A stretch of 64,000 nt of DNA, taken from positions 87,015 to 151,014 of the forward strand of contig JASJFT010000108.1 of assembly GCA_030770425.1 (NCBI GenBank). The letters run 5' to 3'. Shown piece after piece: positions 1 through 64,000 of this stretch. Position 1 is the stretch's first letter. Every line of letters begins with the position of its first letter. Both the position numbers and the translations under genes were made by a program. This DNA is from Darksidea phi (lineage: Eukaryota; Ascomycota; Dothideomycetes; Pleosporales; Lentitheciaceae). The notes beneath the pieces are model-generated. The model ran no database searches and was not told where the DNA came from. It was given only the letters and a program-made list of their open reading frames with translations.

Positions 1-1303
1 GCGGGACATCATGCAGGTCCTGGCGAATAACGCATTGTGGATCGAGTTGGTCGAGATGAAGGCGTCGTGGTTCCTGAACTGGATATCGACAACCACAAGG
101 TTGTGGATGTGGTCTAGATGATCACGGATTTGATCGGCCGTAAGCTTCCCGGTTGCGCCGTGGATGACGAGATTTCGGCTGGCTCCGTTGGCAATCTTGT
201 TTGACACATGTGGTGGTACGTGGAATTGCCGCTCATTCCAGCGAAACTCGAGCTGATCTGGTCAGTCGATACATATTGGCATGAGCATGTTACTTACTCG
301 CTTCGTATGCAAATAGATATCTTTGCGCTTCGCGTACGCAAGGAAGTCTGCAGCACCTTCAACAAAGGAGATAGTGGCAGTGCGATCATTGCGGAGGAAG
401 ATGTCGAGGAGCCTTCCACCCCGAACGATGCTGACTAGATCCTTGTGCGTGGTCCGCTCTGACAGGTTGGTGATCAGAACGGTTCGCTGGTCATGAATGG
501 GGACCTTCTGGGAAGACTCATTCAAGTCGTCGTCTTCCTTGGGCGATTCGACAGAGGAGTCAGGCTGGGCGTAGCTGTAGACCCTATTGTAGGAATGGGA
601 GTGTGTTGACTGGAGACCCTCGCCCACCGCAGTATTGTCCGAGTTCGGCGATGCATCGTACCGCGGGGCGTTCATAGTGACGGGTATTGATTGTGGCCGA
701 ACAAACGTCTCTTCCCAGGTATTGGTACGAGTGGTGTACGTCGTTGGTTCATCGTTGGAGGCTGCTTCACTCTCGCCGGACACGAGTGTCTCCAGAGTCT
801 CGGCCGTCAATCCTCCACGAAAGAGGGCTTTCTTGAGCAGATCTGTGTCTGGTTAGAAGCATGTTTGCGGGGCCGTTTGTTCTCGTGGTGGGTAGAATTG
901 TGGGGTGGGACCACGCACTATACTCGCGCACTGCTTGCACCTGGTAGGCAACAGAGTTAGCACCGGGCAATCGTAGGTGGGACGATGGGTAGGCTGGGTG
1001 TCCACCACAAATAAGAACTGGGTGTGGGAGCGAGACGACATACCAGGTACTCATGCTCAGCCTTGGAGATGGTCACATTGTTAGAAAGGCTGGGGGTGGT
1101 ATCGAATTTATGGCCGGTGGTGTGCTGCTTGTTTATGAGCCCTGCTTGCTGCAACGGGGCGCACTGCTAATTGGGCGACACTCACGAACTCTGCTCTAGG
1201 TAACGATTAGCAGACAGCACAGCGGCACACAGCATGGAATGGGGGGCACTCACCGGCGCAAAAGGGCGTCGAAATAGGATCTGCCTATCGTGACAGTTGC
1301 CAT
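1..1303 (-). CDS. nrd1: Nrd1-type RRM RNA-binding protein, 3' end outside the window
   Basis: Multi-RRM RNA-binding protein of the fungal 'negative regulator of differentiation 1' type; members bind mRNA and influence sexual or stress differentiation (family knowledge). Six exons are read on the minus strand: 1303-1254, 1195-1186, 1124-1044, 940-919, 848-298 and 252 to the window edge. All junctions have GT/AG and keep frame. The protein starts MATVTIGRSYFDALLRR, then has a short helical N-terminal region containing NNVTISKAEHEYL, a low-complexity linker, a first RRM (core TVLITNLSE near residue 170) and the start of a second (core RNLVIHGA near residue 265). Two micro-exons of 10 and 22 nt are needed to connect the conserved N-terminus. 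The start ATG lies in good context and is the usual family start. The C-terminal RRMs lie beyond base 1. Confidence 0.82.
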
Positions 1304-1763
1304 GGTGGTTGGAGAAGAACACGCTCAAGGCTGACGACGCCTGTGCGAGGTGCGGCGAGAGGGAATCGCAGGAGGAGACGGGCTGGGGGAGAGCAAGCGT
1401 GGGCGGCCATGGAATCATTTTATCGGACGGCCTGGCCCAAGCTCCATGGCGACTTCCCAGCAGTTCGGAGCGCTAGCAGCGCTGCCGCCCCGGACTTCTT
1501 TCATGCAGCCGCCGCTGCGCCGTCGCAGTTGCGTGTGTCCGCGGAATAAAGCTAAATATACATGTGAAAAATAGAAGCGGTGCACTGGTTCGGGCACCTG
1601 CATGTCGCGATACCTCGGAGATTGACCTGCCTCAAGGTGGCACGGCTGGGACGGTCTCCGTGTAGCTCTTCCGTGCACCCTTGGCGCATCTGCTCGTTCC
1701 GGCGTAGCGTTGTCGCGTGTGGAAGCGATGCAAAGTCTGGGAAGCGTCATTGTGCCTCTGTCT
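1304..1763. promoter_or_regulatory. Divergent promoter between nrd1-type gene and BCS1
   Basis: About 460 bp separate the two divergently transcribed start codons, so both 5' regions must lie here. GC content is ordinary. I see no clear TATA box and no supportable gene; the open frames on the minus strand here do not resemble a protein family. Confidence 0.5.
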
Positions 1764-3262
1764 ATGGACCCCCCCAAAACACCCACCCCATCGCAGCAGC
1801 TCGCAAAGCATGCGCCCGTCGAGGGCGGCGAGGGCTTCAGCTCCTACTTCGCGCACCTGACCGGAAACCCTTTTTTTACCGCCGTACGATGCTCTGTCTG
1901 CTGACTTGGAAGGAGTGCTCACAACCGCCATAGGGCTTCGGTCTCGCAGCGCTTGCGACGGCGGCGCGTATCGGCCAGAAAAGCCTCCAGCATGGGGCCG
2001 CACTCCTGCGTCGCCGCATGCTCGTCGACCTCGAAATAACACGCCACGACCATGCCTATCCGTGGTTGCTGCTGTGGATGACCAACTTCCACCGGGCACA
2101 GCTCGCAGGCGCCCAGCAGACGCCGCAGAGCGGCATCCTCTCGTCTCTCATCAGTCGGCTCAACCCGCGCTTGCACCACCTCCAAGTGAGCACCGTCCAG
2201 TCGAAGACCGGTCCGTCAAACGCGGCCCATTTCCTCTTCGTGCCTGGCCATGGGAAGCACATTCTGCGCTATGGAAGCTCGTTCATCTTTGTCGATCGGC
2301 AGAGAAAGGAGAAGACGTTCAGCACCACCACAGGCGAGCCATTCGAAACCATCACCCTCACGACCCTGTACTCGCAGCGCAACGTGTTCGAGCAAATCTT
2401 CGCCGAGGCACACCAGATGCACCAGCAGATGCAAGAAGGGAAGACGGTGATATACAATGCGATGCCCGATTGGCAGCCATTTGGGGAGGCGAAGCGGAAA
2501 CGACCTCTAGAATCCGTCATCCTAGAGCGTGGTGTCAAGGAGCGCATCGTCGAGGATGTGCAGGCCTTCCTCAAAGCACGCACATGGTACCTCGACCGCG
2601 GCATACCCTACAGAAGAGGCTACCTGCTGTACGGCCCACCAGGGACGGGGAAGAGCTCTTTCATACAGGCGCTCGCAGGTCATTTGGACTTCAACATTGC
2701 CATTCTCAATGTTAGCCAGCGGGGTCTGCACGATGACCGGTTAAGTCAGCTTCTGACCAAGATTCCACCCCGCACCATAGTGCTGCTGGAAGACGTCGAT
2801 GTTGCATTTGCTAATCGCAAAAGGCCAGATGCCGACGGCTACTCCGGCGCCACTGTCACCTTCTCAGGGCTGCTGAACGCGCTCGATGGCGTCGCGAGTG
2901 CTGAGGAGCGCATCGTGTTTCTTACAACGAATCATGTCGAGAGACTAGATGAGGCTCTCATCCGCCCTGGCCGGGTCGACATGACTGTTCGGCTGGGCGA
3001 GGCAACCGAATACCAGATCGAACAGCTATGGGATCGTTTTTACGCCGAGTTTGATGCCAGCGGCGAGGGGAAGCAGCGGTTTCTGGCCAAGGTCAAGGCG
3101 CTTGGGCTGACGGACTCACTGAGCACGGCAGCGCTGCAGGGGCTGTTCCTGTACAACAAGGACGACGTGGAGGGCGCCATCAAGATGGTGGAAGGTCTCA
3201 CTGCCGGTCCCAGTCACCGCGACGACCATGTGGATCTACCGGGACACGTGGGTGTCGGATAA
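1764..3262 (+). CDS. BCS1: Mitochondrial chaperone BCS1 (AAA ATPase)
   Basis: AAA ATPase of the mitochondrial inner membrane that moves the folded Rieske Fe-S protein across the membrane during complex III assembly (family knowledge). Two exons, 1764-1883 and 1934-3262, give 482 aa. The spliced N-terminus has the single membrane helix (GFGLAALATAARIG), followed by the BCS1-specific domain (RRRMLVDLEI...HDHAYPW) that acts as the internal import signal. The AAA domain shows Walker A GPPGTGKSSF, Walker B IVLLEDVDVAF, sensor FLTTNHVERLDEALIRPGRVD and the arginine finger region. An in-frame ATG at 1728 would add 12 residues; I prefer 1764. The reading frame starting at 2018 alone would miss the membrane helix. 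High confidence. Confidence 0.93.
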
Positions 3263-3589
3263 TGGGGGGATCCACTTGTATGACGTAGTGCAGTGTACAT
3301 AGTCGTGCAGGATGGCTGTAAATATCCACGCGCAGTTAGGCGACCCCGCGAGGACCTGCGGTAAACGTGCAAGACATGCGAAATGCAGCAGGGTTTAGCA
3401 CATGCAGCAGCGTCTGTCATCGATAACCTGCCGATGCCGGGAGCTTCTGCATTGTCTTTTGCTTGGCGCCGGCGGATCTAGCCGCTATCTGATCTTCCGA
3501 TAAGTCAGTCGACCGTCGAAAAGCGGCCTGCTAAACCCCTTTCGACGCGTCGAGCTGTCCTCACGCGCCCATGCCGCCAGTCGATACAT
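3263..3589. other. Intergenic, BCS1 3' end to OPT transporter 5' end
   Basis: 327 bp between two genes on the same strand. It must hold the BCS1 terminator and the OPT promoter. I see no conserved motif or small gene. Confidence 0.4.
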
Positions 3590-6500
3590 ATGAGGTCTGA
3601 AGGCCGCCCTGGGCGACCGCAGTCCGAGCCCGCTGTTCCCTCGTCGAGCTCACGTGTCGGCGACACAAGGTTGAGGGCGCCGGACGCTTCCATCGCGGCA
3701 GGCAGCTACGAACTCCACCATCTCCCCCCAAACGAAAGCACAGCCGCAGCCGGATCGATCCCTCATGACGAATGCGACGAGAGCGACTGTCCCGCCGACT
3801 CTTCACCCCATCCCGGCCGCCAAAACATGTCGCGCGCGCCGCTGCTGGTGCGCTCGTCTCCGGCCCAGGGCACAGGCTCGTATGGAGGTCTTCCCGTCCT
3901 CTCCCTGAGCTCTAGCCCCGACGACTCCGACGACCATCATGTGACCAGTCTTCCTCAACGCACCAAGAGAAAGGGAAAAAGCAAGCTCAGACACAGCGAA
4001 TCCGCTCCACGCCGGTCTTCGGTGAACCAAAGCCATGCCGACCTGGTACGGAGCGAGCCGGTTTCCACACCATCGCGGGCCCGGCGGCGCAGCACCAGGG
4101 ACGAGATTAGTAGTAGCAGCAGCAGCAGCAGCGCGCTGCTTGAGGATGCAGTTGAAGGGCAGGAAGAATCGGGTCTAGAATCGCGATTCAACGCAAGCGG
4201 CCTGGCTCCGTCAGCAATAGGTGCTCCATGCGTCTTTGAAAGCTTGCAGTCCTCGTCCGCCAGCAGCCACATGGAGGGTGCTGAGGAAGATGAAGAGTCC
4301 TCGGAGAGTGAAGACATGCACGACATGAAGGACCACGGCCACCCTTCAGACAACTCGCCGTACGCCCACGTACGCGCGTCCGTCGCGGCCACCGATGACC
4401 TCTCGTTATCCATCGATACACCACGCATGTGGGCGTTATCCATTTTGTTTGCGATACTTGGATCTTCTACCAATTTGTTCTTCTCTTTGAGATACCCGAG
4501 CGTTAGCATCACACCTATCATTGCTCTTTTACTTGTTCATCCTCTTGGCTTGCTGTGGGACCAGCTTCTGAAACGATCAGATGACCCCGACGAAACGTTT
4601 CTCAACGGAGCTCTCCAATCCGAGAATGGCTCCGTGTACGATAATGGAAGCCGACCCGCTTCTAGACACGGTTCTCACCTTTCGCGATCGGGACTGCCGT
4701 GGGGCACGCGCACAAGACTTTGGCTTGCGCAGGGGCGCTGGAACGCAAAGGAGCATTGCTGCGTGTACATCAGCAGCAATGTGTCCTTTGGGTTTGCGTT
4801 CGCGACAGATGTCAGTACAACACGCCACCAGAAGCACAATGTTAACGTACAGCTAGGTAATTGTAGAACAAACTAAGTTTTACAAGCAAGATCTCGGCGT
4901 CGCCTATCAGATACTACTCACGTTGTCCACCCAGATTCTCGGATATGCGCTCGCTGGGCTCACCCGCCAGTATCTAGTCCGACCAAGTGGAATGATCTGG
5001 CCTAGCACGCTCGTCTCCACATCTATGTTCACAGCGCTACACAAGGGCGAAAACAAGCCGGCCAATGGCTGGACCATCTCGCCGTCCAAATTCTTTGTGC
5101 GCGTGTTCATTGGCTCTGTAGCGTTCTATTTCCTACCCGGTCTCCTTATGCCCGCCTTGAGCACTTTTAACGTCATCACCTGGTTCGCGCCGAAAAATGT
5201 CGTTGTAGCTAACCTTGTAAGTGCGCAGTGGGGCATCATAAGCGTGTATGTACTAATATAGACAGTTTGGAGTTGCTTCTGGTCTTGGACTTTTCCCTTT
5301 GACGTTTGATTGGGGGCAGATAGCATACATTGGATCGCCACTCGTGACACCTTTTTGGGCGGCGCTCAACATTCTCGGTGGCCTTGTTCTGGTCATGTGG
5401 ATTGCGGCCCCATTGATGTGTATGTATCCCTATCTTTACATAACTATGTGATGCTAACATCATTACAGATTATGCTAACGTGATGTTCTCCGCCTACATG
5501 CCGATTCTATCAGCCGCCGTCTTCGACAATCGAGGCAAGCCATACGACGTTAGTAAGATCTTGACGGATAGTTTCCTTTTCGACAGAGAAGCGTACGAGA
5601 ACTACAGCAGAGTGTTCCTGCCTATAACATATGTTTTGAGCTATGCGCTACAATTCGCTGCCCTCACAGCCTTAATCTCTCACACGGCCTTATGGCACGG
5701 GAAAGACATTATAAGGCAATGGCGCCGTTCCTGGGCTGAGATTCGGAGAAAGCCAGGGCCCGAGTATGAGCCTTTACCTGAGGATTCTGGAAGTAATGGT
5801 CGTCCTACCTCGTCGAGACTATTCAGATCAAATACGATGTCATCGGAGCCAGAATTGGAAGACTTGCTGAACTCAGAGGACGTTCACAACCGGCTGATGC
5901 GACGGTACGAGGACGTTCCAGTCTTCTGGTACATCATGACTGGTGTGAGTATGACCGCCATTGGCATATTCGTTGTTGAATACTACCCTATCCATCTGCC
6001 CTGGTATGGCCTCCTTCTGGCCCTTAGCATTGGCGCAGTCCTGTTCATTCCCATTGGCATCGTAATGGCCATAACAAATCAACAAAGCAGTCTCTACCTC
6101 ATCTGCCAACTCATCTGTGGCGTCGCCTTCCCCGGCCGTCCCGTCGCAAACATGGTCTTCACAACCTACGGCTACATTACATCGACACAAGGCCTTAAGT
6201 TCTCCTCGGATCTCAAGCTGGGTCACTATATGAAGATCCCACCCAAGATTCTATTTAATCTTCAGCTCTCGGCTACTATTATCTCGAGTTTGACACAGAT
6301 CGGTGTGCTGAATTGGATGCTCCGCTTCATTCCTGGGATATGCACATCAGAAGCTATTAATGGCTTCACCTGCCCCATCGCCCGCGTCCACTTCAATGGC
6401 AGCATTCTCTGGGGCGTCGTCGGTCCCGCACGTTTCTTCGGCCCAGGCGCGCTTTACCGCCCGCTCGTGTGGGCCTTCTTGGTAGGCTTTATTGCACCGA

Positions 6501-6956
6501 TCATCATATGGTTCCTCGCTCGCAACGACCGTAAATCCATCCTACGGAAAGTTAACCTCGCTGTGGTCTTTGGTTCTCTCTCCTGGATTCCGCCTGCTAC
6601 GGGACTTAACTTCTCCGTGTGGGCAATTGTGTGCTACGTTTTCAACTTTGAGATTCGGAAGCGGAAGAAAGAATGGTGGAAAAAGTATAATATGACGCTC
6701 AGCGCGGCACTGGATTCCGGTCTCGCCGTGGGCGTCGTAGTGATCTTCTTTGGAATTGTATTCCCAGGGTGGATGAGTGGGTTTAAGTGGTGGGGAACTG
6801 AGGTCTATAAGCAGGTGAGTATATCATGTACCCAAAAAACCCAACGACGAGCGTGGTAGGATCTCTTGCTGATAGAATGTGCAGGGATGCGATTGGCGAG
6901 CATGCCCATACAGAACGGTCAAAGATGGGGAAACATTTGGTCCGCACGCATGGTGA
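3590..6956 (+). CDS. OPT family oligopeptide/metal-chelate transporter
   Basis: Oligopeptide transporter (OPT) superfamily membrane protein; members move small peptides or metal chelates with protons (family knowledge, substrate here unknown). Five exons: 3590-4810, 4857-5216, 5266-5419, 5469-6814 and 6885-6956, total about 1049 aa. Membrane segments begin near residue 280 ([19 protein letters not shown]) and continue to near residue 1015. OPT-like signatures include [28 protein letters not shown] and [21 protein letters not shown]. The first ~280 residues are Ser/Asp/Glu-rich and disordered, unusually long for the family. A charged cytosolic loop lies near residue 650. The last exon gives the short tail ending FGPHAW. 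Exon joins keep frame throughout. Confidence 0.9.
4108..4132 (+). repeat. AGT/AGC microsatellite coding for a Ser run in the OPT protein
   Basis: An uninterrupted run of AGT then AGC codons encodes eight consecutive serines in the disordered N-terminus of the OPT transporter. The length is likely to vary between strains (inference from repeat type). Confidence 0.8.
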
Positions 6957-8027
6957 TTCTGATTTCCGACACCGAACTGCATTGCATTGCTTGCATTGTT
7001 GGGGTTGACTTGGTATTTGCATTGAATCATGGCGTTTTGTGCGTTGAGTAAAGCATTTGGGTGGACGATTCGATCTTGGTGTCAAAAAGGTATGAAATTA
7101 TAGAATCATGACTTGATGGTACGGGATGATATGACATCTTGGCTGTTGTACATCAAGGATACGAGTATAGTGCTTCTACTGTGTGTCGTGCGGACCTGCG
7201 AAAGGGACTCCCACTATGAAAATCCAGACAAATGAAATCTTGATTCATCTGGATTTACATAGTACGGTTCTCTTTTACAAGGTCCGCACGAACACGGTAG
7301 CTATACACTACCCAAGTCCATAAACTCGATTCTGTTGCACGAAACCGCCACATTTGCACTCCTCGCACCAGCCCTAATTTCCAAATCGAGGACCTCTAGA
7401 AAGCCCCCCAAGTTGGCCTGCAATTCTGCCCATCCGCGCACACCCAAGCGCTACACGAGCCGCATGATGTGTGGTGCGTGCTTCTCTAAAAGAAGCTCAG
7501 TTTCGTCCACTTATGTGACCCCTAGCTTCCTCTCTTAAAGTAGTCGCTATAGCTGCAGTATAACACAATTGCTCTATAAGATTACATGCATAGCTCTGCA
7601 TAGTACAGAGGAACACGTTTCAAGGTTTCTACACACTAATCTTCCGTGTACACTGCGTTGCAGGGTGGGGAAATCAGCGAGTATTTCAATGTAGTGGCTT
7701 AGTAAAACGAGCTTCTTTGTCGCTTTGAAGTTGCTATCGCGCTGAGCTACAGGAGGCATAAGAGCGTGGAGGGCTGGATTTTGGTGCCTGTTGGTCGGCG
7801 GTTTGTTGCGTGTGGGTGGTTTGACCGCTGGGAGACGCTTCCTTGGGGTGGTTTTTAGGATAGAAGGGTGGCTGGCTTAGGTTGTATTTGTATGGTATGT
7901 AGGGATAAGATGAGATAAGTTGGGCGACGATAGATGGAGATGAGGGAGTGCGAGAGGATGTCGTTTAGTATTATGCATGGTATGCTAAACTAGAGGAAGA
8001 GAAACGGACATAAAGGCCATATGTTCG
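6957..8027. other. Intergenic with a foldback MITE, otherwise empty
   Basis: About 1.07 kb lies between the convergent 3' ends of the OPT transporter and the hydrolase fusion gene. A MITE-like foldback element occupies about 7166-7312 (listed separately). The rest is AT-richer than the neighbouring genes, with no supportable coding frame. Confidence 0.5.
7166..7312. mobile_element. Foldback MITE (non-autonomous, ~145 bp)
   Basis: The left arm (from TAGTGCTTCTACTGTG, containing CGTGCGGACC and ACTATG) is matched in reverse complement by the right arm (containing GGTCCGCACG, ending CTATACACTA). Each arm is about 70 bp and the two are roughly 70% identical. Nearly the whole element is therefore a long imperfect hairpin, with a short centre near 7233-7240. 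There is no coding capacity. A single arm of the same family occurs at about 63905-63960, so the element is dispersed. Target duplications are unclear; TA at the edges would suggest a Tc1/mariner-type origin (inference). Confidence 0.65.
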
Positions 8028-10278
8028 TTAGCATGTTCCGGCCTCCATACTCTCTTGAAATCTCCTCGCAATCTCTAACATCTCCGCATCTAACCTACTC
8101 CCACTCAAGAACGTCACACTAAACGGCAAGACGCCCTCGTCCTCCTTCCTGCCACTAAGCTCAGAAACGGGATACGTGCCAGCCGGCACCGCTGCAGCAC
8201 ACAGATCTAGTACATTGCCACAGTGTGTGAACTCACCCAACACACTGTTCTTCTTGATTGGATCGGCGAGCACTTCTTCGATCGTCCAATGAGTTGGCGC
8301 GGTAGGTACTACGAGTACGTCAATACCCGATGCTGCATATGCAAAGACTTGATCTGCTTGACGTGTGTAAAGGGCCTTGGCTTGGAGGTCGCGGTAGGCT
8401 TGTACCGCTGTGCTTTGCCTCGCAATGACGGCGTCTATCAGCTTCAATATCACAGGGTGTAGCGCTGAGCGATTCTTCTCGAGAAAGTCGTCTGGTAAAG
8501 AGGCTAAACGCTCCGAGACGAAAGTGCCGTCGTACAGTAGTTGCCCGGCCTTCTGAAAGGGGGACCAGTCAAAGGGTGTGAGTACCCCACCCATCTTTTG
8601 CAGTTTTGCAACCGTCTCATTGAACATACGACGTGCAGGAAGCGAACAGATGGCCAGGGCCTCGGGCGGTGGGATGCCGAATTTGAATGCTTTTGCTTGG
8701 AGGCCAATGCTATTGATATGGCGCTCGAAGGCGATGGCGGGTTTAGAGTAGGGATCGGAGGGGTCAGAATCTTCGAGGATTTGCCAGAGTGTTCGGGCGT
8801 CTGAGACAGTGCGCGTAGTAAGGGCAATGCAGTCTAACGATAGGCATGCAGGCGTGACGCCACAGAAGGAGATCGTGCCTCGCGTGGGCTTGTAGCCTAC
8901 GACACCATTGAAGCCTGGTGGTACCCGGCCTGAACCCGCCGTATCTGTTGCGAGGGAAAAAGAAACGAGGTTTGCGCCTACGGAAACGGCATTGCCGCTG
9001 CTAGAACCGCCACTGATGTAATCTTTGTGGAAGACGGAGTGTGGGATGCCGTAGGGGCTTCGGCACCCGGTAAGTCCTGTCGCGAGTTGATCAAGGTTGG
9101 TTTTGCCAATGAACAGTGCGCCTTCGGATACAACTTTTTCATAAACAACAGCGGAAGTAGACGCAACATGTGCCAGTGGTGGACATGCGGTCGTTGTTTG
9201 TAAGCCTGCTACATCGATACTGTCCTTGAGGGAGAATGGGATACCGAACAAAGGCGGAAGCGCCTTTCGATCAGTGTATTTGGCAGCCAAAGTCTTCGCG
9301 GCGGAGAGCACATTGTCTTTGGATTCGAGGTGGATCCATACTGCAGGGTCAATACTTTTGTATGCTTCGATTTTGTCGTAGAGGGTCTCGGCCACGGTGA
9401 CTGGAGAGAGACCATTCCTGTAGGCCCTCTGTAGACTCGTAATTGTCAGGTCGCCATCAAAGTCTGGCGGTGTCTGCGGCGGTGTAGACTCCGTATTGCG
9501 ACTAAGAGTAGCCAGAGGTGTGAGTACGTCTACGAGAGGTTGCAGGGCACCGATGAAGCCGAAGAGGCCTTGAGACCAATGGATCATGTCGAGAGTACTT
9601 TTCTTAAAGCACCCATCGTTGTAACCACTTGTCGCTTCTTCGATGCCACCTGAACATTGTTAACGTTTGGACTTTGTTGCTTGGAGAGTGCAACTTACAA
9701 CACTCAAAGCCTCTGTCATTCGCCTCCCTGATCGAGGTTGCAAAACAGCATTCGGTCGTGACGCCAGAAACTATAAGATGAGTGATCGCTCGAGCCTTCA
9801 ACTTGTGGAAAATTTCAGTGTTCCAGAACGAGCCTTTGCCAGGCTTGTCGATAACCACCTCTCCAGGAAGTGGCTGCAGTTCGTCGATGATATCATGTCC
9901 ATACTCGCCGCGAACAAGCAGCCGACCCAGTTCACCCTTCTCACCAATGACGAGTTTGTGTTGAGTATTGTTGGGTGCGGCAGCCTGCCTCACCAATTTT
10001 GACGAAGGGCAGTCTGACAGGTCTGGCTTGTGGCCTTCGCGCGTATGCACGATAGTCATGCCAGCACCTCTGCATGCGTCAAGAAGCTTCTTTGTTGGAG
10101 CAATAGAAGCTTGGACTGCTTCCAGGTTTCCGCCTTGTATCTCGCCAAACCCCTTCGCCAGTAGGAAGTCGCGCTGCATGTCAATCACGAGGAGGGCGGT
10201 GTGTTTGAGAGTGAAGGAGAACGCGTATGGCTTCGCGTCAAAAGTGAGAACTTCTGTGCCATCTTTTGAAGAAGACAT
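8028..10278 (-). CDS. Isochorismatase-like cysteine hydrolase fused to allophanate-hydrolase-type amidase
   Basis: Single gene of two exons, 10278-9699 and 9649-8028, giving 733 aa. Residues 1-~225 form an isochorismatase-fold cysteine hydrolase (family of biuret and ureidoacrylate hydrolases). The candidate triad is Asp33 in LLVIDMQRDF, Lys145 in IDKPGKGSFWNT and Cys178 in GVTTECCF. The 49-nt intron (GTAAGT...TTCAG) joins FEC to CGIEEATSGYNDG, completing that fold; the same frame runs with no stop through DMIHWSQGLFGF into the amidase. Residues ~260-733 form an amidase-signature domain most like allophanate hydrolase: Lys335 in FSLKDSID, the cis-Ser within GGSSSG near 410 and Ser433 in DTAGSGRVP. 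The C-terminal extra domain of bacterial AtzF is absent. Known chemistry of the halves suggests ureido or biuret substrate to allophanate to ammonia plus CO2; the substrate is inferred. Probably cytosolic, as no targeting signal is seen. The Met at 9587 is internal, not a separate gene start. Confidence 0.85.
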
Positions 10279-10958
10279 GGTAACAGTGCAAGAGCAAGCT
10301 AGAGCGAAGTCCCGACCAAGCAGAGTGATTCTGTAAGTGGAGAGCGGGGGGTTTCACGCAACTTCAACAGAGAATGCAAAAAGACTAGAGATGCAAGTCA
10401 GGAAAAAGGAAATGAGACACCTCACGCTCGATAGATCCCATCTATCTGATTAAGGTCCGATATCAGAAGTTGCCGCAGGCTCATGCAGCGGGCCTCCGGC
10501 CGGCGAGCGGTTAGGCGAAGGCGCGGCCATCTTTATCTGGGGAATCTAGAGCGCTAATCCAATTCCGAACTAGAACTCTCTCTCTCGACATCTACCCCGC
10601 TAGCCTGGCCCTCTTTTCCCTGAACACACCTTAGCCATCAAGCCTCTTTCCCCACGAAACAGCTCTGGGGATCGCTTGATGGCGCGTCTCATTTGATACA
10701 GCTAGCCCATGTGTTTGCAAATCGCAAGCACCCTAGCACGGCGCTATGGCTCGCCGCAGGCTCCTATCTTTCGAGCTTTCGGCGTATCAATATCTGATGC
10801 CTGGCTTGTGAGCATCTTAGGAAAGCTGGCTTGACCCTGGTGAGATGTATATGTAGGTGCAAGGAACCCAGGGAAAATATTCCGCATCATCGGGTTATTG
10901 ATCTGCTTGAACAAGCCTCGCTAAATATTTTGAAGAAGCATCTTTCAACCGCCACATC
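10279..10958. promoter_or_regulatory. Divergent promoter of hydrolase fusion and NCS1 permease, with GATA sites
   Basis: This 680-bp region separates two divergent start codons and so holds both promoters. Four matches to the fungal nitrogen GATA-factor site HGATAR (either strand) lie at 10429-10434 (CGATAG), 10442-10447 (CTATCT), 10533-10538 (TTATCT) and 10764-10769 (CTATCT). About two would be expected by chance, so this is supportive but not decisive. A GC-rich CCGGCCGGCG stretch near 10495-10505 resembles paired CGG triplets used by Zn2Cys6 factors. Together they suggest nitrogen-repressed, pathway-induced expression (inference). Confidence 0.45.
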
Positions 10959-12689
10959 ATGTCTGTCCTCAAATCTAGACTCGCTCCTCACCTCCGTCTC
11001 CGCGTGCCCTTCGAGAGTGGCAAGTATGGCTCTCGTTGGTCCAACAAAGGTGGGTGACATGCCCTCGCCATCTTTTGTGCATCTGATCTTAACACACTGT
11101 AGATCTTGATCCCGTTCCGCCAGCAGAGAGAACCTGGGGTGGCATCGACTATTGGGCATATTGGTGCTCGGATATGCTCGCGCCCCCTCTGGCAGCCACT
11201 GTTTCTAGTGTCATGTCTCTGGGTTTCACAGCTCGAGAGACCATTCCAATTGTCTTCTTCGGTTTCGCCATCTGTAGCGTAGTCATCACCTTGACTGGCA
11301 AGATGGGCGCCACCTACAACGTGCCCTTCCCTGTCATTATACGAAGCATCTTTGGCATGTACGGATCGTTTCCTGCCATCTGTATTCGAGCTTTTGTAGC
11401 CCTCATGTGGACCGCGATTCTCACTGTTCAAGCCGGAAATTTCCTCCAACGGGCGATCGAGGCAATCTGGCCAAGTTTTATCAACTTCCCCAACCATCTC
11501 TCGGAAGATGCTGGTGTCACTTCGGCCGGGTTGCTATGCATCTTTCTCTACTGGTTCTGCCAGACCGGTCTTGCGCTCATGCCAATCTCTAAACTGAGGA
11601 TCCTTTTCTGGGTCAAAGGCATCATTGTTCCTCCCACCTTCTTTGCCCTGTTCCTGTGGGGTGCCATTGTTACCAAAGGCGGCGGCGAGCTTGTCACCGG
11701 AAAGGCCCAGATAACCTCGACCTATATGAATACGGCGTACTCCGCTTTAACTGGTCTTAACGTTATCATCGGACTTTTCAGCTCGCTCGCTGTAAATATG
11801 CCCGATTTCGGTCGTTTCTCAAAGAACCGTTTGAGGGGTGGTCATCAATTCTTTGCTCTACCCGTTATTGGTACCCTTGGAGCACTGACTCCAATCTTTG
11901 TCACGTCGGCTCATTCTTACATTTGGGGCGAGTTTGAATGGTGAGTGGATTATCCCATTAATCGCGGTACATCATCTAACGGCCACAATTAGGTACATGC
12001 CGGCCGTCATCGCAAAATTCGACTCACGTGCAGCCAAATTCTTCGTCTCGGCATCTTTCATGCTTGCAACTATCGGAAATCAAGTTGCTGCCGGAACCTA
12101 CCCGTTCTCCAACGATGTCACCGGTATGGCGCCCAAGTACATTAACATCTTCCGCGCAACCGTCTTTATCAGCATCTTCTGTATCATCTCAACCCCATGG
12201 AACATCATCAAGAACGCTGCTGGCCTCCTCGCCTTTCTCTCGGGTTACTCATGCCTGATGGGGCCTCTCGCAGGTACTATGGTGTGTGATTACTATATCA
12301 TTAAAAAGCGGAAGCTTAACATCGACGAGCTCTACGCCAGCAATAGCATCTATTGGTATACTGGTGGTTGGAATTGGAGAGCGTATGCATCCTTCATCAT
12401 TGGGTTTGCGCCATTACTGCCCGGGTTTGCGAAGAGCATCGCGCCGACGCTCAACGTTGGAGGTGCATGGAAAATATACAGCTTTGCGTGGATATTCGGC
12501 TTCGCCCTTTCTATGCTCACGCATTACATTATCTGTACCTACATCTCGAAGCCGACCGAGTCGATCATTGAGGAAGCGGTCTACCCAGACCAGGCTGGTG
12601 ACCTCAGCCCACCCGTCATTGAAGGCGAGGAAGGAGAAACTAAGACTGCGTTTGTCACGAGGGAGAAGGAGGCCTCCGATATTGTTTGA
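10959..12689 (+). CDS. NCS1 family nucleobase/ureide permease
   Basis: Nucleobase-cation-symport-1 transporter, about 541 aa with around 12 membrane helices; fungal relatives (Fur/Dal4/Fcy-type) import uracil, allantoin, uridine, thiamine or related compounds with protons at the plasma membrane. Three exons: 10959-11049, 11103-11940 and 11993-12689. Family features are the cytosolic lead-in SNKDLDPVPPAERTW, the first helix GGIDYWAYWCSDM, the helix 3 region MGATYNVPFPVIIRSIFGMYG, a loop SLAVNMPDFGRFSKN (a conserved NCS1 helix 6-8 region) and PLAGTMVCDYYIIKKRKLN near the end. It is divergent from the hydrolase fusion and shares its promoter, which suggests it imports that enzyme's substrate or a precursor. 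The acidic tail ends in ASDIV. Confidence 0.9.
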
Positions 12690-13867
12690 AGTGTTCTATT
12701 TGGGCGTTGGCTAGGACGAGGTGGGTCCTCTGGGATCTTAGCCAAGTCTCGTGATCATCCACTGTATCCACTGCGGGCTCGTCAATATCACTTATCGAGG
12801 ATGTCTCTATCGTTGTATTTATTTCAAAGGAGGCACTAGCTATGCTTACTCATAAGTCTGAAGAACCCAACTTCTGAATGCATTGTGCCCTGGAATGGAG
12901 TGATGCCACAACAACCCATTCAGAGAATACTTGCGCAAGAATAATACTAGTAGCTGTTGGGTGTTCGTATGCTGGCCAGTAGTCGTTACAGAACGAGTTG
13001 AGTAACAAAGTCTCGCTAGTCTGGGGCTCCTATTGGCTCCACCATCTTTCTTATCTTCCACGTCGAGACCACCACCCCACCGTTGCTTTTCCTCCTTGCC
13101 CAAGGGCCGTCAGGTCGCCGCCGTCGGAGCGGTTGCCGGTGTCCAGCGCTTATCTCCTTTCCCACCTCGCATTGTGCCTGAAGCGAGTAGTGAATCTCAA
13201 CACGACGGCTTCAAGTCCTACATTAAAGACTTAAATCTCGCATTGATATCGAATCCTTTCATCAGTACACATGATTCACGCACTTTCGCACTTTCGCCAC
13301 AGCAGCCGTTTAGTCTTCGTAAGCGGCCGGCGCTGGATGAGGTATGACATGCGGCACTATCTGTGAGCGTCCGCCGCAGATCCCGCCCTGACGGTAAGTG
13401 ATTACCATTTCGCATACTTCCTATTTAGGGACATCTTTCTCTCCTGGCCTCTTGGCAATGACTTCGGGTGGAGTTACATCGCGTCCTGCCTTCTAATTCC
13501 GGATGTGTGTTCTACAAGGCGTTCAGGCACGCTAACATCTCTACACACGATGTTTTCTCATCACTGTTTCGGTGATGAGAAAGTGATGGGATTGATGTGT
13601 TTGGATGTTAGTGCGGACTAAGTGCAGGCTTTCCGCTTCCCTCTACAGCCGTCATTTCCTGAATCGGTGTTCCTGATATCAATTGAATTGTTCACTTCGA
13701 AAGAATTTTTAGGCCGCAATCCACGTTAGCAGAACGTAAGCGCATTATACTCTCAAGACAAATATCTCAATTTGTAGTCAATGGCCTGCTATTTTAGCTT
13801 CTCGACCCACCATTTACTGGCCGGTCGAAGGAGAGCAATAGGCTAACTTGATTACAGTCCAAAAACA
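12690..13867. other. Intergenic upstream of Zn2Cys6 regulator, with an 11-bp hairpin
   Basis: About 1.18 kb lies between two same-strand genes. It contains a perfect 11-bp inverted repeat at 13554-13582 (listed separately). I found no coding frame with recognisable protein character; the frame near 13033-13347 looks like non-coding composition. Confidence 0.4.
13554..13582. promoter_or_regulatory. Perfect inverted repeat, 11-bp arms
   Basis: TTTCTCATCAC is followed after 7 bases by its exact reverse complement GTGATGAGAAA. It sits about 290 bp upstream of the Zn2Cys6 regulator ATG. It could be a palindromic protein-binding site in that promoter or a hairpin in the 5' leader. Which one is unknown. 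Confidence 0.5.
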
Positions 13868-16221
13868 ATGGACTTCAGTCCAACGCAAGCTTTCGCTCCA
13901 AATGATTTCTTCGCAAGCCAAAATGAAATCGCAACAGCCGCTAAGACAAGATCTCGTCGCCCCTGTGACTCATGTCGCCGTCGGAAATCAAGGTGTGAAA
14001 TAATCGACGCTGGTCCACCTTGTGTGTTGTGCCGTTTCCACCGGCAAGAGTGTACCTTCATTGAAGGACCGCAGCCTCGAAAGCGAAGAGCTGTCGCATT
14101 CAACAACGAAGATATAACGACGGAAAGAGACGCAACTCATGACGTTCCTGTACACAGGGCGAGGAAGCCCTCGAGTAGCTCTCCCACTGATATACCCAGA
14201 ATCCGTCAGGATCCTCCAGTTGCTGATTATGCTGATCTGAAAGGACCCTCACTCCTCAAGAAGACTTTAGGTTTGCAGAACCATCGCCATAGTCGTTTAA
14301 TCGGATCTACGTCAGAGTATGAACAAGTACTTATTGAGCTCGGAGATTATCATGAAAGAGAAGAGATCGCTATCGGCCTCTCAGCCCTACGCAAAGTCAA
14401 TTCTCTTGACGCGGCCTTCATACTTTCCCCGGACACAGGCACAAGAAACCACGGCGACGAGATTGCAGATCTTGACGCGATAGAAACACTCGTTGCTCCA
14501 CATGGGCAGGCCTTGATTCGTCTCTACTTCCGCATTGTTCATCCCAGCTTTCCGGTACTGCATAAAAGGGTCTTCCTGGAGAAATATCGACGTACTCATC
14601 GAGAGTTCTCTCCACCTCTATTGGCTGCGGTTTACATTCTAGCCCTGAATTGGTGGACCTACAGCAGTGAGCTCGCACTACTTCCAAAACCGGACGTACT
14701 GCAGCTTGAGGTGCTGGCCTTCAAGACCATCAACGACATCATTCACAGACCCAAGCTTTCAACCATACAAGCTGGTTTACTTTTGCTCCAAAGACCTGAA
14801 GGCGGGTCTTGGGCTCTGACCACGCAACTCGCGGGCCTTGGACAGGATCTCGGGTTACACCTTGACTGCTCATCATGGAGGATACCATCCTGGGAACGAG
14901 GGCTGAGAAAGAGACTAGCTTGGGCACTATTTATGCAAGACAAATGGGGTTCTCTCATGCACGGTCGGCCGTCCCATATCACAACAGCAGATTGGGATGT
15001 GATGCCACTGGAGGAGGACGACTTTCCAGAGAATGCCGCCGATGAAGATGATGAAGATGGAAGTGCCGAAGTGGAGAAAGGGCGAATATTGTTTTGCGAG
15101 ATGATCAAGCTTACGGAGATCCTTGGCTTGGTGCTCTCAAATTTCTACACTTTGAAAGCTGAGAAAGAGTTCGAGGAACGAGCTCACGAAGGTCTTCGCT
15201 GGATTCTTGAGAAAGCCAAGCCGATTCAACTTTCATTGCGACAGTGGCATTCAGAACTGCCAGCTTCTTTGAAGATGGAGAGCATCGCTATGCGAAAGCT
15301 ATCGTCAACTGGTAAGCTCTTGATTTGCATTCACAATGATAGTGATCTGACCCCACATAGGCTACCTGCACCTCGGCTACTATGCTGTTGAGATCACTCT
15401 CCATCGGCGTATCATCCGCTCCCTATCCTCAGCGGATGACCCGTCTCTTCGTTTGATATGCCGTCAAGCCGCGCAAGCCCGACTCAAGTCGGCGATGGAA
15501 TTTGTGCAGAGCCTTCGTCCTGAGCACTTACAATCTTTCTGGTACGTGAATCGAGTCATTTTCCCCTTTCTAAAGCTTATGAGCTACCCTCTAAAGTGTC
15601 CGGCGTGGCAGTTCTGTTCTCGGAACTTAATCAACGCTCGGCGAAGTGTACTAACTTTGGGTCTCGATCTTTAGGTATTCAGCATCTAAATACTGCTTCG
15701 CACTTATCGGCACTTTTATATCCCTTCTATGGGTAACATCCCTGAGCGGGGAGGAGGCTGACATGTACAGGGCGAATATGGATGAATATCGATGGACACT
15801 ACGGCTTTCTTCGAGATCTGCAGAATTCCTTGAGCGAGCTATCAGCATGCTTGCAACTTCATCCGGTGTCCTCATGAAAGACGTCTCCGAGCGCCCAAAT
15901 ATCGATTTTATACTCAACAGGTATCTTGAGCGGACGGCACACGGCTTCTCGACCACATGGCATCGTTCAGACACCACCTCCCAGGTCCATTCGGTTGTAT
16001 ACCAGTCAGAACCTGAGATTCACGAAGATACATCTCCGGAGCATGGATTTGGGGAAACACCTTCAGAAAGTGGTATCGCAAGCAGTGAGTGGAATGCTGA
16101 CCAGGCTTGGTTTGCGACCGCGGTGAGCAATGGTGAAGATATTTTCGGAAGCTCTAGCAATGCGAATGCGTACCTGCAGATGCTAGAGCCGGAAGATCCA
16201 CAGGATGGGTTACAATTCTGA
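13868..16221 (+). CDS. Zn2Cys6 transcription factor, Dal81/TamA/Urc2-like
   Basis: Fungal binuclear zinc cluster regulator of 723 aa from three exons: 13868-15311, 15361-15541 and 15675-16221. The DNA-binding domain at residues ~37-68 has six cysteines in the usual spacing (RPCDSCRRRKSRCEI...PPCVLCRFHRQECTF). Then come GPSLLKKTLGLQNHRHSRLIG and a fungal-specific regulatory domain (LYFRIVHPSFPVLHKRVF, REFSPPLLAAVYILALNWW, WRIPSWERGLRKRLAWALF). These motifs resemble the Dal81/TamA/Urc2 group, which regulates nitrogen-source utilisation genes. That assignment is from motif memory, not an alignment. An acidic stretch lies near residues 385-400. The position beside the permease and the ureide-type hydrolase supports a pathway-specific role (inference). 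Confidence 0.87.
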
Positions 16222-17117
16222 CTGTAGCCTAGTAACGGAGGAAAGAAGCTAATGGAACTGAACTATTGAGTGGCGAGAGTCTTGGAGGCGTTGCACTTTG
16301 GATTTAGAGGTACCACTATTTGGAACAGTGCGGTTCTGATCAATCAATATACCCTTCCATACTGCATCATTTGAGAAATCTTGTTTATATATATGACGCT
16401 TCTGCTCAAAGTCCGACACATGCAACATTGAAGGATCTGGTGTGGGTGGATCACGTGATCTCAACTTGGTCAGCCAATCAGCACCTAGTCCATTCGGAGC
16501 GCTCATTTTACTTTCACAACTAATTATTGTAGACCACATATTCGGGAGCTCGGAAAGCAGTTGTCCTATTGTCCTACTATTGATTGATGCCGGTACTTAT
16601 AGCGTCCGGCGGCAGCAAGGCCCTTGCTCCAGAAGATGGGTGAACCGAAGATCGCCGCTTCAAAGCTTTGGTCGCGGAATGTTGCAAGCCCCACATCATC
16701 ACCTCACTGCACGCGCAAACAAAGCAGCGACTGCACTGCCTGGAGCTTTGGGGCAACTATCTGAGCCTTGATTGTTATTCCTGTCTTTTGGATCGTCATT
16801 GCGCTTAGAAAGCCACTCGAAATCGCACCCTTCACCCTATCACAACTCCTACAGCGAACCGCAAGTTTGCCTCCACCGCCAACGTCACGCCAGCCATTTC
16901 GAAACGGCTACTAAGAGAGAAGGGGCGAGTCGGCGGAAAAGGCGCTGTGGCTACATCGATCTGAACTTACAGCGCTCTGTACCCTAGATTACGACGCTGC
17001 TGGAGCTCTCAGCCATACGCCTACAATCGCGCCTAGGCTGGAGCTGGGCTACGTTTACGGAAGCGGCGCCGATTGAAAAAAAAAAGCACGTGGGATTGTC
17101 ATTCTAAATCATCCATT
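16222..17117. other. Intergenic, Zn2Cys6 gene to arp8
   Basis: Roughly 900 bp between two plus-strand genes. A run of A residues lies near 17077-17086, just before the arp8 start. No supportable gene or RNA was seen. Confidence 0.4.
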
Positions 17118-19379
17118 ATGGTCGGCAAGAAGTCTGGGAGGGCCCAGCTGAGGGAGGAGGGTATGTGGCTATGGTCGCTCGATGAGGAGAGTATACTGAT
17201 AGCATTGTAGGCCTCGCGCGGACGGACAACAATCTCGATCTGACAACATGGCCGCAAGTGAACATGATCAACCAGAAGAACTACTACACCGAATTCCTAA
17301 AGCGCGATGAGCAATACCTCGCGGTCCGATACCCACAAGAAGAGGAGCGCGCTCGTATGGTGAGAGAAGCGCGAGATAAGGATCGAGCGCTGGCACAAGG
17401 AGTCGCAACAGAAGCTGCGGAAGAGGCAGATGAGACAGGGGGTTCATATTCACGGGATGACCCGTCTAGGCTGATTGTGCTACACGTTGGCAGCCAAAAC
17501 CTCAGGATTGGCCTAGGGTCGGATGCTCTTCCAAAGACAATACCTATGGTAATAGCAAGAAAGTGGAAGGAGAGCGAATCAGAAGAGGAGGATGGTGAAC
17601 CGAGTCCAAAGCGGATGAAGGTTGAGGGAGCCGTGCCGGCAGATGCGCTTCCAGAAAAATGGTTTGGAGAGGATTTCGCAGATCAATACATGGCCATGTC
17701 TTCGGAGCTTAGAACAAGGATGCGTTCAAACAAGCGACGTGTGTTACCCAACTCGAAGGACCTTGTAACGAATTTCAATCGTCGAACTTCAGCGGAGATT
17801 ATCAGCGAGCATAATGATATCAATCGGATCGAGTGGACGGAGATCCCGACAGATCCGCAAAAGGCGCCAGACTACTTCACCGGAAATGAAGCGCTGCGAA
17901 TACCAGAGAAGTCGAATCCTCGATACAAGCTGTTTTGGCCTATACAAAATGGGACGTTCAACGAGAAAGACTACACCGGTCGCAATCAACTGTATCACGA
18001 CATTTCGAAGATCTTTGAAGAAGCTTTCAAGAACCAGCTTGGTATCACTAAAATAAAGGATCTTATCAACTACAAGTGCGTCTTCATCATTCCGGACCTC
18101 TACGAACGCATCTACGTGACGATGATGCTGGACATTCTAATCAGAGATCTGGGAGTTGGCAAGGTCTCACTGCAACAAGAAAGCCTTTCAGCCACTTTTG
18201 GAGCTGGGTATGGTGTGGCTTGCGTGGTCGACATTGGTGCGCAGAAGACGTCCATCTGCTGTGTGGATGAAGGGCTGTGCATTGAGGAGTCGCGTGTTAA
18301 TTTGAAGATGGGAGGCGCGGATGCAACGGAGACATTCATCAAGATGATGCTTTATGGACACTTCCCATACTCTGACATGAATCTCAAGCGAAGATATGAT
18401 TTTTTGCTGGCGGAAGAACTAAAGCAGAAATTCTGCTCGATGGAGGAGGACACTGTTACGGTGAAGACTTGGGACTTCCACCTCCGTGCTTCAGGCCAGG
18501 ATACAAGGAAGTATACGTTCAAGACGTATGATGAGACGATGCTGTCTATCATGGTAAGTTATCATGATCGATCTTTCCCTGTATCGACCTACTAATCTGA
18601 GCCAGGGCCTCTTTAAACCCTCCATATTCGATCACTCCCGCAAGCTAGAAGGACGAAGAAAGGTGGTGCCGCGTTCAGTCGACCTTTATGACGGGTCGCC
18701 GAACGATCCGATTTCCCAAGCCCAAATCGCCGTCATCGAAGCAGCATCCGGGAAGTCCACCACGGTCAATGGTACCCAAGAATCAGCGGGTACCCCGGCC
18801 GTGGTCTCAACACCTCAGCGTCCTGGTCAACTGAACCTCCTCAGCCGTCTCAACGATAATGAGAACACGCCGAGGTCTTCCGTGGCGGGCTCTCCTGCCC
18901 CCGAAGGAACCAGCACACCCAACCCCGACCGCGATACCCCCATGGGCGACGCCGACCAACCCCTCATTTTCCGTGACCCTGTTTTGGAAAAGACTAAGAT
19001 CGCCGAGGAACGCGACAAAATCCTCCCAACGATCCCCCTCGACGCTGCTATCCTGGAGTCCGTCACCCAGGGCGCACGCGGGGACGAGCGCAAACTGCGC
19101 GACTTCCTCGGCGGCATCATGCTCGTCGGTGGCGGCAGCAAGACAGCGGGTCTAGGGGCATTCCTGGAGACGAGGCTCCGGGAGCTGAGGCCGTATTATG
19201 GGAAAGAGATTTTGGTTGGACTACCCCCTAGGGAATTTGACCCACAGGTGGTGGTTTGGAAGGGGGGAAGTGTGTTTGGGAGGCTGAGTCCTGCGGGGAA
19301 TGATAGTTGGCTTAGCAAGTCAGAGTATGATATTCTTGGAAGCAGGTTACTCAACAACAAGTGTATGTTTGCTTGGTAG
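17118..19379 (+). CDS. arp8: Actin-related protein Arp8 (INO80 complex)
   Basis: Nuclear actin-related protein that sits with actin and Arp4 on the HSA region of the INO80 chromatin remodeller and helps it sense linker DNA (family knowledge). Three exons, 17118-17160, 17211-18553 and 18608-2 (i.e. 18606)-19379, give 719 aa. Actin-fold signatures are the first phosphate loop LIVLHVGSQNLRIGLGSDA (divergent), ACVVDIGAQKTSICCVDEG (second phosphate loop) and the C-terminal GGIMLVGGGSKTAGLGAFLE (adenosine loop). Arp8-type features are a charged N-terminus, an insert with SEEEDGEPSPKRMK and a Ser/Pro/Thr-rich insert at about residues 510-590. The 43-nt first exon supplies MVGKKSGRAQLREEG. The exon joins keep frame and the length fits fungal Arp8. 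Confidence 0.92.
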
Positions 19380-21217
19380 GGCTGGATGGAGCGAGAGAGG
19401 ACGACAGGCATGGATAGCAGGGCTAGACTTCTTGATTTGCTTGGTTTTGCTAAGATTTTAGATGAGGATATTTTGGGCTACTATGGCTATCAGCTTGATG
19501 AACATTACTATACATCCTTCGCGCCATGAACTCCTTCAAGCACGATGCACTCGTATATCAATGCATGAGTAATGGCCGATAACCTCGTATGACCACTGTC
19601 ACAAGCCGTCGCCCTGCCTATACTCTCATTCGCCAACAACATCCACCATACCCACATCGCCATTGCTTTACTACTATGTTACAAAGCAAGCGTCGGAATT
19701 CCGTGGACACCTCGGCTAGCTCCAATCGCGGCCAGATTCTTGCGCGTAAAAGCCGATTCGGACCGGGGAGATCGACGGAGTGTCAGAATGCCACGTTTTT
19801 GTGGGACTCGCGGAAGGGATTGCTCGGAGACGGGCCATGTGTTGTGCGAGATGACTGTGGACGAAGGATGGCGGGATTAGTAAGCTGTGGGCTAGCTGCA
19901 TCAGGTGCGTGTTGTGAAAAAGTTGATATGAAACAGTTGGCGGGCTGGATGGGGTAGTCATGCGTTGCTTTTCTTGCGCCTGATTACTAGATGGTTGATG
20001 GTCGAAGTGTGGGGACGGCTAGTGCGTCAGATGCGCTCGTTTACATAATTGCGGGGCGGAGACTGAGATTTATTGTCTGGATTGGGTTGGGAATACGTGT
20101 TGATGAGTAAGAGAATAGGTGAAGAGGGTGCGTAGATACGAAGTGCGTGCATTTTGCAGGTGAGATGGGAAGGCGGCGTATCACAGAAGCTCGAGAGTAT
20201 GTAAAGGTTCTATTAGCGGTATACCCAGTATGGCAATTCGTAAATGGAAGTAGTGTGCCCTCGTATAGGAAGTCGTTCGTTGTAAGGTTATGCTGTCGTG
20301 TGCCGCTCGCGCAATCAACCCGCATGAATCAGACATTCCGTGCTCTCCCGCTCCGCTTCGCAAATTGCACTGATCGCCGATGACATGCTCGCTGAAAGAA
20401 GCCTGCTTGAGACCAAGGAAAGAGCGGACCGCACCACCGCCCAAAAGAGGCAATGGGTACGAACGTAGTTAAGTAGCGAGGTTTGCTTGTGCGGATTACT
20501 CAAAGCTGACTATGACTGGTGGAAGCTATTTTGGGGGTGGCAAGTTCGCGAACACAGATATGCGAGTGGTGTTTGGATCGTTAGGTTGCTTCATGATCGA
20601 AGAATGATGCGAAGCCAATACATGTCGCGAGATACTTGCTGATCCGGCATGTATTGCTGTGCAAGTTGCATGAAATTTGGTGGCAAGGTTGATAGAGGTG
20701 GTGGAATTTCGCACGAATGCTTAATTTGGATTATGGAGCGGAACACCGAGTATCGAATCATTTCTTTCGTCCGTATCGGCGGCCCGCATTATTGACCGAG
20801 CGTACAAGGCAGTGATTCCGAGGACGCGATCAGGAATGGCCCACGCGCATAGGAAGCGGCACAGCACTGCGAGGAACAAGGAGCGACTAGGCTTACTACA
20901 GCGATCTCCCGTCTCTGCCCGTACGGGCATCAAGCGCGCGCCGTATCTCCAGTGCGTGACCCCGAGGAATAGAATGCGTCGCAAGTTGCAGTACAAGGCA
21001 GCCACTAGCCGAGACGAGACGTACTGACACCGCTACGAGCGTTGCTGATTTGGTACCAACATATCGTTAAATGCGGCGTTGCAGCGCCTACTTCTGCATC
21101 GGCGCTTGAACCTAGCATTGAAGAGGTGATATTGTAGGCTGATGACTGCATACTCGCCCGGCGGCCCGTTGGCGGTCACACTGCTGCAAATGCTCACTGC
21201 CAGTTGGGAGATCCGGT
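19380..21217. other. Long intergenic region between convergent arp8 and PCD genes
   Basis: About 1.8 kb between two 3' ends. Several short open frames occur on both strands, but none resembles a protein family or has coherent splice structure. I see no tRNA, repeat or mobile element. It may hold long 3' UTRs or a non-coding RNA. Confidence 0.4.
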
Positions 21218-21718
21218 TCACTTCTGCATCTTGAGGCCCACCTCTTTAGCAGCCCTGTCACAAAACTCGGCCATTTCGACGTCTTTGACGCTTAGCCCTT
21301 TGGGCTTATGCGTGGTCCACTCGACGGTAACCTCGTTGTAAAGATTAGACCATGCCGGATGATGTCGGCGGGCCTTGCATTCATCGGCAACCAACGACAT
21401 GAAACGCCAGGCTGCGGTGAAGGTGGGAAAGGCAAATTGACGTGCGATGCCCATCCTTGATGGGGTGAGGGTCCATGCTGACAGCCTTGATAGGCGTTCG
21501 GGCAGTTCAGCGGGTTGGTTATCGGAGAAGATGATCTCCGATACTTTGCCGCTCACAGATTCCGGGCGAGAAGATGAAGGGGACACTGGTTGAGAAGTGG
21601 AAGTGGACACTTTCTTAACGTTGTCCAGCCGACCTAGTTGGGTGACAATGGCGGATGGGGGCCATCCGGGGCCGAGTCGAAGATAGGATGGTTTGGCGCC
21701 AAGGGCAGGGCGGTACAT
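21218..21718 (-). CDS. Pterin-4a-carbinolamine dehydratase with N-terminal extension
   Basis: PCD/DCoH family enzyme that dehydrates 4a-hydroxytetrahydrobiopterin during pterin cofactor recycling (family knowledge). The 166-aa frame has its PCD core in the last ~90 residues: LSAWTLTPSRMGIARQFAFP, FMSLVADECKARRHHPAW and SNLYNEVTVEWTTHKPKGLS, with the paired histidines of the active site. The first ~70 residues are basic and Ser-rich, which could be a mitochondrial presequence. An alternative start is possible: ATG at 21868 followed by a 17-nt exon (21868-21852) spliced to 21719 would add six residues (MRQLSR) before the listed Met, in frame. The listed start is the conservative choice. Confidence 0.85.
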   Translation of the reverse strand: MYRPALGAKPSYLRLGPGWPPSAIVTQLGRLDNVKKVSTSTSQPVSPSSSRPESVSGKVSEIIFSDNQPAELPERLSRLSAWTLTPSRMGIARQFAFPTFTAAWRFMSLVADECKARRHHPAWSNLYNEVTVEWTTHKPKGLSVKDVEMAEFCDRAAKEVGLKMQK

Positions 21719-23383
21719 CCTGGGGTAAGATGCAGGTTAGACGGGATTGAGTTCTGAGGTAATGAGCGTGCATGTCCAGCCACACAGCGGAGGGAAAGGC
21801 GTGCAGATCCGCCGTATGGCCCGGAATGGGAAGACGTCGTGGGATGCGCACCTGGAGAGCTGTCTCATTGGGAGATACAATCTGTGATATTGCTGGGTTG
21901 TTGGGAAGGCAACTGATAGCTTGACGTGGTATCGTCGGGCAACTGGTGGCGCGTAAGAGAGTGCCGAGTGAGCCGGCAGATGCAGTCAGCAAGAGAGGAA
22001 TGTTTTGGGATAGAGATGAAAATATGAGGGGGCGCAAGAGAAGGTGGAGATGTTGTTTCTTGGTCGAGGAACGACCCGCGGCGCAGATCGCGCTCGGGCC
22101 AGGTCCTACGAGCCGTGCCCTGTCTCTACGTCGGACTTTCTATTGCGGTGGTATCGTCATCAAGGGTATAGTGTCCATGTACTGCGGTGGCACGGTGGAA
22201 GTGGCTGCATGCGTACGAGGACAGGTGCTTGTGTGACATTGCGTTCGCCCGTTAATACCGACGTGCAGATTGGCTTGGGCCATGAGCTCCAGCCGGTGTG
22301 CCCTACGCCGCCAGCGTCGACATTGCTCGTGATGCCGGGGCCCATCTCGTAGATTGCGTACATGGACGGGCTCTTTGGTAGGGTAGACGCGCTGCGGAAG
22401 CGCGGAGCACTCGGATCATTCCATTCCGGTCCCGGCCCACCTGTTCTACTGCCGCATGCCAAGCCGCATTGGTCAGCAGTCAGCGGGCCCAGGACACCCA
22501 ATCTGGTTTCCAGCGTCCTCGGCGGGCCTGAGGCAGGGCTGGGGTGAGGTGATTGCCGCTATCCTTTCTGACGAGTAGGTATGCTGTCGTCGCACCGGGC
22601 GTGCTGTGCAAGGCGCTGCCAATAATCAAGCAGCCTGCTGAGCTGCATCTGCTCTGCTCGTCCAATGGGACCGCCAGGCCCGCGGCTGGACGTGTCGACT
22701 GCTTATCCCCACGGCGTCGGGGAGGATGGTACTTTGCAGAGGACTGCAAATGGCGTGCATAAGCCAGAGCGTGCAAGCGGCGTCCATTCGGCGGCAGTGG
22801 TGTGTAATGATGCTCTCGTACAACAGCGGTTGGGTGGGCAGCCCGCGTGCACGGGGCACAAAGCCGAGGCCCCTCTACTTATAACTCGACGGCACCCCCC
22901 GAATGCTGACCAAAGGTCTTAGTCATTTCTTTACCTCTCCGCCATCACGAGCCTGGTCGCTGTACAGTAAGTCAATGTCTGCAGTCGGCAGTCCTGCAGC
23001 AATCCGCCTACACACACACTGCGGCCGCCTGCCATGGGGTTGCTTGCTGTCGCGCCGCGCTGCTGCTGCCTCGCGCGCAATGCCTCCACGCCTCCTGCCG
23101 GCACAACGAGAATGCGACCATAGCTAATCGCCGTTGTCAGGTCCTCCTCCTCCCGCCTCTCCGTCGCTCCACCTCCAGCGCCGTTGTCCGCATAGCCGAG
23201 TCGCGTCCTCGCTGGCACTGCTCAATAATCAGACGCCACGTTAGGCTCGTGCGGTGCCGCAACTCCACTCTGATACCGAGTCGGCCGCGAAGCAGCGTGA
23301 CTGAACTCGGCCTCCGCTGCCCACACGATTTGATGCCGCACAGCCTCCCGACCTTGTACCCGTCGATTCGCACGTACGATACC
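21719..23383. promoter_or_regulatory. Divergent region between PCD and kapC
   Basis: About 1.66 kb between divergent starts, GC-rich toward kapC. It probably contains a long kapC 5' leader. A possible short PCD first exon lies at 21852-21868. I see no other gene. Confidence 0.4.
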
Positions 23384-24512
23384 ATGCAGCAGCCACCTCA
23401 GGTAAGCTGGAAGCTCCCTGTCGCCGCCTGCCATAACCCTTTTCGCTGACTGTACCCTAGGAATCCAAGGCGCCCACCATCGAGATGAGTTAGTCGGCTT
23501 TCGCCTTCAGTCATCAACATTAGCATTGCATCTGGACCTGCTTACTAACATGTGCTCCCCTCAGGTTTAAGGGAACATCTCCTCGCGGCTGGCGCAGGAC
23601 AACCCACCAACGCGCCTCAGCCTCTACCGCAGCTTCCCCACAGCAGTCCGCAGCCGCACGCCATTGACCCTGCCATTGCCGGCACGCAGTACCAAATGAG
23701 CCAGACAGAGACGGCCGAAATGGCCGAGCAGCGCAAGGGTCGGCGCGAGCTCTCGACGTCGAAGCGCGCCGCGCAGAATCGGGCTGCTCAGGTACGTACA
23801 TGCTCCCATGCCTTCCTTCGCGTCCGACGGGACGGCCAAGCTCATGGCCGCCATCCTCATTTCACGAAAAACGCGTCCTGGGTACCCTCTTGAACGTTGC
23901 TTCGTACTGGCTGTTCCGTCGGATGTAGTGGCCGGCGCATATTGAGCTTCGCTAACAACATTGCAGCGCGCCTTTCGCCAACGTAAAGAGGAGTACATCA
24001 AGCAGCTTAAGGATCAGGTCAAAGAGTTTGAGCAGCTGTGCGAGTTGTACAAGACCCTCCAAACCGAAAATTACCAGCTCCGCGATTACATCATCAATCT
24101 TCAGTCGCGACTCCTTGAAACCCAAGGGGAAATCCCGCCGGCTCCTGCAGGCGTCGATCTCTCGCGCAACCACGGCGAACCATCGAGCCTGAACCAAGCA
24201 CCCCAGCCGCAGCCAGAGCAACCTCAGCAGCAACAGCAACCGCCACCCCAACAACAACAACCGCAACAGCAACAGCAACCACAACAGAGTCTCAACAATA
24301 ATAATGGCGGTCTTTCGGAAAGACAGATCGGCGAGCTTCAGATGGCCGCTCAAGCAGCCGCGGCCGCGCAACACGGTCCGCCTGCCGATAATAGAAAGCA
24401 TCCAAACGATGGCTCATTCCTCGCAGGAGACTACACGGACAAGCGTCAAAAGGTCGCATCGCCCACTCAAAGTCAGCACTACTCGCCAAGCTATTCGAGT
24501 CCCAGTGCTTAA
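23384..24512 (+). CDS. kapC: bZIP transcription factor KapC
   Basis: Yap/AP-1-type bZIP factor of the fungal KapC group, 272 aa. Four exons: 23384-23401 (18 nt), 23461-23488 (28 nt), 23565-23791 and 23967-24512. The basic region STSKRAAQNRAAQRAFRQRK carries the fungal AP-1 pattern NxxAQxxFR. It is followed by a leucine zipper (YIKQLKDQVKEFEQL...) and the KapC-typical QTENYQLRDYIINLQSRLLE. The tail is Gln/Pro-rich (residues ~175-205), then AQAAAAAQHGP and a basic patch DKRQKV that may act in nuclear import. The intron splitting the basic region (23792-23966) sits exactly between AAQ and RAFRQRK. The two tiny first exons are supported by frame continuity and AG/GT borders. KapC proteins are linked to oxidative stress and development (family knowledge). 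Confidence 0.9.
24224..24290 (+). repeat. CAA/CAG repeat coding for a Gln-rich tract in KapC
   Basis: Mixed CAA and CAG codons, broken by a few CCA/CCG/CCC, encode a Gln/Pro tract in the KapC C-terminal half. It is an imperfect repeat and likely length-variable. Confidence 0.75.
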
Positions 24513-26302
24513 TAGCAGCAGGCGGTCAAATTATGGATACAACCGGTTTATGATCCGCGCACTGCCATTCGCGAGCATGGAAACCTCGCTGAGGGACCTT
24601 TGGGTCCATGGCCCGGACAATGGAGTAATTACCCGGGCCATCACTCAGGACATAATATGGTCTCCTAGTACAACTACACGTGGACGACGGCTGTATTGTT
24701 TGGGGAAAGGTTTCGCATTGCTGCTCTCTAAGATATTATGCATGCTCAAAGCCGATGGCTTGAAGCAACGGTTCCTTTGCGGTCGGCGTTCTATGCAATA
24801 CCAAATCTGTATTTTGGATTTCTTATTTTTAGCACTGGGGACTATACCGAGTGGGATGCGAAGCAGGAGGCTTTATCGAAACATCTTGTTTACAGCAGCA
24901 TTTCCTCCTATATCTGTACCTTTATGGCTTGTTGCAATACAGATTTCAAGGTCCAAAAGTCACTTTCTACATGTCCCATGGGCTCCTCGGACACGTTTTG
25001 TCCACCTTTTTAGGAGCCCCCAGCCCCTCCACGACGACGTTAGAATTCGATCACTAATATGGGTTTGATTCAAGGTACGTACGAAGTAATGACAGCGCGA
25101 AGCCGAGCTTCGTCGTCGAATTACCGCACTCGGTACAGGAAGCGCGCCGAGGGAGCTAACGGATGTCCTATCTAATCGTTGTGCTTAGTGAGCCAGCTTG
25201 GGATGCTGATATAACCTCTGAGGAATACTGACTGGGGCCGTCGACTGTTTCTTGGATGATAAACATTCGATAAACACGCAATGAGGCCTATTGGAGGGAA
25301 TAGCACTCGTATTTTGGGAAGATATTTTTGGACGTCTCCATATTGAGCGACTTGATAATTATTTGGGGCGAGCTGAGGGCTGCTAATGCCGATTGGGGGG
25401 TTGCACAGCTGGAAGCCGGGGTAAAACACGCTCGTATATGTCGTATTATGCACTTACTATAGTCGAGGCTGAAGTAGGAGCATGCTATTTATCAAGCGAT
25501 CCGTGTTCGTATCGAGATTCAATGTAGCACAAAAACCGTTTTTCCTCGTTTCCCATGTCTCGCGCATGTCGTATCGCCTGCGCGCCGCATTTCGCCTCTC
25601 ACCTCTCGCCTCTCTTCTTCTTGGCCACGACGGATTACACATCCATCCCCCCGTTCGCCGGTCACGGAGAGGATTTTCATAACTTGTTACACTACGTCCG
25701 ACCAGCGGGGAAGGATCGGCGTAGATTCGGCGGTATCGCTTCAGTGCTGTTGCGTGTTCAGTATTACCAATGCCCTGATTAGGTAACACTAGGCTTTTAG
25801 CTGGGTTTGTCATCCTTACCATTGTCGAATAGACAGACTAGGAGTATTGCCCTGTCATGGTTAGAAGATAGCCTTGGTGATTTCTCGTGCGAGGTAGCAT
25901 AGCGTGTGGGCGGGTGGGAATGTGGATCTAGGACCTGGATTTACCTTCAAAGCCTTGGGAGGAAAAATCGCGAAATTGGGACAGAAGATGGGGCATGTAA
26001 AGCATTGTGCTAGTACCCGAGTAGTCGTTATTAGAAAGAAGCTATGTACTGAAACGCAGCGGCGAAAAAGCTGGCCGCTAAAAAGTAAGTCGTACAGTGG
26101 AGTGGAGGTATCCGGGTTAGATAAGACAAAGGTAGAAAGAGACCAAGACATTACAAGAAGAGAAAATAAGGATGAAGACAAGCGAAACAAGCTGTCGAAA
26201 GCGACTCTCTGACACCCATCCTAGAAGCTTTTCGAGACGCCACCCGATCTATTACCCTGAACCATGCCATATATGTTCGTCTCAAGGAATTCGTGGTTTT
26301 AC
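24513..26302. other. Intergenic, convergent kapC and heme lyase 3' ends
   Basis: About 1.8 kb. A long open frame at 24304-25068 overlaps the kapC coding end in another frame and shows no protein-like character. The rest has only short, dissimilar frames. No RNA gene or transposon was recognised. Confidence 0.4.
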
Positions 26303-27394
26303 CTAGTTGTACTGCCGACTCTTCGAGACAGCCTCCTCCTCCCTCTTCTTCCTTGCTTCTTCTGCCTTCTTGACTTCCCGCACAACGCCCCCGCTAGCCC
26401 TCCACCAGACGTCCGTTCCCCACCTCACCACCCTCTCTGCAGCGCCCCTTGGCCCGTCAATGGCAGGTCTAACATCTAGGTAGAACACTGGCTCTCCTGT
26501 TGGCTCTGGCTCGCCCTCGTAGTAGTCAATCACATATCTCACTTCCTCACAGCCCTTTTCATCGCACCGTTGCACAAACCAATCGTGGCGGTCGAACGGC
26601 GGCGGAGACGAGAACTTAGCAGGCCAGGCCCAGCCTGCCAGCTGTAGAAGCTGAGATTTGGGTGTGGGTTCGGTAGGACGGCCGGTAAAGCGGAGGAGTT
26701 TGGGCGGTGGAATATCTTTGTCAGTCCAGGTTGTTGTGTCGAAGGGATCCTCTGTTCCTAGTGCCTGATTCGCATTCTCCTCCCCTCTCGCACAAATCTT
26801 GTAACCTTCGGTCAGACCACGAGAAAAGCGCCGCTCCCAGCCCATAATCTCCGCCCATGCGCCCTCATTCAGGAAGTTGTGTACCGAGACCATAGATTCC
26901 ACAGCGTCAACTGGTGTGTCTGTATAACCCTTTCGCAACATAGCGTTGTACATTTGCTGTGGCGATGGGTATTCCCAGAGCGAGCCGTCGCCTTTGGGTA
27001 TTGTAGATTGTTCGCGCGATAGGGGTAGGTCCCGTGTTTGTTTCTCGGCCCGTTCGTTGGATAGAAACATAGGAATGTTGTTAAGGGGATTTAATCGGGA
27101 GAGGAGACCTTGTTTTGGAGGCGCGGATGCGGGGGCGGTGGTGGGTGAGGATGCGGGTGAGGGCGCATCGGGAGGGACGTAAGGACATGCGCCTTGTGGT
27201 GTTGATACGCGGTCGGGCACTCGTGTCGCTGGAGAAGTGGTCTTCTTGTGCATAGGACATGATGGCTAAAATAAAGTGAGATACAGTTTTGATACTGAAG
27301 GCTGTAGACATACAGGAGGTTCTGCGTTGCCTGGAGGCATTGCATGTGGCGCGATGGGTGCGGTCGGCGCTGTTTCTGCCCAAAACCAGCCCAT
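26303..27394 (-). CDS. Holocytochrome c / c1 heme lyase
   Basis: Mitochondrial intermembrane-space enzyme that attaches heme to the CXXCH motif of cytochrome c or c1 (family knowledge). Two exons, 27394-27314 and 27265-26303, give 347 aa. Two heme-regulatory Cys-Pro motifs are seen: Cys30 in SCPMHKK and Cys54 in GACPYVPP. The catalytic core has LWEYPSPQQMYNAMLRKG, then VHNFLNEGAWAEIMGWE with the conserved heme-ligand His, then ARFTGRPTEPTPK-like and DRHDWFVQRC regions, and ends FYLDVRPAIDGP...DVWW. The start MGWFWAE is typical of the family. Whether it serves cytochrome c (CYC3) or c1 (CYT2) cannot be told from the window, so no symbol is given. Confidence 0.92.
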
Positions 27395-27708
27395 AATGAA
27401 TCAGAGTTATAGGGAGAGAAATGCCAGGTCGTGAGAAAAGAAGAAACGTGATCGAAGACTGTGATTAATTGCGCGTGGCGGAGATTCGGGGGAGAAGTTT
27501 TTGGAGCCTCGGAGGGTGCAAGGGCCCTCCCCGCGTCATAATCGGGGCGTGCGTCGCTCTGATTGGTTATTGAAAACAAGGCTGGATGGTATTTTGAAAA
27601 CCGCTGAATTGATATCTACAGTACACTCCTACTATCATATGAGTGATGCAAGCCGCCCCATGCGCACCTTAAAGACGATTCTTTGTCGAGATTTTGGCCC
27701 GAACCCTC
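27395..27708. promoter_or_regulatory. Heme lyase upstream region / yip1 terminator
   Basis: 314 bp between two tandem minus-strand genes. It must carry the heme lyase promoter and the yip1 3' end. No distinct motif was recognised. Confidence 0.35.
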
Positions 27709-28915
27709 TTACGCAATGTTGGTGGCCTTCGCCAACTGCCCGGTCCCTCTCGAGCTGAAGATCGCCATGATACCGAAACTACCGTAGAAGAGAACCATGG
27801 GGTATGCGACAAGACCCCTCATTGATGTCATGCGCCCTGAGACAAGTAAGTATTGGGCAGGCACTAAATATGACCAAATTAACTTACCGACAACTGTGAA
27901 CATTGAACTTGACGAGTATGAGCACCAGATGATAGACAAGCTCGTGAGCAGATATCCGAATAAACCGTCTAGAGGTATAGCTATTCCTATGATCGATACA
28001 AGGACCAGTGGGAGTAGGCAGTAGCCGAGTACGGATGCGGACCGGGGTAATGTCAACGAAGACGAGAAGTGCGAGCTTCCCCGCTGACCTTCATGTTGAC
28101 TTGCTGATACCTCGGCGGCGGACAAGGGTGGGGACATGAGGGCGATAATGGTATGGAGCAGTATGGTACCCAGAACGGCGAGGCCTATACTGTCTTAGCG
28201 GTGCTGAAGAATGCCATGTGCAGCAACCTTCCGCAATAACTTACCGTATATGTATCCGAAGTGGAGTTTCCCGGACAGCTGTTTTCTTAGCCTTGTAATG
28301 AAGGCCTTGGAGTATGACCACATACCAGCAATGATGTTCCAAATATGAGGAAAAACAGAATGGGGCCTGCAACATCGCTGTCGTCCATTATGTTCTGGTC
28401 AATCCTGCCGAATGGATTTAAAACCGCCAACGTCTATTTGCCAAGTTAGCTTGTCCTCTCCCAAGCTTGTAAACATGAAGCGCCTACTTTCATCTTGATA
28501 TGCCCAAAGTTCACTCCTAACTCTTCCACTGTATATTATCAGCGCATTGTTCGCGGTCTCGCGGGTAAGCGTTCACTAACGTAGCGGGGGTTCTCCCTCA
28601 TATCTGCATCTATTAGACCCAGTTTTCTCAAGCTTTGCGTTCAACATACCCCTCTGTACCAAAAGCTGCTAACCATCCTGTCCTCAAACCCGATGAACCT
28701 ACGCCCATCTGCCCGCTCACGCCAGGCGCGGAGAACCCCGCACCATATTGCGACGGATATGGCTGAGTCTGCGGGACTCCATAACCTGCTTGGAATGGCG
28801 TAGAGTGGCCCGAGACTGGCTGGTTCGAGAAAGAGGAGGAGTAGAATTGGAGGTTTTGAGCGCCGCCAGGGCCACCGCCGTATTGTGGGCTCTGGCCGTA
28901 TCCGTATTGGGCCAT
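27709..28915 (-). CDS. yip1: Yip1 family Rab-interacting membrane protein
   Basis: Multi-pass ER-Golgi protein that binds prenylated Rab/Ypt GTPases and acts in COPII vesicle traffic (family knowledge). Seven exons: 28915-28650, 28603-28581 (23 nt), 28528-28488, 28433-28326, 28278-28245, 28184-27888 and 27836-27709, total 298 aa. The N-terminal ~90 residues are Tyr/Gln/Gly/Pro-rich (MAQYGYGQSPQYGGG). The diagnostic Yip1 motif is rebuilt across exons 1-3: GYEGEPPLLEELGVNFGHIK. It is followed by KTLAVLNPF...MDDSDVAGPILFFLIFGTSLL and about five membrane helices ending GLVAYPMVLFYGSFGIMAIF. All seven exons keep frame when joined. Confidence 0.9.
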
Positions 28916-29693
28916 CGTGGCCAGAATATGTGTTTGGAAACCGTTCAGTGAATGTGAGAAGGCGTTGGCGGAGAACGTAAGGTGTGTAGCCGAGGGTGCG
29001 TCGTGGAAGCCTAAAGTCTGAGTATGGTCTCGCAACGTTGCAATCGTAAAACGTGGACGTCTTGCGCTTAGGAAGAGGCCGAGTATCGAAACTAGCGCAG
29101 AGTGAATTGAGGCGACAGGGTGCGAACAGTGGTGAGCGAATAGTAAAAGTACGAATGGTTTGCTGAAGCTCAAAAAGTGCAGCCACTTGTTTGTTCGTGT
29201 CGCTTCCTGAGGTAATCCGCCGATCATGGTCACGTGCTTGACTAGACCAGCGCTCAAGTGCTCCCTCCGTTTAAGCTACGCTATGGCTCAACCACATATG
29301 TACTAAGAGCGAATCTAGACTCAGCATGCGCGAGAAGAGCAAAATCCCCTCTTAGACCTAAGCATAGGATTTTTCTAATGCTAAGGGAAGTTTTCGGTAA
29401 GCCTGTCTAGAACCTGGAAAAGCGTATATGAAAATAAAGCGCTACTGAATAATTGAGAGGGGTATCTGATTCTATGGAGGTTGAGCAAAGTAGACGACAC
29501 GGGCTCCGAGCCGCCAGAAGATGCACAACTACCGAATGACTGTACATACTGCCTATTCTTGACACGTTAATTCAAAATGCTGTAGCAATCCTTGTCCAGA
29601 CATCGGTTCTAGACCACCCGCTTTACCCAATCAGTATTTCAATGCATCTCTACAGTCCTCCGCGAAGTCCTGCACCAGTCACACTACAAAGCG
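28916..29693. other. Intergenic upstream of yip1
   Basis: About 780 bp. An open frame continues upstream of the yip1 ATG to 29257, but that part lacks family similarity and is probably leader. No other feature was seen. Confidence 0.35.
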
Positions 29694-30157
29694 TTAGATG
29701 TCAGTTGGACGTAGATAGGAGCCCCATACTCTGGCGTCGTTATCCTCGCGGCAATACTCGTTCTGGCACTTCTTACATCGACGTATAAAAAGTTCCTTGC
29801 AGGTGATGCACTATCGATTATCAACCGTGTGAATCCCACATGGATACAGTTCACGTACCGTATGGCCACAGCCAAAGCAGTCGCGTCGGACGCCAATTAT
29901 CTGTTTTCAATCATGTCAGCCTCCTTCTAGGGACAGTCTGGAGCACATACCTTGGCGCTACAGGGCAGGCTTCCAGGTGGTGGTATCTGATAGTTAGGCT
30001 CCAAGGCCAGTCATGGGGACTGGGTTCCGGATCCAACCACCTCGTAACCTCCACATGGTGCTCCACCGCCATGCGCGCGCCAAGGAAAAGATATACACCG
30101 GCCTTCCACTTCTGACAGCGCAGTCAAAACTCGGCTGTTTCCCAGTGGATTACGCAT
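29694..30157 (-). CDS. Small Cys-rich zinc-binding-like protein (tentative gene model or fragment)
   Basis: Tentative four-exon model: 30157 to about 30044, then 29986-29951, 29900-29859 and 29810-29694. The last three exons are well supported: they share one phase and have good GT/AG borders with introns near 50 nt. They read through GSLPCSAK, GVRRDCFGCGHT, CITCKELFIRRCKKCQNEYC and REDNDAR. The spacing of CxxC pairs looks like a treble-clef or zinc-ribbon module found in some fungal F-box-associated proteins. The first exon is uncertain. It lies just downstream of the F-box-like gene on the same strand, so these exons may instead be an alternative 3' end of that gene or the remnant of a duplicate. 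Confidence 0.4.
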
Positions 30158-30202
30158 AAAGGATTGTCTTCAATAGGCAATACTATATGGATGACCGGTG
30201 TA

Positions 30203-31558
30203 TTATCCCCACATCCCGTTGCTACCTGCTCCGGCCATCATCTCGCCGACCAGGCAGTTGTCAACGCAGAGACCCATATGTACCTTGATGGTTTGCTTGG
30301 GCATGATTTGTGTAGCCCCATCGGCTGAAATATCCTCGATAAACTCGGTCTGTTGTAGTTCCGTACGCTGGGCAATAGTTGATGCAGTGTAGCAATCCTC
30401 ATCCCACCACTTGTGGCAGCGCTCACACCAACGACCCTTGAGACAATCCTCGCAGCGAGCGTATAAAGGTGGGGGTTTAGATCCGTCAACCGTTTGAGGT
30501 GTTTGCGCGGCTCGTAAGGAACTCGAATGAAGCGGTATTGGGTTCAAGAGGGGGAATGCGGAAGCCGGCGACCGGCCATGAACGGCAGGCCCCTCCGGGG
30601 ACGAACGACATGTCTCGCAACCTGTCGGCCCGAGCGCGATGGTTGCAACGGCAGGACTCAGGTATGACGCTGGGTTTGGCAAGCCGACGGTGGTGTCGCC
30701 GACATATGCTTTGGACGGATCATGTCGCGGGCCTCTACACAGGACGGCGTCAAACGCAATGACGCCCTCGCAAGCCTTGAGTGTCTCGGCCCAATCGAAG
30801 GAGGGTCGTTTTGCCAACATGCGCCCTGTGCATTGGTACCATTTGTCCTCTGTCCGTGCCATCGCGGCAATGAGGGCATCTGAAGATTTCTGGTTCCATT
30901 CTGCACTAATCTGAGCTCCTTGGGAAGCCATAACACCCCTTGGGGCGGATGGTAGCGATTTCTTCTTCGCTGGAGCATCCTGGACTGTAAGTGGCTCGCG
31001 CGGCCCAAAGAAGTATATGCCTCTGATCTTTGGTGTACCTTTGGGTCTTGATGGCCGTACTGCATATCGCAAGACTTGCTGCAGCTTCCGCTCATTCAGA
31101 TGCTTGGCCTCCCGAATGGACAGAATGCGAACGTTGAACCTGTCGTCGGCGATGATTTCCCGTACAAGATCCGCAGGGACACTCAAGCCGTCCAACACCA
31201 AAGTGTGTATGTTGTGTAGGATTTGTCGCCGCTGAAGTTTAGAAAAGATGCCGCGGAGAGGACCGGAATAGAATTCGTCTTCGGTCAGCGACTCGTCCAT
31301 GCGCTCGGCGCGCCAGCTGATGCCGCCAGAATCGAGGGGCTCATATGGGACAATGGCTGATTTGACAGTGGAGAGATCGAGATATCGGAAGATCTCCGGC
31401 GAGTAGTACACGATATGGCGGAGCGCTTTCGAGGTTGCCGCCAGGGCATATATTGAAGCTACAGGGAGGTAGGGCGCAGTTTGGCGGAGAACCAGTGAGT
31501 TGGAGAGGAGATCCGCCAGCGTGGGTGGGAGGGAATCATCTGGGAGAATAGGGCCCAT
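30203..31558 (-). CDS. F-box-like protein with C-terminal Cys-rich motif
   Basis: Single-exon protein of 451 aa. Its N-terminus resembles a fungal F-box (LPPTLADLLSNSLVLRQTAPYLPVASIYALAATSKALRHIV), followed by a leucine-rich-like stretch (IHTLVLDGLSVPADLVREII, NVRILSIREAKHLNERKLQQVL). The C-terminal third has a zinc-binding-like Cys cluster (GCETC, ARCEDC, RWCERCHKWWDEDCY) and ends GLCVDNCLVGEMMAGAGSNGMWG-like, a tail common in fungal F-box proteins. It probably acts as a substrate receptor for an SCF ubiquitin ligase (inference from fold). The frame is open upstream to 31753, but Met at 31558 directly precedes the F-box and is preferred. Confidence 0.75.
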   Translation of the reverse strand: MGPILPDDSLPPTLADLLSNSLVLRQTAPYLPVASIYALAATSKALRHIVYYSPEIFRYLDLSTVKSAIVPYEPLDSGGISWRAERMDESLTEDEFYSGPLRGIFSKLQRRQILHNIHTLVLDGLSVPADLVREIIADDRFNVRILSIREAKHLNERKLQQVLRYAVRPSRPKGTPKIRGIYFFGPREPLTVQDAPAKKKSLPSAPRGVMASQGAQISAEWNQKSSDALIAAMARTEDKWYQCTGRMLAKRPSFDWAETLKACEGVIAFDAVLCRGPRHDPSKAYVGDTTVGLPNPASYLSPAVATIALGPTGCETCRSSPEGPAVHGRSPASAFPLLNPIPLHSSSLRAAQTPQTVDGSKPPPLYARCEDCLKGRWCERCHKWWDEDCYTASTIAQRTELQQTEFIEDISADGATQIMPKQTIKVHMGLCVDNCLVGEMMAGAGSNGMWG

Positions 31559-32384
31559 GGTGGGAGGGGTAAAGACAATGCAGCAATGTGCTGTTGAGGT
31601 TAGAAGGTACTCACCGAATTTATATACAAGATGAGATAGCAGCGCCGAGAGGGGCACGTGCCCTTCCGCTGCACTGCAGGGCGAGAGTATTAAACAAAAG
31701 AGAGCCGGCGGCGCGTTGAGACGTGGAGCGTAGACAGGAGCAGTGTTGGCCAAGATGAGATGTGGGATGAATCAAGCCTCGACCCCACTGCCCTGGCGGC
31801 GATCAATCGATAGCACGCCCGGATCTGTCACAGTGGCCGGCAATCTTCGTCTCTGCGCGCCTCAGGGGGCCATCTTCGGAAGCGTATCAACGCGGCCAAG
31901 CCGTCTTAAGGGTCTTCTTGTTTGGAAGCAAGAAACAGAGACCAAACAGCGGGCGTTGGGATCTGGAGGCGGGCCGAACGCGCCGTCCAGCGGCATCTGT
32001 ATCAGCCAGCGTGGGGCAAGTCGAGCCGGCGTTAGTGAATCGAATTACCTACTCATGCGACACGACCTTTCGCCGTGCACTATCTGTAGCATCTTCCGAG
32101 CATACGCCGCACATCTAGTAATATAGACCTCTACAAGGAAGCCCCAAACGCGGAGAGACAAGACAGGTCTGATTTTTGGATATCGATAAGGCGCGTACTT
32201 GACATCACGAGGGCCCGTGCCACGTTGGCGCCTGGCGTCGGTTGCGTGAATCTTCGAGAAACACTCTCTGTCAGCAGCAGTCTCCCGCTGTTCCTCAATG
32301 CCGCCCCTTCTTCTGGATTGCTGCTCCTATGCAATCTTTTCACACCGATTCCTTGGCCAAATTTGATTCCTGTGGGAAACAGCC
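31559..32384. promoter_or_regulatory. Divergent region between F-box-like and UFD1-like genes
   Basis: About 825 bp separate divergent start codons, so both promoters lie here. Both genes look connected to ubiquitin, so co-regulation is possible but not shown. No distinct site was recognised. Confidence 0.35.
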
Positions 32385-34736
32385 ATGGATTCCGGTTCCG
32401 AGCCGGTAGAGTTGCAATGGTCGTCACGATACACAGTTGCGCCCTCTTCTTCTCGACTCCCTGGAGACAAGATACTACTCCCTCCATCCGCGCTAGAACA
32501 GCTGCTCGCCGCGGCCCCCATCGTCACGATCGATAACGAGCGACCTCACATTACCTCGTTTGATCCGTACAACCCATACACATTCGCCGCCGAACGACAA
32601 GCCCGGTCACAGTTCCAAGACCGACACCAACAGCTACCGCATCCACTCACATTTCGGCTAGTAAACCCGGAGAATGGCAGGGTGGTTCATGCGGGCATCC
32701 GAGAGTTCTCAGCAGAGGAGGGACAGGTTGTGCTGAGCACCTTCTTGCGGGAAGCCCTGGGGTTGGAGTCAAAGTCGACCGAGAGGTCGCGGGGCAGCAG
32801 CCCGGACGGCGACACTGAGATGGCGAACGGGGTAGAGCAGCTCTTGGTAAACGGTACGGGGTCGACACAAATCACAGTACATGCCAAACAGCTGCCCAAA
32901 GGTACCTTTGTCAAACTACGCCCACTAGAAGCCGGTTATGATCCGGAAGATTGGAAGTCACTCCTCGAAGAACATCTACGCTCGAATTTCACAACATTGA
33001 CAAACGGAGAGGTGTTGGTGGTCAACGGTGGCCAAGGCTCGGGTGGCAAACGGGACGAGTTTCGGTTTCTAGTGGATGGCTTCAAACCAGAAGGAGACGG
33101 TATATGCGTTGTGGATACGGATCTTGAGGTCGACATTGAGGCACTCAACGAGGAACAAGCACGCGAAACACTACAAAGGATAGCGGCAAAGAGGCAAAGG
33201 GCGCCAGGCACAACAGAAGGCAGTTCGATGGGCGGAAAGATCGACATCTTCAAAGGCCAAGATGGCCAGGTACTGGAGGGAGAATACGTGGATTATGAAC
33301 TCACCTCGTGGGACAGGACACAAGGCCTCGAGATTACCCTCAGCGGAGTGGACGAGGAGAACGAAGTTGACCTGTTCGTTAGCCCCTACTCGTCGCGGCA
33401 ACGAGTGCGACCGAGGGAAGACGAGCACGTATTTGCAGACTTATCTAGCCAATACCCGAAGCGTATTCGACTACAACCAACAAACGTGGCGTTGGAAGGC
33501 GCGGAGGCCATTTGGATATCGATACGAGCTTATCCTTCGGGTTTGTCAAGTGCTCCAGAGGCTTACCAGCTCCGAGTAAGGATATACGATCCCATGTCAC
33601 AACCACCACAGGATGATCCTGAACCCACGGAAATTGCACATAACCCCGGCGAAGTGCAGTGTACGAACTGTCACCAGTGGGTACCGAAGGGCTCGTTATT
33701 CCTGCATGAGAATTTCTGCCTTCGAAATAATATCCTCTGCCCACAAGGTTGTGGGCAGGTTTTCCAGAAGCGATCAGAAGCATTTAACAACCATTGGCAC
33801 TGCCCCCACGACACGTTCACCGGCAACACCCTACTCTCCCATCGCAAGCATGATGCTATCTATCATACGCCGCAGGAGTGCTCATCCTGTACTATGGGCT
33901 TCCCCTCTATTCCCACGCTCGCCACGCATAAAGTAACTGAGTGTCCTGGAAAGCTCATTTTATGCCGCTTCTGTCACCTGCAGGTCCCACAGGAGGGCGA
34001 CCCAACTGAACCACCAAACCCCGAGCTACTCCTTTCTGGATTGACCCCACACGAACTCGCAGACGGCGGCCGAACAACAGAATGCCACCTCTGCAATAAG
34101 ATAGTACGTTTTCGGGACATGGACACCCATCTCCGCCACCATGACTTGGAGCGCCTCTCTCGACCTACACCACGCTTATGTCGAAACATAAACTGCGGTC
34201 GTACGCAAGACGGTGCCAACAAGCTTGGCGATACTCGGGCTGGGACGCGCAAAGGTCAAGGTCCGGGTAACGAAATTGGACTGTGTAGCGTGTGCTTCGG
34301 TCCTCTCTATGTGTCCATGTATGACCCTGAAGGCAAAGCACTGCGTCGCCGCATCGAACGCCGATATCTCAGTCAACTCCTCACCGGCTGTGGAAAGGCC
34401 TGGTGCAAGAATGAGTACTGTCGTACAGGACGTAAGAACAAGGGTGAAGGCGACAAATCCATACCTACAAAAGACGCGATCCCCTTGGTCAAACCCTTTT
34501 TGAACGGTATGGATGGGAGAGGATATACCACGCCACTGCACTTTTGCACAGACGAAGCAAGTCAGCAACGGAGGAACCTGGCTGAGATGATGGCGGCTGA
34601 GAAGGGGATTGAGGGGAAGGGTGGATATGGTCTAGAGTGGTGCGTAGCTGCGCTCGAAGCTGAGAATGGAGATTTGGAGAAGGCGAGGGGCTGGCTCAAG
34701 GGGTGGGCGCCGCAAAGGACTGAGGCTGGTGAATGA
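32385..34736 (+). CDS. UFD1-domain protein with TRAF-like zinc fingers
   Basis: Single-exon protein of 783 aa. The N-terminal ~200 residues resemble the UFD1 double-psi barrel that binds Cdc48 and ubiquitin (LPGDKILLPPSALEQLL, PLTFRLVNPENG, VVLSTFLREALGL, LPKGTFVKLRPLEAGYDP, LEEHLRSNFTTLTNGEVL). The middle has a TRAF/C2H2-type Cys-His array from residue ~425 (CTNCHQWVPKGSLFLHENFC, CPQGCGQVF, NNHWHC). A further Cys/His cluster follows (CSSCTMGFPS, CRFCHLQVP, CHLCNKIV). The C-terminus has RICRN-like and CGKAWCKNEYCRTG motifs and a UBA-like end (WCVAALEAENGDLEKARGWL). The domain order is seen in fungi but, to my knowledge, little characterised. A likely role is as a ubiquitin or Cdc48 adaptor (inference). 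Confidence 0.82.
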   Translation: MDSGSEPVELQWSSRYTVAPSSSRLPGDKILLPPSALEQLLAAAPIVTIDNERPHITSFDPYNPYTFAAERQARSQFQDRHQQLPHPLTFRLVNPENGRVVHAGIREFSAEEGQVVLSTFLREALGLESKSTERSRGSSPDGDTEMANGVEQLLVNGTGSTQITVHAKQLPKGTFVKLRPLEAGYDPEDWKSLLEEHLRSNFTTLTNGEVLVVNGGQGSGGKRDEFRFLVDGFKPEGDGICVVDTDLEVDIEALNEEQARETLQRIAAKRQRAPGTTEGSSMGGKIDIFKGQDGQVLEGEYVDYELTSWDRTQGLEITLSGVDEENEVDLFVSPYSSRQRVRPREDEHVFADLSSQYPKRIRLQPTNVALEGAEAIWISIRAYPSGLSSAPEAYQLRVRIYDPMSQPPQDDPEPTEIAHNPGEVQCTNCHQWVPKGSLFLHENFCLRNNILCPQGCGQVFQKRSEAFNNHWHCPHDTFTGNTLLSHRKHDAIYHTPQECSSCTMGFPSIPTLATHKVTECPGKLILCRFCHLQVPQEGDPTEPPNPELLLSGLTPHELADGGRTTECHLCNKIVRFRDMDTHLRHHDLERLSRPTPRLCRNINCGRTQDGANKLGDTRAGTRKGQGPGNEIGLCSVCFGPLYVSMYDPEGKALRRRIERRYLSQLLTGCGKAWCKNEYCRTGRKNKGEGDKSIPTKDAIPLVKPFLNGMDGRGYTTPLHFCTDEASQQRRNLAEMMAAEKGIEGKGGYGLEWCVAALEAENGDLEKARGWLKGWAPQRTEAGE

Positions 34737-35045
34737 AGGGGGGGAAGGTTTGTGAGGGTAATAATCGGCATGAGCTTTGGGTTGGAATGCATATTACGGC
34801 GTCTGTATAGGCATGGTGGACATCAGAGATACCCAGGCATTTGAATGATATAGATTCGCTGAGGACTGGTATCTATTTTGAAATGATAGAACGTGATGGC
34901 AACCAAATGACTCCGGGCTATGGTGCAAAACAAGACCCTAAGATAGAGTTGATCCGACGCGCGTTGGCACAGGAAAGACTAGAAATAAAGTCTCCACAAG
35001 GAGCAGTTTCCCCATTCGTCTACGCATGCAAGCCATCTCTCTCGC
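34737..35045. other. Intergenic between convergent UFD1-like and paf1 genes
   Basis: 309 bp between two 3' ends; expected to hold only terminators. Nothing else was seen. Confidence 0.4.
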
Positions 35046-36453
35046 TTAGACGTCGATCGGATCGAAGCGCCTGCGTATCGCCTGCCTCTTCTCCACTTCC
35101 GCATCAGGGTACCTCGCGACTGTCTCAATAATATGCACCTTTGCTGCTTCCTCGCCCACCATCTCATGCCTACCAGAGCGCCTACCCCTGATGACGGTCT
35201 TCTGGCTGATAGGGTAAAAGTAAGCCGCCTTCTGCAACTTGGTATTTCTCAGCGGCTCCTCGTCGTGGATGTCTGGATCGTGTAGAGCAACAGCCACCAC
35301 ATCTCCATAAGGGTTCTCCGGGTCCCCCGACTGCTTTTCGGTCTCGTACGTGCGGATGTTCTCGTAACGGAAGACTTTGCGCGGATTGTCGTCTGCGTCT
35401 TGGCCCTCGTCGAAGGGGATGTCGTCGCCGTCAGGATCGTTTGTGGTGAGGTTCCGTTTTATGCCTTGGACCTTTGAGCGGTCGGGTGGCAGGAAAAATT
35501 CGAAGTGGTAGCGTGGAATGGGTAGGGGCAACGTAGGGTCTTGCCTGTGCGCTTCTTGTTCTTGGATGTAAAGTTCCTGGTCCTGCACCGTCTGACCGAC
35601 TGGACGCAGCAGCCCGACATCGATACGCGGATCGTAGGTATTGTCGGTCGGATTGTTAATGGGCGGGTTCGCAAACTTGTACATCATGTAGGAGCCAGTG
35701 TCGGGCATGGCGTCCCAGTCTGGAAGAAGCGGGTATGCGCCCAAGCATTCAAGTTTCTTATCGCGCGGATGTTTGGGCTGCTTCCATGCTATCCTCTCTT
35801 CGGCAGTAGAGGGTGCGCCTCTCATGGCCTCCGCTGTATCCGGCTCGGTGTGTGCGTCATTCGGGTAGGCAATGTCGAAGCTTCTGATAATGTGTCTGGC
35901 GATATGGGTAGGATCGTTTTCCGAGACGTCAACTCGCTGGCGCTTCTTTCTTACACGCATTGTATTTGAAGAGTTGCTAGACTCAAATTTCGACCCGCCG
36001 GTCATGCTTGATGTGATGTATTCGGTGCGGCGCAAGAACGACGCATTTGAGGCACTGGCTGCAGCTTTCCCTAGCGCATTGGGCGGCCGTAGCAGAGCTC
36101 GGTCTGCAGCATGCAACGGTGGGGGGTTTGACACCGCCTGAATTGCTGCAAACGTGTTAGCCACCGAAAGATGCGCGGTTCGGCCTGAGCATACCTGATT
36201 CATCCCCCTCGAAGACTCCCGGGACACCGACGAGATCAATCGGCATACCCAGCTCCGCATCTGCTTCTATGTTCACGGGCTGCTCCCGGGCTAGTCTTGA
36301 AGCAAAGCCAGCCGATGTGTACTGTCCGCTTGAAAGTCCCGTATTAGGGATGTCGAGGAGCTTTGGGGGACATGGCGGCGGAGGAAGCGCGTTGGAGTAC
36401 CGTATTCGCGCGATATAATCCTGATGGTATGTTTGTCGCCCGGCAGAAGCCAT
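35046..36453 (-). CDS. paf1: RNA polymerase II-associated factor 1 (Paf1)
   Basis: Scaffold subunit of the nuclear Paf1 complex, which couples Pol II elongation with histone modification and 3' processing (family knowledge). Two exons, 36453-36195 and 36145-35046, give 452 aa. Family landmarks are the start QDYIARIRYSNALPPPPCPP with LLDIPNTG, then PVNIEADAELGMPIDLVG, the central block RHIIRSFDIAYP, FANPPINNP and YDPRIDVGLLRP. The C-terminal block has YHFEFFLPPDR, KVFRYENIRTYE and AAYFYPISQKTVIRGRR. The Asp/Glu-rich C-terminal tail of yeast Paf1 is short here. Confidence 0.92.
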
Positions 36454-37302
36454 GTTGTTGTAGGTAGATGGAGAGGCAGAGGTTGCTACAAAGTTTTGGG
36501 GTCCGAAAGAAAGTTGGCGCTTGAACTGCTCCGACGCGACGGCTGTGCCAAGATATCTCCTGACTAAGCGACACTTTCACTCGCTCACCACTTCAAGTGT
36601 TTGGACAGTTTGCATTGTTTTAGCTTGTAGACCTAGGATGGTTCGGTTCTAGCTGGTACTCGATCGTTATCTTATGCATGTAGAATGGCGAAATCAAAGA
36701 CACCATCAGGGCACATCTAAGTATATGCAGAAGCGAAGTAGCAAGTATCAAATTCAGAAACGTAACGACAATGAACGATAGACACGTGCACCTGATTGAA
36801 GTGAACTGAGGGTAAAATAGACAGGGCTATAGGGTGTGAGGGTGATGGTGTAGAGCGGTGGTGGGCGAGTCAATCGGAGATGGAAGGATTTACCAGCTTT
36901 TCCGCCCCTACCAGAATACTCCCTAAGGAGCTTCGCTCTTTGACGGCTATCAGGACAGGTGCTACACACAATGCTTTGTGAGCAAGGTGCTCAATCTACG
37001 CGCAAGTGACCGTACTGACTATTTCGCGGGACGTGGAAGGTCGATATATAGTGGAGCGAACGAGTCATATATTAGGTATAAATAGTGTATCAGGCATCTC
37101 CGCGTTATATACCACTTCTCCCACCCATTACCAACGGCCTGTTTGTGTAGACTGTCTCAAGACAGTGATGTGGTAGGTTTCTTCTAGTCCAACGCCAATT
37201 AGTTCCCAATGTCAAAAGCGCCTCCGCTGAACAGCTGGAAGCTGAAAGTCAAAATCGGCGACTTGCGCCGGACGGTATTCCCCAATGCTGGGTTTCGAGC
37301 CT
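36454..37302. other. Intergenic between paf1 start and erg25 3' end
   Basis: About 850 bp holding the paf1 promoter and erg25 terminator. AT-rich TATA-like stretches (ATATATAGTGG near 37045, ATATATTAGGTATAAATAG near 37067) face no recognised gene. No coding frame was supported. Confidence 0.4.
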
Positions 37303-38265
37303 TTATTGGGCCTTCTTGGCCTTTGCCAACTTCCTCTCGCGCCTCTTCTTAGATGCCTCGGCGCCAGCCTCGGTGTCAAAGAGCAAGTCCCACCACCTAA
37401 AGCTACTCGAATAGTTGCCAATGAAACGCTCGTGGTGGAGATCGTGATGCTCGGCGCCGGCCCAGAAGGGAAGGAAGTGGTGCAGACTCCAGGGGAACTC
37501 ATAGCCGCTGTGCGCATCGATAGCTTGGAAGAGGCGAAGAACGATCCAGAGGTACATGGTGAGGATGTGAAGGTCACCTGTGATAGCAGTCCACAGAATA
37601 GGTGACCCGACGGTGCCGAGACCGAGCACCATGACTTCGATAGGCGAAGCGTATTCGGCAGCAAGGCCGAAAGGTGCAGAATATTGGTGGTGAATCTTGT
37701 GAATGTTCTTATAAAGCGGGCCCCAGTGCATTGCGCGATGGGTCCAGTAGTGCCAAGTATCCTCGAGGACGAAGAAGACGGCGATTTGAAAAGCCATCTT
37801 GTAGATACTGGGGAACGGGACCGTGGTACTCAAACCGAAGTACTGGCACATGGGGTGGAAGAACCAGATTTGCGGGAGCTCAACGGTAAAGTGAGAAAAG
37901 AGGACGAGGAGAGCGCATTGCCACTGTTCCCAGGCGGTGGGGATTTTGTGCTGGAAGCGGTGTCAGTGGATGTACCGAATGAGCAAGCGGGCACGTCTCA
38001 CCTGCTGAATCTTGTATTTCTTAAACCAGGGCAGCATATCGATTATTATCCACGGCAGGGAGCGGCCGAAGTACACGGTCTCGTGCATGACAAAAGACAT
38101 GATGCCTGTAGCGAGGACGTCGTTCTGCATGTATGTGTACCATGCCAGCCACATGCGTTCGGGGTAATTGAGCGAGACATTGTACTTGGATATCTCCTCG
38201 AACGAGCCCCAGTATGAATCCTGCGCCATTGGCGACAGGAGGGTGGTGGTTGAGTTCCTATCCAT
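37303..38265 (-). CDS. erg25: C-4 methylsterol oxidase (ERG25)
   Basis: ER membrane di-iron oxygenase that oxidises the C-4 methyl groups of sterol intermediates in ergosterol synthesis. Two exons, 38265-38002 and 37950-37303, give 303 aa. The histidine boxes are present: HRAMH (HX3H), HKIHH (HX2HH) and EHHDLHH near the C-terminus. Membrane segments lie at the N-terminal half and around [24 protein letters not shown] basic C-terminal tail ([13 protein letters not shown]) fits an ER retention signal of the dilysine type (inference). The upstream in-frame sequence to 38313 contains an intron-acceptor-like CTAACAG just before the ATG, so a 5' UTR intron is likely; the start at 38265 is preferred. 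Confidence 0.94.
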
Positions 38266-39115
38266 AGCTGTTAGCACACGGCGGCGAGCGCGATAGGAAT
38301 AGGGTGGGTACATTTTGGTTGCCCAACAACAAAGAACCAGCGCAACAGTGTGACAAGATTGCGATTGGTGAGGGGAGGCCTGCGGGCACGATTGAGGGTG
38401 GTGAACCGTCCAGGTGCAGTGAGGAGGAGGAGAACAGGTCGGGAGGCGGTTTAAATTTGAAGAAGACGATCAGGAAGAAGCCCAGAGCAAACCACTCCAC
38501 TTTGGCACTGTCAGGAACAGGCCGTTCCGAGCTCCTAGATCGAACGCTAGTCCTCTTTGGGCGACGGGCGTGGCCAATTAACGGGCCCGCTCCTTATTTC
38601 ACCTCACCGCCTTCCACGACCTGCAGGCTTTTGTGCTCCGGCCGCCTGTCAACGCGAATGACACTCGTACGTTTGTACCACCATACCGTCGTCTCATCGA
38701 TGCTTTGCTGCATCCGCTTTCCGGCGCATTCCTCACACGTGACCTTCGCTATCCCCACCCTTCGTGGCGGTGCTGTGGCAAGAGTGACGCGGCTCAACGC
38801 AATTGAGATCATACCCCTGACTTGGCCAACGGTTTGCGATTAAGATGCGATGAATAAAAAAATGCAGATTCCTCTGAGCAAGGGTAACGTCAAAGGTCAC
38901 GAGCGATGGACTCAGCCCCGGGTCAGCCTTGTGTCCCTCTTTACATGCGATTGGAGATGAGTTCCAGCCTTGCTGCACTTCGCGAAGTTAGTTAGGATGA
39001 AGTCGACGTGTACCTCAAGTATGCCTCAACCCCGCATGTACTCTCTTAAATGGAGAGAGTTTTTCTTTCTCTCGTGGTCTTCAGCTTCATTTTGCACTTA
39101 CACGTCACCTAAACG
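38266..39115. promoter_or_regulatory. Divergent region between erg25 and the kinase gene
   Basis: About 850 bp between divergent starts. No coding frame is supported. A CT-rich stretch (CTTTCTTTCTCTC near 39060) precedes the kinase ATG. Confidence 0.35.
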
Positions 39116-40428
39116 ATGCTGATTGAAGCACCGTTGTACCCTTTGGTCACGGAACATCAGCCTCAGCCTCCAACGAAGGCGGCCCGGAACGACAGCGACT
39201 CTCCCGGCTGTGCCATACAGAGAATCAAAGGCAAGCATATGCAATGCAAAGCTGACGAGAAGCTTCCATTCGTCTCCGTAGGCGAAGTACGTCCCGGGAG
39301 CTACGGTCAGGTCGACAAGGTCCGGGCGAAGCTGTCCGGCGATGTAGTCTTCGCAAGAAAACGCTGGTGGAAACATGACGAGAGGTCTCGATCAAAGCAC
39401 CTCGAAGAAATCCGACTGCTCACTGGGCTGAACCATTGGCATATCGTTGAGGTAGTGGCTTCATACCAGAAAGGGGAAGAGTTGGGTTTTCTCATGGTAC
39501 CTTTTGCCGACATCGATCTGCGAACCCTCCTACGGAGCGAGAACCCTCCGAAGCAGACATTAAAAAGAGGCCTTGGATGTCTGATCACTGGGCTCGCCTT
39601 CCTCCATCGGAAAAACGTACTTCACGGCGATGTTAAACCCGGCAATATTCTGTTACACAACGATCAGTTCCTGTTCACTGATTTTGGATGCTCCAAGGAG
39701 ATCCACGGCCTGGAAAAATCAGCTACCGAAGCTACTACTCCAGGTACACCAGCATATGCTGCCCCGGAGCTGGTAGAACACTTACCCCGTGGACGATTAG
39801 CCGACGTATTTTCGTTAGGATGCGTCCTCATGGAGATTTTCAGCGTTATCAATGACTACGGGTCTCAACCGGAAATGCACACTTCATTCGTAGTATTGGC
39901 ACCATATGCTTGTCACCTCGCCGGTGTTAAGCAATGGATCCAGCAGCGTGTAATTGCGCACGAGACGCCAATTGAGAGCATGTGGTTAGATATATGTGCC
40001 AGAATGCTTCGAGCCGAGCCAGCAAAGCGAGCAAGAGCCACCGAACTCCACGGTATCATCGCTAGCAAATATGAGCAGGGACAAAGGGACGAGCTATTTT
40101 GTGCAGACTGCATTTCCCAAATGGGTGCAGCATGTCCTGCTCCTGTCAGTCCACGTGTCGGGACTGAGCATGTGGACCATGAAGTGAGTCCAGTCCGTAA
40201 CTCCCCGGTACAGGATGTCCTACAGTTTGCAGAAATCTGGGCCTTGAGCCTGACTATTGCCAGCACGCCATTAAATAAGCTTTGCTAACTCTGCACATTT
40301 AGGCACGGGGTCGTTTGCATCTAGAGCCACATCGAATACAAACAGATGCAAAAACCGAACCGGCCGAAGATGATGACGGAGAGACCGCGAAGGTTGGCCG
40401 CCCTCTCCCTCAATTCTATCAAGCATAG
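39116..40428 (+). CDS. Divergent Ser/Thr protein kinase
   Basis: Protein kinase of 397 aa in the preferred model, exons 39116-40183 and 40303-40428. Kinase motifs are a glycine loop (GEVRPGSYGQVDKV), the ATP Lys in VVFARKRWW, catalytic loop VLHGDVKPGNILL (Gly in place of the usual Arg of HRD), DFGCSKE, activation-segment end GTPAYAAPE and DVFSLGCVLMEIF. It therefore has all main catalytic residues. It belongs to no orthologous family I can name and resembles the expanded fungus-specific kinases. The intron acceptor at 40302 has a good branch-like GCTAAC. The alternative acceptor at 40345 would instead splice in phase into the polyproline frame at 40346-42049, giving a fusion of about 923 aa. 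Confidence 0.78.
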
Positions 40429-42049
40429 CACACTCACAGAGCTTTTAAAGGGTTTTCAAACTACAGCAAGCACAAAACGCACTACAGCCCAGCTGACTCG
40501 TGCCCTCGTGGATATCGCGAACGATTTTGTCTGGTACCGAAAGGTCTATAACGCTATAGCAGTGCTCGCCCCAAGCCAGCTTTTTCCTACACTGTCGACA
40601 AACCTAACCTTGGTCCATGATCCAACCCCAGCAGCTTCCGGCAGAGCCCTGCAAGCAGCATATGGGACGTCCAAGGACCATACAGATCGAAATGGTCGAT
40701 CGTATGCGGCGACCTTGACTGATAATCCGTCGGAGTCTGATTCATTGACCCAAGTTTGTGCAGCCTCGCCTCTTGAGGATGAACCCCAATCTTTGCCCCA
40801 TGACGAAAACATCTCAGGCGATTCCACCGTGTCCACAGCTCAACTCCCATCGATAGCGCCCAACGCGACGAACAGATATACACCAGCTCCTACGCCGTCC
40901 CAGGACAGTTCACAGGATTATATGATTCCAGCTAGCACACCTCCACCAAATTATACTTCTTTACCGCCGCCGCTCCCATACCAACCTCCGTCGTCAAGTG
41001 TTGCTACAACTTCGCCTCTCCCACCGTCCCTTCCATCGTCATTCCAGTCTTCAACACCACCACCACCACCACCACCACCACCACCGCCACCGCCACCTCT
41101 CTCACCGTCATTCCGGTCTCCAATACCACCACCGCCGCCGTCGTCAGCTCTGCCTTCGATCATCATCGGTCGGACTCCTTTTTCGGCTCCCGTTGATCAA
41201 CCTACCCCGCTTCCAACTTCAAATCATACGCCACACGGCTTAGATCCAGGACGTGAAAGCAATACTCCCTCTCCACCGCCATCCACGCCTACCTCATTGC
41301 TTCAAAACAACCTTAACCCTTCAAGAATAACGAGTGATAAACCCGAAGACGTAATGTGTCGGCTCCGAAGATGCCGAGCGCAACTCTCCGATGTCCCCCG
41401 GAGACATTTGCAATTGCACAAACTTTGGCAATCATTAGAAGAGTATAGAAAAATTCTCGATAGGGACTTAAAAATTGCTTCCCTGGGTGAGGCAGATCGT
41501 CATTTCATGAGCTTTGTCACCTCAGGAGCTCTATCGCTCCCTCCTCAATCGAACATGCAACTCCCAAATCGTCAGCCGTACATTTCTGATGAAACCTCAG
41601 TGCCATCACAGCCACTTCCACCACCGCCACAACTCCCACTTTCTGAACCTCTCCAGCCTGGTGGCTTACCACGCCAATACCTTTCTAGCGAAGAGCTAGC
41701 CAAGTTCTCAGCATTCATTCGTCCGCCACCATGTAATACGCACCGTTGGACTGGGCTCGAGAAAGGTCCTACTCCAACCACCTCGACCCAATTAAGTAGA
41801 ATGGAACATCATCTGCGCAGTATTGCTTGGGTTCATTACGGGGTGGATCTACCATTGGGAATTGATGCTACACCCGCGGTCATAGCTAAGTGTGCAGCTG
41901 CGCGGAAAATGATTAAGCAAAGAATTGTGGACCATATGCACGTTTCGCAGGATGAGCGGCCGTTTGTGCGCCAATACTTTAATGAGATCATGCACAGCCT
42001 TGCCGAGTGGCAGATTTTGGACGACAGGAAGTTTCGGTCAAGGCTTTGA
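40346..42049 (+). CDS. Proline-rich protein of unknown function (separate gene or kinase C-terminal exon)
   Basis: An open frame of 567 aa. Residues ~180-320 are Pro-rich with an uninterrupted run of prolines (near residue 240) flanked by short xPPPP groups, like an FH1 or profilin/SH3-ligand region. The C-terminal part (residues ~330-567) is folded-looking: MCRLRRCRAQLSDVPRRHL, LHKLWQSLEEYRKILDRDLK, HRWTGLEKGPTP. No FH2 domain follows, so it is not a formin. No family is recognised. Its first 83 nt overlap the kinase's last exon in a different frame, and its first base follows an AG in phase with the kinase donor at 40184. It may therefore be the 3' exon of the kinase gene rather than a gene of its own. 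Confidence 0.55.
   Translation: MQKPNRPKMMTERPRRLAALSLNSIKHSTLTELLKGFQTTASTKRTTAQLTRALVDIANDFVWYRKVYNAIAVLAPSQLFPTLSTNLTLVHDPTPAASGRALQAAYGTSKDHTDRNGRSYAATLTDNPSESDSLTQVCAASPLEDEPQSLPHDENISGDSTVSTAQLPSIAPNATNRYTPAPTPSQDSSQDYMIPASTPPPNYTSLPPPLPYQPPSSSVATTSPLPPSLPSSFQSSTPPPPPPPPPPPPPPLSPSFRSPIPPPPPSSALPSIIIGRTPFSAPVDQPTPLPTSNHTPHGLDPGRESNTPSPPPSTPTSLLQNNLNPSRITSDKPEDVMCRLRRCRAQLSDVPRRHLQLHKLWQSLEEYRKILDRDLKIASLGEADRHFMSFVTSGALSLPPQSNMQLPNRQPYISDETSVPSQPLPPPPQLPLSEPLQPGGLPRQYLSSEELAKFSAFIRPPPCNTHRWTGLEKGPTPTTSTQLSRMEHHLRSIAWVHYGVDLPLGIDATPAVIAKCAAARKMIKQRIVDHMHVSQDERPFVRQYFNEIMHSLAEWQILDDRKFRSRL
41055..41097 (+). repeat. CCA microsatellite coding for polyproline
   Basis: A (CCA)n tract with a few CCG units encodes the longest proline run of the Pro-rich protein. 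Slippage-prone and likely polymorphic. Confidence 0.8.
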
Positions 42050-42941
42050 GACTGGCTGTAGGATGGGATATATTTCATTACAAAGATATTCTGGTACCCG
42101 TAGTTAAGGCGCGTGTTGGAAAGTCTCTTAGTTACGGTGTAGTTGCTTTGTCCCAGATTCCTTCAGTCGCGCACCAGGCCTGACTTGGGTCCACCTTAAC
42201 AACTTTCCTACCTCAACCAGTTCTCCCACCACAGCGGTGCAGAGCGTCTAAGCGAGCAGAGCTATCCGTCAATTGAGGTGTACTTTTAATGCAAGATCTT
42301 TGGGTTGTGGTGCTGTACGTAATGTTAGGAGAAAAGGGGAGTTGAGGGAGTCGTGTAAGAGTGAGTGAGCATGGGGGAGGGAGTAGAATACTACTCGTAA
42401 TGAAGAACCATGCACCAAGGAACAATATTAGTTTTTCCTAGTTTTTCTAAGCTTCACTGGTAGATGAAATGGGCCAACATGCGGACAAAAAGAGAATCCC
42501 AAGTCTTCATTTGCGAAGTGTTTTGAGAACTTTAGAACACCGAGAGCTTCGCTGCAAAAAAAAAAAAAAAAATCTGATCAGTCATGTGCATCCCAGGATG
42601 ACGAGAAAGCCACCGAGACCCAAAAGGGCAATGGATATATTCGTAAGTTCATCGACCGCTTTCTGCATCTTACAGATTTGCCTGACCACCACTCCTTCAA
42701 TCTGCAGCAGAGCGCCTCCTTCGATTCTCTATTCATTAAATACCGAATGAGTAACAGGCCCTCCAAATACACATCATCAGCTTGTTCCTAGACAAGCCCT
42801 GCTTTACTATCTATAACCTCTAATCGCTGGACCCCAACCGCGGCGGGCTAGAAGGATCATGCAACCCATATGGACTAACTGAATAGCGAAAAGCTATGTA
42901 CGCTCAATGCTACAGTCTTTCGCACTCTTTCGCGCTTCTGT
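42050..42941. other. Intergenic, polyproline gene to stress-protein gene (convergent)
   Basis: About 890 bp between two 3' ends. It includes a run of 17 A residues at 42556-42572. No gene, RNA or repeat family was recognised. Confidence 0.4.
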
Positions 42942-44587
42942 TCACTTTTCGTCCGAGCTGACAGTAGATGTTGTGGCGGTCTCTGCGGCAGGCCTCATCT
43001 CGAGCTCGGTAGTAGGCTTTTCAATAGACTCTGCGCTAGCTTCGATACCGAGCCCCGAAGCGGCTCCGTCTGCAGTACATCCAACCTCTTCTGAGCTCTC
43101 CCTGCCGCTCCCGACCAGAGTCGTTGGGGTAGTTGTTGCACTCATTGAGATGCCTCCTTCATCACTGTTGCTGCTGCTCGAATCGCTAATATCGGGGCTG
43201 TCAAGATTCTGCAGCTCCGGACTCTTCATCAACGCAGCGGCCACATCAGGGTGTTCGACTCCAATGACGTCAGTATCCAATCCAGTGGGCGCCAATTGAG
43301 TTTGCGCAAGCGGAGTTCCTGTCACGGGCTTGTAGCCAATGGCTGCTGCGACAGCTGCGGCCTCATCGTCGGATGGATGTCGGGAATCTTCCGTATGAAG
43401 GTTACGCAGATCAGTGTCCATAAGATGGCCGCTGCTTCCACTCTTTTCCAGGAGATCCTTGTATGCGTGTCGGTTCGGGTCCAGAGCACGCTTGCTCCTT
43501 GCTTTGTCGCGCTTAGACGACGGGCGGACCACAATTACGGGCACTGGAGAGTGCTGCAGGCAGTATTTTGAGACGGACCCAGGGAGCAAGCCCTGGAAAC
43601 CAGCTAGACTTCGGCCTCGCGTCCCCACCACGAGAATTGCTGGTTCGTACATGTTAATCTGCGCTAGCGTTAGAATTGAAAATCGCCTCTTCTGTTCTGG
43701 TGCGTACCATCTCGTCGATGACCTTGTTCACCTTCCCCATCGCAAATTCGAGGATCAAGTTGATGGCCTTGTTTTCATGGTTCTTGCCTTGGATAGTCTT
43801 CATGAGGGCCTCTGCCTCTGAACGATAACGCCCTTTCTCCACGCTCCGATCGCCCGCAAGGGTGTCGTCCTTTTCAACCACCCTGAGGCACACAATCTCA
43901 TCGCCATCGTCTACTAGTTCGTCAATGAGCCATTGCAGCGCATAGTCGGAGTATTCATTGTCGTCGCAACCACATAGGAAGGTCCGAGATCGCTTAGTGT
44001 ACTCGTAGTCCTTGTGTTTCGCAACCAGGGTGAAGGAGTTCTCTTCGATGAAGTCGGCCGGCTTATCGAAGGTGTCGAAAGAAACGCGGGGCTGGAATAC
44101 GCTAGAAGGCAGTCAGCCTTGGTTCTGGTGCACCGGAGCAACTGTGAGGAACATGCGAGGCAACCAAGCCTAGTGCTCGCTCCGGGAGCCGCCCGCAATC
44201 CGTGAGGCATACTCCGCCATGGTGGCCCAAGAGGAAGGAAGGGTGGAAGAAGAAAAGTCAAAGTGCGCAAATGAGAAGGCCGGAGGGGGGAACGTGTTCT
44301 TATGCTGCAGCTGTCTATAGACGGTGCATGTAGCGAGCCAATACTTACGGCGGAGGAGGAGGTGACGATATGCGCCGTCTGCCGCGCTCACGCTTTGGAC
44401 TGCCCTTGGGGAGCGATGCGTTGGTATGTGAGAGGAATTGAATGGACGGACGCCATGAATCGTGTGCCAGTGCCTCTGGTCTGCCCGCCGGTAGCAGCAG
44501 CGGGTTCGGTGTTTGGCTCGTCGATGTGTTGACGGCGGCTTGAGAAGCGTTCTGTGGCGCGTCCGACGACGTGGGGGAGATGCTCAT
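42942..44587 (-). CDS. Universal stress protein (UspA-type) domain protein
   Basis: Fungal protein with one Usp domain, about 449 aa, from three exons: 44587-44349, 44101-43708 and 43658-42942. The N-terminal ~85 residues are Ser/Pro-rich. The Usp domain spans residues ~90-240: RTFLCGCDDNEYSDYALQWL, DELVDDGDEIVCLRVVEKD, LEFAMGKVNKVIDEM and ILVVGTRGRSLAGFQGLLPG. The last holds the GxxG...GS nucleotide-binding signature, so ATP binding is plausible. The C-terminal ~200 residues are acidic, Ser-rich and disordered. The 247-nt second intron is longer than most here and its acceptor (CTTCTAG at 44102-44108) was chosen because it alone keeps phase. Function in fungi is poorly known. Confidence 0.85.
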
Positions 44588-45171
44588 CCTTGTATCTGGA
44601 CGGTCGCGAGGCACGAGGACATCCACGCCGACGAATGCAGAGCCCGAAACGTCCGTGGCCTGCCTTCTTACAGGCGACCGATGCTGCTGTGCTCGTCGAT
44701 GATTCGCTTGGCGCGAAGGGTGGGTGCTGCGGGGCTCGGGGCGATGACAGAGCGCCGCCAAAAGGCCTGTCGTTCGAGGTTTTTCAAGTCGCGCACTGGT
44801 ATACGGAAAGTTGAGTTGGTGAAATGGATGTCGGAAGCAGACGCGACCAGATCTAGGGGCCGCAGCTTGGCTTTTGATGTGCCATGCCGCGCTGCGACAA
44901 GTTGACCCAAACGCACGGCAAACACCCGCGGCGGTCACCTCCGCAGCACGTGAAGCCTTGGCTAGTTGGTCTAGTGCTGGACCATGCTAGGGCACTTGAG
45001 GGTGGGGGAAGACTAGCTCCTTGTGCGGGCATTCTGCTAGTACCATTCTCGAGGGCTAGTAGGACATAGATTTCACACAATATACCTGCAGCTGGAGCCA
45101 AAGTGTTATACATCTCAACCGCTCTATCTACTATTCGTCTCGCAAACCACAACCTCAGCCGCGCAGGCCGC
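44588..45171. other. Intergenic between stress-protein start and zuotin 3' end
   Basis: About 585 bp. The open frame continues upstream of the stress-protein Met to 44938 but without family similarity. It presumably holds the promoter of that gene. Confidence 0.35.
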
Positions 45172-46560
45172 CTATGACAGGGACTTGAGCTCGCCATCCT
45201 TGAGCTTGCCCGCTCCAATCAAACGCTTGACCTCGTCCTGGAACGCCTGCTTGATGGCACCCGCGTCCTTCTTGCCGGTGAGCTTCGCAGTCAGCGCCGC
45301 AATCTCCTCGTTGTCGAGCTTGGTGATGATGGCGTCGACGTCGTTGAGGGCACTGTCGACCTGCGAGGCCGGAGCATCTCCAGCACCGTGGAAGTAGTTG
45401 GCATCCTTGACAGCGCCGCGAATGACGCGCTTGTTCTTCTTCGCAGCGTTCTTGGCGGCCTCCTTCGCCTTTTTGCCCTCAGCCTTCTCGGCTTTTTCAG
45501 CTGCCTCCTTCTCGGCCTGGAGTCTAGCCTCCTCCTCCTTGGCCTTGGCCGCCTCTTCTGCGAGACGCTTAGTTTCTGCTTCCTTCTCGAGACGACGCTT
45601 GTTCTTCTGCGCATGTTCTGCCTGACGGAACTTCTTGATGCGCTCGTCAAGCGCCAAGCAGTCGTCGACAAGCTTCCTTAGGCGCGCCGTGTCCTCGGTC
45701 TTCTTCTTGCGGCGAGCGTTCTGGTTCTTTCGCTCTACGTGGCGCTTCTGATCACGGTTCTCGTTGTCATCAGGAACATCCTCATCTAGGTACTCGAAAG
45801 TTCGCCAGCTGTCGAAGTTGTACCAGAAGTTGTAGAAGTTCTCGACATCTTCCTTGGAACTCTTTTCGTTGCCGAGCTTGGGGACGGGAGTGTTGTTGGA
45901 GAAGCGGCCCTCGGCTTCGAACACCTTGCCCCAGAGCTTGTAGAAGTTGCCCTTTTGTGTCTCCTTCTTGGACGGCGGTTCAACATCAGCAGCCTCGTCG
46001 ACGGAGTCGAATTGGCGCCTCTTGACCGGATCCGACAGAACCTCATTCGCTTTTTGAATGCACTTGAAGAACTGGTCGTCCTCGGTTCCGCCCTTGGCGG
46101 CTTTCTTATCGGGATGATGCTTGAGCACCTTCTTGCGGTGAGCACGCTTGATCTGGTCTTCGGTCGCGCGCCAGCGATACTTGGTTATTCCAAGGACGGC
46201 GTAGTGGTCCTGGCCCTTCCAGTCCTTGGCCTCACGCTGCAGCATGACGGGGTCCTCTGGCTCGCTGATATCGCCGTCGTCATCGTCCTCGACCTTCTTG
46301 ACGTTCACCTGGGCCTGGATGCGGTCGTCTTCGGAAAAGGTGCGCTTGTGTCGCTTCTGCATTGTCATTACAGTTAGCATGTGCATAGACGCAGGAATAG
46401 GAAAACGTACCCTTCGCGCATGGGCAAGAAAGTGGTGGCCGACGGGCTCAATGTTGCGGTCGTTGGCATGGCTGAGCTGTCCGATAGGCTTGAAGTCCTT
46501 CTCGGCAGTCCAGCCCTGGGGGAGGACTGGGAGAGGCAGCGCAATGTGCACCGAAGCCAT
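45172..46560 (-). CDS. zuo1: Zuotin, ribosome-associated J-domain protein
   Basis: Ribosome-associated J-protein that with Ssz1 forms RAC and stimulates Ssb-type Hsp70 on nascent chains (family knowledge). Two exons, 46560-46411 and 46356-45172, give 444 aa. The J domain is at residues ~100-175 (DHYAVLGITKYRWRATEDQI, HPD in KVLKHHPDKK, FKCIQKANEVLSDPVKRRQFDS). The zuotin homology region follows (GKVFEAEGRFSN, PKLGNEKSSKEDVENFYNFW, WRTFEYLDEDVPDD). A long charged helix (residues ~290-370) and the C-terminal four-helix bundle complete it. The start at 46560 (MASVHIALPLPVLPQGW) fits fungal zuotins. Confidence 0.95.
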   Translation of the reverse strand: MASVHIALPLPVLPQGWTAEKDFKPIGQLSHANDRNIEPVGHHFLAHARRVRFPIPASMHMLTVMTMQKRHKRTFSEDDRIQAQVNVKKVEDDDDGDISEPEDPVMLQREAKDWKGQDHYAVLGITKYRWRATEDQIKRAHRKKVLKHHPDKKAAKGGTEDDQFFKCIQKANEVLSDPVKRRQFDSVDEAADVEPPSKKETQKGNFYKLWGKVFEAEGRFSNNTPVPKLGNEKSSKEDVENFYNFWYNFDSWRTFEYLDEDVPDDNENRDQKRHVERKNQNARRKKKTEDTARLRKLVDDCLALDERIKKFRQAEHAQKNKRRLEKEAETKRLAEEAAKAKEEEARLQAEKEAAEKAEKAEGKKAKEAAKNAAKKNKRVIRGAVKDANYFHGAGDAPASQVDSALNDVDAIITKLDNEEIAALTAKLTGKKDAGAIKQAFQDEVKRLIGAGKLKDGELKSLS

Positions 46561-46802
46561 TCCTGTGCGGTAGTGGGGGTTCTGGGTGGAGGGTGCGATG
46601 GACAAGAATAAATTCTGATTTCGCGGGCGGAGTTGGACTAGCTGACCTCCGCAGGCTTGGCAATGCAGGGATTATGTGCTTCGTATTCACGAGCGCCTCG
46701 AAGTTTGACAAGTAACATCTAACATTTTGAACACTCTAATCATGGCACTTTTGTAGTCTTTCAGGATAGATTCTATTCCCCACTGCATAAACTATCGTGA
46801 CA

Positions 46803-49800
46803 ATGTTTCAGGTACTACCTCTTCCTCTAGCACTGTGGTCGAGCTAATAGCGGCGAAGCGCCTCAAAGGCGCCCTTGATGCCCGGATAGCAGAGGAGCAG
46901 GCGAAGAATCGCGCTTCGGCTTCGCGGTCGCCGTCGAGCTCTGCTCCCCGACGGTCCAACTCGCGCAACCTATCACCCTCGAAGCGACCGGGAAAGTCAA
47001 AAGATGGGGACGCCAGCAAGGCAGCACCAGCCGGAAAAGGCCCAGATCCCTCAGAATTCGAGCCCGAGTTTGTCATAGGCGAGGACGACGAGCAGCCGAG
47101 CAGATCAGGGACGCCGCGTCCAAAAGAGAAGGCAGAGGCCACCGAGGCAGCTACGGGCAGCGACAAGGGGAAGGAGGATGATGGGAGGGCTGCGGATACG
47201 GAAGAGAAAGCCCCTTCACCTCCGGAAATACCCCCGGAGGTTCAGACACGTCTACGGAAGCTCGATAAACTGGAACCCAAGTACACAGGTGAATGAGCAC
47301 ACCCCGCCCAAGTAGTTTGTCTAATCCCAGCCCCAGAACTGCTTCGCTCATACCGCATTGCGCACGCTCGAATTGGTCTCATCGAAGCCTTCGAAGCCTC
47401 CCTCCGCGAAAACACCCCGTTGACTTCTATAAGCGAGCCTTCTGCATTCGTAGAATACCTAGGCCAGCTGAATGTGAAGAGTGACATGCTCATGGACGAA
47501 CTGAAGAGACTATCCAAAGAGCGGGATGAGCTCAACAAGAAACTTGAAGATGCTGAAAAGAGGGCAAAGGATGCGACAGAAGAAGTGGAAAAACTCCAGG
47601 CTCAGGCGACTGTTGACAATGCGCCAAAGGATGACTCCACCCAAACGGAGTCAGTTGCGCCGTCTTCCGCATCAAAAGCGTCGAAAGAGACGGATGACAC
47701 GGAAGAGACCGAAGAGTTCTTCTCCTACGACAGCGAATTGCCGCGGCTACAATCCCAGCTAAGAGAAAGTGAGGGGAAGGTGGAAAAGCTCCAAGAAGAT
47801 AATCAGACATTGAAGAATGAGCTATCTGTCGCCCAGGAGTCGGCTGAATCTTTTATGAAGAACCTTGAGGTCGCGACCAACAGCCTCCACACTCTCAAAG
47901 ATCAACATGAACGCGCGCAAAAAGAGGCCTCAGAGCGCCAGAAAGAGCTCGACTCTACCATTGAAGGGCTGAAGACTAAACTTGGAGCCGCCGAGAACGA
48001 TCTCATGAAGCATGCTGACGACCGTAGCGAGCACGAGAAGACCGTCACCGAGCTGAAAGAGAAACTGGATACGACGGTGAAGGAGCTAGAAGAGCTTCAT
48101 ACCACGAGAGGGGAGGAGCTCGTTGATAACCACGACCAAGAGACGCTTCGCAACCAGGTTGAGAAGCTGGAGGCTGACCTATCACAACTCCGCGAAACTC
48201 AAACCAAGGCCGAGAAGAAGAACGAGACCCTAAATGGACTAGTCAATAACCTGCGTGACCAGCTAAAAGCTGCAGAATCGAAGCGAGACAAGACTTTGGC
48301 CGACCTGGAACAAGCGAAGAAAGATCTTGAGGCTGCTTCCAATGACAACAAACCAACCGAAGCCCAAGTGTCGATATCCGCGCCACCGGCAACACCAAAT
48401 GCGGAATCCGCGCCTTCAAAAAAGAAGAACAGGAAGAAGAAGAAGGGCGCCAAAGGAGGAGACGCAAGCCCGGCTGAAGCAACGCCAAGTGAAGCTAGTG
48501 AGACCAATGGCCTCCTAAGCCCTCGCAACGCAGAGTTCTCACTGTCGCAACTGGATGACGCACAAAAGACCATCTCTCAGCTCAAATCAGATTTGGAAGC
48601 GAAGGTTGTGGCAATTCAGAGCTTGGAGAGCGAAGTAGCGCAGAAGGCTGCCTCCATTGATACTCTCAAGGGTAAGCTAAAAGATGAGGAGGCCATGCAA
48701 GAAGAGATCGAGACCCTGAGGCAAGACTTGCTAGACTTTGGTGTGGAGCATACGGAAGCCAAGGACAAGGTCAAGGAGCTTCGGGCGGAGAAGTCTGCGT
48801 TGCAGGAGAAACTCTCTGCTTTGGAAAATGAATTAGTGGAACTCCGGACAGGCAAGTCTGCGCACGAAAGCTCAGAGCTAGAGAAGAAGTCTTTGGCTGC
48901 AGAGGTTGAAGAGCTGAAGGCGAAGGCGGGTTCATTGCAGACGGACCTTTCCGTCGCGGAACAACTTGCGGCGACTCGTTTCAAAGATCTCAGCGACATG
49001 AGGGAAATACTGCAAAAGGCGCAACCCGAACTAACATCGCTTCGGAAAGAGGTTGCGGAGTTGCGAACCACCAAGGAGGAGCTGTCAACGAAATCAACGG
49101 AGCTGCGGCGTCTAGAGAGCCGAGAGAAAGACCTCAAGTCCGAGATCGCTTCGTATCGATCTCAGGTGACCGACAAGGATGGCGATATCAAGACACTAAA
49201 CGATAAGATCAAGCAGGAGACCACTCAGAGGCTTGCCCTAGAAGAGACGAATCGGAAGATTCAGAGGGATCTCCAAAAATCAGAAAGCGATCGCAACGAT
49301 GCTAATGATAGTCGCGAAGGGTTGGCGAAGGACCTCACAAAAGCGCAAAATGACCTCAAAGCATCTCGCGACACGATTCGAAATCTGGAGCACGAAGTGG
49401 CGAAGCTGAAGCGTGAAGCTGATAGCTTGAGAGACGAGATCCAGCTCAAGTCAGCCCAATACACTAGCGCACAGGACCTTATGAACAGCATGCAGGATCA
49501 GACTCAAGAGATGGGCACGCAGATGAAGGAGGTGCGCGCTAGAAGCGAGAGCCTCGAGGAGGAACTTGCGGATGCGCATCGACTCCTAAGCGAACGTAGT
49601 CGTGAAGCGGAGACCATGAGAAGACTGCTGGCGGATGCCCAAGGACGAGCTGATGCACGCGTTAGAGAGATGCAAGAGCGCCTTGATGTTGCTGTCGAGG
49701 AACGCGAGCGAGCCGAAGAGCAAGCCAACACCTTCGGCCGACGCCGCGCGCGAGAACTGGAAGAGCTAAAGCAGAAGGCCCGGGATGCCGAGCGTGCTCT

Positions 49801-50414
49801 TACACGTGCCCAAGAGGACAAGGAAGACCTAGCCTCGTCCGAGAAAGAGCTACGAAGGCAGAAGGAGGATCTCGAACGACGAGCCGCCCAAGCCAGCGAA
49901 GAGGCCGCTGAAGTTCGCACAGCCATGGGTCAACTACGTGATGCTCTGGACGACAGCGAGAAGCAGGCGCGTGATCTAGAAAAGGAGAAGGCCGACCTAC
50001 GCCGCGCATTCGATGAGACGCAAAGCCGGCTTGAAAAGCTCCAGAAGTCGAGCAAGACGATGTCGGAGGAAATCCGTACCATGAAGGCGCGAGTGACCGA
50101 CTCTACCGTGCAGTCGTCCAGATCTTCAATTGAGTCCTCGCGGTCACGGTTCACATCACCCACGCCCAAGTCTCGTGCGCCTTCTGCACAACCTGGCGAG
50201 GCAGCCAGTGGCGGCGTCGACTACGTGTACCTGAAAAACGTGCTGCTCCAATTCCTCGAGCAGAAAGACAAGAAGTACCAGCAGCAGCTGATACCCGTGC
50301 TAGGCATGCTACTGCATTTCGACAAGTACGTTTACCTCGACTTGGGCGTTCTCGTCGCTAACACTGTATAGGAAAGATGAGCAGAAATGGATGGCGGTTG
50401 TCTCTGCCAAGTGA
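46803..50414 (+). CDS. imh1: GRIP-domain golgin (Imh1 type)
   Basis: Long coiled-coil Golgi tether, 1156 aa, recruited to the trans-Golgi by Arl1-GTP through its GRIP domain (family knowledge). Four exons: 46803-46811 (9 nt, MFQ), 46859-47288, 47337-50325 and 50372-50414. The start MFQRLKGALDARIAEEQ is characteristic of filamentous-fungal members and requires the 9-nt exon. Residues ~25-150 are Ser/Pro-rich. Heptad-rich coiled coil fills residues ~200-1060 with one basic break (APSKKKNRKKKKGAKGG). The GRIP domain is residues ~1105-1150 (YVYLKNVLLQFLEQKDKKYQ, LIPVLGMLLHFDK) with the invariant Tyr, and the last exon adds KDEQKWMAVVSAK. Open frames on the minus strand here are shadows. Confidence 0.93.
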
Positions 50415-51422
50415 TGGCTTTGCTCGACTTCGACTTGCTAAAGTTTTGTATCACCAGCGGCGTTCCTTTGCTTTTTGGGTTCCGTTCCAATTACCTATTT
50501 CTGCATAGCGGCAGGTGCCACTTCGTTCTCAATGTATATTATTAGGCAAGTGGAAGATAGGTGACGTTCAGATGGCATTGTTGGAGCCGGACTCAGTTCC
50601 ACCTGTGAGACGTGGGTGCGTGCTGGCAGTCCTGGATAGTCCTTCGGGACCACAGGCGCATAATTATACTGGTTCTGTTTTAGGGAGTGCATAGGATGGG
50701 AGGGGCGGGGGTGCTTGGGTGCCGCATGGAGCAGATGTACGGATCTACTTCTTAATGGTGGCCGCATAGATTAGCGTGCGAGCCAAGTGCTGGAGGGAAA
50801 ATAAATGTCTTACTGTGCGTCTCATCCACGTGTGCGGTCCGATTTAGGTATAGGAGACACGGTGCTGAGGGGCGGCCGTAGTGGTGTCAGGATTTGTGAG
50901 GTTGCAGCAAGGCGTGGTGTTGAGCGCTCGGCGAAGGCAGGCGACGGACGCTGGTTGCCGCCGTTTCAAGCGCGCCGTTGCATCATCGCCTTTTCCTGTC
51001 CAACAAACTGCTGCCACTGGCGTCCTTTACCGCCCTCCGATCCGCTCCATTCTTCAGAGAAAGCGGCAGCCGTCCAACCGAAACCCAGTTGACCAGCTAT
51101 TGCACTTTACACCAGCGGGGTGCCCTCCTTCACACATCGCGACAGTGCCCGAGATCCGAGCGCAACAAACACCCCGCCTTGCCGTCAAGGGGCTGCGCTG
51201 CGTACTAGGATAGGCCGACGAGACGAGGGCTTAGGCCGATCGCCAGCAATTGCATCGCAGGTTGGCAGCGCGACCCGGTGCGCCTACGCTGAGCTGCCTT
51301 TTACCTCTCCGCCTCCCTCGACGTCTGCTGTCGATGCCCATGAGCCCAACGCGCCTGAGCGCCCAGCACTCTGCACAACCCCTCGACGCCCCTCTCGCAG
51401 CACACCTTGCGGCGGGGAAGCC
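50415..51422. promoter_or_regulatory. Upstream region of the SRPK-type kinase
   Basis: About 1 kb between tandem genes. It is GC- and CT-rich close to 51300-51420, as in a fungal 5' leader. Short open frames present (50805-51213, 51120-51782) overlap the kinase's first exon in other frames and do not look like proteins. Confidence 0.4.
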
Positions 51423-53498
<2,076 letters not shown>

Positions 53499-54607
53499 TA
53501 GCTAGGCTGTGGTAGGAGCGGAGACGAGTGATGATGACACGGTTCTTGTTGGTGGACTTGGTTGTACATGACTGATGATGGGCCACTGGATGACATGGAA
53601 GTAGGTACAGCATAGCGGGCAAGAGGTCGGCTTTTTCGGGAGTTGGCGTCGGATCCCCCCAATCATCAAGATGAGACTCGCTCGTTAGCTTGGTTTGTTT
53701 GAATCAGGTATTGAGCGCCTTTGTGCTTTTTCCTTTTGCGCCCTCCCATATTTTGCTTGCCCCCTCACTTTGCTAGACAGCGATTCTTGCTGAGCGTATT
53801 ATTATTGCGGTAGTCCATGGAATCGACTAATGACTGCTTCTTCTTTGAGCTTTGGATCACATGGGTTGAGGCCAGTGAGGAGGACTGGGTAGCGTATATA
53901 GTCTCTGCGTTACGTACGCTGTCTAGTCTTCTTTTAGTCTATCTATCCCGATTGAGTGAACCTCCATTACACTTTTTCTGGTTGAGTGGGCTTGTAAAAT
54001 GTGAGATCAGGATTCAACCGTGATTTTTGTCTATCAAAACAGTAAATCTCCTCGCAACTCAAGCTTATCTAAAGGGGTATTAGAAGCCGCTATCTTATAC
54101 TAGGAGCTGTGGCGTCTTGCATTTATAACGCATTATATGTCATAAAGTTACGGGTTATAGAGTTTGGGTATGAAGCTATTAGTACCTGTTGTGCTAGACT
54201 CCACGTCGCATTGGTCTCCATACCAATGTGATTTACGTTGCGGACCCCACAAGTATAATATATAGCATCGTTAGAAGGAGGTAGGACTCATTCAGAGCAT
54301 CATCTCCCTCAAAAGCAGTTCACTCTGGTGAAAGCCTTCAAAATGTTGTCCGGCGTAAAACATGGCCGCGTTGGACCGCCAAGCGAAGATCCCGGATGAC
54401 GTTTGAAGACGGCGTGGGGTGTTGGCTTGGCATGTACGACTCCGCGCGTTCCTGCGGACGTCGCAGCTGTATGCTGCGTTTGGACACTGTCATGATTCAT
54501 CGCTCCGGTCCACATATTGAGTCGATGGACAGCGCGCTCAGCATCTCCGCAGTGGCAGTGACGCAGCTCCCGACACCTTAACATCGACAACCCTACGACG
54601 TAGCCCC
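53499..54607. other. Intergenic, AT-rich with a weak foldback
   Basis: About 1.1 kb between tandem genes. From ~53800 to 54300 it is AT-richer than its neighbours. A short hairpin (CATTGGT-6-ACCAATG at 54209-54228) lies inside a weaker ~65-bp imperfect foldback, perhaps a decayed element. No gene was recognised. Confidence 0.4.
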
Positions 54608-56280
54608 ATGCCTCTACTTCCCTCTCCCGATGACGACTGCGATGCCTGCGTGCCCGATTGGGCGGTCAAACGAAGGCCGTCCGCGATAGCCATATCCGCC
54701 CTCCCCTTCGTACTCACCTTCCTCATTGTTGCCGTCGCGGTGTCGCACAAGTTGTTCCCGCTATTATCGGGGCATACGCAGTTGAAGGGTCACCATGAAG
54801 GCGCGCAGCTACCCGGCTTCGCATGGCGCGAGAAGACGTCGGTGGTCAAGAAGTTGCGCATAACGGCTCGGACGCTTGCGAGCGCAACCTTTTCCACCAA
54901 TATCGCCCTCTCTGCGGTTCTCGTCGAGCTCATCCTCTGCGAAATCTCGAATACGGTCAATCCCGCGACACGAGCGTTAGCGCTCAAGATTACGCTACCA
55001 CTACTACTGTTCCTCCTCGTCATTGCTACGCCTGCGCTTATCATACACTCGGTGATTTCGAACGCGGGATGGGAACTTGGTGGGTCGCGGAATGGCCAGC
55101 GGAGGGTGGCTTGGGCGATGGAACTCGGGGGTCTTGCGGTGTGGCTGGCAGGCTTTTGGTACTTAGGAAGAGGGCTTTTGGGGACGTATCTGCATGAGCA
55201 GTCGTACATACATGACCATACCTTCAGCGAGGGGTGTCTTGAGAGGATTGGCGTCATTGGAATAAGCCTGATGGCATCGCTTGCCGGCTTCGCGGCCGTC
55301 AGTTCGCTTTGGCAGACCTTTGGCGTCAAATATCGTCCAGTAGGTGCTCTTTTGTTGCATCAGCGCGATTCATCAGCCCCTTGTTCTGACGCAACTAGGT
55401 AACGGAGGCGGACATTGCGCGCAAGCAAGCTGGCGCAGATGCCACCAACGATATGCTTTTGACCAAAGAAAGTCGACTGCGCGCTATACAACGGAAGCTC
55501 GCGGATACACCCCAAGAAGGATTCATGAGTCGTATAGTAGGTAGCATACGAGGAAACCCAGACGTCCAAGAACGGAACGCCCTCCAACTTGAGATAAAAG
55601 GTCTAGAAACGATGCGCACGACCCTTCAAAACTCCCTTACTGTTCTCCAATCAAGACGACAAACACAGCTACGCTCACATACTGCGTATGGTCGTCTTCT
55701 CAACCTTTTCTCCTTCGTCTTCTCCATCTACTGCTTTTATCGCATTACCGCAACGACGTTCACCACTCTGAGGCGCTTCTCGTCCCCCAATACTAGTTTC
55801 GCAAATACCGACCCGATCAACAACGTCTTAGCACTCCTAGCAAAGCACTGGGATCCCACCATCGACCGACAAGCGTGGAGTCGGACGATATCCTTCCTCC
55901 TTTCCGGGATCATGCTCCTCGCCTCATTCAACAGTGTAGTGCAGACCTTCTTCCTTTTCGCTCGTGTACTACCTGGCATTCTCCACCACGCACGCGCTAA
56001 CTTCGCGCTCCTCATTTCACAAATCGCCGCAACTTATGTCATCAGCTCTGCGCTCCTCTTGCGAAGTAATCTTCCAGTGGAAATGAAGAGCGCGATATCC
56101 GATGCGCTGGGAGCGCCGCTTGAGCCTGCATTTACGGAGAGGTGGTTTGAAGGGTGGTTTCTGTTGGCTAGTGCTTTGACCGCGTTTGGGCTTTGGGCGG
56201 GGAAGAGATTGAAGGGTCAAGGGTGGGATGATGACGATGAATTAGGGAGTGGGGATCTGGAGATGGGAAAGCTGAACTGA
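54608..56280 (+). CDS. Golgi pH regulator / GPR89 family membrane protein
   Basis: Multi-pass membrane protein of the GPHR/GPR89/GTG family, which forms an anion channel affecting Golgi acidification in animals (family knowledge; role in fungi unclear). Two exons, 54608-55339 and 55399-56280, give 537 aa. About nine helices are seen, e.g. ISALPFVLTFLIVAVAVSH, TLPLLLFLLVIATPALIIHS-like, GIMLLASFNSVVQTFFLFARVLPG and LLISQIAATYVISSALLL. The conserved family signature lies at LERIGVIGISLMASLAGFAAVSS followed by W and the loop VTEADIARKQAGADATNDML. The central cytosolic loop carries a coiled coil (ALQLEIKGLETMRTTLQ). The acidic C-terminus is hydrophilic. Confidence 0.9.
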
Positions 56281-56911
56281 CGAATCCATGTGTATCATTA
56301 CTGTATCGATGTTTTCATGTTTGTATGTAGCATCTTATTAAGCGGCACAGCATATACACGGCATACAGGTATCCAACGCAAGTATTTTATCGAGTGTCTG
56401 TAATCCCGTTTGTGGCGCGTGAATGCCCATCATACTTCCCAGTACCGGTATGCACATTTCCTCGGGCGTCACCCCGGAGATACAGCTCCGTATTGCTCGT
56501 CTGAGTATGAGCATGCAAGCGACATTCGTCAGCGCAGATGGGCCGACAATTGATGGGGGTTGACGTCGATGCTTCCCGATCTAGCGTGCTAAGGTTGTTT
56601 GCGTTATGACGTCGGTCGTGGGGCGGGCTCTCAATGAAAAGCGCGGGGTCACGCGCGCCTTTTGCTGAACTCCATCAACATCTGCAGAGGACCTCGAACC
56701 GGATTGAACTCTCGAATTTACGAACAATAGACTGTGGGTACTATGCGGGCTTTGATGGTCTCAAAAGGAGATGAACTGACACTGTTAACAGACCAACAAC
56801 ACCACCCACCAAACCGTACGCCTCTCCTTTGCCCCTCCAACGCATACACAACCCTCCTACCGCCTCGTCTTTTAACCAAGCGACTTCCTAACATCGAGCC
56901 ATAGAATCAAC
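56281..56911. promoter_or_regulatory. Upstream region of the 70-aa protein gene
   Basis: About 630 bp between tandem genes. A GT...CAG pair near 56735-56792 could be a 5' UTR intron of the small gene. Nothing else was supported. Confidence 0.35.
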
Positions 56912-57124
56912 ATGTCCGCCCCCAATCCAGGCCGTCAATCCCCCGAGCCAGAGCACCAGTCCGGCGCCCAGGCCGGTGTCCCCGCATCCAATGTGAACGA
57001 CCAGGGCGGCGCGCCATCGCAAGGAAATGCCAAGGAGAACTCCGACAATACCAAGTCGAGCCTGAGCTCTAACCCGACACATCCGCTTGAGAAGTTTGCC
57101 GAGGAGAAGACGAGTAAGAAATGA
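56912..57124 (+). CDS. Small hydrophilic conserved-looking protein, 70 aa
   Basis: Single-exon frame starting MSAPNPGRQSPEPEHQSG and ending THPLEKFAEEKTSKK. It is Pro/Ser/Asn/Gln-rich and hydrophilic with no membrane segment and is probably disordered. The ATG context (ATCAACATGTCC) is good, and the N- and C-terminal motifs resemble small fungal proteins I have seen annotated as hypothetical (from memory). The function is unknown. Confidence 0.65.
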   Translation: MSAPNPGRQSPEPEHQSGAQAGVPASNVNDQGGAPSQGNAKENSDNTKSSLSSNPTHPLEKFAEEKTSKK

Positions 57125-57587
57125 GGTCGTTGTTGAGGGGTGATGGGGGATAGGGGTTGCACTTTGCCGAGGTGGAATGTGCAGTATGTACTTTCTATGG
57201 ATGAGGGTATCGTTATGGGAAGGGTCGTTAGGCTTATTGCCCATGGAGGTTGTGCGTAACACCTCAATGAATATAAACGTTGATTGACGTCATTTGCTTG
57301 CTCTTGATTTTTGTGAGATGTAATGTTCCTGCGTGCATGTTAGTTATATCAGATATGGAATTTTGTGTTCTCATAGAAATAGCATTGATCTGTGTACTCT
57401 GACTGATGATTTGCTTTGTCCATTCATCTTTGACTTCATGACCTTGCGTGATGGTGGTACACATCCCGGCTCTCCAATGGCTCTGGATATAATCACGTGT
57501 GTGAAAACGGCTGAGGAGTCCGGAGGTAGATGAGATGCTAAGAATGAATCATTACAGTGCCTTCTAAAAGGAGAAGAAAAAAATTGC
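57125..57587. other. Intergenic between the small gene and tRNA terminator
   Basis: About 460 bp, AT-rich. It carries the small gene's 3' end. Nothing else was recognised. Confidence 0.35.
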
Positions 57588-57598
57588 AAAAAAAAAAA
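57588..57598 (-). terminator. Pol III terminator of tRNA-Ala
   Basis: On the transcribed (minus) strand a run of 11 T follows the tRNA 3' end by four bases, a strong RNA polymerase III stop. A second run of seven lies just beyond. Confidence 0.85.
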
Positions 57599-57602
57599 GA
57601 AA

Positions 57603-57705
57603 TGGACTTGCTGGGAATCGAACCCAGGACCCCTCCCAGTTGCATACGGTCGTCTTTTCAGACTAGAAATGCGAAGGGAGTATTATACCCCTAAACCACA
57701 AGCCC
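57603..57705 (-). tRNA. tRNA-Ala(CGC) with a 31-nt intron
   Basis: The acceptor stem GGGCTTG pairs with CAAGTCC, including the G3:U70 wobble that marks alanine tRNAs, and the discriminator base is A. The anticodon stem CTCCC/GGGAG and loop TTCGCA-T give anticodon CGC (codon GCG). The T arm GGTTCGATTCC is intact and contains the B box. A 31-nt intron sits after position 37, the standard place. Its ATGC near the 3' end can pair with GCAT at the anticodon, as in the usual pre-tRNA helix. The mature length is 72 nt before CCA addition. Pol III termination follows. Confidence 0.9.
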
Positions 57706-58622
57706 ATGCGGATTGATGGATAACTGAGCAGTGTTATAAATTATAACATGGGGCTTTTGAGATTCTAAATGTTCGGATACTAAAGAGCAATTTCTCTCAG
57801 CTTTTTAGACCCTTTTCGGACAAATGTGAAAATGACTTCACAAGAGAGGGTTAGGTGTTTTGAAAAAAGTTTCCTCGAGAGTCGGCCTTACCGGGGTCGC
57901 ATCCCATCGTCATTGGCTGGTTGAGTGTGTATGCCTAATTGACGCCCGGGGTCGTCGGCACGTAGGTTCCGTTGATTGGATGGCTAATCTCATCACATGT
58001 CGTCACCCCAGAGCGGACACCAAACAAATCTCTAATTTAGCGGACATCATGGCGATTGGCGGGAGCCTGCTTGTACATTTTAGTAATCGAGTTCTACCAA
58101 CAGGACTTCGATGATTCGAATTTGGTCCTGTACATACTAAGTAGGCGCATATGGAAAACGGGTGACCATAACGCGCAAATGCGATCTCAAAATCTTTCAG
58201 GTTCAAGATTCGGCGTCGGGAGTCGTCACTTGTATAAGTCCTGGCACTGCGACTGGCGAAGCAATAAACTTCTTGCCTGGTTCTGGACGGTGATCCTTCT
58301 GTCTGGCCCCCAAATCTCTCTGTGTGGCACTCAAACCGTGCCCTCCCGTACGCCCATAAGCCCCCTAACGACTTCTCGCGCTACAAAGTGCTATGGCCGG
58401 GAGGCATTACTTACAGACTCTTTGTTAGGATTCGTCGTGTTTTGCACACCTCTAAGTCTTCAAGTGCTTCAATCTTTTTCATACCGCTCTGTCTGATAAC
58501 CGTGCCTCTAGAGAGGGAACGCTTCCCAAGTTGTTTTCCTGCGCTGCGCACAATGCTTTATTAGCTACAAAGCTTCCATTTCTCGGCCCTCTGCGTTCCA
58601 GTTGATACACTTCCATTCGAAG
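57706..58622. other. Intergenic upstream of the broken NLR-type gene
   Basis: About 915 bp of lower GC. An open frame at 58056-58496 shows no family similarity and lies in the likely promoter or leader of the downstream gene. No other feature was supported. Confidence 0.4.
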
Positions 58623-61600
58623 ATGGCGTCGCGGGATAGCTACACAGTTGGATGGCTTTGCGCTCTCCCGGTGGAGCTCGCGGCGGCCAAGGCCATGCTT
58701 GACGACATCCACCCTAGCCTACCTCTGGATCCGAATGTTAACGACACCAACAGCTATGTCCTGGGAAGTATCGGTGGTCATAACGTCGTACTCGCATCCT
58801 CACCCTCTGGCGTTTATGGCAGCACCTCAGTTGCGGCTGGAACGAAACGAATGCTTGAGAGCTTCAAATCCATCCGGTTCAGCCTGATGGTCGGCATTGG
58901 AGGAGGAGCACCAAATACGAAGAACAATATCGTTCTGGGCGATATTGTTGTCAGTAAACCGACGGCGACCCGGCCGGGCCTCATGCTGTACGATTTTCAG
59001 ACCTCCAGCCACGATCAGTTTACCGGCACCAAGGCATTGAAGAAGCCATCAAACCTGCTCCTCACAGCAGCAGGCAAGGCCGAGACGAACAGTATCCTTG
59101 GCGAAAGTCAGATACCTCGTTATATCTCCGATGTTGTATCGACAGATCCCACGACCTTTGCCAACCCAGGTCCGGATAAGGACGTCCTCTTCGACTCGGA
59201 CTATGAGCATATAACCACAGGATCCGCAGAGAATAGATACAATCATTGCGACCCGAACAGAATTCTCAGTCGACCACGGCGAGAGAACCAGGACCCTAAA
59301 GTATATTATAGCCTGATTGCGTCCGCGAACCTGTGGAAATCTAGTAAGGTAACCATGGACAAGTTGGCGCGCGAGCATGGTATTCTTTGTTTTGAAACAG
59401 AGGCGGCTGGTTTTTTGGACACCGATTAATACTTAATCATCCGCGGAGTTTGTGACTATACAGATTCACATCGCTCCAAGCTCTGGCATGGCTACGCCGC
59501 TGCTGCCGCCGCTGTATATGCAAAAGAGATTCTGTTGTTGATTCCAACAGCCCCAAAGGCAGCAACTCTGACGGTAGATCAGACAGCGGACACAATGACG
59601 TTGTCGGCCCCTATTCTTAATACTTTGCTCATAACAAGACCCGAAATCGACCGAACTTCTCTGATTGCATTAAAGGGACGGAGAGCCGATAGTACCTGCG
59701 ACTAGATCGTACAATATTCGAGCTACCAAGAATAGCTGGCCGGAGGTGGTCCACTACTTCTTTAGATCTTAGGACGCCCTGGAAAGGGGGAAACCATAAT
59801 ATCTATCTATCTTTCAGAAGTATTACAGCCAGTAATAGACCCGAAAGACGGTATTCTTCTCTACTACTTTATTAGTAACCGAGACAGAAATCGGAACACA
59901 GCGCTGACCATTATAAGAGGGATCCTATTCTAGTAGCTCAGCTTCCAACCCTATCTAGCACAACATATCAAAACCTACTTTAAAGGCTCTAAATCAAGAA
60001 AATATACCATTTCCAGCTTTGTCTCCTTGTAGAGGCTTTTCCTTATCATACTAAGTCAAAGCGGGTCTACTCAAGTAGTATGTGTACTAGATAGACTGGA
60101 CGAATACGAAAAGAAAACTCTCAGGCAACTCCTTGACGCCTCGGGGACTACATCTCGAAAGCCGAGGAGATACCAACACCAAAATTAAGGCTTATTTGTC
60201 TATCCCGCCCTCAACCAGTCTTTCTAGAGAACAAGCTCGGTCGATATTATCGGATCAAACTTGATAATTTGGAGAAAGAGACTAGGATAGACGTCGAGAG
60301 ATACATCTTTGCCGAAGTTGCCGAATTAAAGTCCGAGGGAAATCTGTCAGCCGACAATCTCCTGGATGTTCAGCAGGCCTTACAGGCCGGCTCCAATGGA
60401 ACCTTTTTATGGGTCGGATTTGTCGCGGATGAGCTCAAGGGAAGGACTTGGGAAAAAGTCCAGGAAGTCCTTCATCGAATGCCCAAGGGCCTTGGTGGAG
60501 TCTATCAGCGGCTGCTTCAGCTAGTTGAAGACAAAGAAAGGCTGATCCCCATGCTTCAATGGATTGTTCTCGCCGCCCGACCTTTAACAGTGGACGAATT
60601 GACAGCGGTGACGAAGACAAAGGCGTCAGACGCCCTGACGCCAAGTGACATGATAAGGGATCAACTTGCATCTTGCGGGCTGTTGGTGAGGCTCGAAGGA
60701 AACGTTGTGAATCTCGTTCACGAATCGGCAAAGGAGTTTTTCCAGAGTGAGCAAGTTAACATCAAAGGGATTGACATGTTCTACATGGACCAGACTATTC
60801 ATCTGGCCCTTATGCAGACCTGCCTAACTCCCATCGAAGAAAGTTACAAACCCTCCGACAAAATCAGCAACGCGTGCGTAAACAACAGCCTCTTGGCTTA
60901 TGCGTGTATGTACTGGCCAGAGCACTTCCGACATGCATTCGAGGTAATGAATGAGTCTCATTTTTCACGTCCGTTCTTCCTACCACAGTCTCCAATCCGG
61001 GAGGGTTGGTGGGAGTGCTATTGGGAAGAGGAAAAATACGGCGGAGTCACACCCACGTTCACTCTCTTGCACCTGGCTGCGTACTTCGGCAACGTAGGCT
61101 GGACCAAAATGTTACTCAAACAGTATGGTACAGATCATGTAGCCTCTCGCCGTCTCACCCGGCAAAAAGATAACTATAGCCGTGCGCCGCTTTTCTGGGC
61201 CGCCACTAGGGACTATAAAGACGCGGCGGAATTCCTGATCAGTCGTGGCGCCAGGATTAATGCTAAGGATCGGAGCGGATTGACTGCACTATATATTGCC
61301 GTTACTTTAGATCACAAGGACGTCGTGGATCTGCTGCTAGGCTCGGGCGCTCGGATCGAGGGCAAGGCTACTTACGGCGACACGCCGTTGATTAGAGCTA
61401 TCTAAGCAAATTCTGAGGAAAATATCAAGGTGCTTCTTAAACGTGGTAAGAAGGTGAACAAATTACCGCTTCCTCCTGGAGTTACCTCTCTAAAAGGCCC
61501 TAAGGAACCAGTGGACGAGCGAGTTCAAGAGCTGCTGAAGCTTCAAGAACAGCTATTTGCCAGACGGTACGCGAATTCTTCAAGAAGCGTTACTATTATT

Positions 61601-62524
61601 CTCAATACTCTGGCTGCATCCTTCTACTTTCCACCTATTTATAATATGGTAAGCTTCTACTTAAAGCACTCGTCGTTTGGTCGCTGGGAGGTGATACACG
61701 TGCTACAGGACCTCGTCAAGAATAGCAAAGAAGACAAGTTGCGACAATAGGGTAATTCTTATCTCAAGTATACTAAATAGCTGATTGATAGGAAGCGCGA
61801 AAAAAACCTCGCGCGTGTGACATGGCTTTCGGCCGATATATATGAAATGTGCTCTACTGGAGACCTGCAGGACTTGCTGGTTATTAGACTTCTCATAGGC
61901 GCGGAATCCGCTTATCTGTCAGCTTTGAGCCACTGGATAGAAGGCCGTGACATCTTGACTGCAATATACGCATCGTGGTCGTCCACTGCCTATCACAGAG
62001 ACTTAGGGGAGTACGTACACAAGGGACTTTCCTACTACCTGAAGGATTTTGATAGCAACATCCGGAATGGACAAAGCGCAGAGTGCATCGCTCGGACGGA
62101 AACCCTCTTCACGGCGCAAGTATCGGTCCTAAAGACGAAGGAAGTGAAGCCAATGGAATACCACGCGACGCTCAACGCTGAGTACTACGAAGGATATATC
62201 GGCAGCCCCTATGAGGAACAATTGTTTAGCCATACAAACCAAGCAGTCGCCAATGAGTTCATGCGCTACAGCAAAGCCCGGAATTCCACCGACTTGTATC
62301 TCTACCTAAAGGGCCTTTTCCAATTCGCCGAACGTGCGAAAGAAAAAGGACAGGACGCGTTCTTCAACATGCCTCCCGCGGCATATCTCATGATCTGTCA
62401 GAAAGACCCCAAGGCCCACCAATGGCTGCTAGCTGAGGCGGTCCCAGAAACGATGAGTATCTTGATATCAGGACTAGAACAAGGACTAGTTCAAAGGCGG
62501 GCATATAAAGCTCTTGTGGAGTGA
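58623..62524 (+). pseudogene. Broken NLR-type gene: nucleoside phosphorylase - NACHT - ankyrin
   Basis: About 3.9 kb in one ancestral reading frame, broken by ten stops and one frameshift. Codons 1-268 form a PNP_UDP-type nucleoside phosphorylase domain (YTVGWLCALPVELAAAKAML, LMVGIGGGAP, GDIVVSKP, CFETEAAGFLDTD), cut by TAA at 59427; the domain end ([20 protein letters not shown]) continues in frame after the stop. A NACHT-like NTPase follows at about 59760-60300 (GRPGKGET P-loop with Glu where Lys is expected, LLYYFISNRD, VCVLDRLDE) with TAGs at 59703, 59733, 59763, 59931, 59934 and 60030. One base appears lost near 60137-60145. The 60269-61402 part is open (FLWVGFVADELKGRTW, then ankyrin repeats such as APLFWAATRDYKDAAEFLIS). 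TAA at 61403 and TAGs at 61748 and 61778 interrupt the tail, which ends at 62524. Such fungal proteins are linked to self/non-self recognition (family knowledge). Stops fit C-to-T/G-to-A changes, as RIP produces. Confidence 0.85.
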
Positions 62525-62738
62525 CTCATTATTGGAAAGCAATATGACGTGCTAGTGTGTGTAACGATGCACCAAACGATGAAGCATCATCCTGGTCCCA
62601 TTGCTGGGGCAAACGGAATGCTGACTCAAGCGCTTGTTCCTACGAGTCATCTGTGGACATCACATTTGCATACCCAAATTTCTTTTTCCCCAACTTTTCC
62701 TTAATAAACGACGCTCGCAAGCCTCCGATACGGGCACC

Positions 62739-63723
62739 ATGGAGGGGTACACCGTCCGTTCCAGACGGCCCAAACTCTTGGCCTACGAAGAGATTCAAGA
62801 GTGGTCGCGAGATAACGAATTCATTCGTACCGGCTATCGTCCAGAAAAGCCCGATTACAAGGACATCTTCCTCAGCCTGACGTACGTGCACAACGAGACT
62901 TGCAATATATATACCCACTTGATCGGCGCGATACTGGTATGGCCTGTCGCATACATCTACATGCGGATTCTGCCCGAGCCCCAATACGACAACGTTCTAC
63001 CGGCAGACTATGTCATGTTCATCATCTTCTTCTTCTCTTGCGAGTTTTGTCTGCTCTCCAGCGCTACCTACCACCTGATGCAACCCCACTCGCATAATGT
63101 GGAACAATTCTGGCATCGAATGGACCTAACTGGGATTGCCGTCATTATCGCGGGCACATTCATTGCGGCCATTTACTACTTCTTCATCTGTCAACCGGCC
63201 TTCCAAATATTACACTGGGTCATTGTGAGTCACCTTGAGCGATCGGTCCCGCGATATGCTGATATGTGCTCCAGACCATAGTCTCAGGCTCGGCTTGCGT
63301 TGCTCTGATCTCGATACCTAAATCCAGAACACTGCGCTGGCGCACTCTGAGAGTGGTCGCCTTCTTCCTTTTCGGCCTGTCAGCCTTCGTTCCCCTACTA
63401 CATGGAGTCGGCCTACACGGGTCCGATTACATGTTCGGTTACATGGGAATGAAATGGTACTTGATAGAGCTTTCTTTGTATGCAACCGGAACTCTCATTT
63501 TCGCGGTAAGTAGGCTCATTGACTCTTATATTTGCAGGGACATGTGACTGACCAATAAGTGCAGACTCGGCCTCCCGAACGGTTCGCTCCGGGCAAGTTC
63601 GACTTGCTTGGCACCTCACATCAGATCTTCCATCTCCTCATCTTGGCAGCCATGTGGGTCAACTGCCTGGCCCTTACACAGAGTTTCAAATCGGTTCATA
63701 CATTAGATTTATGTCACCGCTAG
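62739..63723 (+). CDS. PAQR / hemolysin III-type membrane receptor (Izh-like)
   Basis: Seven-helix membrane protein of the progestin/adiponectin receptor family; fungal Izh members affect zinc and lipid homeostasis (family knowledge). Three exons, 62739-63224, 63275-63505 and 63565-63723, give 291 aa. Motifs are LSLTYVHNETCNIYTHLIGA (first helix entry), SSATYHLM (first zinc-ligand His), HRMDLTGIAVIIAGTF and, in the last exon, FDLLGTSHQIFHLLILAAMWV with the final two ligand histidines. The start MEGYTVRSRRP follows a good ATG context. The gene starts 214 bp after the broken NLR-type gene and appears intact. Confidence 0.93.
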
Positions 63724-63904
63724 TCATCTCTCGCAACACGAGGACTCGTGGAAACAAAGCTTGCTCGCTCTGCCTGCTGCGAAAAAATAGGAGCTCACAC
63801 AACTTGTAGGCTTTATAGACGCTGACTGAGTCGGCGATCTGAACGTCAGGCGTTCCACTCTTTTCATGTGTAGTTAAAATTTCAGTACTAGTCTTCAGAT
63901 ATAT

Positions 63905-63960
63905 TTGATTTGGATTTGCATAATAGGAGTCTCTTTAGAAGGTCCGCACGAAACACAGTA
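63905..63960. mobile_element. Single arm of the dispersed MITE family
   Basis: The stretch GGATTTGCATAATAGGAGTCTCTTTAGAAGGTCCGCACGAA-type (key parts GGATTT, CTCTTT and GGTCCGCACGAA followed by CACAGTAG) matches the right arm of the element at 7166-7312. The opposite arm is not seen to the left, so this copy is truncated or the hairpin is decayed. Confidence 0.5.
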
Positions 63961-64000
63961 GGAGTTTGTACACAGTAGAGGTGCTATACCCACACCTTAT

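Follow-up and report, generated by a model that had tools for sequence, protein, structure and literature searches.

A conserved fungal gene joins a cysteine hydrolase of the triuret/biuret hydrolase family to an amidase of the allophanate hydrolase type

Introduction

The dothideomycete Darksidea phi encodes a real, conserved and apparently uncharacterised domain fusion, in which a cysteine hydrolase, divergent within the triuret/biuret hydrolase (TrtA/BiuH) family to judge from its sequence, is followed, on a single 733-amino-acid chain, by an amidase that is very probably an allophanate hydrolase. We think it somewhat more probable than otherwise that the gene product is a bifunctional polyuret/ureide hydrolase, which would feed allophanate to its own amidase and serve in nitrogen salvage.

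If this is correct, many Pezizomycotina could draw on biuret-type compounds for nitrogen (such compounds occur as impurities in fertiliser and may arise when uric acid is oxidised) without urea carboxylase, which would explain why an allophanate hydrolase is kept in a mould with no urea carboxylase detected. The fusion also provides a natural set of variants for probing the specificity of the biuret/triuret pocket, and suggests that what were once called stand-alone fungal amidases make up one half of a fusion enzyme. The initial annotation of this DNA knew of no characterised fungal example, and we met none, nor any description of the fusion, in the literature searched; an earlier mention elsewhere is possible.

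Results

Two apparent genes form one spliced reading frame

The window (the whole stretch of DNA analysed, 64,000 nucleotides) carries the gene on its minus strand, as follows.

complement(join(8028..9649, 9699..10278)), minus strand: coding sequence of the fusion, 733 amino acids in two exons, from splicing and translation
9699..10278, minus strand: exon 1, residues 1-193 and one base of codon 194, with Asp33, Lys145 and Cys178
9650..9698, minus strand: intron of 49 nt, GTAAGT...TTCAG, with GT-AG ends, splitting codon 194
8028..9649, minus strand: exon 2, the rest of the cysteine hydrolase fold, the linker and the amidase, with the stop at 8028-8030

Unspliced, the first frame ends after 224 amino acids. 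Nine AG sites lie in the 120 nt past the donor: the 49-nt intron yields the 733-residue chain, a 64-nt alternative also gives a long frame (728 amino acids) but deletes conserved residues, and the remaining seven lead to early stops. The intron that the initial annotation had proposed is therefore confirmed at 9650-9698, its 9649 and 9699 being the adjacent exon bases, and the catalytic residues that it named (Asp33, Lys145, Cys178, Lys335 and Ser433) are present at those positions. Pfam searches of the translation, which it had put forward as a check, find both domains in one chain, with PF00857 (isochorismatase) at residues 27-207 (E 8.7e-34) and PF01425 (amidase) at residues 282-706 (E 1.1e-71). 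Exon 2 carries Ser219-Gln220, where TrtA and BiuH have Gln-Gly, as well as the amidase residues Lys335 and Ser433 and the motif GGSSSG.

An orthologue (P0001; 732 amino acids, 91% identical) was modelled with AF2 from a 57-sequence alignment, giving a mean pLDDT of 82.8 and a pTM of 0.88; pLDDT falls below 50 at residues 243-250, the linker. The model is a single chain, and position 202 of the TrtA numbering used below would act across the dimer.

The fusion is conserved across five or more classes of Pezizomycotina

A homologue search over 5.8 billion proteins, in which 7,999 candidates were scored, returned 7,677 matches, of which the best 120 were listed. Both domains lie on one protein in 119 of these 120 (64-91% identity), the sole exception being P0105, a 551-residue protein with the amidase only; the orthologues are thus not always two genes, and the claim that the apparent gene pair is a single gene stands. 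The proposed FECC|G motif across the splice junction is borne out as well, since the junction reads through conserved sequence, with its pattern present in 118 of the 120 homologues, 105 of these 118 having FECCG itself.

Among the matches listed, the nearest homologue is that of Lentithecium fluviatile (Dothideomycetes), and other carriers belong to the Geoglossomycetes, Sordariomycetes, Eurotiomycetes and Lecanoromycetes, making at least five classes of Pezizomycotina with the Dothideomycetes; the best 120 cover the top matches and are silent on other fungal phyla. The fusion is not rare, and its conservation is far beyond chance. Its distribution across fungi is probably patchy, as Table 2 of PMC3073912 gives a stand-alone amidase in three Dothideomycetes and in no Eurotiomycetes, Botrytis or Neurospora that it covers. 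A search of the 51.35-Mb Darksidea phi genome yielded no further copy.

A separate search with the N-terminal domain used a length filter of about 133-423 amino acids, which excludes full fusions. Among the best 120 of its 8,000 matches, 85 alignments stop exactly at the splice codon (residue 194), 21 stop at residues 195-221, and 14 run past residue 225. The 85 ends at residue 194 resemble exon-1 fragments, so that the intron position would be widely shared.

The N-terminal half is a divergent cysteine hydrolase of the TrtA/BiuH family

In a PDB search, the best solved relative of the N-terminal domain is TrtA (6xix, 206 bits), followed by biuret hydrolases at 174 and 172 bits. Against the NCBIfam equivalog model for BiuH (NF050097) it scores 216.5 bits, under the cut-off of 370, and against the RutB model 94 bits, the cut-off being 377.95. 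The assignment of the fold rests on sequence, since the 50 of 616 Foldseek rows shown include no isochorismatase structure.

A tree with RutB as outgroup, comprising 14 of 29 fungal rows, all 11 paired TrtA-like proteins, three references, and, drawn at random, 20 other TrtA-like and 14 BiuH-like proteins, places the domain with TrtA where this enzyme and BiuH part (98/92); its root is insecure, because only part of the rows was used and the RutB branch is very long. A larger tree of 155 rows, without outgroup and drawn with a midpoint root, splits off the fungal rows from every bacterial one at 100. The fungal stem is long in both trees (1.57 and 2.01 changes per column).

Pocket positions were read in 119 fungal rows (P0105 was dropped for length), with TrtA numbering as in PMC7948467. 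The Asp, Lys and Cys of the triad are kept in 117/117 readable rows and a second Lys in 115 of 117, corresponding to D33, K145, C178 and K148 in the window protein. Three TrtA letters are also retained: F35 in 119/119 rows and, where a row can be read, E160 in 117/117 and Y187 in 117/118. At positions 35, 41, 160 and 187 the window protein has F, G, E and Y, where BiuH has Y, Y, D and T.

Two substrate-pocket positions differ. At position 41, 113 of the 119 fungal rows have G and none has N, and position 202, a Gln in TrtA, is Ser in all 117 readable rows, while Q202 is present in 123/123 bacterial relatives taken from the 80 loci described below. As P0077 and similar rows show no gap between Y187 and position 202, the change from Gln to Ser is not an alignment shift, and the variation of the following residue (Q in 107 rows, E in 9, K in 1) indicates that the neighbouring Gln is not a strict replacement.

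According to the two enzyme studies, Q202 of TrtA comes from the partner subunit and touches triuret and biuret, and the N41Y variant has less than 10% of activity left (PMC7948467); in BiuH, Gln215Ala or Gln215Glu raises KM more than 25-fold, Gln215Asn keeps KM and loses kcat, and Ser is absent from the variants listed (PMC5806882). The same account of TrtA gives its product as carboxybiuret, not allophanate, and notes trtA in some fungi (PMC7948467). Given the Gln202 to Ser and position 41 changes, the domain is by signature neither BiuH nor TrtA, and the conserved Gln-to-Ser change places it outside both characterised specificities. The initial comparison of the first half with BiuH is accordingly not supported: the model score (216.5 against 370 bits), the closer relationship to TrtA in the tree, TrtA letters at three pocket positions and the missing substrate Gln all speak against a BiuH identity.

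The C-terminal half is in all probability an allophanate hydrolase

By sequence the C-terminal domain is closest to AtzF (4cp8, 327 bits) and the Granulibacter bethesdensis enzyme (314.5 bits). The best Foldseek matches are 4gys and 4cp8, and the 50 of 616 rows shown are all of the amidase family, with allophanate hydrolases leading. Scores against the two NCBIfam models are both below cut-off (NF006043, 451 bits against 487; TIGR02713, 419.6 against 511.05); the bacterial L035 protein, which also has no AH_C domain, reaches 534.5 and 500.9 bits, respectively. An amidase of the AtzE type (1-carboxybiuret hydrolase) is ruled out by 134.9 bits against a cut-off of 461 for NF006631.

The Ser-cisSer-Lys residues K335, S409-S411 and S433 are invariant in 57 aligned members, and GGSSSG and TAGSGR occur in 120 and 119 of the 120 listed homologues, respectively. 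Y566 and R574 are likewise invariant in the 57 members and present in 21/21 fungal tree rows. We take this Tyr/Arg pair to be the carboxylate anchor, its role in the G. bethesdensis structure. Between the two residues, 118 of the 120 fungal proteins have TF or SF; the bacterial proteins shown mostly have PW.

In a tree of 64 amidases, the 21 fungal sequences fall inside the allophanate-hydrolase clade (100/100); ten of 12 other amidases lie outside it, the remaining two being short fragments that fall within. Clade, catalytic residues and Tyr/Arg pair together uphold the proposal that the second half is of allophanate-hydrolase type. The fungal enzymes are nearest to actinobacterial ones (92/87, below the starred level of the tool). 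The Dur1,2 domain of K. lactis groups with betaproteobacterial enzymes, apart from the fusion, and a Dur1,2 origin of the amidase is therefore not supported.

Pfam finds no AH_C domain in the fusion protein, and none was found in the genome by a search that matched two of 14 control genomes. The loss of AH_C need not abolish function, since AtzF trimmed to its amidase domain has biuret activity equal to that of the full-length enzyme, according to PMC3944691.

Bacterial loci pair the two enzyme types as separate genes

From at least 561 confirmed bacterial stretches, 80 TrtA-like loci were kept. Both domains share one stop-to-stop frame at none of the 80; a bacterial fusion elsewhere is possible. 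A gene with the allophanate-hydrolase motif is present in the covered flanks of 28 of the 80 loci (25 of 58 where the flanks are complete), and 28 is a lower bound, as L090 and L091, which are short and have no motif, also fall in the allophanate-hydrolase clade. In 14 of the 28, the covered flanks hold no second member of the hydrolase family.

Eight of the pairs are actinobacterial (L026, L030, L035, L044, L051, L057, L083 and L100). Here the amidase gene comes first and ends at most about 65 nt from the trtA-like start, or slightly overlaps it, and N41 and Q202 are kept in the TrtA-like member of all eight. The amidases have no AH_C domain, as confirmed by Pfam for L026, L030, L035, L057 and L083 and judged by length for L044, L051 and L100; within the hand-picked set of ten bacterial proteins scanned, AH_C is missing in eight. 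The covered flanks of these eight pairs also hold no second family member.

Elsewhere, amidases of the AtzE family adjoin trtA-like genes (L031, 6811-8262; L060, 6764-8275; L097, 6845-8284), with scores above 700 bits against the cut-off of 461, and bacteria may thus also use a route from triuret through carboxybiuret to AtzE. The amidases of L065, L074 and L077 belong to the AtzE-family clade of the amidase tree.

Nitrogen enzymes and neighbouring genes in Darksidea phi

The genome encodes urease alpha and uricase. For urea carboxylase no genome match exceeds the family cut-off, and partial matches correspond to shared biotin carboxylase and biotin parts only. Because a whole-protein cut-off is hard to reach exon by exon, the CT_A_B domain is the decisive test, and none was found in the genome by a search that matched six of 14 control genomes. 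With no urea carboxylase detected, no urea-carboxylase source of allophanate was found in Darksidea phi. Cyanuric acid hydrolase has no genome match either, a result that carries no information, as the same search was silent in every control genome too.

The best match to the N-terminal domain elsewhere in the genome (C68:348954-349825, minus strand; L104 355-1226) has BiuH-type letters and looks decayed, with conserved blocks in different frames and stops between them. A weaker, open family member is found on C346 (30% identity, 40 bits). An isochorismatase domain also lies at C445:385463-386203 (minus strand), in a reported 1073-residue open frame that is possibly a multi-domain protein.

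Two neighbours of the fusion gene were annotated in the window.

11093..12689, plus strand: NCS1 permease (PF02133), two overlapping open frames, transcribed divergently from the fusion
13847..15391, plus strand: Zn2Cys6 regulator (PF00172, PF04082), from Pfam

The Zn2Cys6 gene is a possible local regulator. No PDB relative of the permease was found with a partial query. The divergent promoter (10279-10960) holds four HGATAR sites in 682 bp, a number that 9.7% of window stretches of the same length also reach; GATA enrichment is thus not significant. Farther away, at 58512-61402, adjacent frames resemble a fungal NLR-type gene, with a PNP_UDP_1 match below threshold and with GPIID_WHD and ankyrin repeats.

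Discussion

In the explanation that we favor, the N-terminal domain would attack through Cys178 to open a small ureide or polyuret, whether biuret, triuret or a close analogue of these, and this first half would produce allophanate. Deamination of allophanate by the Ser-cisSer-Lys amidase would release ammonia and leave an unstable dicarboxylate, which would decay to CO2 and ammonia; tethering of the two domains may limit the spontaneous decarboxylation of allophanate. Biuret is a plausible substrate. Passing of allophanate between the domains, which the initial annotation had held to be strongly implied, appears reasonable but weak, because TrtA yields carboxybiuret.

In favor of a bifunctional enzyme are the fusion in 119 of 120 homologues with conserved catalytic residues, an amidase that lies in the allophanate-hydrolase clade, scores 451 bits with the allophanate-hydrolase model against 135 with that for AtzE, and has 4gys and 4cp8 as its best structural matches, the pairing at 28 of 80 bacterial loci, the activity of trimmed AtzF (PMC3944691), and a genome in which CT_A_B was not found, urease is present and the C68 family member looks decayed. 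Against it stand the Gln-to-Ser change in 117/117 rows, carboxybiuret as the product of TrtA, scores of both halves under the NCBIfam cut-offs, TF or SF in place of PW in the amidase, and the additional family member on C346.

A first alternative, which we consider unlikely, is that the N-terminal domain is a triuret hydrolase, whose 1-carboxybiuret would be decarboxylated to biuret or taken by the amidase. TrtA is indeed its best PDB relative, the domain groups with TrtA in the tree and has F35, E160 and Y187, and the 14 bacterial loci (of 80) where an allophanate hydrolase accompanies a TrtA-like gene, with no second member in the covered flanks, would be consistent with such a pathway; yet N41 and Q202 of the triuret site are both changed, the former at a position where a Tyr costs TrtA most of its activity, and the amidase is not AtzE-like, AtzE being the reported carboxybiuret enzyme and its family being the one that adjoins trtA-like genes in three scanned loci.

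There is also some chance, which we judge to be small, that the N-terminal domain acts on another ureide or amide, such as guanylurea, an N-carbamoyl acid or ureidoacrylate, and that the amidase has shifted along with it. The replaced pocket residue in all readable rows, the long fungal stem and the change from PW to TF in the amidase would fit this, as would a wider family that includes RutB and, according to PMC9800807, a guanylurea hydrolase. TrtA and BiuH are nevertheless the closest solved relatives, the Tyr/Arg pair is kept, and the RutB model score is far under its cut-off.

A more speculative and rather improbable variant assigns the domain to a specificity class of its own, the third in the TrtA/BiuH family, in which Gln202 to Ser and Asn41 to Gly would shift the register of the polyuret in the pocket, with allophanate as the direct product of cleavage (triuret, for instance, yielding allophanate and urea). 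The amidase and the urease of the cell would then finish the reaction, one chain serving as a polyuret mineralase in moulds, and the two halves would derive from a bacterial trtA/allophanate-hydrolase pair, perhaps of actinobacterial origin, whose genes were acquired and then became fused.

That two genes were mis-joined in reading, or that the fusion is non-functional, is very improbable despite the early stop of the unspliced frame, and we reject the two-gene reading on the strength of the single-polypeptide homologues, the conserved sequence across the junction, the alignment ends at the splice codon and the conserved catalytic residues of both halves.

The preferred bifunctional enzyme shares features with several known systems. 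TrtA of Herbaspirillum (6xix; PMC7948467) is 49% identical to the N-terminal domain and shares its triad, F35, E160 and Y187, but is not fused to an amidase and has N41 and Q202; at these two sites the fungal domain carries, respectively, G in most rows and Ser. BiuH of Rhizobium (6azo, 172 bits; PMC5806882) has the family, triad and second Lys in common with it, whereas the Y, Y, D and T of BiuH at the four TrtA positions and its Gln215 are missing from the fungal domain. AtzF and other allophanate hydrolases (4cp8, 4gyr) have the amidase fold, catalytic residues and Tyr/Arg pair of the fungal protein, which differs in having no AH_C and in carrying the amidase fused behind a cysteine hydrolase.

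Stand-alone amidases have been reported in three Dothideomycetes, Stagonospora nodorum and Cochliobolus heterostrophus among them (Strope 2011; PMC3073912), and the word isochorismatase is absent from the main text of that paper. Both of these species are listed there with a urea carboxylase as well, so that the amidase may serve urea there too (PMC3073912). We infer that the stand-alone amidases of Strope 2011 are the C-terminal half of the fusion. By synonymy of the species names, the amidases of S. nodorum and C. heterostrophus would be P0048 and P0071.

Dur1,2 resembles the fusion as a single fungal chain containing allophanate hydrolase, but there the partner is urea carboxylase, with an ATP-dependent step, whereas the fusion has only PF00857 and PF01425; the contrast with Dur1,2 drawn in the initial annotation is sustained, no urea carboxylase domain being detected on the chain and no CT_A_B in the genome. 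The actinobacterial pairs of trtA-like and allophanate hydrolase genes have the same two enzyme types, with an amidase that likewise has no AH_C, but in two genes.
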